Shown piece by piece: positions 1 to 49,292 of a DNA stretch of 49,292 nucleotides. Origin of the DNA: Halobacteriales archaeon QH_8_64_26. Lineage in GTDB: Archaea > Halobacteriota > Halobacteria > Halobacteriales > Halococcaceae. The DNA lies in assembly GCA_003021725.1 (NCBI GenBank), contig PXRA01000107.1, forward strand, positions 1 through 49,292, read 5' to 3'. The notes under the pieces were generated by a model, which worked only from the letters and a program-made list of their open reading frames with translations, was not told where the DNA came from and did not search any database. A program made the translations under genes and the position numbers. Numbering within the stretch: the first letter of the stretch is position 1; every line of letters starts with the position of its first letter.

Positions 1-1
1 G

Positions 2-655
2 GTCTGTGTCGCGAGCACGGTCGTCTCGAAGGCCGAAGACAGGGGCGCGGATCTCGCCGACTTCCCGGCAGGGCCCCGAGCGACCGAGATCGCCGACCAC
101 CTAGGGGACATAACCGGCGAGGAGAAAGACCCCCGCTTCGCCCAAGCCGTCCTCGAGGAGAGCACCGAAGTGCTGATCGACGCGCCATTCCTACTCACCG
201 AGACCCGCTTCGGCCATATCACCGTGAACGCCGGCATCGATCGCTCGAATGTGCCCGAACGAGATCTCCTCTTGCTCCCGAGACGCCCCGCGGAGAGCGC
301 CGCTCGCATCAGAGAGGGTCTGCCGGGGAATCCTCCAGTAGTCCTCACCGATACCTCCGGGCGGCCCTTCCGGCACGGGCAACGAGGGGTGGCGATCGGG
401 TGGGCGGGCATGCCGGCGAGCCGCGACTGGCGCGGCGAACGCGATCGGGCGGGCCGGAAACTGGGTGTCACCGTCCAGTCGGTCGTCGATGAACTCGCCG
501 GGGCGGCAAACCTCATCATGGGCGAAGGAAGCGGCGGGACGCCCGCAGCACTCGTCCGGGACTGGGCTTTCGGCGAGCACGAGGGTAGCGACGAGATGTT
601 TCGACCGGTCGAGAGCGATTACGTCCGCCAGGCGCTGCGGGGGTGGTCGCTGTGA
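2..655 (+). CDS. cofE: Coenzyme F420-0:L-glutamate ligase (CofE), 5'-truncated by window edge
   Basis: Adds glutamate to F420-0 to build the F420 tail, using GTP; cytosolic. About 217 residues are visible and the first roughly 30 lie outside the window. The frame is open from base 2. Family landmarks in order are TVVSKAED near the visible start, a GIDRSN motif, a DTSGRPFRHGQRGVAIG stretch matching the CofE 'DS-GRPWR-G--G-AIG' block, and a conserved DELAGAANLIMGE segment. The stop TGA overlaps the next gene's GTG start (GTGA), so cofE and the F420-dependent mer are probably co-transcribed. This pairs cofactor synthesis with a user of the cofactor. Family assignment is firm from these motifs. 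Confidence 0.9.
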   Translation, partial: VCVASTVVSKAEDRGADLADFPAGPRATEIADHLGDITGEEKDPRFAQAVLEESTEVLIDAPFLLTETRFGHITVNAGIDRSNVPERDLLLLPRRPAESAARIREGLPGNPPVVLTDTSGRPFRHGQRGVAIGWAGMPASRDWRGERDRAGRKLGVTVQSVVDELAGAANLIMGEGSGGTPAALVRDWAFGEHEGSDEMFRPVESDYVRQALRGWSL

Positions 656-1638
656 TCGGGATCGAACTCACGCCCGATCGGCCGGTATCCGAGGTCGCCG
701 ACTACGCCGTCCAGGCCGAGGAGGCGGGCTTCGATACGGTGCTCACGAGCTGTCACTACAACAACCGTGACCCCTTCCTCGCGCTCGCGGCGATCGCACG
801 GGCGACCGAGGAAGTGACAGTCGGACCGGCCGCGGCGAACCCCTACACGACCCATCCCGTGAAACTCGCTTCCCAGGTCGCGACCCTCGCGGAAGCGAGC
901 GACGGCCGGGCGCTATTGGGGATCGGCGCGGGCGACCGATCGACGCTTTCGAGCCTCGGCATCGAATTCGACCGCCCGCTGCGCCGCGTCTTGGAGAGCT
1001 TCCGGGTCGCGAGGGAGCTGTGGGCCGGCGAGACGGTCGATCACGAGGGCACCTTCGAGGCCCGTGACGCCGCGCTGGGCTACGCGGTCGACTCTCTTCC
1101 AGTGTACGTCGGCGCACAGGGCCCGCATATGCTCCGGATGAGCGGGAAACACGCGAACGGCGCGCTCATCAATGCTTCCCACTCTGCGGATCTCGAATGG
1201 TCGGCCGAGCGCATCGGGGAGGGCCTCGATGATCGACCGGAGGGATACGGCGACCCCGAGGAGTTCGACGCGGCGGCCTTCGCGAGTGTAAGTATTGCCG
1301 AGGACGGCGACCGCGCCAGGGAGGCCGCCCGCCCACCGGTGGCCTTCATCGTCGGCGGCGCGGCCGAACCGGTACTCGATCGCCATGCTATCGACCCCGA
1401 GCGCGCGAGCGGGATCGGCGACCATCTCGCGTCCGGGAACTTTACGGAGGCCTTCGAGGCCGTCACCCCGGGGATGATCGAGGCCTTCGCGATCGCGGGC
1501 ACACCTGAAACCGTCGCGGAGAGGATCGACGACGTGCTCGAACACGCCGATAGCGTAGTGTGTGGCTCGCCGCTGGGCCCCGAGAAGGAGGAGGCTATTT
1601 CGCTTCTGGGGGCGGCGACCGACCGATACTGCCGATAG
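652..1638 (+). CDS. mer: F420-dependent 5,10-methylenetetrahydromethanopterin/folate reductase (Mer-like)
   Basis: Bacterial-luciferase-fold oxidoreductase that reduces the methylene-C1 carrier with F420H2. In haloarchaea the carrier is thought to be a folate, so the role is C1 metabolism rather than methanogenesis. About 328 residues, normal for Mer. It opens with IGIELTPDRPVSEVADYA, continues through the TSCHYNNRDPF region, and has GPAAANPYTTHP and GIGAGDRSTL, all Mer-like. The GTG at 652 is preferred because it forms a GTGA overlap with the cofE stop; a GTG three codons upstream (643) is possible. The 3' end overlaps a convergent small membrane-protein gene by 44 bases. Confidence 0.87.
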   Translation: MIGIELTPDRPVSEVADYAVQAEEAGFDTVLTSCHYNNRDPFLALAAIARATEEVTVGPAAANPYTTHPVKLASQVATLAEASDGRALLGIGAGDRSTLSSLGIEFDRPLRRVLESFRVARELWAGETVDHEGTFEARDAALGYAVDSLPVYVGAQGPHMLRMSGKHANGALINASHSADLEWSAERIGEGLDDRPEGYGDPEEFDAAAFASVSIAEDGDRAREAARPPVAFIVGGAAEPVLDRHAIDPERASGIGDHLASGNFTEAFEAVTPGMIEAFAIAGTPETVAERIDDVLEHADSVVCGSPLGPEKEEAISLLGAATDRYCR

Positions 1639-1834
1639 TGCTGAGTGCTGCTCCAGCGACCAGGTACCCTAGAAAGCCCGTCGTAAAGAGGGTAAGCACG
1701 GCACCACAGAGCAGCAAGATCGCCGATAGCGGGCCACTCAACGCGACCTCGCCGAAGACCGCGATGAACTCGAAGAGCATATCGACTACCTGCGCGGCGA
1801 CGAGTTGCATACCGATCGTTTCCTCCGGCGACAC
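1595..1834 (-). CDS. Small two-helix membrane protein, unknown function
   Basis: 79 residues. After a short acidic N-terminus, two hydrophobic stretches are visible, roughly residues 17-45 and 47-70 (LSAILLLCGAVLTLF and GFLGYLVAGAALSTIG), so it probably spans the membrane twice. The last 44 bases overlap the 3' end of mer on the other strand. I recognise no named family. It resembles the many short, species-conserved haloarchaeal membrane proteins without known function. The hydrophobic profile is not expected from an antisense shadow of mer, since most of the gene lies outside it. Confidence 0.65.
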   Translation of the reverse strand: MSPEETIGMQLVAAQVVDMLFEFIAVFGEVALSGPLSAILLLCGAVLTLFTTGFLGYLVAGAALSTIGSIGRSPPPEAK

Positions 1835-1913
1835 TTGTGCGTGTCCCCTTCCTGCCCGCTCGATCGGTCGCCGACTCCGCCACGGCTAAGCGGCCGGCGG
1901 CCGACCGGCCGAC

Positions 1914-2216
1914 ATGGACGAGGACGCCTCGCTCGAGGAGTTCGCGGCAGGGACCGCGGCGGATAGCGAGAGTACCGGGAGCAGCGAGGAGAGCACAGGA
2001 TCGACCGGGAGTACGGACGCCGAAGTCGACTCCGAGAGCACGACAAGCGAGGACAACCCCCAGAGCGGGGCCGACTCCGAGGAGGCGGTCGCGCCGACGG
2101 TGAGCACCTATCGGTACTCGCCGAAGAAAGACGCCTGTGGAGCCTGTGAAACGCGCGTCAAGCGGCGATGGCGCGACGGTGACGGACTGGTCTGTGGGGA
2201 CTGCAAAGAATGGTGA
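1914..2216 (+). CDS. Acidic protein with C-terminal zinc finger (DUF7573-like)
   Basis: 100 residues. The N-terminal two thirds is low-complexity and very rich in Ser, Thr, Glu and Asp, so probably disordered. The last 35 residues carry two CxxC pairs (CGACE and CGDCKEW) about 20 residues apart with basic residues between, a compact zinc finger. This layout of an acidic tail and a small terminal zinc ribbon is common in haloarchaea. The function is unknown; nucleic-acid or protein binding is inference. ATG 1914 follows a GC-rich leader and no better start is visible. Confidence 0.7.
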   Translation: MDEDASLEEFAAGTAADSESTGSSEESTGSTGSTDAEVDSESTTSEDNPQSGADSEEAVAPTVSTYRYSPKKDACGACETRVKRRWRDGDGLVCGDCKEW

Positions 2217-2387
2217 GATGGACTCGTTCGAACCGAGCGAGATGTCCGCGAGTCCGTACCCGCCAACCGATAGGGGCGGGGCTCGGTTGTCGGTTCTATT
2301 GCCCCACGATGAAATAGGAACGCGAGGCGAGCGCGTCGGTTCGGAACCGGTACGGTAGTGGGGTTGAGCCCGGATGGACCCCGAGAG

Positions 2388-2681
2388 TTAGGCTACGTTG
2401 TAACCTTTCTCCCGCAGGAAGTCCTCGATCCGTCCTCGGTGATTGCCCTGGAGTTCTATGGTGTCGTCCTCGACGGTGCCCCCACAGGCGAACTTCGATT
2501 TGAGGTCCGAGGACAGACTGGACATATCGACGTCCCGCGGGTCGAACCCTTCGACGATCGTTACCTCTTTGCCGTATCGGCGCTCGTCGATGCGGATCGT
2601 GATCTGCTGGGACTCCTTCGCGACGTCTTCACAGACGCAGAGTTCCTGGGGCAGCCCGCACGTCGAGCAGACTTCCGACAT
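2388..2681 (-). CDS. yciH: SUI1-domain translation initiation factor (aIF1/YciH-like)
   Basis: 97 residues, the usual length for archaeal SUI1/YciH proteins. An N-terminal CxxC...CxC segment ([13 protein letters not shown]) is followed by the SUI1 fold with [21 protein letters not shown] and a [17 protein letters not shown]-terminus. The family binds the small ribosomal subunit and tunes start-codon choice. I chose the ATG at 2681 because [10 protein letters not shown] matches the family start; an upstream ATG would add four residues. The gene lies upstream of and in the same direction as nothing obvious; its 5' neighbour on this strand is the transglutaminase gene beginning over 2 kb away. 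Confidence 0.88.
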
Positions 2682-2749
2682 TACGCCGGACACTATGTGA
2701 GTGAGCTATTAAACACTATCGGGGACTCCAGCGGCCGTCGGCTTGTTTT

Positions 2750-5035
2750 TCAGAACGTTCGTCCGAACACGTTGGGCAGCCGGGAGCGTTCGGCCACCAA
2801 CTCCTCGACGATGTCGATCGCTTCGGCAGCCTCGGCCTCGCTCACCCCGCCGGCGTACCGCGCGCGCTCGTAGATCGTCCCCACCCGGTGGGCGCGCTCC
2901 TCGGCGTCGATCGCCACGAGATACTTCCGGGGGGTTTCGCCGGGTCGTCGATTACGGTGGTCCCGTGCAAGCAGGTACTCCAGGCGCGCAAAGGCCCCCT
3001 CGACGTCCGAGGCGGGATCGCGCGAGCGCTGACGTCGAAGCCACAGCGCCCGATAGACCTGCTTAGAGACGTCGCTGCGATGGACGCTCGCAAGCACCCC
3101 TCCCAGAACGATCACCCCGAGCAACAAGCCCTCGCGCGAGGGCGTCGGCAACGATGGGAGCCCGCCGCTCTCGCCCGTGGTTCCGTCAGCGCTTCCGTTC
3201 GCACCGGCGTCGGCCGTCGGTCCCGCGCCGCTCTCGGCGACTCCTCTGACTCCGGCGGGTGTCCCGCCGTTGCCCGCGCTCGCGCCGCCGACGTCACCGC
3301 CGGGATCGCCGCCCGCGACGTTCTCGATCGCTTCCTCGGGGGTATCGGGCTCCGGAGTTCCGTTCTCCCCGTTCGCCTCGCTCTCGGCGCTCGACTGGGG
3401 AGTCGGTGTCTCGGTCGCGTTGGTTTCCTCGATGTCGACGTTCGGTTGGCTCGCGGCCCGCGCGTCCTCTAAGCTTCGTTGCTCGGCGTTCCGGCGGGGT
3501 CCGGCGGGCGTGGGGTCGAAGCGAACCCAGCCCTCGTCGGGGAAGTAGACCTCGACCCAGGCGTGTGAGTCGAACCCTCTGACGACCCACTTCTCCTCGC
3601 TTACCTGTTCGCCGGGGGTGTAGCCGACGACGAACCGGGCCGGCACGCCTTGAGAGCGTAACATCGTCGTCATCGCCGTCGCGTAGTACACACAGTAGCC
3701 CCGATCCATCTCGAAGAGGAAACTGTCGGTGACGTCGCCCTCGGGGCGCTCCACGTCTAAGGAGTACTCCCTGTTGTTCTCGAGCCAGCGCTCGATCACC
3801 CGGGCCGTCTGGTAGGGGCTCTCCGCGTTCGCGGTGAGCTGCGTCGTGAACTGACCCACTCGCTCGGGCGTGCTCGCGGGCAACTGTGTGTACCGTTCCT
3901 CGATCGGCCCGGGATACTCACGGCCGGCGGTTCGGAGGTCCGCGGCGCTTGCCTGGGGCACCTCGCTTCGGACGGTATAGCTCGTTCCCTCCGAAAGCGC
4001 ACCCGCCGGCCGGAGCGCCCCGGTCGAGGTTACACGCGCCCGGTCGGCGGGCGGTCCTTCGACGTTGGTGGGCTGCCAGGCCGCGGGCATCACGCCCAGT
4101 TCGGTCTCCAAGCGATAGGTCTGCTCGATGGGTTGGGTCTCGCCCGGCGGCTCGGCGAGGGACCCGTTGAACTGCCGGACCCCGCCGGTACGATACCAGT
4201 CGTTGCCGGTATACCGGTCGTAGGCACCGACGCGCCAGTAGGCGGGTTGTTCGCTTTGGACGCTGAAGCGCACCTTCGGCGAGAGGCTTATGCCCCCGAG
4301 CACCTGGACCCGCTCGCCGGCGTTCAGCAGGTTCGCTTCGAGCGTTCCCCCGCTCGAACCACCCGGTAGTATGGGGTCGCTCGCCCCGCCGGGAACGACG
4401 CTCACGAGCAGCGAGACGACGATCATCGCCGCGAGCACGGCCGCGACGCTCTCGGCCCCCCGGAGCCCACCCCCATGGCGCTCCAGATCGCCGAACCCTA
4501 CCAGGCCGACTGCGCCTACCATGCCCAGAAGGGTCAGGGGCGCGCCCGCGTCGCCGGTGAGCACGAACAGTCCGAGCGCACTCCCTCCGGAAAGTGTGGC
4601 CAGCGCGTACCGGCGCCCGACCGCGAAGTACCACAACAGGAAGGTCGGGGCTGGGACGAACGCGACCGCCCAAACGCCGGCGTTCACGACCTGTAGCACC
4701 GACAGCCCGGTAAGCAAGGCAGTGACGTCGGCGGCAAAGCGGTTGACGCTCACCAGCAGCGCGAACCCCTCGGGGATCGAGCGCGCGTACCAAAGGCCCC
4801 CGAGCGCGAGCAATCCCACGCCGAGGCCGAGCGCGACCCGCGGCCCGAGGTACCGGCCACAGAGAACGCCGGCGAGCACGGCTCCCCCGAAGACGAGCGC
4901 GAACCGGCCGCTCACCCCGACGACGTCGCTCACCCGGTAGAGAACGCTTGCGTAGGCAAAGGTCAATACCCCGGCAGTCCCGAGCGCGAGAGCGCGTCCC
5001 GGATCGACATCGACCGACGTCGAACGCGCGCTCAT
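2750..5035 (-). CDS. Membrane transglutaminase-like protein (TgpA type, DUF3488/DUF4129)
   Basis: 761 residues. The first about 215 residues form several transmembrane helices. An extracytoplasmic region follows with a papain-like transglutaminase core: Cys448 in RGYCVYYATAM, His491 in DSHAWVEVYF and Asp507 in RFDPTP form the expected triad. A Ser/Gly/Thr-rich linker, one more helix near residue 640 and a cytoplasmic C-terminal domain of the DUF4129 kind complete it. The start overlaps the end of the DUF58 gene by four bases (ATGA-type), and together with MoxR this is the widespread moxR-DUF58-transglutaminase operon. In bacteria the module acts in cell-envelope protein processing or chaperoning; the haloarchaeal substrate is unknown. 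Confidence 0.87.
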   Translation of the reverse strand: MSARSTSVDVDPGRALALGTAGVLTFAYASVLYRVSDVVGVSGRFALVFGGAVLAGVLCGRYLGPRVALGLGVGLLALGGLWYARSIPEGFALLVSVNRFAADVTALLTGLSVLQVVNAGVWAVAFVPAPTFLLWYFAVGRRYALATLSGGSALGLFVLTGDAGAPLTLLGMVGAVGLVGFGDLERHGGGLRGAESVAAVLAAMIVVSLLVSVVPGGASDPILPGGSSGGTLEANLLNAGERVQVLGGISLSPKVRFSVQSEQPAYWRVGAYDRYTGNDWYRTGGVRQFNGSLAEPPGETQPIEQTYRLETELGVMPAAWQPTNVEGPPADRARVTSTGALRPAGALSEGTSYTVRSEVPQASAADLRTAGREYPGPIEERYTQLPASTPERVGQFTTQLTANAESPYQTARVIERWLENNREYSLDVERPEGDVTDSFLFEMDRGYCVYYATAMTTMLRSQGVPARFVVGYTPGEQVSEEKWVVRGFDSHAWVEVYFPDEGWVRFDPTPAGPRRNAEQRSLEDARAASQPNVDIEETNATETPTPQSSAESEANGENGTPEPDTPEEAIENVAGGDPGGDVGGASAGNGGTPAGVRGVAESGAGPTADAGANGSADGTTGESGGLPSLPTPSREGLLLGVIVLGGVLASVHRSDVSKQVYRALWLRRQRSRDPASDVEGAFARLEYLLARDHRNRRPGETPRKYLVAIDAEERAHRVGTIYERARYAGGVSEAEAAEAIDIVEELVAERSRLPNVFGRTF

Positions 5036-6099
5036 AGCTCCCCTTCGAACCCGCCGTCGGTCGCCGCCCGCCCCTCGCCGTCCGGCCCGGAGCGCGCCTC
5101 GGCTCGCGGCGCTCCGATCGAGACGTCTCCCGGCCTCGAACCCGACCGGACGAGCCGGCCGAAGGGGATCGTCTTCTCGCTCGTGGTGATGGCAGAACCG
5201 TCGGTTTCGGCCCTAACGAGGACGTCGGCGGCGTTCCGACGGGCGTTCCCGACTCGGCCGCCACCGGCTCGCGCGAGAAGCGCCAGTACTTCCTCACCCT
5301 CCCCGGGGCTGACGTTCGACAGCTGGCCACTCGGTGTCGCGAGATCGATCCCGACGCCGGCATCGAGCAGCCAGAGGGCGACGCTCGCCGCGGCGGTCGC
5401 CATCGCGTCGGCCCGCCCCGGGGCCGCCTCCGCGACGATCGAGATCCCGTCCTTTTCCTCGCGAGCGGCGAACTCGCTGACGACGAGTTCTTCGCGCTTG
5501 GCGCTTGCCTTCCAGTCGACGTTCCGCAGGGGATCGCCCGGTACGTACTCGCGAAGCGAGTCGAACTCCCCCCGATCGTCCACGAGCGGGTCCTCGCCCG
5601 TGAGCAGGGTCAGCCGGGCGCGATCGGAGAGCGGACGGACGGGCGGGTAGACGAGCACACCAGTCCTCCTCGCCGCGCGGAACTCGCGTTCGAAGAGCCC
5701 GAGCGCGTCCGTGAGAGTGAGGAGGGCGGGACCGAGCGTCCGCTCGCCGCGTGCCTCCAGTCGACAGTCGTACTCGACCCTGCCCGGCAGGCCGGTCTCG
5801 ATCGCCTCGGCCGGGACCGATAGCCCCTCGCTCGCTCGCTCGCGTACCGTCGCGGAACTCGCTTGCTCGGCCTCGATACTGAGCGAGACCGTCCGGGTCT
5901 CCTCGGGAAACCCCGGGCTGGGCTGGCTCCGGGTCACCGTCGGGGGGGTCGTTCGATACATCACGACCCGGCCGACGACGAGTGCGACGAGGCCGGGAAC
6001 GACGACCGCATTGAGCGCCCGCGCGCCGAAGAGGGTCCCGAGCGCGAACGCGAGCAGACAGATCCCCCCGACCGCATAGCCCCGTCGCGTGAGGCTCAT
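5032..6099 (-). CDS. DUF58 domain protein, MoxR partner
   Basis: 355 residues. Two N-terminal hydrophobic helices (about residues 8-50) are followed by a cytosolic or surface domain. The DUF58 signature DPLRNVDWKASAKREEL is present, followed by a von Willebrand A-like region. Middle gene of a leftward operon: it overlaps MoxR upstream and the transglutaminase gene downstream by four bases each, so the three are translationally coupled. DUF58 proteins are thought to be substrates or adaptors for MoxR AAA+ ATPases. The specific client is not shown by sequence. Confidence 0.85.
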   Translation of the reverse strand: MSLTRRGYAVGGICLLAFALGTLFGARALNAVVVPGLVALVVGRVVMYRTTPPTVTRSQPSPGFPEETRTVSLSIEAEQASSATVRERASEGLSVPAEAIETGLPGRVEYDCRLEARGERTLGPALLTLTDALGLFEREFRAARRTGVLVYPPVRPLSDRARLTLLTGEDPLVDDRGEFDSLREYVPGDPLRNVDWKASAKREELVVSEFAAREEKDGISIVAEAAPGRADAMATAAASVALWLLDAGVGIDLATPSGQLSNVSPGEGEEVLALLARAGGGRVGNARRNAADVLVRAETDGSAITTSEKTIPFGRLVRSGSRPGDVSIGAPRAEARSGPDGEGRAATDGGFEGEL

Positions 6100-7088
6100 T
6101 CAACGGGTACTCCCTCGATCGCGGCCCGAACCACCTCGATGCCGGTACTATCGCGCCCGGCCTCGACCCGGATCCGGTGGGCGAGGACGGGTTCGGCTTC
6201 TTCCTGTACGTCGTCGGGGAGCACGTAATCCCGTTTCTCCAGTACCGCCCGCGCCTGGGCGGCTCTGAGCAGCGCGATCGAGCCCCGGGGACTGACCCCA
6301 AGCGTCGCGTGCTCGCGGGTGTAGCGCGCGAGGCGAGTCACGTACTCTCGGACCGGTTCGGTAGCACTCACCGAGGCGACGGTCGCCCGCGCGCGCTGAA
6401 GCTGGGCTCTGTCCGCGACCGGTTCGAGCGTCTCGATCGGGTGGGTCCCGGTGGTACGACCTAACATCGCCGTCTCGGACGCCTCGGAGGGATAGCCCAC
6501 TTCGAGTTTCTTCGCGAAGCGATCGAGTTCCGCGAGCGGGAGTTCGTAGGTGCGGTTCGTATCGACGGTGTTCTGGGTCGCGATCACGGTGAAAGGCTGA
6601 GGTAGAGAGCGGGTCTCGCCGTCGACGGTCACCTGCCCCTCTTCCATCGCTTCGAGCAGTGCCGATTGGGTTTTGGGCGGGGCGCGATTGATCTCATCGC
6701 CCAACACGACGTTCGCGAACACAGGACCAGGTCGGAAGTCGAACTCGCCGGTCTTCCGATTGAAGACGTTGACGCCGGTGACGTCCGACGGGAGGAGGTC
6801 GGGCGTAAACTGGACGCGCTTGAACGATGCGTCGATCGACCGGGTGACCGCCCGGGCGAGCATCGTTTTCCCGACCCCGGGAACGTCGTCGAGCAGGACG
6901 TGCCCGCGGGCGAGCATCGCGGTGACGAGGTGGGTAATCGCTTCCCCGTTGCCGACGATCACCTCTTGAGTGTTAGCGATTATCTCGCTTGCGAGGCCGG
7001 CGGCGTCCTCGACCGGAAGCGCCCGGTCGACGTTGGCGTAACTAGCAGATACCGGTCCTGTGTCGGGGTTGGTGTTCGCGTCCGTCAT
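6096..7088 (-). CDS. MoxR-family AAA+ ATPase
   Basis: 330 residues from the ATG at 7088. Walker A is DDVPGVGKTMLA, Walker B is VVLGDEINRAPPKTQ, and sensor and arginine-finger regions follow (VIATQNTVD, ELPLAELDRF). The C-terminal lid contains the MoxR-typical GVSPRGSIALLRAAQARA. A longer reading upstream to 7217 would add an Arg-rich leader with no family match, so it is rejected. First gene of the moxR-DUF58-transglutaminase unit. The family acts as a chaperone that remodels or activates partner complexes, often with von Willebrand A proteins; here that is probably the DUF58 partner. Confidence 0.9.
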   Translation of the reverse strand: MTDANTNPDTGPVSASYANVDRALPVEDAAGLASEIIANTQEVIVGNGEAITHLVTAMLARGHVLLDDVPGVGKTMLARAVTRSIDASFKRVQFTPDLLPSDVTGVNVFNRKTGEFDFRPGPVFANVVLGDEINRAPPKTQSALLEAMEEGQVTVDGETRSLPQPFTVIATQNTVDTNRTYELPLAELDRFAKKLEVGYPSEASETAMLGRTTGTHPIETLEPVADRAQLQRARATVASVSATEPVREYVTRLARYTREHATLGVSPRGSIALLRAAQARAVLEKRDYVLPDDVQEEAEPVLAHRIRVEAGRDSTGIEVVRAAIEGVPVE

Positions 7089-7571
7089 GATAGTTCGAGC
7101 CGGCCGGGCCGATCGCCGCGAGCGGCCACGCCCGACGCTTCTCTCCAGCGGTGGCCGACTCCCCCGACTACGACAGTCGGTGGCTCCTCCCGGCCGCGAG
7201 TCCGTCTTCGAGTACACCCACTGTGGGGTCCCGGGGCTTGTAACATTGGTGTTTGCACACGGATGAGCCGGCAGGAGTTCTCACACCGGGTTCGGGCTTC
7301 GAGGACTGCTGGAGGCATCACAGCTCCATTGGGGGAAAGCGTCCTTCAGAGACCGGTTCCACCCCGACTATCGGCGAGTGAGGGGACGGGCCGGCGAGCG
7401 ACCACCGCGCGAGTGAAACGAGCGCGACGGGAGTGAGGAGTGCTTTTGATGAAAATTTTGCCGAGCGCGGCCGGAACTCTCGTGAACGAAGTGAACGAGA
7501 GCAGGGAGTGAAAGGCAAGCGACCGAAAGGAGCGAACGGGAACGACCGAGGCCGCGCGCAGCGCAAAAGGT
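7089..7571. other. Intergenic region with repeat-like sequence
   Basis: No convincing gene on either strand. Bases about 7380-7570 contain short imperfect repeats such as GAGTGAAACGAGCG and two tandem GTGAACGA units, a possible stem CTCTCGT/ACGAGAG near 7482-7502, and a block GTGCTTTTGATGAAAATTTT near 7440. From memory, similar blocks recur in haloarchaeal intergenic DNA, but copy number cannot be tested here. The right part presumably carries the 3' end of the acyl-CoA dehydrogenase transcript, and the left part the moxR promoter. Confidence 0.4.
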
Positions 7572-8735
7572 TCAGTTGAAGGCCGAAATCCCGGTCAGGT
7601 CGTGGCCGACGATTAGGCCATGGATGTCATGGGTCCCCTCGTAGGTGTAGACGGTCTCGATGTTCGCGAGGTGGCGCATCGGGGAGTAGTCGGTCGTGAT
7701 GCCATTGCCCCCGAGCATCTCCCTGGCAGTGCGGGCGACCTTCCGGGCCGTTTCGACGTTGCTGCGCTTGGCCATCGAGACCTGCGGCGGGGTGAGCTCG
7801 CCGCGTTCCTTGAGATCTGCGAGCCGGTAGACCAGTAGTTGGCCGAGCGTGATCTTCGTCGCCATCGTCGCGAGTTTCTCCTGCTGGAGCTGGAAGCGGG
7901 CGATCGGGCCGCCGAACTGCTCGCGATCGAGGGCGTACTCCCGGGCGGTCTCGAAACAGTCCCGCGCGGCCCCGACCGCGCCCCAGGCGATGCCATACCG
8001 TGCCTGGGTGAGACAGGACAGAGGGCCTTTCATGCCCGTGACGCCGGGCAGGACGTTTGCTTCAGGGACACGGACGTTAGACAGCCCGATTTCGCCGGTG
8101 ATCGAGGCCCGCATCGAGAGCTTATCGTCGATCTTCCCGGTCGAAACCCCATCCCTGTCGGTTTCAACGAGGAAACCCCGAACCGGCGCGTCTTCGGCCG
8201 AGGTGTCCCGTGCCCAGACGAGCGCCACGTCCGCGATCGGGGAGTTGGTGATCCAGGTCTTCGAGCCCTGGAGGACGTATTCCTCGCCGTCCCGTTCCGC
8301 CCGGGTCTCCATACTGGATGGATCGGAGCCCTGGCCCGGTTCGGTGAGGCCGAAACAGCCGACCGCCTCGCCCGTCCCGAGCGCCGGGAGCCACTGGTCC
8401 TTCTGGTCCTCCGAGCCGTAGGCGTGGATCGGGTACATGACGAGTGCGCCCTGAACCGACGCCATCGACCGCACACCGGAATCGCCGGCTTCGAGTTCCT
8501 GCATCAACAGCCCATAGGCCCGCTCGTTGACGTCCGGCAGGTCATACCCCGAGAGGTTCGGAGCGTAGAATCCCAACTCGCCCATCTCGCCGATGATCTC
8601 CTCGGGGAAGGTCCCCTCGACGAAGTGATCGGCGATGTCGGGCGCGACCTGCTCCGAAACGAACTCCCGAGCGGTATCCCGGATCATCCGCTCTTCGGTG
8701 TCCAAGTCGGCTTCGAGTCCCAGGTAATCGAGCAT
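7572..8735 (-). CDS. Acyl-CoA dehydrogenase, glutaryl-CoA-dehydrogenase-like
   Basis: 387 residues, full length for the family. FAD enzyme oxidising an acyl-CoA at the alpha-beta bond. Order of landmarks: N-terminal helical domain, CFGLTEPGQGSDPSSMETRA and KTWITNSPIADVALVWAR in the beta domain, QARYGIAWGAVGAARDCFETA, and the catalytic base Glu366 in VYTYEGTHDIHGLIVG. The TYEGTHDIH context and the RSMASVQGALVMYPI segment are closer to glutaryl-CoA dehydrogenase than to short- or medium-chain enzymes, so lysine, tryptophan or aromatic breakdown is likely, though substrate is inferred. No electron-transfer flavoprotein gene is adjacent. Confidence 0.87.
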   Translation of the reverse strand: MLDYLGLEADLDTEERMIRDTAREFVSEQVAPDIADHFVEGTFPEEIIGEMGELGFYAPNLSGYDLPDVNERAYGLLMQELEAGDSGVRSMASVQGALVMYPIHAYGSEDQKDQWLPALGTGEAVGCFGLTEPGQGSDPSSMETRAERDGEEYVLQGSKTWITNSPIADVALVWARDTSAEDAPVRGFLVETDRDGVSTGKIDDKLSMRASITGEIGLSNVRVPEANVLPGVTGMKGPLSCLTQARYGIAWGAVGAARDCFETAREYALDREQFGGPIARFQLQQEKLATMATKITLGQLLVYRLADLKERGELTPPQVSMAKRSNVETARKVARTAREMLGGNGITTDYSPMRHLANIETVYTYEGTHDIHGLIVGHDLTGISAFN

Positions 8736-8861
8736 GAGAATCCTACTTTCCCCACCGGCAAAAACGCTCGCCGCGCTTCCCCCGCTTCGGTCGCCGGGGC
8801 GAACCGGAGCTTACGCTGTAAAGCTCCGAATTCAATACGTATCCGGTAACTAGTCGTTCGT

Positions 8862-9098
8862 ATGCCCTCCGCTACGACCGATACCGCCGGCGACACCACC
8901 CCTGGCGGGACGACCCGCAAGGAGCACTGTTCGACCTGTGAGGCCATCGTCCCCCATCGTGTGACCGTCGAGATCCGTGAGGGAACGTCCGAAGACGCGA
9001 TCCGCCGGGGCACCGAGAAGTACTCCCGCGGTCCCTACCGGGCCACCGAGTGTTGCCGGTGTGAGCGTTCGACGGCGACGCGGATCGACAATCGCTGA
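8862..9098 (+). CDS. Small zinc beta-ribbon protein (DUF7835-like)
   Basis: 78 residues. HCSTCE near residue 22 and ECCRCERST near residue 63 provide four Cys ligands; between them are a beta-rich segment (VPHRVTVEIREG) and RGTEKYSRGPYR. The pattern matches a haloarchaea-specific family usually annotated as a putative zinc beta-ribbon. Function unknown. The gene is covered on the other strand by a 65-codon extension of the amidotransferase frame, but the Cys motifs and conserved spacing favour this strand as the real gene here. Confidence 0.78.
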   Translation: MPSATTDTAGDTTPGGTTRKEHCSTCEAIVPHRVTVEIREGTSEDAIRRGTEKYSRGPYRATECCRCERSTATRIDNR

Positions 9099-9798
9099 CC
9101 GTTACTGGCGCCGACCGTTCGGTTCGCAGATCGGCGACGTACCGCCGGAAGTTCTCGAAGATCGCCTTCGCTTCACAGGCCGCGTCGTAGGCGTCCTCGT
9201 CGACGCCCGCTACGACTCGATCGACCCGCTCGTCGGAGAGGTGTTCGCGCTTCCCGTCCGCGACGCGCCGGGCGGTCTCGATGTCGTACTCGGGGTGGGC
9301 CTGGACGCCGAAGACGTGACCGAGCCGGAAACCGTGAATCCCGCGGTCGTTCTCGGCGGTGCGGGTCGCCTCCCCGGGGAGTTCCGTTACGGCATCGGAG
9401 TGGGTCGTGAAGACGGTGAAGTCGGGATCGATACCCTCGAAGAGCCGACCGCCGTCGTGGGAGACCGTCCGATAGCCCAGTTCGTAGTCGTCCATCCCTT
9501 CGACGGTGCCCCCGATCACGTCCGCGAGCAACTGGTGGCCATAACAGATCCCGAGACAGGGTAACTCCCGGTCGATCGCTGCGCCGACCCACTCCTTCAG
9601 GGGAGCGATCCAGGGCTCGTCCCAGTAGACCGACGCGCGCGAGCCGGTGATGACACAGGCGTCGTACGCGAACGTTTCGGGGAGTTCGCCGCCTGAGGCG
9701 TCGAACTCGATCAGATCACAGTCGAGTTCCCGGCGGAAGTTCCGTGCGGTATCCGCGTCGCCTTGGGAGGTATCGAGTAAGGCCATCCGCAGTTGCAT
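8872..9798 (-). CDS. Class I glutamine amidotransferase, probably with a spurious C-terminal extension
   Basis: 308 codons are open, but relatives end near 230-240. The catalytic triad is intact: Cys85 in CLGICYGHQ, His168 and Glu170 in GVQAHPEYD. The family core ends around FENFRRYVADLRTERSAP (residue 231). Beyond that the frame reads backward through the zinc-ribbon gene and becomes Arg/Ser-rich. A stop TAA lies in another frame at 9102-9104, just past the neighbour's end, so one missing base near 9105-9115 would explain the overrun. The role is glutamine hydrolysis or a gamma-glutamyl reaction; no synthetase partner is adjacent. Start at 9798 or the Met four codons on. Confidence 0.8.
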   Translation of the reverse strand: MQLRMALLDTSQGDADTARNFRRELDCDLIEFDASGGELPETFAYDACVITGSRASVYWDEPWIAPLKEWVGAAIDRELPCLGICYGHQLLADVIGGTVEGMDDYELGYRTVSHDGGRLFEGIDPDFTVFTTHSDAVTELPGEATRTAENDRGIHGFRLGHVFGVQAHPEYDIETARRVADGKREHLSDERVDRVVAGVDEDAYDAACEAKAIFENFRRYVADLRTERSAPVTVSDCRSASPSNAHTGNTRWPGRDRGSTSRCPGGSRLRTFPHGSRRSHDGGRWPHRSNSAPCGSSRQGWCRRRYRS

Positions 9799-9982
9799 TG
9801 CTGACTAGATGCCCGCTACGGACTCAAGTGTATTGCGTTCGAGCCACCTCCTCGCCCACCGATAGCGGGCGACGAATCCGGGATTCGAGGACGGACCGAG
9901 TCAATGGACACGGATCGTTGCCTGCCTGGTCGGTTGGCAGTCCAGTAGAAGGCCGAAAGGGGACGAACGGTTCCGTCGCGAC

Positions 9983-10753
9983 CTATCGCGCGATCGCCCA
10001 GAACCGAACGCTCTGTGGCACTTTCCACAGCACTGCAGGTAGATCGCTGTCGGTCGGCTCGTTTTCCTCGATTCCGTGACGCTGGTGTTCGATCAGCCGT
10101 TGTACTTCGAACCCGGCATCGAGGAGGGCGCCGTGGAGATCGGCGACCGTCCGGTCGAAGACGATTAGCTCCGATTCGTACTCCTCGTTGATCGTGATCT
10201 CCCGCCGACCGGTATCGAAGTAGCTCCGCTCGATCGTCCCCGTCTCCGGATCGAGGCTCTCGTAGAGAGGGTGTGGCACGCTGAGTACGAAGACGCCGCC
10301 GTCCCGTAGGACACGGTGGGCTTCGAGGAGAGCCCGGTCGATGTGTTCGACCATCTGGAACGCCGCCTCGGAGGACGCTACGCCGAAGGTGCTGTCGGCG
10401 AGCGGGAGGTCCGTCACGTCGCCCTCGATGAACTCCGCTTCGACGCCATAGAAGTCCCGCAACTGCCGTGCGTGTCGTAGTTGCTCCCTGGAGAGATCCA
10501 CCCCGACGACGGTCTTCGCCCCCAGTTCGGCGGTCCCGACGCTGCCTTGGCCGCCGCCACACCCCAGTTCGACGTACTCTTCGCCCTCGATCGAGGCGAG
10601 GACTTCGGGCTGGTTGCCACCCGGGGCGTCCGGCGCGAACGGGGACGGGACCGGCGGGAGCCCTCCCTCGGCCGTGTCAGCGTTCCAGAGGGCTTGGAAG
10701 GCCTCGCTCCACTCGTTCCAGAGTCGTCGGTTCTCCCGTCGATGCTCGGTCAC
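9983..10753 (-). CDS. Class I SAM-dependent methyltransferase
   Basis: 256 residues. The Rossmann motif I YVELGCGGGQGSVG (about 60-74) is followed by the acidic motif II VVGVDLSREQL, GDVTDLPLAD, and motif IV/V LLEAHRVLRDGGVFVLSVPHP. The UbiE/Methyltransf_11 subgroup fits best. The N-terminal NRRLWNEWSEAFQALWN helix resembles small-molecule methyltransferases. The substrate cannot be deduced. It stands alone between an amidotransferase and an upstream divergent hydrolase, with 184 bases of apparently non-coding sequence downstream. Confidence 0.85.
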   Translation of the reverse strand: MTEHRRENRRLWNEWSEAFQALWNADTAEGGLPPVPSPFAPDAPGGNQPEVLASIEGEEYVELGCGGGQGSVGTAELGAKTVVGVDLSREQLRHARQLRDFYGVEAEFIEGDVTDLPLADSTFGVASSEAAFQMVEHIDRALLEAHRVLRDGGVFVLSVPHPLYESLDPETGTIERSYFDTGRREITINEEYESELIVFDRTVADLHGALLDAGFEVQRLIEHQRHGIEENEPTDSDLPAVLWKVPQSVRFWAIAR

Positions 10754-10988
10754 TGGTTACTCTCCGGTGCTACGTCCTATCAATACTTCCCCGGTTCGAC
10801 ACTCGGCGCGTAGGGTCGAGCATCGGATATATTCCGAATGAGTCGAAAGCTCCGGGAGAAATCGCGGATTCCCGGGACTTCGCGAAGGTCCGCGTTCGAT
10901 CGGGCTATCGGTTGTTCGTAACTTCCCGAAACTCCAGTGAATCCGGACGGGCCGAAAGTATACCTCCCGTCGCTCGCACGATCGGGGT

Positions 10989-12119
10989 ATGACGCTATCG
11001 ACCGAGGACGTCGACCGACTCCGGGAGGTCTTCGAGACCCACCTCGAAGCCGGCTTACATCACGGCGCACAGTTAGCGGTCTATCGCGAGGACGAGCTGC
11101 TCGTCGATTTCGCCGGTGGGGTCACTGACCCCGACGGCGAAGCCGAGACCGCCGAACAGCGCCACCTGCTGTTTTCCTGCACCAAGCCCTTCGCCGGAGC
11201 CTGCCTGCATCACCTCGCCGACCGCGACGAACTGTCCTACGACGACCAGGTGATCGAGCACTGGCCCGAGTTCGCTATGGGGGACTCGGCGAAAGAGGAG
11301 ATGACCGTCCGCCACGTTCTCTCCCATCAGGGTGGCTTTCCGACGAGCGATTTCGACGCCCAACCCGAGCAGTGGAGCGACTGGGAGGCGGCGGTCGCGG
11401 CGATGGAAGCGGTAGAACTGGACTCCGAGCCGGGATCGACCGCCGCGTACCACGCGCTCACCTACGGGTGGACTGTCGGCGAACTCGTTCGCCGGGTCTC
11501 GGGAACCCCGATCGACGCCTACGCTCGCGAGCACGTCTTCGAGCCCCTGGGGATGGCCCAGACCTCGATCGGCCTTTCGGAGGAGGCGAGCGGCGAGGAC
11601 GTCGCCACCTTGGTGGGGTTCGAGGACTTCGATCGGTGTCGATCGCCCGACGCCGGCCTCGGGACGCTCTCGAACGCCGAGGCCGCGGCACTGTTCAACC
11701 GAGAAGCCATCCAACGCGCAGTAGTTCCGGCGGCGACGGGCATCGGCACCGCTCGGGAGATGGCCCGATTCTACGCCTGTCTCGCCGGCGGCGGGGCACT
11801 CGATGGGACACGAGTGCTCTCGGCGGGGGCGGTCGAGCGAGCGACCGGCCTCCAGGCCGATGTCGAGCGCGATGGGACCCTCGGCGTGCCCCGACGATAC
11901 GGACTGGGCTTCGAGCTGGCGGGTAGCGCGTGGGACAGGTACGGGACGGTGAGCCCGCCGCGGGTCTTCGGGCACAGCGGACTGGGCTCGATCGTCGCCT
12001 GGGCCGACCCCGACACCGAGACGGCGATGGCCTACGTGACAAACGGCATCCGCGAGGAATACGAGCACGCGGCGCGGGCGAGCGCGATGGCGGATGCGGT
12101 CCGATCAGTGCTGGAGTGA
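10989..12119 (+). CDS. Serine hydrolase, beta-lactamase class C / EstB fold
   Basis: 376 residues. The nucleophile motif SxxK is S63-C-T-K66 in LLFSCTKPFAG. A Tyr motif lies in STAAYHALTYGW, and a C-terminal HSG-like element is in VFGHSGLGSIVAW. No signal peptide or transmembrane helix is visible, so the enzyme is probably cytosolic. Members cleave esters or small peptides, and true beta-lactamase activity is unlikely in an archaeon. The upstream 235 bases separate it from the divergent methyltransferase gene and contain no gene. Confidence 0.86.
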   Translation: MTLSTEDVDRLREVFETHLEAGLHHGAQLAVYREDELLVDFAGGVTDPDGEAETAEQRHLLFSCTKPFAGACLHHLADRDELSYDDQVIEHWPEFAMGDSAKEEMTVRHVLSHQGGFPTSDFDAQPEQWSDWEAAVAAMEAVELDSEPGSTAAYHALTYGWTVGELVRRVSGTPIDAYAREHVFEPLGMAQTSIGLSEEASGEDVATLVGFEDFDRCRSPDAGLGTLSNAEAAALFNREAIQRAVVPAATGIGTAREMARFYACLAGGGALDGTRVLSAGAVERATGLQADVERDGTLGVPRRYGLGFELAGSAWDRYGTVSPPRVFGHSGLGSIVAWADPDTETAMAYVTNGIREEYEHAARASAMADAVRSVLE

Positions 12120-12233
12120 GCGACCGCTGAGAGGGGAGAACCGACCGGCAGGAACGGAACGGCGGCTCGTCGATCGCTGCCATCGACCCGACGAGCCGTA
12201 GCGTTCGAAGTCGATCTCGGCGGGGTTGGCGAA

Positions 12234-12380
12234 GGGCCGCCGCTACGGACGCCCGCGGCCCTCCGGGCGATACAGGACGTAATACCGCAGGCGACGCCGA
12301 TCGTGACCGACGTCGGGGGCTTTCGGCTGTGGTCAATGCAGGCTTTCGAAGCCCACGAGCCTCGGACGTTCGTCACCGCC
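12234..12380 (+). pseudogene. Remnant of a ThDP-dependent enzyme (acetolactate-synthase-like)
   Basis: In the frame beginning at 12234 about 49 codons read like the start of the ThDP-binding domain of acetolactate synthase/benzoylformate-decarboxylase relatives: PPLRTPAALRAIQDVIP, then PIVTDVGGFRLWSMQAF and EAHEPRTFVTA. The family continues with a GS-AGMGVGLPAAIGA block and the GDG metal motif, which are absent: after about 12380 the frame no longer matches. Neither N-terminal nor C-terminal domains are present nearby. This is a fragment left by deletion or rearrangement, abutting the DUF7344 gene. The homology is from remembered family motifs. Confidence 0.6.
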
Positions 12381-12661
12381 TGGTCGTCGGTGAGGTCGCC
12401 GCGCTCGACGCGAAGAACGGGATGGCACTCGGCGAGTTGGCCGAGCGCATCGCCGCGATCGAAAACGGGATCGAACGGTGCCGCGTCGCCGCCGGCCAAC
12501 GAAAGAGCGTTTACGTCTCGTTACTACAGTGTCACTTCCCGAAGCTCGACGACGCCGACGTTATCGAGTGGGACCGACGCAGCGGTGCCGTATCCCGAGG
12601 TCGTTCGGTCGACGAGCTGGCGGCCCTGATCGACGCCATCGAAGGCGTCTGTCCGGACTGA
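12329..12661 (+). CDS. DUF7344-like protein, 5' region possibly chimeric
   Basis: 110 codons from GTG 12329. From about residue 16 the sequence fits the haloarchaeal DUF7344 winged-helix-like family: MALGELAERIAAIENG, QRKSVYVSLLQCHFPKLDDADVIEWD and a C-terminal helix. Such domains are thought to act in transcription regulation. The first about 15 residues overlap, in another frame, the ThDP-enzyme remnant, so the original 5' end has probably been lost and the present start is a guess. It may be expressed or may itself be a remnant. Confidence 0.6.
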   Translation: MVNAGFRSPRASDVRHRLVVGEVAALDAKNGMALGELAERIAAIENGIERCRVAAGQRKSVYVSLLQCHFPKLDDADVIEWDRRSGAVSRGRSVDELAALIDAIEGVCPD

Positions 12662-12732
12662 GTGGCTCTTTCGACTGGGCGAACGACCCGAGGACCGGAC
12701 GACGAGCCGATCCGAACGATCCATTCCGTTCG

Positions 12733-13806
12733 TCACGGTATCGATCCCGCTAGTGCTTCCGACGATCCGTTTCCGCCGCCCGATCGAGTGACGTTCGTCG
12801 ACTCCCGGATCACGACCTTGCGGCCGTTGTTCGCGAGCCGGTTGTCGGCGATGCGATTGTCGTCGCTCGAAAGTAACAAGATCGCCTCCGCGCGCGAGCG
12901 TGCGATGCGGTTGCGCTCGATCAGGTTGCGCTGGCTCTCGACGAGGCGGACGCCGACGGCGTTCGAGAGGACCCGGTTGCTTACCAGCAGATTCCGAGTC
13001 GAGCGATCCGCGAGGTAGATCCCATAGAAGCGATTCGAGACGTAGTTGTCGATCACCTCGTTGCGATCGGCCGCCGAGAGCCAGATCCCGGCGATCCGAT
13101 TGAGGCTCGCGTTGTTCCGCACGAGGTCGTTGCGGTCGGCGTCGATCAGCGCGATGCCGTACTCGTTGGCGACCGCCCGGTTGCCTCTGAGCGTGTTGCC
13201 GCCCGTGCCGACCAGGTGGATGCCGAACAGCGTGTTCGCGCGGGCGGTGTTGTTGACCAGTAAGGTACGGCGGCTGTCCCTGGTCACCGAAATCCCATAG
13301 AGGGTGTTCGCCGCGGCGGTGGTGTTCGAGATCGTCACTCCCGATCCGTTGAGCACGGCTAGACCGACTCGGTTGTTCGCGCTCGTCGCGTTCGCGAACC
13401 GCCCGCGGGTGACGTTGAGATAGCGGATCCCGTCGTCCCAGTCGGTCACGGTGGCGTTCGAAACGCTGACGTTCTCCGTACGGCTGTCGAGCGAGCCGAC
13501 GATCACGCCCCCGGAGCCGAAGGAACCGATCCCGTCGATCCGGTGGCCGTTCCCATCGAGGGTGACGTTACTCGCCGTGATCCGAATACAGGTACCGGTG
13601 TTCCGGTTTTCGAGATTTCCCGTCAGCTCGTAGGCACCCGGGTCCGAGATCACGGTACAGGAGTCGATCGGCGTCGGCCCCCCCTCCTCGGGAGGATCGC
13701 CGCCCATCTGGAGCCCCGCGAAAGCGCCCGCGACGACCACGACGACGAGCACTGCGACGATCACGCCGACACGTAAGGCGTTCGTGCCGACGTCCCTCAG
13801 AGCCAT
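12733..13806 (-). CDS. Right-handed beta-helix protein (NosD/PbH1 repeats), membrane-anchored
   Basis: 357 residues. An N-terminal hydrophobic helix (VGVIVAVLVVVVVAGAFAGL, about 13-32) acts as signal or anchor. From about residue 65 come successive parallel-beta-helix coils of about 22 residues, recognisable by N-x-L/G-I spacing (GIRYLNVTR, GLAVLNGSG, GISVTRDSR, GIHLVGTGG, GIALIDADR, GIWLSAADR, GIYLADRST, GVRLVESQR). This is the NosD/CASH architecture, used for carbohydrate or metal-site interactions at the cell surface. No nitrous oxide reductase genes are nearby, so the NosD role itself is not implied. Many N-x-S/T sequons suggest glycosylation. Confidence 0.83.
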   Translation of the reverse strand: MALRDVGTNALRVGVIVAVLVVVVVAGAFAGLQMGGDPPEEGGPTPIDSCTVISDPGAYELTGNLENRNTGTCIRITASNVTLDGNGHRIDGIGSFGSGGVIVGSLDSRTENVSVSNATVTDWDDGIRYLNVTRGRFANATSANNRVGLAVLNGSGVTISNTTAAANTLYGISVTRDSRRTLLVNNTARANTLFGIHLVGTGGNTLRGNRAVANEYGIALIDADRNDLVRNNASLNRIAGIWLSAADRNEVIDNYVSNRFYGIYLADRSTRNLLVSNRVLSNAVGVRLVESQRNLIERNRIARSRAEAILLLSSDDNRIADNRLANNGRKVVIRESTNVTRSGGGNGSSEALAGSIP

Positions 13807-14311
13807 ACACCGGCCACGGGCGAGGGGAACTTAGCTCTGTTACTCCGGAGCGACCGACCGGACCCACGTCCTCCGAACGCGAACGTTCTAACGAGTGTTG
13901 AAGTGATCACCACTGCTCGGTCGTGCGTTCTCTCCAGTAGCTCACGAGGAGCCTGCTCGCGTCCTCCAGGTTCCGACGCGTTGATCTGCTCGAGTGCTCG
14001 TCGAGCCAGCGGTCCCTCGACCGTTGACGGAGGTAGGCGTCGAACTACACAGCCCGCTCCGTACACCGAAAGGACGCCCCCTAACCGGACGATCCTCGCC
14101 GTCCTAACGGTCCGGTATCGGTCCGGCGACGGTGCCGTGGCCGGCGGTCGAGGAGCGTCGCACGCCGGCGTGGGGACACGATCGGAACGAAGTGTGTAAA
14201 TTACATGTAACCAGTAGGTACCGGTTTAATCTACATGATCGAACGGACGATGCGATCGATACTGAAAAATAGTCTCTCACGGTACCGGTCGGCACTACTT
14301 AGGTGAATGAC
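13807..14311. other. Intergenic region, no intact gene
   Basis: About 500 bases without a supported gene. On the minus strand bases 13907-14044 read as 45 protein-like codons (including RDRWLDEH and LLVSYWRER) ending in TGA, but a TAG directly precedes them and there is no start, so this could be a remnant. Toward the cyclase gene the sequence becomes AT-rich, with a perfect 10-base palindrome TTACATGTAA at 14201-14210 and AT-rich promoter-like DNA through 14275. Confidence 0.4.
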
Positions 14312-15676
14312 ATGACGGAAGACGCCGGACACGAGGAGCACGGGGAGAACTGTGAACAGGTGGTTGGGAACGGGATCGGACGCCGAGAGTTCGTCGGGGG
14401 CTGTGGCGCGACGCTCGCCCTCGCGCTCGCCGGGGCGAGTACGAGCGCGCTGGCCCAGGAAACGGGCGATATCGCGGCTCTCTTCGAGGGACTGCTCAAG
14501 AACTGGGGCCGCTGGAGCGAGGACGACGAGTCGGGCGCGCTCAACTTACTCGGCAGCGAGCAGGCCTTCGACGGGATGTGCGCGGCGACCCGACGCGGCC
14601 GGGAGGAGGTCACGCGGTTCACCCTCCAGCTCCCGATGACCGGCGAGGTGCTCACCCCCGATCCCGACCGGCCGGACGTGATCTTCCCACCGGAGGAGGG
14701 CGGGCCGACCTTCCCGAGTACCGACACGGGTGACCCTGCTTTCCCGCCACGGACGCCGGCCCGACGGGACAACACGACGCCTTCGGGTGGCTCGGAGAGC
14801 GCAGGTGGGATGACCTTCGTCGACGATAAGTTCGTCTCCGACCTCTTTCTGCAGGGCACCACCCACCTAGATGCGCTCGGCCACGCGTGGTACGGCGAGC
14901 GGATCTACAACGGCTTCGACGCGAGCACGACCGAGGAGACCAAGCAGTTCGAGACCGCGCTGCTCGGCACGGAGGGCACCGACACCGTCCCCGGTAACGA
15001 CGACCGCAACGACCTCGAACCCGTCACCGAGACGAAAGGGCTCGCGAAGGCCTCGATCGCCGAACCGGCGAGCACTGGGATTGCGGGTCGTGGGGTCTTA
15101 CTGGACGTCGGCCGGGAACTGGGCGGCGAGGACGACCGGCTCCCGCTCGAAGCGTGTGTCACCTACGAGGACCTGCGGGCGACCGCCGAGGCCCAGGGCG
15201 TCGAGTTCCGCGAGCGCGATCTACTCCTGATCCGGACGGGCGCGATCGCCCGGACCCAGGACCCCGACGCCGAGTGGGGCCCGCTGATCGAGCCGGGACT
15301 GTGTTTCAGCGAGGAGTTAGTCGAGTGGGTTCACGGAATGGACTTCCCCTACATCGGGGCCGACAACCTCTCGGTCGAGAAGGTCACCCAGGAGATCGAC
15401 GGCGAGACCTACGTCATTCCCCTGCACGGAGCCCTGTTGCGGAACCTGGGGGTGTACATCAACGAGATCCTCTGGCTGGAGGACCTGGCCGCCCAGTGCG
15501 CCGAGGACGGGATTTATGACTTCCTGTTCACCGCGGCACCGCTCAAGGTCGAGCGCTCTTCGGGCGCGCCGATCAACCCCGTCGTGCTGAAGGCCACCGA
15601 CGACGAAGCGGACGAACGCGAACAAGACGCCGGGGGAGACGGCGCGGACGGCAACAGGGGAAAGCCCGATGAGTAG
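14312..15676 (+). CDS. Tat-exported cyclase-family hydrolase (kynurenine-formamidase-like)
   Basis: 454 residues from ATG 14312; a GTG at 14303 is also possible, but AGGTGA before 14312 looks like a ribosome site. The twin-arginine signal GRREFVGGCGATLALALAG is followed by A-Q-E, so the enzyme is exported folded. The metal-binding motif of the cyclase family (GTHxDxxxH-like) is GTTHLDALGH, with the conserved R-x-G/tail LLIRTG, GADNLSVE and PLHGALLRNLGVYINE. Family members hydrolyse formylated or cyclic amides such as N-formylkynurenine or isatin. An extracytoplasmic version with an acidic tail is less common. Substrate unknown. Confidence 0.82.
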   Translation: MTEDAGHEEHGENCEQVVGNGIGRREFVGGCGATLALALAGASTSALAQETGDIAALFEGLLKNWGRWSEDDESGALNLLGSEQAFDGMCAATRRGREEVTRFTLQLPMTGEVLTPDPDRPDVIFPPEEGGPTFPSTDTGDPAFPPRTPARRDNTTPSGGSESAGGMTFVDDKFVSDLFLQGTTHLDALGHAWYGERIYNGFDASTTEETKQFETALLGTEGTDTVPGNDDRNDLEPVTETKGLAKASIAEPASTGIAGRGVLLDVGRELGGEDDRLPLEACVTYEDLRATAEAQGVEFRERDLLLIRTGAIARTQDPDAEWGPLIEPGLCFSEELVEWVHGMDFPYIGADNLSVEKVTQEIDGETYVIPLHGALLRNLGVYINEILWLEDLAAQCAEDGIYDFLFTAAPLKVERSSGAPINPVVLKATDDEADEREQDAGGDGADGNRGKPDE

Positions 15677-15800
15677 CTGTTCAGGCGAGGTGACGACGTT
15701 GACGCCAATCTGCCGGGGTCAGCAGCGTCGGCGCTTCGGCCGTCTCCGCCGGCACGAAGCGGATCGGTAGTTCGGTAGCGGGGACGCTGCGGCGGTGTAC

Positions 15801-16562
15801 TCACCGATCGAGGAAGTCCTCGACTCGTTGCTGGGTTTCCTCCTCCTGATAGGCGGCGATAGCGTGGTATATCGCGGTTCCCATCTCCCGATCGAGGTGG
15901 GCGGGACGGGCGGCCTGAACCTGGCGTTTGGCCAGCGCGAGGGCATACGTCGGTTGGGAAGCGACGCGGCCTTCGAGCGCTTCGATCCGATCGTCGAACT
16001 CCTCTTCGGGGACGCGTTCCTCGACGAGGCCGATCTCCCGGGCGCGCTCGGCGTCGATCCGCTTGCCAGTCAGAAGCAGGTACTTCGCCCTCCCCTCGCC
16101 GACGAATCCGGGGAGTTTCTGGCCGCCACCGAGATCCATCGCGAGCCCCAGCGACGCTTCCGGGAAGCCGAACTCGGCCGTACTGCTCGCGATCCGGAGA
16201 TCACAGGCGAGCGCCAACTCGACCCCGCCACCCAGGACGAACCCCTCTACGGCGGCGATCACGGGGGCGTCGAGCGACTCGATCGCGTCGAGGGCCGCCT
16301 GGACCTCCTCTAACCCGTCACGGACCTCGAGCGGGTCGGCTTCGGCCCACTCGGGGACGCTCGACATATCGACGCCCGCGGAGAAATCCCCCTCGCTGCC
16401 ACGGATCGTGAGGACGTCGGTACTCTCCCGATCGACGTCCTCGATCGTCGCCCGGAGGTCGGCGAAGGTCCCTGCGGTCATCGCGTTTCGCTTCGCCGGT
16501 CGGTCGATCGTGACGGTCGCGCGACCGCTTCCCTTCTCGACGCGGATCGTATCCGAGGGCAT
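15801..16562 (-). CDS. Enoyl-CoA hydratase/isomerase family protein
   Basis: 253 residues, normal crotonase length. The oxyanion-hole loops are visible (GDFSAGVDMSSV and GFVLGGGVELALACDLR), and the two hydratase glutamates correspond to Glu115 in GGGVELA and Glu135 in FGFPEASLGL, supporting true hydratase chemistry (water addition to trans-2-enoyl-CoA). The neighbour upstream on the same strand is a damaged acyl-CoA synthetase, with a glutaryl-CoA-dehydrogenase-like gene 7 kb away, so this is a loose fatty or aromatic acid catabolic neighbourhood. Confidence 0.86.
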   Translation of the reverse strand: MPSDTIRVEKGSGRATVTIDRPAKRNAMTAGTFADLRATIEDVDRESTDVLTIRGSEGDFSAGVDMSSVPEWAEADPLEVRDGLEEVQAALDAIESLDAPVIAAVEGFVLGGGVELALACDLRIASSTAEFGFPEASLGLAMDLGGGQKLPGFVGEGRAKYLLLTGKRIDAERAREIGLVEERVPEEEFDDRIEALEGRVASQPTYALALAKRQVQAARPAHLDREMGTAIYHAIAAYQEEETQQRVEDFLDR

Positions 16563-16641
16563 AGGTCGATCGTCGTCGGTAGCGAGGTTATAATTTGGCG
16601 TCCGCTCGGCTCGACACCGACACCCGGGATACTGGGCTCGA

Positions 16642-18340
16642 TCACGCGTCGTCCGCGAGTTCCTCCCGGTCGCGCAGCGACGCGCGCCTGACTTTCCCTG
16701 TGACGGTAGTCGGCAACTCCTCTATGAACTCGATCGCCCGTGGGTACTCGTACTGGGCCAGGCGCTCGCGGACGTACTCACGGAGTCGCCTTTCAGCTCC
16801 TCGCTCGGTTCCCACCCCGACCCGAGCACACAGAAGGCCTTGGGTACTTCCCCGCGTTGTTCGTTGGGCACCCCGATGACGGCGGCGTCGGCCACGGCGT
16901 CGTGGCTCGCCAGGCAGTCCTCGACTTCCTCGGGGCCGATCCGGTAGCCCGCGGAGATGATCACGTCGTCCGCCCGCCCGTGGAAGGTCACATAGCCCTC
17001 CCCGTCCATCTCGCCCACGTCCTCGGTACACAGCCAGCCGTCCCGTACCTTCTCGCCGGTCGCCCCGGGCTCCTTCCAGTACTCCTTGAAACAGACGGGA
17101 TTACCCGCGTGGCGGACGGCGATCTCGCCGACAGCCCCGGGATCGAGGGCTCCCTGGACTCCCGGTCGACGATCGCGACCTCGTGGCCCGGGCCGGGGAG
17201 CCCGATCGTCCCCTCGTGAAAGTCCGCCAGCGCGGTACAGTCGCCGACGAGCATGTTCGCCTCGGTCTGCCCGTAGCCTTCCTGTACCGCCGCGCCGTCG
17301 AAGACTTGCTTTGCCCACGCCACGACCGAATCGCCGAGCGACTCCCTGCCGCTCGGGAGCACTCGGACGCTCTCGAGATCGTACGGCGAGGGGTCGGCCT
17401 GCATCAACATTCGCAGCGCGGTCGGGGGTGCGAAGACGTTCGTCAGTTCGTAGCGCTCGATCAACGAGAAGGCCGCCTCGGCGTCGAACGCGCCACCGGA
17501 ATACGCGAGCACCGGCTTGCCATAAAAGAGGCCCGGAAGGACGACGTCGAACAGCGAGGCGATCCAGGCCCACTCGGCGGGCGTCCAGTAGACGTCGCTC
17601 GCCTCGATGTCCATATTACAGAAGGTCGTGAGAAAGAGCGGTAGGTGGCCCAAGAGAACGCGGTGGGCGTGACACACCCCCTTCGGGTCGCTGGTGGTCC
17701 CCGAGGTGTAAATGATGATCGCGTCCTCGGCGGCGTCGGTCGCAACCGTCTCGACCGCTCTCGCTCCCGACTGGCCCCTGCCCGTATCGGTAGCGTCCTC
17801 GAAGTTGATTTCCCCTTCGTTCGGCGCGGCGTCGACGGTCACCACGGTTCCGAGGGCGTCGAGATCCCCGCGTACCTTCCGCAGGGTATCGACGTTCGAC
17901 GCGTCGACGACACAGGCCAGTGCCCCGCTATCGTCCAGCCGGTAGGCAAGGGCGTCCGGACCGAACAGCGTGCTTAGGGGAACCGAGACCGCGCCGAGCT
18001 TCCAGGCCGCGAGGTGGGCGATTACGGTCTCGGGTTTCCGGGGAACGTTGACTCCCACTCGGTCGCCCCGCGAGACCCCGCGAGCGGCGAGAAAGTCCGC
18101 TAGCCCGTTCGCGGCCCGACGCAACTCCTCGAAGGTGTAGGTCGCCCGCGCGCCCGCCTCGCTTTCGGCGAACAGCGCGACCCGACCGTCGCCTCCCCTG
18201 TCGTCGGTGCCGCTCTCGCTTCCGGCCCACCGATCACAGAGGTACGTCGCCATGTTGAACGTCTCTGGAACCTCCCATTCGAAGGCCTCACGGAGGGCCT
18301 CGTAGCTCCCCCCACTCGCGCTTGTGGAACCGGTAGGCAT
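16642..18340 (-). pseudogene. Acyl-CoA synthetase (AMP-binding), broken by two frameshifts
   Basis: Three frames must be joined to give a complete ligase of about 565 residues. 18340 to about 17150: N-terminal domain with the AMP-binding loop IIIYTSGTTSDPKGVCHAHR, WTPAEWAWI and EGYGQTEANMLVG. About 17150 to 16797: C-terminal domain with GWLCTEDVGEMDGEGYVTFHGRAD, ISAGYRIGPEEVE and GVPNEQRGEVPKAF. About 16797 to 16642: LREYVRERLAQYEYP and TVTGKVRR, the catalytic-lysine region. Each junction is explained by one missing base (near 17148 and near 16795). Both domains are otherwise well preserved, so either decay is recent or these are sequence errors. Substrate probably a short- or medium-chain acid. 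Confidence 0.82.
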
Positions 18341-18613
18341 CCAGACGGTCCCCGCGCTCGCTCATTGACCGTCCTCGCCCGCGTCGGTGACCGAGGTGCC
18401 GGTCCCGCGTCGTCCGTTCATTGGTGTTCGGTACCACGCTGCGTCGAGCGGCGACTTAGCCTTTCGGTCACCTCCGGTCCGATGCCGACTCTCTGCCGTA
18501 GTTCGGTCCGTCGCTCCTCCTCGAAGGGATATCGATCGCCGGTCGTTCGTCCTCGAACGTCCGGTCGTTGCTGGATGGCGAACCCCTAAACTTGCCGCCG
18601 TGCGTGCAAGAGT

Positions 18614-18766
18614 ATGAGTGCCGATACCGACGAGCAGGTCAGCGCGGAACCGAGCGGCAGCGGACTGATCAGACATATCTTCGTAGCGATCGCTTTGTTC
18701 ACCCCTCCACTGATCATCAGCTATCTGCGCCTCCGACGGGGCGACGGCGGCCGGTCGGAGCGGTAG
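18614..18766 (+). CDS. Small single-span membrane protein
   Basis: 50 residues. An acidic polar N-terminus (about 18 residues) leads into one hydrophobic helix (IFVAIALFTPPLIISYL, about 22-38) and a short Arg-rich tail. The charge pattern, acidic before and basic after the helix, suggests the tail faces the cytoplasm. It lies alone between the synthetase gene and a possible 23-residue gene. No family recognised. Short haloarchaeal membrane proteins of this shape are common and poorly studied. Confidence 0.55.
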   Translation: MSADTDEQVSAEPSGSGLIRHIFVAIALFTPPLIISYLRLRRGDGGRSER

Positions 18767-18841
18767 GCCGTTCGTAGGCACGCCTGAAGCCTTCCCAAAA
18801 CGAAGGGGACGATTATGTCTATTGGAGTGTCTCGTTAGGCC

Positions 18842-18913
18842 ATGACGGCCACGGACCTCACCGACGAGGAGATCCCCGAGAAGGACAGCAACGTCGAACT
18901 CGAAGAGTCCTGA
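18842..18913 (+). CDS. Possible 23-residue acidic peptide
   Basis: ATG 18842 to TGA 18913 encodes a very acidic short peptide (TDLTDEEIPEKDSN core). A T-rich tract follows 19 bases after the stop, as expected for an archaeal terminator, which is why it is listed. It might instead be the preserved 5' end of a deleted gene. No family recognised. Confidence 0.3.
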   Translation: MTATDLTDEEIPEKDSNVELEES

Positions 18914-18932
18914 CTAGTACTGCTTCAGTTGC

Positions 18933-18938
18933 TTTTTT
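18933..18938 (+). terminator. T-rich transcription terminator candidate
   Basis: Run of six T just downstream of the 23-codon frame, in otherwise GC-rich DNA. Archaeal RNA polymerase stops at oligo-T; there is no stem requirement. Confidence 0.4.
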
Positions 18939-18981
18939 GTATGGAGATGGCAGCGAGCGGCGAAGGACTAACGACCAGGTA

Positions 18982-20064
18982 TCAGGTTCGACGGACTGCT
19001 AGCAGCGCGCCAGCGACCAGAGCAACGATGGCGCCGATGACGCCGAAGCCGGGACCAGTCGTCGAGGTTTCGGTTCCTTCGCTTCCACCCGAGGTGCCCG
19101 TCGCAGTTCCATCGGAAGTCATGCTCGTGCTGGAGGAAGGGACCCCAGTTCCGTCGGACGATCCAGCTTCCGTCATCTGGCTGGACGATCTCGTGTTACT
19201 GCCGGCTACTGCTGTGGTATCGTCGGTCGTCTGATACGCACTCCCGGATGACTCAGCCCCCTCAGTTGGCGTCTCGCTAGCGGTTCGTGCTGGTGTCGTC
19301 TGTGCTGCCTGCTCTGTATCGGTCCGTGTAGGCATCGCCGTAGTAGTCTCTCCGGATTCGTTTCGTTCCGTTTCAGTGGGCGTGCTGGTAACTGGGATGC
19401 TCGTCGTCGTGATCGTGGTCGGTGCTACGGTAGTCGCCGCCTCGGTTTCATCACCTACTGCTGTTTCCACTTGTGATGGAGGCGTCACAGTTTCGCTAGG
19501 AGTCGTGGTCTCGCCGGCTCCGGATCTATCATTCGATTCAGGTTCGTAGTTGACTACCCAGGACCACTCATCGACTACATCATCTGCCGTGACATCACCG
19601 TCCCACAGAACGACCGTCATATTGAGGTCGCCTCTATCGAATCGTTCGAGACTTTCTTCGTTGATCTGAATAGTGTCCTCGTACTTTAGAGCCGACCTCA
19701 CCTCATCAGTAGTCCTAATCGTCTCACCCTCAACCCTGATCTCGAAGTACGGATCACCGCTCCCAGCGATTACATCAGTGTCATCTAATGTCGTATCCGC
19801 TCGTATCGAGACGCCGAAATCCGAATAGTATCCATCGTCGTCACGATCCGTCGGCTCGACTGCTGTAGCCTGGTATATCCTCCCGCTTCCGCTCAGAATA
19901 GAGATGTCCCCCTGTCGGAGCGGTGGCGACGCTTGGGTGGTAACGTACTTTTGTATCCAACTGTCCATCGACGTTCCACTCACGTTTGCGACGATCTGCT
20001 TGAAATCGGATAGCGAAATCTCATCATTGGTATTCGCACTTCGATTGTTCATCCGACGGAACAC
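18982..20064 (-). pseudogene. C-terminal part of the surface metallopeptidase, with PGF-CTERM anchor
   Basis: 360 codons in exactly the same frame as the upstream gene at 20107-21609; 14 sense codons (20065-20106) bridge them, so only one TAG separates the two. The first 30 residues (VFRRMNNRS..., LSDFKQIVANVSG, WIQKYV) read as the helical end of the peptidase domain. A beta domain follows (about 45-165), then a long Thr/Ser/Glu linker, and finally a PGF-CTERM motif (PGF at 338-340), a hydrophobic helix and two arginines. PGF-CTERM proteins are cut and lipid-anchored by archaeosortase A. Alone, this half lacks a signal peptide and would not reach the surface. Confidence 0.72.
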
Positions 20065-20106
20065 GTCGGAAAGCGACTTCGTACTATCCGTTTCTGAGCG
20101 AATTCT

Positions 20107-21609
20107 CTAATCGAGAGCGTACAGTACTGCTGATCCCTTTTCGTATGGTTCAGGCGATATTTCCGAGTCGGACCATGTCGATCGATCTGCGAGCACGGCG
20201 TCTCGATACCTCCCTGGTTTGAGATGTTCAAGTGCTTCCTCATTATCGGTTCTTTGTTGCTTGTATGTCAATAGAGCAGCGTAGTATTCGGCGCTTGCTT
20301 CGGTAAACCACTCTGTTTTCGGCCCTAAGTTATCAGAATATAAGCCCCGCTCGAAGGATTGTCTGGTGTGGATGTACTCGTGCAGCCATACGTTCTCTAG
20401 GGTATTTAGCGCCGGTCCATCGATCAATATCCCTCCTTCATCCCCTACTACGAATTCATCCCTTTTTGGAAACGCATAACCTCCAGAGCGGATCGGTTCA
20501 GGGCCGGCGACCATTAAGACTTCAGAGTCGCGACTTCCCACGTGTAACTGTCCAGAGGCCAATGCGACTGAATGTAGAATCTCTCTAGAAGTTGGACCCA
20601 AGTTCGCCTCCTGTGGGACTATCAAACGAAGACGCTGACTGTTGTCAGTGAGTGCATACTCTTCATACTCTCCCAGGTATGTTAGACGCTGCCCTATCAC
20701 GCCCTGACTAAGAGCGTCTACCGTGACGTTTTCAGATGTTGATTTTTGAAGCGGTTCGGTGCTCTCGTAGCCGAGCGCATCTGTGCTCCAGTCAATGGTC
20801 ATCTCCGGGGTAGGAGCGAGAATCCAATCGCTTGTCCCCGCGTAATCTACCGCCCTCTGCTGGGCACTGCGATAGTCTGCTAAATCAATAGCATAGATTA
20901 GTGTTGGGATGCGTGCCGTTCCATTCCATCTGGCATAACCGCTAGAGGAGACATCAAATCCTTCAGAGTAAACCACGCCGGATTCGGACCCGCTTGATTG
21001 AGGTTTATAAAACGATATTCGGAACGACTCGGTATCCTGTGGCAGTCTACCCGTTATCCAGAACCTGACTTGTTCTGGATGAGCTGAGGAGTGGTATACT
21101 TCGATCTGCACGTTCGGTGCGCTTCCCGGTGGAAGAGCCGATTCATTTTGAACAGTCTCGTTTTCCGGAGTGGTCGTCGGTGAAACTGTCGTTGTTGTTG
21201 TTTCGGTTTCTTCAGTAGTTCGCTCCTCCGATTCCGTAGCCGGCTCGCTCGTTTCAGCGGTCGTACGGTTCGACTCTTGAGTTACAGCCGTGGAAGTCCG
21301 CGTCGGCACAGTCGTCTCAGTAGCGGCCGTCGTTGAGGTGGCTTCATCCATTGTTGAGGATCGTGTGGTTTCCTTTGCTGTCGACCTACCCGTCTCTGCT
21401 GGCTGCTTGGTTGTAGACCGGTTCGCCGTCGTGGATTCCGGCGCTAGAGTCGTTTCAACCTCAGTTTCAGTCTCGGTAGTCGAGTTGTTCTGCACCTGCG
21501 CAACACCGCTACCCGTTCCTCCAATCGCACCCGTCGCACCGCCCGCGAGCACCAACGCAACGAGCAAGAACGTGGCAAATACCCTCGTTGCTGTTACAGG
21601 GTCGCTCAA
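20107..21609 (-). CDS. N-terminal part of a secreted gluzincin-like metallopeptidase, ended by in-frame TAG
   Basis: 500 residues. A Sec signal peptide with hydrophobic core FATFLLVALVLAGGATGAIG is followed by a Thr/Ser/Glu-rich stalk (about 41-160), a beta domain, and a zinc protease module: HEYIH at 410-414 and W434-F-T-E437 as probable third ligand, with Tyr442-443 nearby. This resembles M1/M61-type gluzincins. The family C-terminal helices are missing here but continue in frame after the TAG at 20107-20109, giving an 875-residue product if that codon were sense. GC is visibly lower than in the flanking genes. It may be a nonsense mutation, a sequence error or readthrough. Confidence 0.75.
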   Translation of the reverse strand: MSDPVTATRVFATFLLVALVLAGGATGAIGGTGSGVAQVQNNSTTETETEVETTLAPESTTANRSTTKQPAETGRSTAKETTRSSTMDEATSTTAATETTVPTRTSTAVTQESNRTTAETSEPATESEERTTEETETTTTTVSPTTTPENETVQNESALPPGSAPNVQIEVYHSSAHPEQVRFWITGRLPQDTESFRISFYKPQSSGSESGVVYSEGFDVSSSGYARWNGTARIPTLIYAIDLADYRSAQQRAVDYAGTSDWILAPTPEMTIDWSTDALGYESTEPLQKSTSENVTVDALSQGVIGQRLTYLGEYEEYALTDNSQRLRLIVPQEANLGPTSREILHSVALASGQLHVGSRDSEVLMVAGPEPIRSGGYAFPKRDEFVVGDEGGILIDGPALNTLENVWLHEYIHTRQSFERGLYSDNLGPKTEWFTEASAEYYAALLTYKQQRTDNEEALEHLKPGRYRDAVLADRSTWSDSEISPEPYEKGSAVLYALD

Positions 21610-21701
21610 ACAGGTCCATAATAAATCTTCAGGCCTGGAGAGTAATTTGACCTACCGACGGAAGGAGGTAGAAATAAACTGACGAATAACGACTATTTTT
21701 C

Positions 21702-24527
21702 TCAGGCACTCAGCTGCCGGAGCACGTCGGGTGCATCGTCGAGGGCGTCGTCCACGTTCTCGCTTTCGGGACCGCCTCCTTGGGCGAAATCGGGCGGGCC
21801 CCCGCCCCCACCGCCGACTTTCGAGGCGAGTTCGCTCACGACCGCCCCGGCGTTCACCTCGACGCCCGTAGGGATCGCGACGACGAACTGGGCGCTGTCG
21901 CCCGCGGCGCTCGCGAGTACCGCGATCTCTCCTTCCTCGACGATCGCGTTCGCGGTCGCGCGTAGTTCTTCGATTCCACTATCGATGCGACGACAGACCG
22001 CTACCGTCTCGCCGATACTGATTTCCTCGCCGTCGCCCCCGCCGACCCGGGCCGCGGCGAGCTGTTCGTTCAGGTCCTCGATCCGTTTGCCCTGTTCTTT
22101 CCACTCCTCGAAGAAGCGCTCGGCGGTCTCGGGTACTTCCTCGGGCGCAACGTCTAGGGTCGCTGCGGCTTCGTAGAGAACGTCCTCGGTGTCCTGGGTC
22201 GCGGTGATAGCGGCCTCGCCCGCGGCGAACGAAAGACGTTCGACGCCGTCCTGAACGCGTTCGGTCGAGAGAACCTTGATCGCGCCGACGTCGCCGGTCG
22301 CCCCGACGTGGGTGCCCCCACAGGCCTGGACGTCCTCGGCGACGTGGATCAGCCTGATGTCGGTGCCAGGGGGCACCCCGCCCTGATAGAGGTCGAAGCC
22401 GTGTTCGGCCTCGGCGGCGTTGCGATCGGGCCACTCCTGGTGGACCGGGACGTTCCGCCCGACGATCGCGTTCGCTTGCCGCTCGATCGTCTTTACCTGC
22501 TCGCGGGAGATCCGGTCGTAGTGCCGGAGGTCGATGCGCGAGCGATCGGTACCTTTCTGTGCGCCGGCCTGGCGGACGTGCTCGCCGAGTACCTGCCGGG
22601 CGGCGTGAATCACGATGTGGGTCGCGGTGTGATGAGCCATCAGCCGGCGTCGGCGGGCGCGGTCGATCCGCCCGCGGATCATCTCGCCGGTGCCGGGGTC
22701 CTCGCTCGTGCGGTGGTAGACGACGCCCTCCCTGATCTGGGCGTCGGTCACCGGGATCGTCGCATCGTCGGTCCGCAGCGTCCCGTGGTCGGGTGGCTGG
22801 CCCCCGCCCTCCGGATAAAAGAGGGTCTGATCGAGCACGACGTCGTACTCGACGTCGTCGCCGCCGTCCTCGCCCTTCCCGTCCTCCCCGTCCGCTGGGT
22901 CGCGTTCGAGCACGTCGAGCACCACGGCCTCGAACTCAATGCCTTCAGGATCGTCGTAGTAGAGCCGGTCGGTCGCCGGGACGTCGGCGAGGGGGCCGTC
23001 GTGGCGCGTCGCCCCGGTTTCGGCGGCTTCGTCCTCGTCGGCGTGGCGCTCGGCGACGAGACGATAGAAGTCCTCGGGGATCGCCACGCTCGCTCCGACC
23101 TCGGCGGCGATCTCCTGAACCATGTCGGGCTCGATACCGTGGGAATCGTAGAGTTCGAGCAGCTCCTCGACCGGGATCGATTCGTCGCGCTCGGCGTACC
23201 CCTCGGCCAGTTGGCGCACCCGGCGACCGCCGCGATCGAGCGTTTCCCGGTACTTCTCGACTTCCGTGCGGACCATATCACGGATCGTATCGCGGTTCCC
23301 GTACCCGAGCCGCTCGGCTTGCATGTCGACGAGTTCGTCGAGCGGAGCGTCCACGCCCACCGTATCACAGAGGCGTTTGGTCCGCCGGAGGACCATTCGC
23401 GCGAGATAGCCCGTCCGGACATTGGAGGGGACGATGCCGTCGCCGAACATGTAGGCCAAGGTCCGGCAGTGATCGGCGATCGCATAGACGTCCTCCAAGG
23501 GTCCGAGCAGCGCCGTGAGTTCCGCGGTATCGACGTTCAACTCCGCGGCGATGTCCTCGCGGGCCGATTCGACGTTCGTCACCGCGTCGACGTCGAGGTT
23601 GCCCGAGCGCTTGGCCGCCCGGTGGACGAGGTCGTTCTCGGCGTCGGTGTACGCTATCTCGGCGTTTTCCTTGAGGAAGGCGATCATGTCGGGATAGATC
23701 GCCTCGTAGACGGTCGGAGTACCCTGGGAGACCCACGTCCAGCGTTCGAGGCCATAGCCGGTGTCGACGACGTAGGTGTCCATCTTCGAGTAGGTGTTGC
23801 CGTCTTTCAGCTCGTAGTCCCCTTCGGGATCCTGTTCCATCGACATGAAGACCAAGGTAGCGAGTTCCGCGCCCCGGAAGATGACTTCGATCGCCGGCCC
23901 GGCGTTCCCGCCACCGACCCAGGGGTCCTCGATGTAGGTGATCTCCTCCGGATCGGCACCCATCCACTCGAAAAAGGCGTCGCAGTACCGTACCGTCTCG
24001 TCCTTCCAGTAGACCTCGCCCTCGTAGGCGTATCGCCCGGGGTTCTCCAGGTCCTCGCGGGCGTTGAAGGCGTGGTGGGCCATCATCTCGAAGGCCATCG
24101 TATGCCGGCCGGTCTTCCCGACGTTGTCGATGTCCTGCATCCGGATGCAGGGCTGGGAGATACAGAGGGGATTCGCCGGCGGCGGGGTGGTCCCGGAGGT
24201 CACCAGCGGCTGGAAATCGTAGACCGACGCCTGCGTAAGCAGAACGTCGTCGCGCCAGCGGTTGGCCGCGACGGGATAGGGTTCGATCCGCTCGTGATCG
24301 TGCTCTTCGAAAAAGGAGAGAAAGGCCTCGCGCATCTCCTCCAAGGAGTACTCCTCCTCGAAGCCCGCGTTGTCGAGAAAGGAGTACTCCTCGCAGGGGG
24401 GCTCGCCACAGAGTTCGCGACCGTCGTCGCGCGTCCAGAAGAAATCGCCACAGCCGGCACACTCCTCTCTGGTAAAGCCTTCCTCCTCGAAGTAATCGAG
24501 GCGGTACTCCGCTTCGAGCGTACTCAT
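21702..24527 (-). CDS. alaS: Alanyl-tRNA synthetase
   Basis: 941 residues from ATG 24527. Charges tRNA-Ala. An archaeal-type N-terminal zinc-like insertion is visible (CAGCGDFFW and CGEPPCEEY), then class II motifs, including [10 protein letters not shown]-like [16 protein letters not shown] and the AHHAFN region. The editing domain has HHTATH and the CGGTH motif ([14 protein letters not shown]), and the C-terminal oligomerisation domain is present with a Gly-rich [15 protein letters not shown]. An upstream in-frame extension to 24752 lacks family features and is rejected. The start has a TATA-like element (TTCTATACC) about 45 bases upstream. Confidence 0.95.
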
Positions 24528-24886
24528 TGATATCGGCTCTGGCGAGCGGCGATCAAAAGCGTTCCGAACGGTATAGAAGCGCGCTCGCGCCTGTTTTCGT
24601 TTGCATCCGTCGGCACTCGGCGGGAACGCCGCCGGTATCACCGTCGCTACCGTTCGATCGTCGATCTCGATCGCTGGCAACTGTCGCAGCGAACGTATAG
24701 CTCTGCCGATCGACCCGCCGGCAACGAACGCCGACCAGCCGAGAGCGGTCATCGAACGACCTACCCGCTACCCGCGCCCCGCAGCCATAGGCAGTAACTA
24801 CCGGTTACTCGCCTCGGAACTCGACCGTATTCCGCCGAGTGGGACGTGCTGACGGGATACAGCCCAGGTCGTAATGTTAATGAGCT
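24528..24886. other. Divergent intergenic region, no gene seen
   Basis: About 360 bases between alaS (leftward) and the arylsulfotransferase-like gene (rightward). No coding frame with recognisable features. It should hold both promoters; a TATA-like block for alaS lies near 24568-24575, and AT-rich GTAATGTTAATGAG at 24871-24884 lies directly before the rightward start. Confidence 0.4.
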
Positions 24887-26380
24887 ATGGTGGCGAGTAC
24901 TCGGGTAGTGACTATCTCCCCGAAGACCCTCGTTCGCCTCCTCTTTTTGGGGGTCATCGTGATCTCGGCGAGCACGCTGGGGGTGAGTTACGCCGCCTCG
25001 GGGCTCGGCGCGACGACCGAGGAGCTAGCCGCCGAACGGTACGCGAGCGGCAGTTCCACCCCGGTCGTCCCACCAGCTAGCGACACGACAGTGATCTCGA
25101 CGGACTCGAATTCCTGGCTCGGACGCCAGAGCGAGAACCCCCGCTCGAAGGCCGAACTCATGGCCTTCGCTTCCAATGGCAGCGTGCTGTACTACAACGA
25201 TTCGCACACTCGGTACTGGGACGTCGATCCCGTGCCGGGGACCGAGCGGACCATCCAGTACGTCTACGCCGAGCACCTGAATGGCTCGGCCTGTCCCGAT
25301 TTCCCCTCCGCGTCCTATTACAACCAAAGCGCGTACGCGAACAGCGCCAACCGGAGCGTCTGGCAGACCTACGCCGAGGCCCAGGAACCGGTCGGTGCCT
25401 GTACGCGAAACGGGATCGTCCGGACGAACATGACGACCGGCGAGAGTACGACAGTTTACAGCGCGCTCGTCCCCGGCAAGCACTCGACGCGCTGGCACGA
25501 CGCCGACCGGATCAACGACACGCACCTCGCGGTCGCCGACATCTTCCTCGATCGCGCGTTCGTCGTCGACACTCGCTCGGGAACGATCACCTGGCAGTGG
25601 CGCGCAACCCAGGAGTTCGTCCCCAATCGCAGCGGCGGACCCTATCCGGGCGATTGGACGCACGCGAACGACATCGAGGTATTACCCGACGGCCGGTTCA
25701 TGTTCGATCTGCGGAACAACGATCAGGTCGTCTTCCTCGATCCGACGAAACCGTCGAGCGAGGCCCTCCAGGAGAACTGGACGCTCGGCGCGGAGAACGA
25801 CTACTCGACGCTCTACGAACAGCACAACCCCGACTACATTCCGGCAAGCCAGGGCGGCCCGGCGGTCGTGATCGGCGACTCGGAGAACAATCGTGGGGTC
25901 GAGTACCAGCGGGTCAACGGTTCCTGGGAGCGGACCTGGAGCTGGCAGGACGCCCGGATGCAGTGGAACCGGGACACGGATCGGCTGCCTAACGGCCACA
26001 CCCTCATGAGCGACTCCAATGGTGATCGCGTTCTCGAAGTGAACGAGGAGGGCAACGTGATCTGGAGCGTCGACGTGGGCTTTCCCTACGAGGCCGAACG
26101 CCTCGGAACGGGTGATGAGAGCACGAGCGGGCCGAGCGCGCGGACAGCGGGGATCGCCTCCAGTCGCGTCGGCCCGATCGAAGGCATGTGGCTCCGTGTC
26201 AAAGGCGTTCTCGCGAGCCCGGAGTTCCAGGCGTTGTACTACGTTTCGCCGCGATGGATGGGGAGTACGGACATCCTCGCGGCCCTACTACTCGGTCTCG
26301 GAGTCGTCGGCTGGATCGGCACCGAGGCGTGGTGGGGGCTCTCGATGCGGGCCCGGCTCGCACGGGTGTTCGCGCGATGA
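24887..26380 (+). CDS. Membrane-anchored arylsulfotransferase (ASST)-like protein
   Basis: 497 residues. N-terminal transmembrane helix (VRLLFLGVIVISASTLGVSY, about 16-35), a large outside domain, and a C-terminal helix (ILAALLLGLGVVGWIG, about 463-478). The outside part shows beta-propeller blades with the ASST-style phrases HSTRWHDADRINDTHLAVAD, WTHANDIEVLPDGRFMFDLRN and RLPNGHTLMSDSNGDRVLEV. Bacterial ASST uses a histidine to move sulfate between phenols; His residues occur at comparable sites but catalysis is unproven. It is followed at 129 bases by a glycosyltransferase-like membrane protein, suggesting a joint envelope role. Confidence 0.72.
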   Translation: MVASTRVVTISPKTLVRLLFLGVIVISASTLGVSYAASGLGATTEELAAERYASGSSTPVVPPASDTTVISTDSNSWLGRQSENPRSKAELMAFASNGSVLYYNDSHTRYWDVDPVPGTERTIQYVYAEHLNGSACPDFPSASYYNQSAYANSANRSVWQTYAEAQEPVGACTRNGIVRTNMTTGESTTVYSALVPGKHSTRWHDADRINDTHLAVADIFLDRAFVVDTRSGTITWQWRATQEFVPNRSGGPYPGDWTHANDIEVLPDGRFMFDLRNNDQVVFLDPTKPSSEALQENWTLGAENDYSTLYEQHNPDYIPASQGGPAVVIGDSENNRGVEYQRVNGSWERTWSWQDARMQWNRDTDRLPNGHTLMSDSNGDRVLEVNEEGNVIWSVDVGFPYEAERLGTGDESTSGPSARTAGIASSRVGPIEGMWLRVKGVLASPEFQALYYVSPRWMGSTDILAALLLGLGVVGWIGTEAWWGLSMRARLARVFAR

Positions 26381-26509
26381 TCGCTCGCGGCGAGGCGACA
26401 GTCATGACGGCGACCACGTCGACCACGCCGACATCGGTACGGCAGACCGTCGACCGCGACCCGACAGGAATCGCCAGGGACGGACGGTCCGCCTCGAGGG
26501 GGGAAACGA

Positions 26510-28258
26510 ATGAGCGATAGCCACCCCCGTGCGACGGACTCGGGTTTCGCCACGCCGGTCTCACGCGCGCTCGACGATGGTCGGGTATGGCTCGCGATCG
26601 CGATGGGACTGGGAACGCTCGTCGCGCTCACCTATTACCTCACCCACCCCTACCCGGCCTTCGGCGCGGGACTGTATCTCAAAATCGCCGAAAGCGTCCT
26701 CGCGAACGGCTACCAGCCCCCGACGGCGATCACCGGCTATACGACTACCGGGGTGCCCTTCGCGTACCCGCCGCTGGCGTACTACCTCGTCGCGGTGTTG
26801 ATCGATCTCGGGTTCGACCCGCTCGCGATCAGCCGCGTTCTCCCGGGCGTGATGACGGTGGTGTACCTGGTTCCCTTCTTCTATCTGGCCCGGGAGGTCC
26901 TCGATTCCGTTCGCCAGGCCGGCCTCGCGACCGTGATCGTCGCACTCACGCCCGTTGTGCTCCAGTGGCACGTCTCTGCGGGCGGGATCGTCCGGGCACA
27001 GGCCTTTTTCCTGTTGCTCTCAGGGCTGTACTGTGGCGTCAAGCTCTTCGAGAACGGTCGCCGGTGGCTCCCGCCGGCCGTGGCGCTGTTCGGACTGACG
27101 ATTCTCGCCCATCCGACCTACACGGTCTTCTATGGCGTCTCCTATCTCCTCGTGTTCGTCTTTCGGGATCGGTCCTGGCGGGGGCTGGTAAACGGCGCGG
27201 CCGTCGCGGCCGGCGGTGTCCTGCTCGCCGCGCCGTGGTGGATCGGGGTCGCCATGCAACACGGGGTCGAGCGTCTCACCGGCGCGGCCGCGACCCACGG
27301 CGGCCTCGGAGGCTCCCCGGGTGCCATCCTGGGGATCATCATCGATCCCATCGCTGCGATGAACGCGATGTCGCTGTGGTACGTACTCGCCATTCTGGGC
27401 TCCCTGTACCTGCTCGGGCGACGGCGGGCGTTCGTCCCGGTCTGGTTCCTGGTCGGTGCGTTCGTGATGAGCGAGCCGCGATTCTCCTTCGTGCCGGGCG
27501 CGATGGCCATCGCCGTGTTGCTCGCGGACGCCCCGCCGTTCCGTTTCAGCCGCACGGCCCGACGGCCGACGATCCGCTTGGCGGCGAGTGCGGTACTGGC
27601 GGTTCTGGTGGGGTTCATGCTCGTTTCGGGCGGGATGTACGCGGCCGGTGCGCCGGTGGCCCAGCAGAACTCCCTGCCGGCCTTCCTCGACGACGAGGAC
27701 ATGGCGGCGATGGAGTGGATCTACTACAATACCCGCCCCGACGCGACTTTCGTTGCGCTCGGGGACGCCGCGGAGTGGTTTCCGTTGCTGACCGATCGGA
27801 CGATCGCCGTCGGTCCCTGGGGCGTCGAGTGGAAAACCCCCCAGAAGTACCGCCACCAGCTCGGCCTGTTCTGGTTCCTCTCGACGTGCAACGACGAGGA
27901 GTGTCTATCCGCGATCATGGACCGACGCAACGTTAAGCCGAACTACGTCTACGTTCCGAAAGGCGAGTACACCGTTCGCGGGTTCACACAGACACAGCCC
28001 CCGGAGATGCGTGCTTCGCTGCTCGGCAACGAGAACTACCGGCTCGTCTACGAGAACGAGGGGGTAATGGTCTTCGAGGTACTCAATCAGTCGGCCGGTG
28101 GGCGGGCGAACAACGAGCAAGCACGCCTCGAAGCGCCCGGTTTCGGTCCCGACCCGAACCTCGATGCCGGCCCCGACCCGGCACCACCCCTCGCTTCGGT
28201 CCGCTTGAACCAGCCTAACTCCGTGTGGTACCCCTCACCGTCCCGCAACTATCGGTAG
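26510..28258 (+). CDS. Multi-spanning membrane protein, glycosyltransferase 39/ArnT-like
   Basis: 582 residues. About ten hydrophobic helices from residue 25 to 400, then a soluble C-terminal domain of about 160 residues. The arrangement (loop with GYQPPTAITGYTTTGVPFAYPP after helix 1, and short periplasmic motifs) resembles the GT-C superfamily of polyprenyl-phosphate sugar transferases. The usual acidic pair after helix 1 is not clearly seen, so activity is uncertain. The C-terminal domain has paired Cys (CNDEEC). It lies in the same direction as the ASST-like gene. Function in surface glycan synthesis is inferred from fold and neighbour. Confidence 0.62.
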   Translation: MSDSHPRATDSGFATPVSRALDDGRVWLAIAMGLGTLVALTYYLTHPYPAFGAGLYLKIAESVLANGYQPPTAITGYTTTGVPFAYPPLAYYLVAVLIDLGFDPLAISRVLPGVMTVVYLVPFFYLAREVLDSVRQAGLATVIVALTPVVLQWHVSAGGIVRAQAFFLLLSGLYCGVKLFENGRRWLPPAVALFGLTILAHPTYTVFYGVSYLLVFVFRDRSWRGLVNGAAVAAGGVLLAAPWWIGVAMQHGVERLTGAAATHGGLGGSPGAILGIIIDPIAAMNAMSLWYVLAILGSLYLLGRRRAFVPVWFLVGAFVMSEPRFSFVPGAMAIAVLLADAPPFRFSRTARRPTIRLAASAVLAVLVGFMLVSGGMYAAGAPVAQQNSLPAFLDDEDMAAMEWIYYNTRPDATFVALGDAAEWFPLLTDRTIAVGPWGVEWKTPQKYRHQLGLFWFLSTCNDEECLSAIMDRRNVKPNYVYVPKGEYTVRGFTQTQPPEMRASLLGNENYRLVYENEGVMVFEVLNQSAGGRANNEQARLEAPGFGPDPNLDAGPDPAPPLASVRLNQPNSVWYPSPSRNYR

Positions 28259-28355
28259 TTCGTTCCGTTCGAACCAGTTAGCGGAGCTACTACCGTCCGT
28301 GCTACGGTACCGTACTGGCCACCACACTCTTCGGTGCGTGTTCTGTCCGTAGCTC

Positions 28356-29348
28356 GTGAGCAAACGGATGCCTACAGGAAAATCGACCCGTCGTCGGTTC
28401 CTCGAACTGGCCGGCGCGGGCGTGGCCGCAGCGAGCCCCGTGGGCGTATCGAGCGTCGGAAGTGCCGCGACGGAAAACGGCTGGAGCACGGTCGAATCGG
28501 GCACCGGCAAGACCCTCTACGACGCCGTCTCGACGCTGGAAGGACCCTACGCAGTCGGCTCCGGTGGGGACGTTCTCGCGCGCCGAGCGGAGGGCTGGGA
28601 GCAGGTACTGGATGCCGGCCCGACGACCGAGTCGAACACTCTCCGGGGCATCGACGTCACCGACGACGGCCGGAACGTCTGGTTCGCCGGCTCCTCGGGG
28701 GCGGTCGGGAAGTACGACACGGCTACAGGCGAGATGAGCGACTACAGCGCGCCAAACAGCAAGTCGAGCACGTGGGAATCGATCCTGATTGGCGGCGCGG
28801 CCGGCAGCGAGACGATCTACCTCGCGAACGGCTCCGGTGAAGTGCTCGTCGGCCAGAACAGTGCTGGCAAGGTCACCTGGGGTGACGCTCTCGAACCCGG
28901 CGGTGGCTCCTCGATCAAGGGCGGCGATCTGATCGACCCGACGACCTCCTATTTCTCGGATACGAACGCGAAGGTCTACGAGTCGACGAACGACGGGGAA
29001 TCCTACGACACGATCGGTATCGAAGGCGGGAGTATCGGCCTCTACGGCGTCGGCGCGGCCGACCGGGACGACATCAGCGTCGCGGGCGGCGACGGGTCGG
29101 TGTTCCGCTACAATGGCGCGGTCTGGACGAAACTCGCCGTGGGCGGGTCAGGACTCAACGCGCTCGAACGCGCGGGCACGTCGGGCCTGACCGTCGGCGG
29201 CAGCGGAACCATCTACCGGCGGACCTGGACCGGTTGGGAAGAAGAGGAGACGCCCGCTGGCAACGCCCTACAGGGCGTGACCTTCGGGACGAGCGGCCCT
29301 GACGTGGCGGTCGGCTCCTCGGGGACGATCCTCGAACGCCAGGTCTGA
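28356..29348 (+). CDS. Tat-exported beta-propeller-like protein
   Basis: 330 residues. A twin-arginine signal is present (STRRRFLELAGAGVAAASPVG), so it is exported folded. The mature part has repeated blades of about 40 residues with the phrases DAVSTLEGPYAVGSGGDVLAR, GIDVTDDGRNVWFAGSSGAVGKYD, YGVGAADRDDISVAGGDGSVFRYN and GVTFGTSGPDVAVGSSGTILER, resembling BNR/photosystem-stability-factor-like propellers. No catalytic motif is evident. The start is GTG 28356 or ATG 28368. It lies 98 bases after the glycosyltransferase-like gene and in the same direction. Confidence 0.75.
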   Translation: MSKRMPTGKSTRRRFLELAGAGVAAASPVGVSSVGSAATENGWSTVESGTGKTLYDAVSTLEGPYAVGSGGDVLARRAEGWEQVLDAGPTTESNTLRGIDVTDDGRNVWFAGSSGAVGKYDTATGEMSDYSAPNSKSSTWESILIGGAAGSETIYLANGSGEVLVGQNSAGKVTWGDALEPGGGSSIKGGDLIDPTTSYFSDTNAKVYESTNDGESYDTIGIEGGSIGLYGVGAADRDDISVAGGDGSVFRYNGAVWTKLAVGGSGLNALERAGTSGLTVGGSGTIYRRTWTGWEEEETPAGNALQGVTFGTSGPDVAVGSSGTILERQV

Positions 29349-29381
29349 TCGAGTCCCTCGTTCCGGATCACCGGTATCGTT

Positions 29382-30365
29382 CTATCGGTTCTGCCCGTCG
29401 TTTTCGAGCGCGAGGGAGGCTAGCAGCGCTTCCAATTGAATGCGTTCGTTCGCACCCTCCGTGATCCGGTAGTCGGCCTCACCGAGGCGTTCCATCAGCC
29501 GGACGGTCGCCCGGTCGTCGATTCCCAGATCCCACACCGACCGGTGGAGTTGGTCGATCACGTCCCCGCCAGCGAGCCCCGAGGTAAGCAGGTCTTCGAG
29601 CACCGACCGCGAGGCGGCGAACTCACCCTCTAAGGCCTCGGTGACCATCCGCTCGATTTCTTCAGGCCGGGCGGTGCTCGTGATCAAATAGACCGACTCC
29701 TCGTCGACTTCCCCGCCGGTGATCGAGGCCGCCTGCAGGGCGTTGATCGCTTTGCGCATGTCGCCCGCCGCCGCGTAGACCAGTGCCTCCATGCCGTCGC
29801 CGGTGACTGTAATGTTCTGGTCGGCGGCGATGTCCTCGATCTGGGAGGCGATCGCCGCGTCGTCGAGCGGGCCGAACCGAAAGACCGCACACCGGGATTG
29901 GATCGGGTCGATGATCCGACTAGAGTAGTTACACGAGAGGATGAACCGGGTGTTGTGCGAGAACTGCTCCATCGTTCGGCGCAGGGCCGACTGGGCGTCG
30001 CTGGTCAGGGCGTCGGCCTCGTCGAGGAAGATGACTCTGTACTGGTAGCCGCCGAAGCTCGCGCGCGCGAAGTTCTTGATCCGATCGCGAACGACATCGA
30101 TGCCCCGCTCGTCCGAGGCGTTGAGTTCGAGGAAGTTCTCCGACCAGTCCTCCCCGTAGAGTTCGCGGGCGATAGCGATCGCGCTGGTTGTTTTCCCCAC
30201 TCCGGCAGGTCCTGAAAACAAAAGGTGGGGGAGGTCGTCACGGTCGACGTAGCGTTGTAAGCGTTCGATGACGGCTTCGTGGCCGGCGACCTCCGCGAGC
30301 GTCTCGGGCCGGTACTGCTCGATCCAGACGTTTCTTTCCCCTGCCTTCGGCGTGGCCTCGCTCAT
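29382..30365 (-). CDS. rfcS: Replication factor C small subunit (clamp loader)
   Basis: 327 residues, standard length. Loads the PCNA clamp with ATP. Walker A is GPAGVGKT (52-59), Walker B is LDEADAL with DEAD at 115-118, and the SRC arginine finger is SRC at 157-159; [12 protein letters not shown] and [12 protein letters not shown] are RFC boxes. No intein is seen, although archaeal RFC genes often carry one. It is convergent with the propeller-like gene (34 bases apart) and is followed upstream by divergent samp2. The assignment is secure. Confidence 0.95.
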
Positions 30366-30526
30366 AGCGGAGCGAGGGTAGGCCCACTCTTAAGCGCCCC
30401 GAGAGCCCCCGCCTCGCGTTCGAACGCCTTTGTTCGCGTGCCGTCGAGCCGTGAGCAGTCTGGTCGAGCGCCCTCGGGGAGCCCGAGGACCGACAGTCTG
30501 AAGCGCGAACGCCGGTTCGAACCCCC

Positions 30527-30721
30527 ATGGTCGTCGTCGAGATCGTCGGCGGGGAAAGCTACGAGATCGGCCTCGCCAGCCCGACGGCCGCCGACCTGCT
30601 CCGGGCCGTCGATTACAGCCCCCACGAGGCGACGGTGCTCGCCGAGGGCCGGCCGGTGCCCGACGACAGCGCGGTCGATGCCGATCGCGTACAGGTACTC
30701 AGGCTCGTCAGCGGCGGGTGA
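30527..30721 (+). CDS. samp2: SAMP2, ubiquitin-like small archaeal modifier protein
   Basis: 64 residues ending in Gly-Gly, the conjugation site. The sequence follows Haloferax SAMP2 closely: VEIVGGESYEIGL, TAADLLRAVDYSPHEATVLAEGRPVPDD, and the ending VLRLVSGG. SAMP2 is activated by the E1-like UbaA, joined to protein lysines, and also carries sulfur for tRNA thiolation. The stop overlaps by GTGA with a GNAT acetyltransferase start, indicating co-translation. The length and the unbroken family match make this confident. Confidence 0.9.
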   Translation: MVVVEIVGGESYEIGLASPTAADLLRAVDYSPHEATVLAEGRPVPDDSAVDADRVQVLRLVSGG

Positions 30722-31215
30722 TCGGCGGTGGACGACGGATGAGGAACCGACCGGAACGGGCCGGTGAGGGTGACACCGACCCGGAGGTCGTGATTCGCCC
30801 GGCCAACCGAGGGGACTGGATCGGGGTAATGAGCGTGCTCGACGGCGCGTTGCTCGACGTTGATGCGGAGGGAGTACGCGAACGGATCGCTGCGGATACG
30901 GTGCTCGTCGCACACGCGAGCGGAAGCGAGCGCGTGCGGGGCGCGCTCGTGCTCGCGGAACCGAGGACCGACGATCGAGGGAGCGAAACGGAGACCGAAA
31001 TCGAGGTCGATGCGATCGCGGTCCGACGTCGTTACCGCGATCGAGGGATCGGGAGCGCGCTGATCGATCGGGCACGGCGCGAGACCGACCGGGTACTCGT
31101 CACCGAGTTCGACGCGCGCGTCCGACCTTTCTACGCGGCGCTTGGCTTTCTGGTCGCGCCGATCGGCGACGATCGATTTCGCGGGCGCGACGCGGCTGGC
31201 TCGGATCGCGAGTGA
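30718..31215 (+). CDS. GNAT-family N-acetyltransferase
   Basis: 165 residues. The acetyl-CoA motif A is VDAIAVRRRYRDRGIGSALIDRA (R-x-R-G-I-G), and a C-terminal FYAALGFLVAPIGDDRF beta strand is typical. The GTG start shares four bases with the samp2 stop; an ATG seven codons on (30739) is a possible alternative. Substrate unknown. Coupling to the ubiquitin-like SAMP2 makes a role in protein modification conceivable but unproven. Confidence 0.82.
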   Translation: MIGGGRRMRNRPERAGEGDTDPEVVIRPANRGDWIGVMSVLDGALLDVDAEGVRERIAADTVLVAHASGSERVRGALVLAEPRTDDRGSETETEIEVDAIAVRRRYRDRGIGSALIDRARRETDRVLVTEFDARVRPFYAALGFLVAPIGDDRFRGRDAAGSDRE

Positions 31216-31239
31216 GGACTCCCGATGAGGCCAGCGTCG

Positions 31240-32622
31240 CTACACGTGTGGTTCGACGAGGTCGCGGCCGGCCTCTAGCAGTTCCGCGACCCGTGACTCG
31301 CTCCCGGCTTCGGCGTACACCCGGAGTTTGGGTTCGGTCCCGCTCGGGCGCACGAGGATCCAGGCCCCGCCTTCGAGCAGGACCTTGAAGCCATCTATCG
31401 TTACGACATCGCTCACTTCTCGGCCGGCGACCCTATCGGGCAACTCCCCTTCCAGGTCCGAGAGGACGCGGTCCTTCTCGCTGTCCGGACAGGAAAGCCC
31501 GATGCGGTCCTGGTGGATCTCGCCGTGTTCCTCAAGCAGGCGGGTCACGCGATCGTCGATCGGCTCCTCGCTTTCGGCCGCCGCTGCCAACAGCGCGACG
31601 AGCACGCCGTCCTTCTCGCGGACGTGGCCCCGGACACCGAACCCGCCCGATTCCTCGCCGCCGATCAACGCGTCGTGCTCGGCCATCCCTTGGGCGATCC
31701 ACTTGAAGCCGACCCGGGTCTCGCAGACGCTTTCGTCGTGGCTTTCGCCCACGCGGTCGATCAGGAAGGTCGTCGGTACCGACCGCACCGCGGGTCCCGA
31801 ATCGCTCTCGAGCAGGTAGTCGTACAGCACCGCGAAAAAGAGGTTCGGGTCGAGGTAACCCCGATCGGGCGTGACGATCCCGATCCGGTCGGCGTCGCCG
31901 TCGTTCGCGATCCCGAGATCCGCTGTGCCCGCCCGCACCTCCTCGGTTAGCGCTTCGAGGTTTTCGGCGGTCGGTTCGGGAGCCGTCCCTCCGAACGTGG
32001 GGTCTTTTTCACAGCGCAGCCGCGAGACCGACGCTCCGGCCCGCTCCAACAGCGCGTCGGTCACGCCCCGACCGCTGCCGTGCATCGCGTCGTAGGCGAT
32101 CTCGGTGCCGGAAGTCTCCCCGATATCGAGGAAATCGAGGGCATGCTCGGCGTAGGGACCGAGGAAATCGCTCTCGTGTACCTCCCCTTGCTCGGCGTCG
32201 GGCACCGATCGGGGTTCGGCGAGAGCGCTTTCGATGCGCTCGGTGACCGTGGGAAGGGCCGGTGCGCCGTCGCTCGGGATGAATTTCACGCCGTTGTACT
32301 CCGGAGGATTGTGGCTCGCGGTGATCATACACGCACCGGCGAGATCCCGATCGACGATCGTCCAGGCGACGATCGGCGTCGGGGTGTCCCGCTCGGGAAG
32401 CAGGACGTCGAAGCCGTTGGCCGAGAGGACCTCCGCTACGTCCTCGGCGAACCCTGGTGAACTCTCCCGGGCGTCGTAGCCGACGGCGACCGGCCCCTCC
32501 GTACTCTCCTCGCGTAGGTAGGTCGCGACGGCCTGCCCGACGGTTCGCAGGCGGGAAGAGGTGAACGTATCGAGGGTCGCGCGCCAGCCGTCGGTGCCAA
32601 AGGTAATCGCGTCGGCGTCCAT
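31240..32622 (-). CDS. Phosphohexomutase (phosphoglucomutase/phosphomannomutase family)
   Basis: 460 residues from ATG 32622. Interconverts sugar 1- and 6-phosphates. The active-site phosphoserine is Ser103 in TASHNPPEYNGVKF, the metal loop is NDGDADRIGIV, the sugar loop is GGEESGGFG, and the C-terminal phosphate site is RPSGTEPKLRVYAEA. An in-frame extension of 11 residues upstream is rejected because DAITFGTDGWRA is the canonical beginning. A second paralogue, GlmM-like, is at 35266. The GT-like and Agl-type surface glycans of haloarchaea need such enzymes. Confidence 0.9.
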   Translation of the reverse strand: MDADAITFGTDGWRATLDTFTSSRLRTVGQAVATYLREESTEGPVAVGYDARESSPGFAEDVAEVLSANGFDVLLPERDTPTPIVAWTIVDRDLAGACMITASHNPPEYNGVKFIPSDGAPALPTVTERIESALAEPRSVPDAEQGEVHESDFLGPYAEHALDFLDIGETSGTEIAYDAMHGSGRGVTDALLERAGASVSRLRCEKDPTFGGTAPEPTAENLEALTEEVRAGTADLGIANDGDADRIGIVTPDRGYLDPNLFFAVLYDYLLESDSGPAVRSVPTTFLIDRVGESHDESVCETRVGFKWIAQGMAEHDALIGGEESGGFGVRGHVREKDGVLVALLAAAAESEEPIDDRVTRLLEEHGEIHQDRIGLSCPDSEKDRVLSDLEGELPDRVAGREVSDVVTIDGFKVLLEGGAWILVRPSGTEPKLRVYAEAGSESRVAELLEAGRDLVEPHV

Positions 32623-32798
32623 ACCCGCTTCTGGGCGCGGACCGGGAAAAACCATCCACCTGCTCGTAGCCCTCGGAGCTCCCCACGGAACCGAACGCTC
32701 CTGGACGGCCGATCGATAGGCCAGTACGGTGACGCCTCGCGGTCGTTCTCGCCGACTCGAAGCGGTTTTGGGTGCTCCTCACGTATATAAGGTATCCA

Positions 32799-33356
32799 AT
32801 GGTCACCGTGGTCGCGATCAACGGGAGCCGTCGAAACGGCAGCTATACCAAGCACGCGCTGGAACTGGCGCTCGATGCGGCGGCCGAGACGGGCGCGGAG
32901 GTAGGAATGATCGACCTCGGCGAGCACGACGTTCCGCTCTACCATCCCGACCACGACCCCGATGAGACGGTCACCGAACTCATGCGGCGAGTGAGAGACG
33001 CCGAGGGCGTCCTCGTCGGTTCGCCGGTCTATCACGGATCCTATTCCTCGGCGTTCAAGAACTTCCACGACTACTGCGGGTTCGAGGAGTACGAGAACAC
33101 CTCGGTAGGACTGCTCGCCTCGGCGGGTGGCGGTTCCTACGGTAGTACGCTCGATCACCTTCGAGCGACGATCAGGGGGGTGCACGGCTGGGTCGTCCCA
33201 CAGCAGGTCGGCATCCGCGGCGCGCGCAACCACTTCGAGGGCGGCGACCTCACGACCGAGAGCTTGGCCGAGCGCGTCGCGGAACTCGGCCGGGTCGTCG
33301 CCGAGGACGCCCGGCTCCGATCGGACGACCGAGCGTCGGTGCCCGCCGAGGACTGA
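32799..33356 (+). CDS. NAD(P)H-dependent FMN reductase (flavodoxin-like)
   Basis: 185 residues from ATG 32799. The flavodoxin-like phosphate loop is INGSRRNGSYT at the very N-terminus, and GSPVYHGSYSSAFKNFHDY and LLASAGGGSYGSTLDHL form the FMN site. Reduces FMN, quinones or chromate-like acceptors. A start at 32772 would add nine residues before the conserved strand and is rejected. A TATATAA element sits only about 12 bases before the chosen ATG, too close to be its promoter, so either another promoter is used or transcription starts within the gene. Confidence 0.85.
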   Translation: MVTVVAINGSRRNGSYTKHALELALDAAAETGAEVGMIDLGEHDVPLYHPDHDPDETVTELMRRVRDAEGVLVGSPVYHGSYSSAFKNFHDYCGFEEYENTSVGLLASAGGGSYGSTLDHLRATIRGVHGWVVPQQVGIRGARNHFEGGDLTTESLAERVAELGRVVAEDARLRSDDRASVPAED

Positions 33357-33379
33357 TCAGCACTGGTCGCGTTCCGGCG

Positions 33380-33673
33380 CTACGGTGAGTGTGTGCTCGC
33401 CGCCCCCTCGTCGTCGGGTTCGATCCCGTCGCCGTGCTCGATCAGGCGTTCCTTCTCGGCGCGCGAGAGGCTCTTGATCGCGTGTTCGCGCGAGAGCGCG
33501 GCGGATTTGCTACTAAACGTCTCGACGTGACACAACTCGACGGGCGTCCGGCCGCGGGTGTACTTCGCGCCCTGGCCGGCGTCGTGCTCTCCCAGTCGGC
33601 GCTCGACGTCGGTCGTGTAGCCGGTATAGATACTGTCGTCGTGACACCGGAGGCAGTAAACGTAGTGGGCCAC
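33380..33673 (-). CDS. GIY-YIG domain protein (UPF0213/YhbQ-like)
   Basis: 97 residues, a single GIY-YIG nuclease domain. The signature is YVYCLRCHDDSIYTGYTTDVERRLGEH, with the catalytic Arg in ERRL and a conserved Glu near residue 64. A short acidic tail replaces larger C-terminal domains. Stand-alone members have been linked to DNA repair but their biological substrate is unclear. It is convergent with the flavin reductase and shares the leftward direction with a DUF7563 gene. Confidence 0.87.
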   Translation of the reverse strand: MAHYVYCLRCHDDSIYTGYTTDVERRLGEHDAGQGAKYTRGRTPVELCHVETFSSKSAALSREHAIKSLSRAEKERLIEHGDGIEPDDEGAASTHSP

Positions 33674-33694
33674 GGTCCACGGTGGACCGGGTAT

Positions 33695-33853
33695 TCAGAT
33701 GGCTTTTCCGTTCTCGACGCGGTGTCTCGCGGCCTCGGCGATCCCGGCGTTCGCCGAACAGCCCGGGCAGGCGAACAGCCGGCCGTACTCGTCGGCGAAG
33801 ACGCGCTCGAAGCGTTCGGAGACGTGTTCCCCGCAGTGATCACACTCTGGCAT
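33695..33853 (-). CDS. DUF7563-type small zinc protein, copy A
   Basis: 52 residues. ECDHCGEHV near the N-terminus and CPGCSANAG give two CxxC zinc pairs, with a FERVFADEYG strand between; the overall pattern is that of the haloarchaeal DUF7563 proteins. The short AT-rich region upstream (33887-33913) gives TATA-like sequence on this strand. Function unknown; nucleic-acid or protein binding is inference. A second copy, closer to the family consensus, lies at 36712-36870. Confidence 0.68.
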   Translation of the reverse strand: MPECDHCGEHVSERFERVFADEYGRLFACPGCSANAGIAEAARHRVENGKAI

Positions 33854-33992
33854 GGTATCTCCCCGGCGGTCGTGCCGCCGTACTCACTACCTATTTGTTA
33901 CAGCATAAAAATCTTAGCAAAATAAGTATCAACTAACGACTTTAGAAGAGCAACCAACGCTGTCGGGGCCGATCGTGTGACCGTGGCGGTGG

Positions 33993-34769
33993 TCAGGACG
34001 AGCGGGCCGCGTCGATCGTTCGGGCGAGCTGGCCGGCGTGAGCGCCAGCGACGAACCCGGCGTCTATGTTGACCGTGACCAGCGGCGTACAGGACTGCAG
34101 CGCCCCGGCGAGTGCCGCCTCGCCCGCTCCGCCGTGGCCGTAGCCCGCGGCGACGGGAAGGGCGATTACGGGGACGTCGAGAAGCCCCGCGAGCACGGTC
34201 GGTAGGGCTCCTTCCCGACCGGCGGCGACCACGAGGACGTCTGCCTCCCGCAGGTCGGGCAGGACGTCCAGAGCGCGGGCGAGGCTCGCGACGCCGATAT
34301 CCTCGACCCGTTCGACGGTCGCGCCGATCTCCTCGAGCGTGATCGCGGCCTCGCCGGCCGGTTCGGCGTCGGCGGTGCCGGCGGTGATGATCCCGACGAC
34401 CGCATCGAGATCCGGAGCTTCGAAACCCGGCGCGTGAACGGTGAGGGTGCGTGCGCGCTCGTCGTAGGCGAGTTCGGCGTCGTCCGCGACGCCTTCGTGC
34501 CTCGCGAGCGCCTCGCGGACCGCCTCGACCCCCGCTTTCTCGACTCTGGTAACGAGCGCGCGGTCGGTCGTCTCGACCGCGAGCGCGGCCAGTTCGCCGA
34601 TCTCCGCGGGTCGTTTTCGATCGCCCAGGATCGCTTCGGGGACGCCGGTGCGACTCGCGCGCGCGGCGTCGAAGCGACCGGCTTCGGAGGTCGTGTACCC
34701 CCGTAATCGGGCGTGTGCAGCCTCGACTGACAGTTCGCCGGCCGCGAGCGCCTCTAAGGTCTCCTGCAT
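33993..34769 (-). CDS. larB: LarB, nickel-pincer cofactor biosynthesis (AIR-carboxylase-like)
   Basis: 258 residues from ATG 34769. In lactate racemase maturation LarB carboxylates and opens nicotinic acid adenine dinucleotide to make the pyridinium precursor. The PurE-like C-terminal domain is clear: ADVLVVAAGREGALPTVLAGL, PVAAGYGHGGAGEAALAGALQSC and TVNIDAGFVAGAHAGQLAR. An N-terminal helical domain precedes it (ELSVEAAHARLRGY). LarA, LarC and LarE genes are not in the window, so its partners must be elsewhere or it serves another nickel-pincer enzyme. An upstream extension to 35066 is rejected. Confidence 0.87.
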   Translation of the reverse strand: MQETLEALAAGELSVEAAHARLRGYTTSEAGRFDAARASRTGVPEAILGDRKRPAEIGELAALAVETTDRALVTRVEKAGVEAVREALARHEGVADDAELAYDERARTLTVHAPGFEAPDLDAVVGIITAGTADAEPAGEAAITLEEIGATVERVEDIGVASLARALDVLPDLREADVLVVAAGREGALPTVLAGLLDVPVIALPVAAGYGHGGAGEAALAGALQSCTPLVTVNIDAGFVAGAHAGQLARTIDAARSS

Positions 34770-34880
34770 AGTGGGGACGAGACGGTCGAGCAATTCGTAC
34801 CCATCGACTCGCGCCGGAATCCGCTCGGTCACCCCCTGCAATCTGGCGATAGGGGGCCGGTATCGGACGATTATGGGAAC

Positions 34881-34890
34881 TATTATAAGG
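34881..34890 (+). promoter_or_regulatory. TATA box for the DUF1931 gene
   Basis: TATTATAAGG in GC-rich DNA, centred about 28 bases before ATG 34914, so the transcript probably begins within a few bases of the start codon (leaderless). Confidence 0.5.
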
Positions 34891-34913
34891 GTGGTTGGCA
34901 ACGTGAGGCCTGT

Positions 34914-35081
34914 ATGGCAGACTTGATCGTCAAGGCAGCCGTGAAGGAACAGCTCGATTCGATGAACGTCTCCTCGGACTTCTACGACGCGCTCGACGAG
35001 GAGGTAGACGAGCTGCTCGCGAACGCCGCCCGACGGGCGGAGGACAACGACCGGAAAACGGTCCAACCGCGCGACCTGTAG
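34914..35081 (+). CDS. DUF1931 histone-fold small protein
   Basis: 55 residues. The sequence begins ADLIVKAAVKEQLDS and ends KTVQPRDL, with the DFYDALDEEVDELLANAARRAE helix between; this matches the DUF1931 proteins, which have a minimal histone-like fold. A role in DNA binding or chromatin-like compaction has been proposed for the fold but is not established for this protein. The leaderless promoter indicates strong independent transcription. It is divergent from larB. Confidence 0.85.
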   Translation: MADLIVKAAVKEQLDSMNVSSDFYDALDEEVDELLANAARRAEDNDRKTVQPRDL

Positions 35082-35265
35082 CTCGTCGCTCGGCCGACCG
35101 CTACGCCTTTTTGCGAGCGCACCCCTCGATCAGTCGCTGCTCGCGTTGTTTCTCGCCGATAGTTTCGGCGCGAAGGGTCGATCCGGGCCTCGTCGCCGGG
35201 ATGGAACCGATCGAGCAGCGACGACAGTACGCAGTGCCTATAGGAACTCGCTCCGTTGCCCGCGC

Positions 35266-36630
35266 ATGTTCGGAACGAGCGGGATACGCGGACCGGTCGG
35301 CGAGGCGGTAACGGCGGACCTCGCGCTCGCGGTCGGGCGCGCCCTCGGGATCGATACCGAGCGTGTGACCGTTGGCCGCGATCCGCGCGAGAGCGGCCCT
35401 TTCCTCACCGACGCCCTTACGGCCGGCCTGCGCGAGACGGGCACCGACGTGCTCGATCTGGGGTTGGCGGCCACGCCGACGGTCGCCCGGGCGATAGCCT
35501 GGTACGACGCGGACGCCGGGGTGTCGATCACGGCGAGTCACAATCCGCCCGCCGACAACGGTATCAAACTCTGGCAGGCGAGCGGGCAGGCCTTCGATAG
35601 CACACAGCGAGAGGGGATCGAGCGCCGCGTCCGCGAGGGGACCTTCGCTCTCGTGCCCTGGAACGAACTGGGGACTCGCACCCGCGAGGACGCTACCGAC
35701 CGTCACGCCGATGCGATCCTCGAAGCGACCGATCTCGCCGCCCGGGACGCGCCTGCCGTCGCGACCGATCTCGGTAACGGTGCCGGCGGCGTCACCATCG
35801 AGGCGCTCGTGGAACTAGGGTGTGAGGTCGAGACCCTCAATGCCCAACCCGACGGGAGCTTCCCGGCTCGGCCCTCCGAGCCGAACGCGGAGACTCTAGG
35901 CTCGCTCCGTGCCCTCGTTGCCGGCAGCGACGCGGAGGTAGGGGTCGCCCACGACGGCGACGCCGACCGGCTGGTGGCGATCGACGGCGAGGGCGAGTTC
36001 GTCCCGAAGGACGCCTTGCTCGCGATCTTCGCGGGCGAGGCCGCGAGCGAGGGCGAGCGGGTGGCCTGTCCGGTCGATACGAGCCTCGCGGTCGAGGACT
36101 ACCTCGCCGAGCGGGGTATCGAGGTCGAGTACACCCCTGTCGGGGACGTCCACGTCGCCGCAGCGCTGGGCGGCGACGTCGTGTTCGGCGGCGAGCCCAG
36201 TGGAGCGTGGATCTGGCCCGCCCAGACCCGCTGTCCCGACGGCCCGCTCGCGGCCTGTCGGCTCGTCGCGCTCTGTGCCGAGACCGCGCTCGCCGAGCGG
36301 GTCAGGGACGTGCCTGCCTACCCGATCGAGCGGGCGAACGTCGAAGTCGGGGAGAAGGACGCGATCATGGACCGCGTGCGCGAGCGTGCTCTCGAGGGAA
36401 GCGAGGCCGAAGCGGGCGGGAGCGGAGCAGGCAGGGGTGAAACAGGTGAGGAGAAAGGCGAGGTACGGACGCTCGATGGCGTGAGGATCGACACCGAGTC
36501 GGGGTGGTATCTCGTGCGCGCGAGCGGCACTCAGCCGCTGATCCGGGTCACCGCCGAGGCGCGTGAAGCCGATCGAGCAGCGAGGCTATCGGAGCGAGGG
36601 CGCTCGCTGGTCGAAAACGCACGCGGGTGA
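35266..36630 (+). CDS. glmM: Phosphoglucosamine mutase/phosphomannomutase (GlmM-like)
   Basis: 454 residues from ATG 35266. Isomerises glucosamine-6-P to the 1-phosphate for UDP-GlcNAc formation. The start FGTSGIRGPVGE is canonical for GlmM, Ser91 in ITASHNPPADNGIKLW is the phosphorylated residue, AHDGDADRLVAID binds metal, GGEPSGAWIW contacts the sugar and RASGTQPLIRVTAEA is the phosphate clamp. A variable Glu/Gly-rich insertion lies near 420-440. Frame continues upstream to 35146 but this adds no family match. Two phosphohexomutases in 5 kb may serve different sugar branches. Confidence 0.9.
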   Translation: MFGTSGIRGPVGEAVTADLALAVGRALGIDTERVTVGRDPRESGPFLTDALTAGLRETGTDVLDLGLAATPTVARAIAWYDADAGVSITASHNPPADNGIKLWQASGQAFDSTQREGIERRVREGTFALVPWNELGTRTREDATDRHADAILEATDLAARDAPAVATDLGNGAGGVTIEALVELGCEVETLNAQPDGSFPARPSEPNAETLGSLRALVAGSDAEVGVAHDGDADRLVAIDGEGEFVPKDALLAIFAGEAASEGERVACPVDTSLAVEDYLAERGIEVEYTPVGDVHVAAALGGDVVFGGEPSGAWIWPAQTRCPDGPLAACRLVALCAETALAERVRDVPAYPIERANVEVGEKDAIMDRVRERALEGSEAEAGGSGAGRGETGEEKGEVRTLDGVRIDTESGWYLVRASGTQPLIRVTAEAREADRAARLSERGRSLVENARG

Positions 36631-36711
36631 GGCGTATCGGACGCCGAGGAACGGCCGGCGTCGGCGCCGATTGCCCGGTGAAAACCGGCAGGCGGGCCTC
36701 CCAGAAGTCCG

Positions 36712-36870
36712 TTACCCTCGTCGGGTCGATCGTGCCTGGCGGATCTGTGCCCCATCGCGGATCTTGTCCTCGCACTGCGGGCAGACCCTGGGGTTTTCCA
36801 TTCCGCTCGGCGTGAACACCCTTGCATAAGCAGCTGTCACGAACGCACTACAGTTCTGACATTCCGGCAT
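36712..36870 (-). CDS. DUF7563-type small zinc protein, copy B
   Basis: 52 residues. ECQNCSAFV and CPQCEDKIRDG are two CxxC pairs linked by ARVFTPSGMENPRV, the typical DUF7563 pattern. A leaderless promoter lies directly upstream. Copies A and B share the N-terminal spacing and length but differ in the middle, so they are paralogues rather than a recent duplicate. No function is known. Confidence 0.8.
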   Translation of the reverse strand: MPECQNCSAFVTAAYARVFTPSGMENPRVCPQCEDKIRDGAQIRQARSTRRG

Positions 36871-37239
36871 ACGCTCAGCATGTCTATCGCCCGCCTATAA
36901 AATCGTAAGGGAAACCTACCGCCCTCTACCTATCATTTTAAAATTTAGAAGAAGAAATATATGATCGGCCGCGATTCGACCCGCCGAGTATCGATCGAGC
37001 GCCCCCTTAGGAGATCCCTTCGAGAGCATATATAGCAGTAAGAACACTCGAACGACGGGGGAAATCGCCGGGCGCGTAGCGTCCCGACCGACGGTGAGCG
37101 CGACGAGCGGGCGAGGCCGGCGGCGGTCGTGCCCGACGGTACCTCGGGGCCACCACGCTCGAAGCGCCGACGAGCAGGGCGGTACCCGACTTATTTCTAC
37201 GATCGGGAGACGATCGAACGTACGGAAGTAAGTCAGTAA
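36871..37239. other. Intergenic region, AT-rich left half, no gene seen
   Basis: About 370 bases without a supported coding frame. Bases 36936-36965 are strongly AT-rich (TTTTAAAATTTAG and AAATATATG), and a CATATATAGC box at 37027-37036 points to no obvious gene. A TTATTT element near 37191 is well placed for the small gene at 37240. An unannotated small RNA is possible. Confidence 0.35.
36893..36901 (-). promoter_or_regulatory. TATA box for DUF7563 copy B
   Basis: On the minus strand this reads TTTATAGG, centred about 27 bases before the ATG at 36870, predicting a leaderless transcript. Confidence 0.5.
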
Positions 37240-37419
37240 ATGGAATACGCTCCGTACGCTACTGGCGATCGATGGCGACACCCCCGGACCGAGCGCGTCC
37301 TCACGGTCGTCGAGGTCACCGAGCGCACCGTTACCTACCGGACCCACGGCATGGAGTTCCGGGCGACAACCGACGGCTTCGAACGGCTGCTCGATGGGAG
37401 TTCGCTCGTCCCGGAGTAA
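37240..37419 (+). CDS. Small beta-rich protein, unknown function
   Basis: 59 residues. EYAPYATGDRW, ERVLTVVEVTERTVTYRTHG and a final GFERLLDGSSLVPE suggest a small beta barrel with a C-terminal helix, as in other haloarchaeal proteins of this length, though I cannot name the family. It is too short for most gene finders; the strand-turn-strand alternation and the absence of rare codons support it. A TTATTT element about 45 bases upstream could be its promoter. Confidence 0.55.
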   Translation: MEYAPYATGDRWRHPRTERVLTVVEVTERTVTYRTHGMEFRATTDGFERLLDGSSLVPE

Positions 37420-37731
37420 GCCCGGTTCCGCGCCGAGAGGAAACGGGGGGGGGAACGCGGGCCGAGTGCTCGACGGGACTCCCGCACCGCTGGCCCCCCT
37501 CGCCGGTCAGCGAAAGCGCGGGGTAACGACCACCGAGTGCTACCGGACGCGGCGAGAATCGGCTACGGATCGAAGACCCGCGGCGAACGTCGAGGACTTC
37601 CCCCGGTCAGCGATGAGCCCTAGCGGGACTCCCTCGGCTCCTATCGGGCAAGTAAGCCCTATCCTACCGTTAATAACTTATTACCTTCCTCGAACAACGC
37701 TTATTTCAATATCTTATTAACGGTATTTTGA
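37420..37731. other. Intergenic region, no gene seen
   Basis: About 310 bases. It contains an uninterrupted run of nine G at 37445-37453, and AT-rich promoter-like sequence (TTAATAACTTATTAC, TTATTAACGG) at 37672-37726 before the beta-helix gene. Confidence 0.35.
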
Positions 37732-39234
37732 ATGACGAACGACTCCGAACGGCGAGAGCGGCGCGGTGTGGATCGTACTGGAAGTCGTGGCTCACGACTT
37801 CGACGCGATTCGGGCGGCTTGCCCGTGGTCGGTCGCCGCGAGTACCTGCGGTTGGTCGGTGCGGCCGGCGTCGCAACGACGGCGGCCACGGCAGGGACGG
37901 CCGGTGCCACCACCCACTACACGACCTATACGGTGAGCGAGGGCGGGACTTTCCGGCGCAACATCGGTAGCGACGAGACCTTCGAGAACGTCCTCATCGA
38001 CGCTACGGCCGACGACACCGACGTGGACATCGACGTCGAGGGTAGCAACTGGACGGTACGGAACGTCGGAATCAAGGGACAACTCAATGACACCGACGCC
38101 TCCGCGTTCAGGCTCGAAGTCAGCGAGGGGAGCACCGGGCTGTTCGAGAGGGTCTATCTGGGAGCGGGCTCGACCGACGGCGGCCACGCCGGGATATTCG
38201 TCCCGACGAGCCATGAAGGACGGTTGGTCGTACGCGAACTCAACGTCCAGTACTGGGCCGATAACGGCAAGTACGCGAGCGCCCCCGGTCGATCGGAACG
38301 GGGCGGCCGCGGCGGGCTCGTCGAGGTCGAACGGTCCTACGCTCGCAACAACAATATCGCAGGCTTCCGTCTGGGCACCGACCGATCGGTCGTTCGTGAC
38401 TCGGTCGTGCTCGTCGACGAAGACGTGCCGCTTAACTCCGCTGGCCTGGCGAACGCTCGGGGGATCTGGATCAAGGAAGGCGGCACCGTCGAAATCGAGA
38501 ACTGTGACGTCCTTCTCGCCCACCCCGAGGCTAGTTACTGTGTCTGGGAGGGCGACGATAAGACTGTCAGCCTCGCGCGGGTGATCGACTCGCAGGTCGC
38601 CGCCCGGGACGGCGCGGAGGGGAAATACCGGGGCAACGTCGAGACGATCAACGTCGGCAACGACCCGAACGTCGAACAGCCCCCCGGCGTCCCGCTGAGC
38701 GCAAAGGAGGCCGCGCTCGGGCGAAACCTTCCTAACTCGATCGACATCGCCGGCGGTACCGATAGCGATCTCCTGGAATACACCCTTGAGACGACCGGCG
38801 AGATCGCTGGCACCCGCTCGACCGAGGCGGTCGACGACGTCACGGGTGGACAGTCGGGTGGCACCCAGGTCTCCGGTGCGACCGGGGGTGATAGCGACAT
38901 CTTCAGGTACTCCGGGGAGATCACCGGTTTGAACGTCGACATCCCTGCCGACGGCTCCCTCGGTTCGCTCACGGTTGATCGCTCGAACGGCCGGATCAGG
39001 TTCGAGGGTGGTTCACGGAACAGGAGTCGGTACGAGTACTACGTCCGCGTGACCGGTTCGGTCACTTCCGACCAAAGTATCGAGGGCCACGACGCCGTTA
39101 CGGACGAAGCTGCTAAGGGGCACCTGGTCAGGAGTAACTACGACGCCTACGACTACACCGGCGAGATCGCCGAACTGTGGGCCCGCCTCCCCGAGGACGG
39201 TTCGCAACTGTCGGTCGGTATCGACACTGCCTGA
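37732..39234 (+). CDS. Tat-exported right-handed beta-helix protein
   Basis: 500 residues. A long N-region carries the twin-arginine motif GRREYLRLVGAAGVATTAATAG (about 34-55). Parallel-beta-helix coils follow from about 75 to 270 (WTVRNVGIKGQLND, LVVRELNVQYW, VRDSVVLVDEDVPLN, IWIKEGGTVEIENCDV). A C-terminal beta-sandwich of about 150 residues repeats twice (LLEYTLETTGEIAG and DIFRYSGEITGLNV, then YDYTGEIAELWARL), which may be a wall or ligand-binding module. It resembles pectate-lyase-fold surface proteins of haloarchaea. No catalytic residues are evident. An AT-rich promoter with several TTATTAA elements precedes it. Confidence 0.78.
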   Translation: MTNDSERRERRGVDRTGSRGSRLRRDSGGLPVVGRREYLRLVGAAGVATTAATAGTAGATTHYTTYTVSEGGTFRRNIGSDETFENVLIDATADDTDVDIDVEGSNWTVRNVGIKGQLNDTDASAFRLEVSEGSTGLFERVYLGAGSTDGGHAGIFVPTSHEGRLVVRELNVQYWADNGKYASAPGRSERGGRGGLVEVERSYARNNNIAGFRLGTDRSVVRDSVVLVDEDVPLNSAGLANARGIWIKEGGTVEIENCDVLLAHPEASYCVWEGDDKTVSLARVIDSQVAARDGAEGKYRGNVETINVGNDPNVEQPPGVPLSAKEAALGRNLPNSIDIAGGTDSDLLEYTLETTGEIAGTRSTEAVDDVTGGQSGGTQVSGATGGDSDIFRYSGEITGLNVDIPADGSLGSLTVDRSNGRIRFEGGSRNRSRYEYYVRVTGSVTSDQSIEGHDAVTDEAAKGHLVRSNYDAYDYTGEIAELWARLPEDGSQLSVGIDTA

Positions 39235-39278
39235 CGGCCGCCGCTCGACGACCGGGATCGGCGGACGGGCGCGAGGGA

Positions 39279-39773
39279 CTACTCCTCGTGGCGGCTCACC
39301 TCGATGGTCCCGTCCTCGATGGCGAGAACGAACATCGTCGCCGTCGGGGCGGGATCGGCCCCTGTTGCGCTCCCGGGGTTGAGCAGACGCGTTCCCTCAA
39401 CGGTGGTGTCGGTCGCCTGGTGGGTATGGCCGGCGATCGCGGTCGCCTCCTCTCCACCTTCCTCGCGGGCGATATCCGTGACTCGCCGTTCGTAGCTAGC
39501 GAGGTCGCCGGTTCCATGCGTGAGGACGAGTTTCGTTCCTTCGATATCGAGGACCTCGACGTCCGGAAGTCCCAGATCGGGGTCCATGTTGCCCCGCACC
39601 GCCGTCAGGTCCCCCTCAGCGAAGTCCTGTACTGCCTCGAAGGCTTCGGGGGAGTCGAAGTCGCCGGTGTGGATCGCGTGATCGGCTCGGCTCACTTCCT
39701 CGCGCACCCACTCGGGAATCGTGTCCGCTCGCGAGGGGACGTGCGTGTCGCCGAAGACGGCGATTCGTACCAT
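39279..39773 (-). CDS. YfcE/MJ0936-type metallophosphoesterase
   Basis: 164 residues. All five metal-binding motifs are present in order: GDTH at residues 8-11, TGDFD, RGNMD, LTHG and AGHTHQ. The size and the single-domain form match archaeal MJ0936-like phosphodiesterases, active on model substrates with manganese or nickel. The physiological substrate is unknown. It lies between a Tat beta-helix gene and the divergent NUDIX/eIF2B-like gene. Confidence 0.9.
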   Translation of the reverse strand: MVRIAVFGDTHVPSRADTIPEWVREEVSRADHAIHTGDFDSPEAFEAVQDFAEGDLTAVRGNMDPDLGLPDVEVLDIEGTKLVLTHGTGDLASYERRVTDIAREEGGEEATAIAGHTHQATDTTVEGTRLLNPGSATGADPAPTATMFVLAIEDGTIEVSRHEE

Positions 39774-39904
39774 GCCCGAGGAGTCGTCGCCGGACTAAGA
39801 AGTCCTTTCGCCGGTGAGGGGGTTCTCGCCGATCGACCGGTAGTCGAACGGTCCGGTTCGTCCATGGTCGGGAGAGGTAAGGGAGTCGCCGATCGACCTC
39901 CGGC

Positions 39905-41386
39905 ATGAATGGTTCACACGTCCTCGCCGCCCTCGTCCGCAACGCCGGGGCGGTACTGGTACTGCGCCGGAGCGGCGAGGGCGGTGCCGAGGGCCAACGG
40001 TGGGACTGCCCCACCAGCCACGCGGACGGTGATCCCGATCGGGACGCTCTCGATCGAAGAACCCGAGCGGCGATCCACGAGCAAAGCGGTCTCGACGGAG
40101 AGGTGTCCCTCGTTCGCACCGGCGAGCCCTTCATCATTGAGGACCGAGAGGGCGGTATTACTGACGGAGCCGAGGATCGCCAGCTCATCCACCCCTATCT
40201 GTTCGACGCGACGACCCGCGAGGTCACATCCGAGTCCGGCACCGACTGCGAGTGGCTCCGACCGACCGAGATCCGCCGCCGCGAGACGGTGCCGGGTCTG
40301 TGGGCGTCCTACGAGCGCGTCGCGCCGACCACCGAGACGATCGCGGCCGATCGCGAACGCGGCTCGGCGGCGCTCTCGGCGAGCGCACTGGCGGTGTTGC
40401 GCGATCGGGCCGGCGTGCTCGCCGACCGCGAGCGAAGCGGCCGGGACCGGTGGGGATCGAGCGCCGAGGACGGCCAGGACGACGGCGGCGACTCGTGGAC
40501 CGAGTTGGCCACGCTGGCGCGCGATCTGCGGGCTGCTCGCCCGAGCATGGTCGCCATCGAAAACCGGGTGAACCGGGCGATGGCGACGGCCGACGATCGA
40601 ACCCCGAGCGCCCTCGAAGAAACTACACAGAGGGTGATCGAGCGGGCGGCGAGCGCGGACGGAGAGGCGGCCGCCGTCGCCGCCGAAGCGCTCGCGGATC
40701 TCACAGTTTCCCTGCCCTCAGCCGGTTCGAACAACGGGAACGACGATGACACCGACGATGACGATCCGGACGTCTACGATCCGCGGGTACTCACGCTCTC
40801 GCGATCGGGGACGGTGATCGAGGCGCTCCGAGCACTGGAGCTTCCGCCCTGTGAGATCGTGATCGCCGAATCGAGACCCGGCGGCGAGGGACGTGCGGTC
40901 GCGGCGGAGTTGGCTCCCGAACAGTCGGTGGCGCTCGTCGCGGACGCGGGGGTCGCACATATACTCGGCAGCGGTGGCGGGGGTGGGGGTGAGGGCGGCT
41001 GCGGTAGCGATGCCAGTAGTCGCGAGCGGGCGATCGACGCGGTGCTCGTCGGCAGCGATACGATCTACCCGGACGGGAGCGTGCTGAACAAAGTCGGAAC
41101 CAGGGGAGCGGCGATCGCCGCCGCCTACGAGGGAGTTCCGGTCTACGTCGTCGCCGCGAGCGCGAAGATCAGTTCCGAGTTGCCCGCGGAACCGGATCTC
41201 GAAGCCGGGGCCGGCAAGGGACTCTACGCCGGCGAGGCCGATGTCGGAGAAGTGAATCCGACCTTCGACGTGACGCCTGCCGACGTCGTGACCGGGATCT
41301 GTACCGAGCGAGGAATACTTGAACCGGACGACGTCGAAACGCTCGCCGAGGAGTTCGCCGCACTCGCCGCCTGGGACGAGGACTGA
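39905..41386 (+). CDS. NUDIX-like domain fused to an eIF2B-type domain
   Basis: 493 residues. Residues 1-150 read as a NUDIX-like fold (VLAALVRNAGAVLVLRRSGEGGAEGQRWDCP), but the box is degraded: SHADGDPDRDALDRRTRAAIHEQSGL keeps its frame of helix and turn yet lacks the REXXEE glutamates. Residues about 170-493 are an eIF2B alpha/beta/delta-like domain with MVAIENRVNRAM, LTLSRSGTVIEALRAL and IDAVLVGSDTIYPDGSVLNKVGTRGAAIAAAYEGVPVYVVA, as in ribose-1,5-bisphosphate isomerases and methylthioribose-1-phosphate isomerases. Several acidic or Gly-rich insertions interrupt it. A sugar-phosphate isomerase with a nucleotide-sensing module is a reasonable guess, not shown. Confidence 0.78.
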   Translation: MNGSHVLAALVRNAGAVLVLRRSGEGGAEGQRWDCPTSHADGDPDRDALDRRTRAAIHEQSGLDGEVSLVRTGEPFIIEDREGGITDGAEDRQLIHPYLFDATTREVTSESGTDCEWLRPTEIRRRETVPGLWASYERVAPTTETIAADRERGSAALSASALAVLRDRAGVLADRERSGRDRWGSSAEDGQDDGGDSWTELATLARDLRAARPSMVAIENRVNRAMATADDRTPSALEETTQRVIERAASADGEAAAVAAEALADLTVSLPSAGSNNGNDDDTDDDDPDVYDPRVLTLSRSGTVIEALRALELPPCEIVIAESRPGGEGRAVAAELAPEQSVALVADAGVAHILGSGGGGGGEGGCGSDASSRERAIDAVLVGSDTIYPDGSVLNKVGTRGAAIAAAYEGVPVYVVAASAKISSELPAEPDLEAGAGKGLYAGEADVGEVNPTFDVTPADVVTGICTERGILEPDDVETLAEEFAALAAWDED

Positions 41387-41428
41387 TCGAGGTGAGTCAC
41401 CTGCCGGATTCGACGGTCGGCTCTCTGC

Positions 41429-41797
41429 TCACTCGACCGGCGTCAGGGGGGTGCCCTTGGCGAGGCGGGCCGCGTTCGACCCGAGCGTCCGAGCGAGCCC
41501 CGGCGTCGTGTCCGCCGTATCGAAGATCGGCTCGTCCGCCGGGAGTTGCTCGTGGTGGATAACGACCCGCCGGTCGGGGGTGAGGACGAGGCCGATCTTC
41601 AGTGCCGAGGCGCGCGACGCCTCGTAGGCGAGCGACACCGCCCCGCCCTCGGCCTCACGGACGATCCAGGGCACCCCCTCCTCTTCGAGTCCGCGCTCGA
41701 TCGATGCGAGCAGGTCCGGCTCCCGGCCGCCCGTAACCCACACTTGGACGCGTGGCAGGTCGTCGTCCCCCTCGATCGGTCCTCGACAGCCACTCAT
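41429..41797 (-). CDS. pduH: Diol/glycerol dehydratase reactivase, small subunit
   Basis: 122 residues. Pairs with the large reactivase subunit to swap damaged B12 for fresh cofactor. The beta-subunit core is present: VQVWVTGGREPDLLASIERGLEEEGVPW, then LAYEASRASALKIGLVLTPDRRVVIHHEQLPADEPIF, which follows PduH/DdrB. The start codon lies 86 bases downstream of the large-subunit stop, in the same direction, so both are probably on one transcript. The N-terminus carries a short acidic extension. Confidence 0.85.
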   Translation of the reverse strand: MSGCRGPIEGDDDLPRVQVWVTGGREPDLLASIERGLEEEGVPWIVREAEGGAVSLAYEASRASALKIGLVLTPDRRVVIHHEQLPADEPIFDTADTTPGLARTLGSNAARLAKGTPLTPVE

Positions 41798-41883
41798 GGG
41801 GTGTGTCGTGTGTTCACGAGGATAAGTTCGCCGGTGAGACCCGCGATCGACGATCGGCGGCCGACGGTTTTCGCCGTACTCGA

Positions 41884-43779
41884 TCAGGCCGTCGTGCGTT
41901 CGAGCGCCGTCGAGAGGTCGGCCGGGATCTCGAAGTCGAGATACGATCCGCTTCCGACGTGTGAGAGCACGAGCCCGGTGGCGACGGCGTTGCGCGGCCC
42001 CAGCGCCGAGCGGACGTTCGCCCGGCCACAGACGATGCCGTACTCGGCCATCGCTTCGGAGACGAGTTCGGGAATCTCGAAATCCAGCGCCGATCGGCCC
42101 ACCATCACGACGAACGGCAGCCGGCGAATACTTCGGGTCGGGGTGATCAGGTTGAGCGCGCGCTCGGCGTTGGCGACGAAGACCTTCCGTTTGGCTCGAC
42201 GACGGGTGCGTCGGATCCCCTCGACCGAGGCGTCGATCGGGACGGCTTGCATCCCGCCGTCGTCTTCGAGCAGTACGGTCCGCCCGAACAGTTCCGGTTC
42301 GACCGGCTCGTCGAGAAAGGAGACGGTGCCGTCCTCCTCCCGGACCCGATAGAGGTCCTCGATCTTCGCGGCGGGGTGTTTCTTGATGGCTTCGGCCAGA
42401 TCCCGGTCGTCGACCCCCAGTTCCGAATCGATTATCATCGTCACCATATCGCCCGCCCCGGAGAGGTGGATCGAGTCGATCGCCCCGCTCTCGTCCATGT
42501 AGGCCGCGTCGGTCGAGCCGCCGCCGAGATCGAGGATCGCGAGCGGGTGGTCGGTCCCGGGGGTCGTGAGCGAGCCGAGCACGGCCATGTTCGCCTCGAC
42601 GCCCTGGATGAGAACCTCCGTATCGAGTTCGGCTTCGAGGCCCGCAGCGATCTGGTCCATCGGGAGTTGCTGGGTCTTTACCATCGCGGCGAGGGCTACC
42701 GCGCTTTCGGTGCTGTGTTCCTCGGCGACCGAGCCCTCGACCTGTTGGGGGACGAGCGTATCGACGGCCATAACATCCCTAATTTCGATCGCCTCGACCG
42801 CCTGGCCGGTTACCTCCGCCATACTCGCCCGCGCCCGATTCAACATGCCCCCGATATTGGAACCGCTCTCGCCCCGGACGTCGGCGACCGGCCAGCTGTC
42901 CGTGACCGCTTCCATGATTCGGTCGGCACCGTCGTCGACCGGCACTCCGGTCGTGTTGCCCCGTTCGTCGAGTATTTCGAGTTCGCCGGCCGGGATCGTC
43001 CGTTCCTCGACGTCGCCCTGGGGGGTCTCGATCACGACCGCGGATTTGTTGCCGACCAGCGCGCGAGCAACGGGAATTATCTTCTGAGTTTCCTCCGGGG
43101 AGAGATCGAAGACGGTCGCGATGCCGTAGGGGTTCGATAGCTCGTCGATCGTCTTCCCTGTGGATTCCGGCGCGACCTCGACCGCCGTCGGCTGGCTGCG
43201 GGGGACCTTCTCCAACCCCGCGACTTCGTCGACGATCGGGATCTCGACGTCGGTACGGTTGTCGATCAACACCGCGTCGTCCCGCTGGACGATCGCACCG
43301 ACGATCTCGAAGCCCGCCTCAGCCCAGTCGTCGATCGTCGCGGCGGCAGCGGCGAAATCCACCGTCTCGGGGACGAGAAAGACGATCGGCTCCTCGGTAG
43401 CGAACCTCTCGGGATCGGCCGTGATCTCGACGCCGATCCCGCTGCCCAACCCGACGCCGCCAGGCGTCGAAGGGTCGTGGCCGATCATCGTCGATTCGGT
43501 GATGACGGTCTCGGTGATCGTCTCCATCGCCACGTCCCCGATGACCGGCGCGGCCTCGTTGAGCGACACCCGGTCGATCCCGCTCACCTCGATGCCTGCC
43601 GTCTCGGCCGCCCGCGAGAGCGCGTTCACGACGCCGGGGACGTTCTTCTTCGTGCCTTTCAGGCCGGTCGTCCGGTACAGCGCGCTCGAGACGAACTCGC
43701 CCTCGCCGTCCTCCGAGCGGCCGAAGAGCGCGACCTCGGTGCTCGAATTCCCGATGTCCACGCCCGCGACGTACTCCAT
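41884..43779 (-). CDS. pduG: Diol/glycerol dehydratase reactivase, large (ATPase) subunit
   Basis: 631 residues. Hsp70-like ATPase that extracts inactive cobalamin from the dehydratase. The phosphate-1 loop is AGVDIGNSSTEVALFG, and VIGDVAMETITETVITESTMIGHDPSTPGGVGLG, ESGSNIGGMLNRAR, TTPGTDHPLAILDLGGGSTDAAYMDE and DFEIPELVSEAMAEYGIVCGRANVR all match bacterial DdrA/PduG over the full length. It is divergent from the dehydratase genes, with 233 bases between. The divergent arrangement differs from the co-directional order usual in bacteria. Confidence 0.92.
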   Translation of the reverse strand: MEYVAGVDIGNSSTEVALFGRSEDGEGEFVSSALYRTTGLKGTKKNVPGVVNALSRAAETAGIEVSGIDRVSLNEAAPVIGDVAMETITETVITESTMIGHDPSTPGGVGLGSGIGVEITADPERFATEEPIVFLVPETVDFAAAAATIDDWAEAGFEIVGAIVQRDDAVLIDNRTDVEIPIVDEVAGLEKVPRSQPTAVEVAPESTGKTIDELSNPYGIATVFDLSPEETQKIIPVARALVGNKSAVVIETPQGDVEERTIPAGELEILDERGNTTGVPVDDGADRIMEAVTDSWPVADVRGESGSNIGGMLNRARASMAEVTGQAVEAIEIRDVMAVDTLVPQQVEGSVAEEHSTESAVALAAMVKTQQLPMDQIAAGLEAELDTEVLIQGVEANMAVLGSLTTPGTDHPLAILDLGGGSTDAAYMDESGAIDSIHLSGAGDMVTMIIDSELGVDDRDLAEAIKKHPAAKIEDLYRVREEDGTVSFLDEPVEPELFGRTVLLEDDGGMQAVPIDASVEGIRRTRRRAKRKVFVANAERALNLITPTRSIRRLPFVVMVGRSALDFEIPELVSEAMAEYGIVCGRANVRSALGPRNAVATGLVLSHVGSGSYLDFEIPADLSTALERTTA

Positions 43780-44012
43780 AGCTACCCCACCGACAGAAGC
43801 TACAAAGGTGTTCCTCCGACCGACGATCGGTTCGCTACCAGCGGGTCGGTGACCGAGACGGGACGCCGAGATCGCCGAGGCCGGCGTCGCGTCGATCGGA
43901 CACGGTGGTGACTACTAACGAAAGGGAGGTTTAACGAACGATAGTTTCTTTTTTGTTCAACAGTGTAAAAACGCGAAGCTATATCGGTTCCTCGCCCGAG
44001 CGTGCGTGTGTA
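43780..44012. promoter_or_regulatory. Divergent control region of reactivase and dehydratase operons
   Basis: 233 bases with AT-rich stretches in the half near pduC. For pduC, GTGTAAAAAC at 43964-43973 and CTATATCGG at 43979-43987 are TATA candidates; the second predicts a near-leaderless transcript. AACGAACGATAG and TTTTTTGTTCAAC (43934-43961) are AT-rich and include partly inverted AAC-N-GTT elements, a possible operator. No leader peptide or riboswitch is convincing, and no B12-riboswitch core is seen. Confidence 0.45.
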
Positions 44013-45740
44013 ATGTCAGAAGATGACACGCCCGCGGCGGACGGGTCGGGGGAGGTAGAACGAACCGAACCCAGGCGCTCGAAGCGCTTCGAGCGCCTGG
44101 GCGAACGTGGGGTGACCGAGGACGGGTTCGTCGACGAGTGGCCGGAGGTGGGCTTCGTCGCGATGGAGAGCCCGAACGATCCCGATCCGAGCGTCACCGT
44201 CGAGGACGGACGGATAGTCGAGATGGACGGGAAGAGAAGGGAAGAGTTCGACTTCATCGATCGGTTCATCGCGGATTACGCGATCGACGTCGAGCGAGCG
44301 GAGGAAGCGATGGCGATCGATTCCGTCGCGTTCGCCCGCGACCTCGTCGACATCAACGTTTCCCGCGAGGAGGTAATCGAGCGCTCGACGGCGATGACCC
44401 CGGCCAAACTGGCGGCGGTCGTGAATCGACTCGACACCGCCGAGATCATCATGGCGATGAAGAAGATGCGCACGCGGGGGACGCCGGCCAACCAGTGTCA
44501 CGTCACGAGCGTCGAGGACAACGTGGCCCAGATCGCCGCCGACGCGGCCGAGGCCGCGTTGCGTGGTTTTCACGAGTCCGAAAACACCGTGGGCGTCGCC
44601 CGGATGGCACCCCTCACCGCACTGGCCCAGCAGATCGGTGCCCAGTGCGGTCGGGGTGGGGTCATCACCCAGTGCGCAGTCGAGGAAGCGACCGAACTCG
44701 AACTCGGGATGCGCGGGATGACCGGCTACGCCGAGACGGTCTCGGTCTATGGCACCGAGGACGTCTTCAAGGACGGCGACGACACCCCCTGGTCGAAGGC
44801 CTTCCTCGCCTCGGGCTATGCCTCTCGAGGGTTGAAGATGCGGTATACCTCCGGGGCGGGCTCGGAGCTCAACATGGGCCAGGCCGAGGGCAAGTCGATG
44901 TTGTACTTAGAGACCCGCTGTGTCCTGGTAACCAAAGGTTGTGGGGTCCAGGGCCTACAGAACGGCGGGATCAGCTGCATCGCGATCCCGACCTCGGTGC
45001 CGGCGGGGGTCAAGGAAGTCGCCGCCGAGAACCTGGTGACGATGCTCGCCGACTTGGAGGTCGCCTCGGGGAACGACCAGACGTTTACTCACTCCGATAA
45101 GCGCCGCACGGCCCGGATGATGCCCCAGTTCCTCGCGGGGACCGACTTCATCTTCTCGGGGTATAGTGCCGTGCCGAACTACGACGACATGTTCGCCGGC
45201 TCGACGTTCGATTCCGCCGATTTCGACGAGTACAACGTCATGCAGCGGGACCTCCAGGTCGAAGGCGGCACCCGACCGGTCGACGAGGACACCGTACTGG
45301 AGTACCGCGAGCGGGCGGTCAGGGCCCTGCAGACCGTCTTCGAGGAACTGGGCTTCCCGCCGATCACCGAGGAGGAAATAGAGGCTGCGATCTACGCCGA
45401 CGGCAGCACGGACATGCCCGAGCGAAGCACCGCCCAGGACATCGAGGCCGCCGAGGAGATGATGGACGCGAGCGTCACCGGGGCCGATATCGTCACGATC
45501 CTCGCCGAGAGTGGCTTCGAGGGCATCGCCGAGAACCTCTTGGGGATCCTCAAGGGCCGGGTCGCGGGCGATTACATCCAGACCTCGGGGGTCTTCGAAG
45601 GCGATGGGGAGTTCGACGTCGTGAGCGCGGTCAACGACCCCAACGAGTACCAGGGTCCGGGAACGGGCCACCGCTTGGAGGGCGAGGACTGGGAGGAAAA
45701 GAAGAACGTTCGCTTCGCCGTCGACCCGGAGGACATCTGA
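44013..45740 (+). CDS. pduC: B12-dependent diol/glycerol dehydratase, large subunit
   Basis: 575 residues from ATG 44013. Removes water from 1,2-diols or glycerol to give an aldehyde by a radical mechanism with adenosylcobalamin. After a 21-residue acidic extension, the core starts at RSKRFERL. Active-site blocks are conserved: NQCHVT (substrate and metal Gln/His), ENTVGVAR, YAETVSVYGTEDVF, GVQGLQNGGISC, NDQTFTHSD (Asp-Gln pair) and FSGYSAVPNYDDMFAGS. Substrate-contact Ser and Gln match the diol type, but the same residues occur in glycerol dehydratases. It heads a three-subunit operon; the stop is one base before the medium-subunit ATG. Confidence 0.94.
   Translation: MSEDDTPAADGSGEVERTEPRRSKRFERLGERGVTEDGFVDEWPEVGFVAMESPNDPDPSVTVEDGRIVEMDGKRREEFDFIDRFIADYAIDVERAEEAMAIDSVAFARDLVDINVSREEVIERSTAMTPAKLAAVVNRLDTAEIIMAMKKMRTRGTPANQCHVTSVEDNVAQIAADAAEAALRGFHESENTVGVARMAPLTALAQQIGAQCGRGGVITQCAVEEATELELGMRGMTGYAETVSVYGTEDVFKDGDDTPWSKAFLASGYASRGLKMRYTSGAGSELNMGQAEGKSMLYLETRCVLVTKGCGVQGLQNGGISCIAIPTSVPAGVKEVAAENLVTMLADLEVASGNDQTFTHSDKRRTARMMPQFLAGTDFIFSGYSAVPNYDDMFAGSTFDSADFDEYNVMQRDLQVEGGTRPVDEDTVLEYRERAVRALQTVFEELGFPPITEEEIEAAIYADGSTDMPERSTAQDIEAAEEMMDASVTGADIVTILAESGFEGIAENLLGILKGRVAGDYIQTSGVFEGDGEFDVVSAVNDPNEYQGPGTGHRLEGEDWEEKKNVRFAVDPEDI
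44070..44101. repeat. Perfect 32-base palindrome inside pduC
   Basis: Two 16-base halves, CCCAGGCGCTCGAAGC and its exact reverse complement, meet without spacer at 44085/44086. It begins 57 bases after the pduC start and encodes the segment R-R-S-K-R-F-E-R-L at the junction of the extra acidic tail and the conserved core. It could form a strong RNA hairpin or bind a dimeric protein. Confidence 0.85.
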
Positions 45741-45741
45741 G

Positions 45742-46329
45742 ATGGCACGCGCCCAGCAACAGGGAAGCGGCGAACGGACGCTGGTGTTGACCGAGGCGGG
45801 TATCCCGGAGGAAGGGACGGACACCGACGAGGTCGTCATCTCGATCAGCGCCGGGTTCAACGAACTGAAAAACGAGACGCTCGCGGGCGAGAAACACGCC
45901 GCGGTCCTCCGGGAGATGATGGCCGGCGTCGAGGAGGAAGGCATCACCTCCCGGGTCGTCCGCTTTACCGATACCCTCGATCTCGGGGTCATCGGGCTTC
46001 GCGGGGCACGTCTCAGCGGATCGGGCATCGCGATCGGGATCCAGACCCGTGGCACGACGCTCATCCACCAGGAGGACCTCGTGCCGCTCTCGAATCTCGA
46101 GTTGTTCCCACAGGCCCCACTGATCGATCTGGAGACCTTCCGGGCGATCGGGCGGAACGCGGCGCTCTATGCCAAAGGCGAGTCGCCCGAACCGGTGCCC
46201 GTCGGGAACGACCCGATGGCCCGCCCGAAGTACCAGGCACTCGCGGCGCTCTGGCACATCAAGGAAATGGAACACAGAAACGAGGAGCAAGCACCGACCG
46301 AACTAGCGGTAACCTTCGAGGAACCATGA
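45742..46329 (+). CDS. pduD: Diol/glycerol dehydratase, medium subunit
   Basis: 195 residues. Together with the large and small subunits it builds the (alpha-beta-gamma)2 enzyme and helps bind cobalamin. The match to PduD/DhaC is clear: EEEGITSRVVRF, GARLSGSGIAIGIQTRGTTLIHQEDL, PLSNLELFPQAPLIDLETFRAIG and DPMARPKYQALAALWHIKE. Bacterial PduD carries about 25-30 more N-terminal residues that target it into microcompartments; this protein starts near the core, as in soluble glycerol dehydratases. It starts one base after the pduC stop and overlaps pduE by four bases (ATGA). Confidence 0.92.
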   Translation: MARAQQQGSGERTLVLTEAGIPEEGTDTDEVVISISAGFNELKNETLAGEKHAAVLREMMAGVEEEGITSRVVRFTDTLDLGVIGLRGARLSGSGIAIGIQTRGTTLIHQEDLVPLSNLELFPQAPLIDLETFRAIGRNAALYAKGESPEPVPVGNDPMARPKYQALAALWHIKEMEHRNEEQAPTELAVTFEEP

Positions 46330-46724
46330 CCGACGACATCGAGTACCCGCTATCGGAGAACCCGGAAGACGTCGAAACGCCCGCCGGAACGAACCTCTCG
46401 GAGATCACCCTCGAAAAGGTCGTCTCCGGGGAGATAGACGGCGAGGAACTCGTCATCACTCCCGAGACCCTGGAGAAACAAGCCCAGGTCGCCGAGCGGG
46501 AGGGACGAACGCAGGTCGCGCGGAACTTCCGACGGGCCGCCGAACTCACGGCGGTGCCCGACGACCGCATCCTGGAGATCTACAATGCGCTCCGCCCGAG
46601 CGGTGCCGACAGGGAGGAACTGCAGGCCATCGCCGAGGAACTCGAAACGGAGTACGACGCGACGCTCAACGCCGAACACGTACGCGAGGCCGCGGACGTC
46701 TACGAGGAGCGCGGCCTCTTCTGA
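46326..46724 (+). CDS. pduE: Diol/glycerol dehydratase, small subunit
   Basis: 132 residues. The core is conserved: LSEITLEKVVSGEIDGEELVITPETLEKQAQVAEREGR, NFRRAAELTAVPDDRILEIYNALRPSG and a C-terminal helix VREAADVYEERGLF. Bacterial PduE has about 35 more N-terminal residues; only a short acidic leader is present here. Last gene of the operon, overlapping pduD by ATGA and followed at once by a T-rich terminator. Confidence 0.92.
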   Translation: MTDDIEYPLSENPEDVETPAGTNLSEITLEKVVSGEIDGEELVITPETLEKQAQVAEREGRTQVARNFRRAAELTAVPDDRILEIYNALRPSGADREELQAIAEELETEYDATLNAEHVREAADVYEERGLF

Positions 46725-46726
46725 GC

Positions 46727-46732
46727 TTTTTT
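46727..46732 (+). terminator. T-rich terminator of the dehydratase operon
   Basis: Run of six T two bases after the pduE stop codon, in GC-rich surroundings, typical of archaeal termination. The DNA then is GC-rich and non-coding for about 200 bases. Confidence 0.5.
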
Positions 46733-46943
46733 CCCAGTAAGTCCCTGCCGTCGATCTCCGTCCCCGGGCCGGGCGAGGGGTAGGAGGGCGTCGGTCCGCG
46801 CGGACGGCACCGATTCCCCTACAGCCGTGGATGGGTCTCGACCACACATATGTCGGCAGGACGGTGGGCCGACCGGTCGCCGAGCGACGTGGCAATCACG
46901 GTCCACGGCCTGCCTTCCTTCCACGGAGACGACGTGTTCGACC

Positions 46944-47264
46944 TCACCCTCTCGTATCGAGGACCTCGTAGCCGATACCGAGGTCCCGCAGGTCGTTCGT
47001 GTGGCTCGCGACCGTCGTCGCGGCGGCTAGCGGGACGACGTCGATGCCCTTCGCGGCCGCCTCCCGTATCGCCGCGGCGGTGCCGAATCGGACGGCGAGT
47101 CCGACTTTCAGGGCTCGTATCGCGGCCAGTGCCTCGGTGCCGGCGACCGCCAGCAGGTCGTGTGTCTCGATGGCGTCGGCGACCGCATTCGGATCGAGTG
47201 CCGCGCTGTCGCCCTCGCGGATCGGCGGTACGGGAACGACAGTGACGCTCCCCGGATCGTAGTA
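46944..47264 (-). pseudogene. 3' remnant of an HTH transcription regulator (DUF7839-like C-terminal domain)
   Basis: About 106 codons open without any start: YDPGSVTVVPVPPIREG, LLAVAGTEALAAIRALKVGLAVRFGTAAAIREAAAKGIDVVPLAAA, then TNDLRDLGIGYEVLD and a TGA at 46944. This is the C-terminal domain of a haloarchaeal regulator family of about 235 residues whose N-terminal winged helix should lie upstream of base 47264. The frame upstream soon meets TGA (near 47322) and no winged helix is present. The fragment is well preserved, which suggests recent truncation. It lies beside the dehydratase operon, though linkage in function is only a possibility. Confidence 0.65.
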
Positions 47265-47372
47265 TCGGATCGGCTGTTCGGACCACCGGGGCCAAACACG
47301 GTGTACCGATCGGTTTCACTTCCGCTCCGGGGGTGGCTGACCTATTAGTTATCGTCGGGCGACGATCCGTCG

Positions 47373-47570
47373 ATGTCTCCCATCGACGAGCGAACCGATC
47401 GCGATCGCACTGCCTCGACGCACGCCTTAATCTGCCGGGGGTGTGGAACCCCCTACGTCGGCGAACGGACGAACGACGATCGAACGGTCCCTATCGGCGT
47501 CTCTCGGTGTACTGACTGTGGTGGGGAGTCGTTCGTCCGTGCAAGAGCAAGGGACTACGAGCTTCGCTAG
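47373..47570 (+). CDS. Small zinc-ribbon protein
   Basis: 65 residues. CRGCGTPYVG and CTDCGGESFV give two CxxC pairs 24 residues apart with a charged linker; the N-terminal 20 residues are polar and probably disordered. It is a typical free-standing haloarchaeal zinc ribbon. It may be regulatory, but there is no evidence of a target. It begins just after the AT-rich CTATTAGTTATCG (47341-47353), a promoter-like stretch. Confidence 0.6.
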   Translation: MSPIDERTDRDRTASTHALICRGCGTPYVGERTNDDRTVPIGVSRCTDCGGESFVRARARDYELR

Positions 47571-47630
47571 GAGTCGAAGTGCCATCGAGTGATTCTCGCC
47601 GAGAAGACGAAACGAGCGCCGAGTCGTCTA

Positions 47631-47966
47631 CTAGAAGTCGGTGTTGCCGAACTCCTCTTCCGTGAGGTGGTCTATCTTTCCGACGGTGTTCTCCGCTATC
47701 TCCTCGTTGATGTCGTCGAGCTGCTCGACGCCCGCCTTCGCCGAGCTCAGGCGCGTCCGGTTCAGGTTGCCATCGGGGTTGACGACGGGCAGCGCCAGGT
47801 CGGTGAAACTCTCAGGCGGGAAGCCCGATTCGGAGAGCAGGTAGTGGCCGCCGATCTCCGAGAGGTCATCGGTATCGAAGCCGTTCAGGTCAAGCTGTGC
47901 TTCTGACTGCTCGTCGGTCGTTCCCGAGTACGTCGGGTCGTGTAGTTGGTATCCCACTGTTGTCAC
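47631..47966 (-). CDS. Hypothetical protein of 111 residues
   Basis: Start GTG 47966 chosen because TTVGYQLHDPTYSG reads as a natural N-terminus; the open frame runs on upstream to 48251, but that part is lower in GC and has no family features. The body includes DTDDLSEIGGHYLLSESGFPPES, then LALPVVNPDGNLNRTRL and a helical acidic C-terminus. The phrases LALPVV(N/D)PDG-LN recall phage head-maturation or minor structural proteins, but similarity is too weak for a call. The gene lies between a zinc ribbon and the DUF2267 gene. Confidence 0.5.
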   Translation of the reverse strand: MTTVGYQLHDPTYSGTTDEQSEAQLDLNGFDTDDLSEIGGHYLLSESGFPPESFTDLALPVVNPDGNLNRTRLSSAKAGVEQLDDINEEIAENTVGKIDHLTEEEFGNTDF

Positions 47967-48249
47967 TTCTGTAGCGTCTAATAGACGGTCGGCTTTCACT
48001 CGCAGGTATTTACTCGAGCGCGGAACAGTTCCGTATATGTCGCCCAAATTTATAACAATATTGCCATTAAGTTTGACGAGTAGTCCTCCGGTAGCACCGT
48101 CCTCGGGATCGGGGTGGGGTAGGTCCCCCCGCGCCGGGACTGGTTCCGACCACGGCGGCGGAGACTGGCCCGCTAGTGAAGGCTTGAATCCGAATCCGGT
48201 GGCCGGGACAGGGAGGAATCGGGCGTTCGATAGCGCCACTACCACAGCC

Positions 48250-48664
48250 ATGCAAAGACGAGTTCATCGAAGCCGTCGAGCGGCGTACGGGAGTCGAGTC
48301 GCGCGAGAGGGCCCATGTGGCGACGAACGCTACCCTCGAAGCGCTCGGACAGCGGATCACCGGCGGGGAGGCGGAAAACATCGCTTCCCAGTTGCCCGAG
48401 CGACTCGGCGACCGTCTGCGAGCGGAGGCCGGAGAGGCGGGCGAACTCTCCGTCGAGGGGTTCCTCGACCGCGTCGGCGACCACGAGCGAGACCGGGGAC
48501 AGGTCGATCCGTCCGCTGCGGACGTCGAAGAACACGTCAGGGGCGTGCTCTCGGCGCTCGGCGACACCGTGAGCGGGAGCGAACTCGAGGACGCACGCGA
48601 CCGGCTCCCGAGCGAGTTCGACCCGCTTTTCGAACTGATCGACATGAGCGAGCAACAGGCCTGA
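48250..48664 (+). CDS. DUF2267 protein with a probable frameshift at codon 3
   Basis: From GTG 48317 a clean frame gives 115 residues: ALGQRITGGEAENIASQLPERLGDRL, VEGFLDRVGDHE, ADVEEHVRGVLSALGDTVSG and FDPLFELID, all DUF2267-like. Upstream in the same frame KDEFIEAVERRTGVESRERAH matches the usual N-terminus, but the ATG at 48250 is one base out of frame. Removing one A from the AAA at 48254-48256 restores a full-length protein of about 137 residues. Coordinates given from that ATG. DUF2267 proteins are small and helical, of unknown function. Confidence 0.72.
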
Positions 48665-48687
48665 GAACGTATCATAAGCACTCGCTG

Positions 48688-48903
48688 ATGGGAGCTGACC
48701 GAGAGCTGAGACCGATCGGGAACGAGGAACTGGTAGCGATCGTCGCCGAACTCGAAGTCGAGCGGACGGCCCCGATCACGAAGGCGGTCGCGAACGGGGC
48801 CGACCTCCCCGAGGCGATCACCCGTCGCCGGCTGGAAGCGCTGAAAACGGAGGGACTGCTCCGTAGTCGGGCGATCGGCCCGATGCCCCTCTGGCGGGTC
48901 TAA
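48688..48903 (+). CDS. Small winged-helix-like protein
   Basis: 71 residues. LRPIGNEELVAIVAELEVERTAPITKAVANG, ITRRRLEALKTEGLLRSR and AIGPMPLWRV suggest a helix-turn-helix with a wing, as in small haloarchaeal DNA-binding proteins. It starts 24 bases after the DUF2267 stop and reads the same way, so both may share a transcript. Target unknown. Confidence 0.6.
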   Translation: MGADRELRPIGNEELVAIVAELEVERTAPITKAVANGADLPEAITRRRLEALKTEGLLRSRAIGPMPLWRV

Positions 48904-48986
48904 CGCGGAGTACCGTTCCGAAACGCAGTGACGGCGACTAGGAGAGGACCGATACTGCCAACGTACTCCCCAGTGAGAGTGTCCTC

Positions 48987-49292
48987 TCAGGAAGCGGGGG
49001 ACTCGAAGAGCCCCTCGAAGTCGTCGGGGAGCTGGTTTTGAACGCCCTCCCACTCCCTCGGCACAGCCTTCCGAAGCGTCGCCATTACTGCCCGAACGTG
49101 GTCTTCGGCGTCGGTGGCGTCCACTCCGTCGGTCTCCGCTTCCCGATTGCGGACTCGTTCGAGGAACTCCTCGGCCGAGAGTTGTTCGGCTCCATCCCCT
49201 CTGACTTCGCCGAGTACTCCGGCGAGTTCGTCCGGCAGCGCGCTGGCGAGGTCCTCCGCTTCCCCCGGCGTCAGGCGTTCGCCCAGCGCTCG
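48987..49292 (-). CDS. DUF2267 protein, second copy, cut by the window edge
   Basis: 102 codons without start, running off the right edge. RALGERLTPGEAEDLASALPDELAG, EEFLERVRNRE, AEDHVRAVMATLRKAVPREW and DDFEGLFES line up motif by motif with the DUF2267 protein at 48250-48664. It is convergent with that gene across a 71-residue reading frame. The N-terminus is outside the window. Confidence 0.75.
   Translation of the reverse strand, partial: RALGERLTPGEAEDLASALPDELAGVLGEVRGDGAEQLSAEEFLERVRNREAETDGVDATDAEDHVRAVMATLRKAVPREWEGVQNQLPDDFEGLFESPAS

Follow-up and report, generated by a model that had tools for sequence, protein, structure and literature searches.

A single in-frame TAG, probably a recent nonsense substitution, interrupts an M61-like surface peptidase gene in a haloarchaeal genome

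The window analyzed here, a 49,292-nucleotide stretch of a contig from Halobacteriales archaeon QH_8_64_26, contains a minus-strand frame of 875 codons (21609-18985) whose sole internal stop is a TAG at 20109-20107 (residue 501), raising the question of whether the gene is mutated, misread in the assembly or genuinely translated through the stop. The first-pass annotation had described one TAG splitting an 875-residue surface metallopeptidase and treated these three possibilities as equals. Translation of the frame (21609-18982) bears out the single interruption: 500 codons precede the TAG, and 374 sense codons follow it, with no further stop before the terminal TGA. The first GTG past the TAG lies at 20064, with 14 sense codons in between, in agreement with the earlier count. 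An in-frame ATG is absent and the sole usable in-frame start is a TTG at 21609, which is accompanied by a plausible signal peptide; the N-terminal start of the gene is uncertain. The ATG nearest to the start (21619) lies in a different frame, possibly owing to a second lesion or error. The features of the locus are listed in Table 1.

Table 1. Coordinates of the interrupted peptidase gene and its surroundings in the window.
Feature	Position	Strand	Basis or remark
N part, 500 codons: signal peptide, Thr/Ser-rich linker, beta domain, zinc-site half of peptidase domain	20110..21609	-	
HEYIH zinc motif (residues 410-414)	20368..20382	-	H, E, Y, H invariant in family alignment A1
Glu437 of TEASAEYY	20299..20301	-	Invariant in family alignment A1
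In-frame TAG (residue 501), within predicted peptidase-domain helix	20107..20109	-	Homologue alignment and structure model
Rest of peptidase domain: end of interrupted helix and three more predicted helices	19915..20106	-	
C-terminal module, ~residues 578-690 (~110 residues)	19540..19878	-	Recurs in other surface proteins
PGF-CTERM sorting signal	18985..19068	-	TIGR04126 35.6 bits, cut-off 24.5
Low-GC segment, absent at same site in three congeneric genomes	18785..21700	.	

Homologues of the peptidase were found in 291 of 394 genomes sampled from the order, the best at ~40% identity, and none among the matches listed in this search has an internal stop. All 52 of the haloarchaeal homologues that we aligned continue beyond the TAG column, where each has a sense codon encoding one of nine kinds of residue (R in 21, A in 13, E in 6, Y in 4, G in 3, T in 2, and D, Q and V). 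Four of them have GAG, one substitution away from TAG. A motif, LD-x-x-I-R ... S-L-x-D-V-F-x-R-(L/M)-N, runs unbroken over this region, and together with the varied sense residues it indicates that no homologue ends at the TAG and that the position is not catalytic. Homologues that naturally stop there, which the first-pass annotation had named as evidence against a broken gene, were thus not seen (0 of 52). The continuous alignments also support its view that the two halves belong to a single surface metallopeptidase. That two ORFs lie side by side by chance was ruled out on the same alignments, and a chimeric join at the TAG was ruled out because homologues align on both sides as well as over it.

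From its N terminus, the encoded protein has a signal peptide followed by a Thr/Ser-rich linker and a beta-rich domain, then the M61-like zinc-peptidase domain (HEYIH/E) and a small shared module; another Thr-rich linker leads to the PGF-CTERM anchor. As first proposed, the signal peptide and HEYIH site lie in the N half, and the C half carries the anchor, which scored above the family cut-off and lies after the TAG. The module between residues 578 and 690, which had been overlooked as a separate unit, is also found in other surface proteins of haloarchaea, among them some that have SNase-type nucleases. H410, E411, H414 and E437 are invariant, in agreement with the gluzincin clan (M1/M61-like), which is defined by HExxH, a downstream Glu and a thermolysin-like fold, and by analogy with gluzincins Glu437 is the probable third zinc ligand. 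The query had no hit to Pfam M61 at E-values of 10 or below, and the homologues had none at 0.1 or below; because Pfam does not assign the protein to M61, we use the label M61-like. A family profile searched against the PDB gave weak matches to M61 aminopeptidases (7xyo, E 0.0016; 4fgm, E 0.0061), and M61 and M1 aminopeptidases were among the top fold matches of a low-confidence model. Since the mean pLDDT of this model was 52.8, we relied only on its secondary structure within the peptidase core. In the model, the TAG corresponds to residue 338, within a predicted 20-residue helix (324-343) followed by three further helices.

This placement bears on whether the two halves of the locus might each yield a functional polypeptide, the first a truncated peptidase that is secreted and the second a C part whose translation restarts at GTG 20064. 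In favor of this arrangement, the zinc ligands all lie upstream of the TAG and a potential restart codon follows shortly after it. However, the stop would fall in mid-helix with the loss of three more predicted helices, the C part would be without a signal peptide, and no homologue has this organization; we consider two functional products very unlikely.

The frame on either side of the TAG remains conserved, with no accumulated further lesions except possibly the missing in-frame ATG, as in a young pseudogene. Conserved columns are kept at 66 of 83 positions before the TAG and 20 of 27 after it (homologue means, 78% and 70%), both within the homologue range. This near-equal conservation argues that selection still acted on the codons after the TAG until recently and that the stop is young, in line with the first-pass description of it as fresh. 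The open frame points the same way, since a run of 374 codons free of selection would probably have acquired a further stop: the chance of no new stop is P 0.03 at ~0.1 substitutions per site and 0.51 at 0.02, so that ~0.1 substitutions per site is probably a loose upper bound on its age. An open, domain-complete remainder of the frame would also be expected from readthrough or from a sequence error.

The genomic setting, also missed in the first reading, is that of an accessory gene. The peptidase gene lies downstream of alaS (21702-24752) within an inserted segment that is absent at this site from three congeneric genomes. In the closest congener (G001), sequence matching position 18757 of the window follows ~155 bases after alaS; a second (G002) resumes ~600 bases past alaS with the downstream AMP-binding-enzyme gene; the third (G003) has no trace of the peptidase at the alaS site. 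The GC content of the inserted 2.9 kb is 48-61% versus ~65% around it, and the GC3 of the peptidase gene is ~0.5-0.57 versus a mean of 0.77. Relatives of the peptidase occur in thirteen haloarchaeal plasmid records, including Haladaptatus megaplasmids; none was found in the viral contigs searched. The absence from congeners, low GC3 and megaplasmid relatives together identify the gene, by sequence comparison, as a lineage-specific accessory gene that was acquired, probably horizontally, and that is particular to this species among the four genomes of the genus compared. The genome encodes another relative on contig C12 (34% identity); it is a separate member of the family, and its counterparts in the congeners are intact. 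A 23-codon acidic ORF, MTATDLTDEEIPEKDSNVELEES (window 18842-18913, plus strand), lies at the edge of the inserted segment and is followed by a T-rich stretch. Elsewhere in the window (41884-45740) this haloarchaeal genome has divergent diol dehydratase reactivase and diol/glycerol dehydratase large subunit genes.

Lesions like this one are not unique in the genome, a point absent from the first-pass annotation. On contig C12, an otherwise open REC-PAS-PAS-GAF histidine kinase gene (L114:11498-14338) is split by a TAG at 12434, with 312 codons before the stop and 633 after. At this site the two nearest congeners read CGG (Arg), without a stop. Third codon positions are the most diverged on both sides of the TAG in comparison with the congeners, indicating that the part after it has also been under selection. 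On contig C58, the frame of a Thr-rich surface protein is broken by a TGA (L103:13293, minus strand); coding signal is present before and after it, and the next 70 codons include no start codon. A PAS-protein stretch with two TGA and one TAG (G000:C32:5232-5582) is a probable older pseudogene.

A second in-frame TAG in the same genome, a conserved open frame past the peptidase stop and a site tolerant of many residues would all be compatible with readthrough of the UAG, whether as pyrrolysine or with the help of a suppressor tRNA, to give the full-length protein. The decoding machinery was not found: the best PylS match in this 88% complete genome scored 24.9 bits against a cut-off of 178 (in a control set of 14 genomes including Methanosarcina acetivorans, one gave a match above the cut-off), and no CUA anticodon was present among the 38 tRNAs recovered, an incomplete set in which three intron-containing tRNAs were read by hand. 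Pyrrolysine or suppressor decoding was rejected on these grounds, as far as the incomplete genome shows. TAG is a normal terminator here, ending 55 of 210 sampled ORFs (~26%), and is not rare or absent as genome-wide UAG reassignment would entail. Nor did a coding-potential scan of ~669 kb (~22% of the genome, in sampled stretches) reveal an excess of TAG interruptions; its 23 candidates were mostly neighboring genes in one frame, and it misses low-GC genes like this peptidase. An earlier, looser scan was dominated by shadow frames. Terminator usage and the ~669 kb scan together led us to reject pervasive UAG recoding. RNA structure downstream of the peptidase TAG was not significant (z -1.1 to 0). 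In Archaea, stop codon readthrough has been demonstrated only for Sec and Pyl (PMC8211752, a review), and our literature search found no haloarchaeal case. Readthrough confined to a few genes such as the peptidase and the C12 kinase, through near-cognate decoding or a suppressor tRNA encoded where the assembly is incomplete, thus appears extremely improbable. The two TAG genes and the C58 TGA case in ~669 kb are more in keeping with the ordinary occurrence of recent nonsense alleles, or with modestly frequent sequence errors, than with recoding. Of the three explanations first offered as equals, the evidence favors mutation or error, and readthrough is extremely improbable.

Between these two, an error in the sequence or consensus, or a minority allele in the draft consensus of an organism whose gene is intact, is the chief alternative to mutation, possible but rather unlikely. 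One altered base would explain everything in an otherwise intact gene, and the source is a single draft assembly of 116 contigs. Against this, for the three recognized stops in ~669 kb all to be wrong would by our estimate, which uses 3.3% as the share of substitutions that create a stop, need ~1e-4 substitution errors per base, and such a rate is high for a short-read consensus. Decay is moreover to be expected for a gene like this peptidase.

Overall these results are best explained by a recent single nonsense substitution in an acquired, PGF-CTERM-anchored surface zinc peptidase gene, an account we regard as probable. The lineage would have gained the gene, probably horizontally, and a single substitution would recently have struck it. 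The TAG, read from one draft assembly, is presumably real in the organism's DNA, and UAG would be expected to terminate at residue 501. Translation would then stop at residue 500, within the peptidase domain and ahead of the anchor, and the truncated product would presumably be non-functional, making the gene either a recently formed pseudogene or, within the population, an inactivated allele. The gene is probably dispensable. Taken as a nonsense allele, it illustrates on a small scale the gain and loss of acquired haloarchaeal surface enzymes; it would be of greater importance only if proteomics showed full-length protein, because archaeal readthrough beyond pyrrolysine and selenocysteine is, according to the review cited above, undemonstrated.

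Several known systems resemble this locus in part. The M61 aminopeptidases (PDB 7xyo, 4fgm) are alike in their profile matches and top fold matches, but the sequence match is weak, the TM-score on the low-confidence model is only 0.30-0.37 and there is no Pfam M61 domain here. The haloarchaeal M61-like surface peptidases annotated as 'glycyl aminopeptidase' on Haladaptatus megaplasmids share the beta domain, the HEYxH/E peptidase domain and the helical end at 33-40% identity over ~340-410 residues. These are uninterrupted, however, and the closest (~450-510-residue frames) are without the extra C module and the long PGF-CTERM tail. The pyrrolysine UAG recoding of methanogens likewise places an in-frame UAG within a conserved gene, whereas here no Pyl machinery was found and the TAG stands at a variable, non-catalytic position. 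An unannotated relative of the peptidase (L127:2501-3395) on the megaplasmid of Halorubrum ezzemoulense Fb21 (NZ_CP034941) is spread over two frames, and genes for IS4 and IS1595 transposases lie within ~2.5 kb of it on either side. It too is a broken family member on an accessory replicon with transposases nearby, and so a precedent for decay in this family, but it shows only ~26-36% identity and its lesion is a change of frame, not one nonsense codon.
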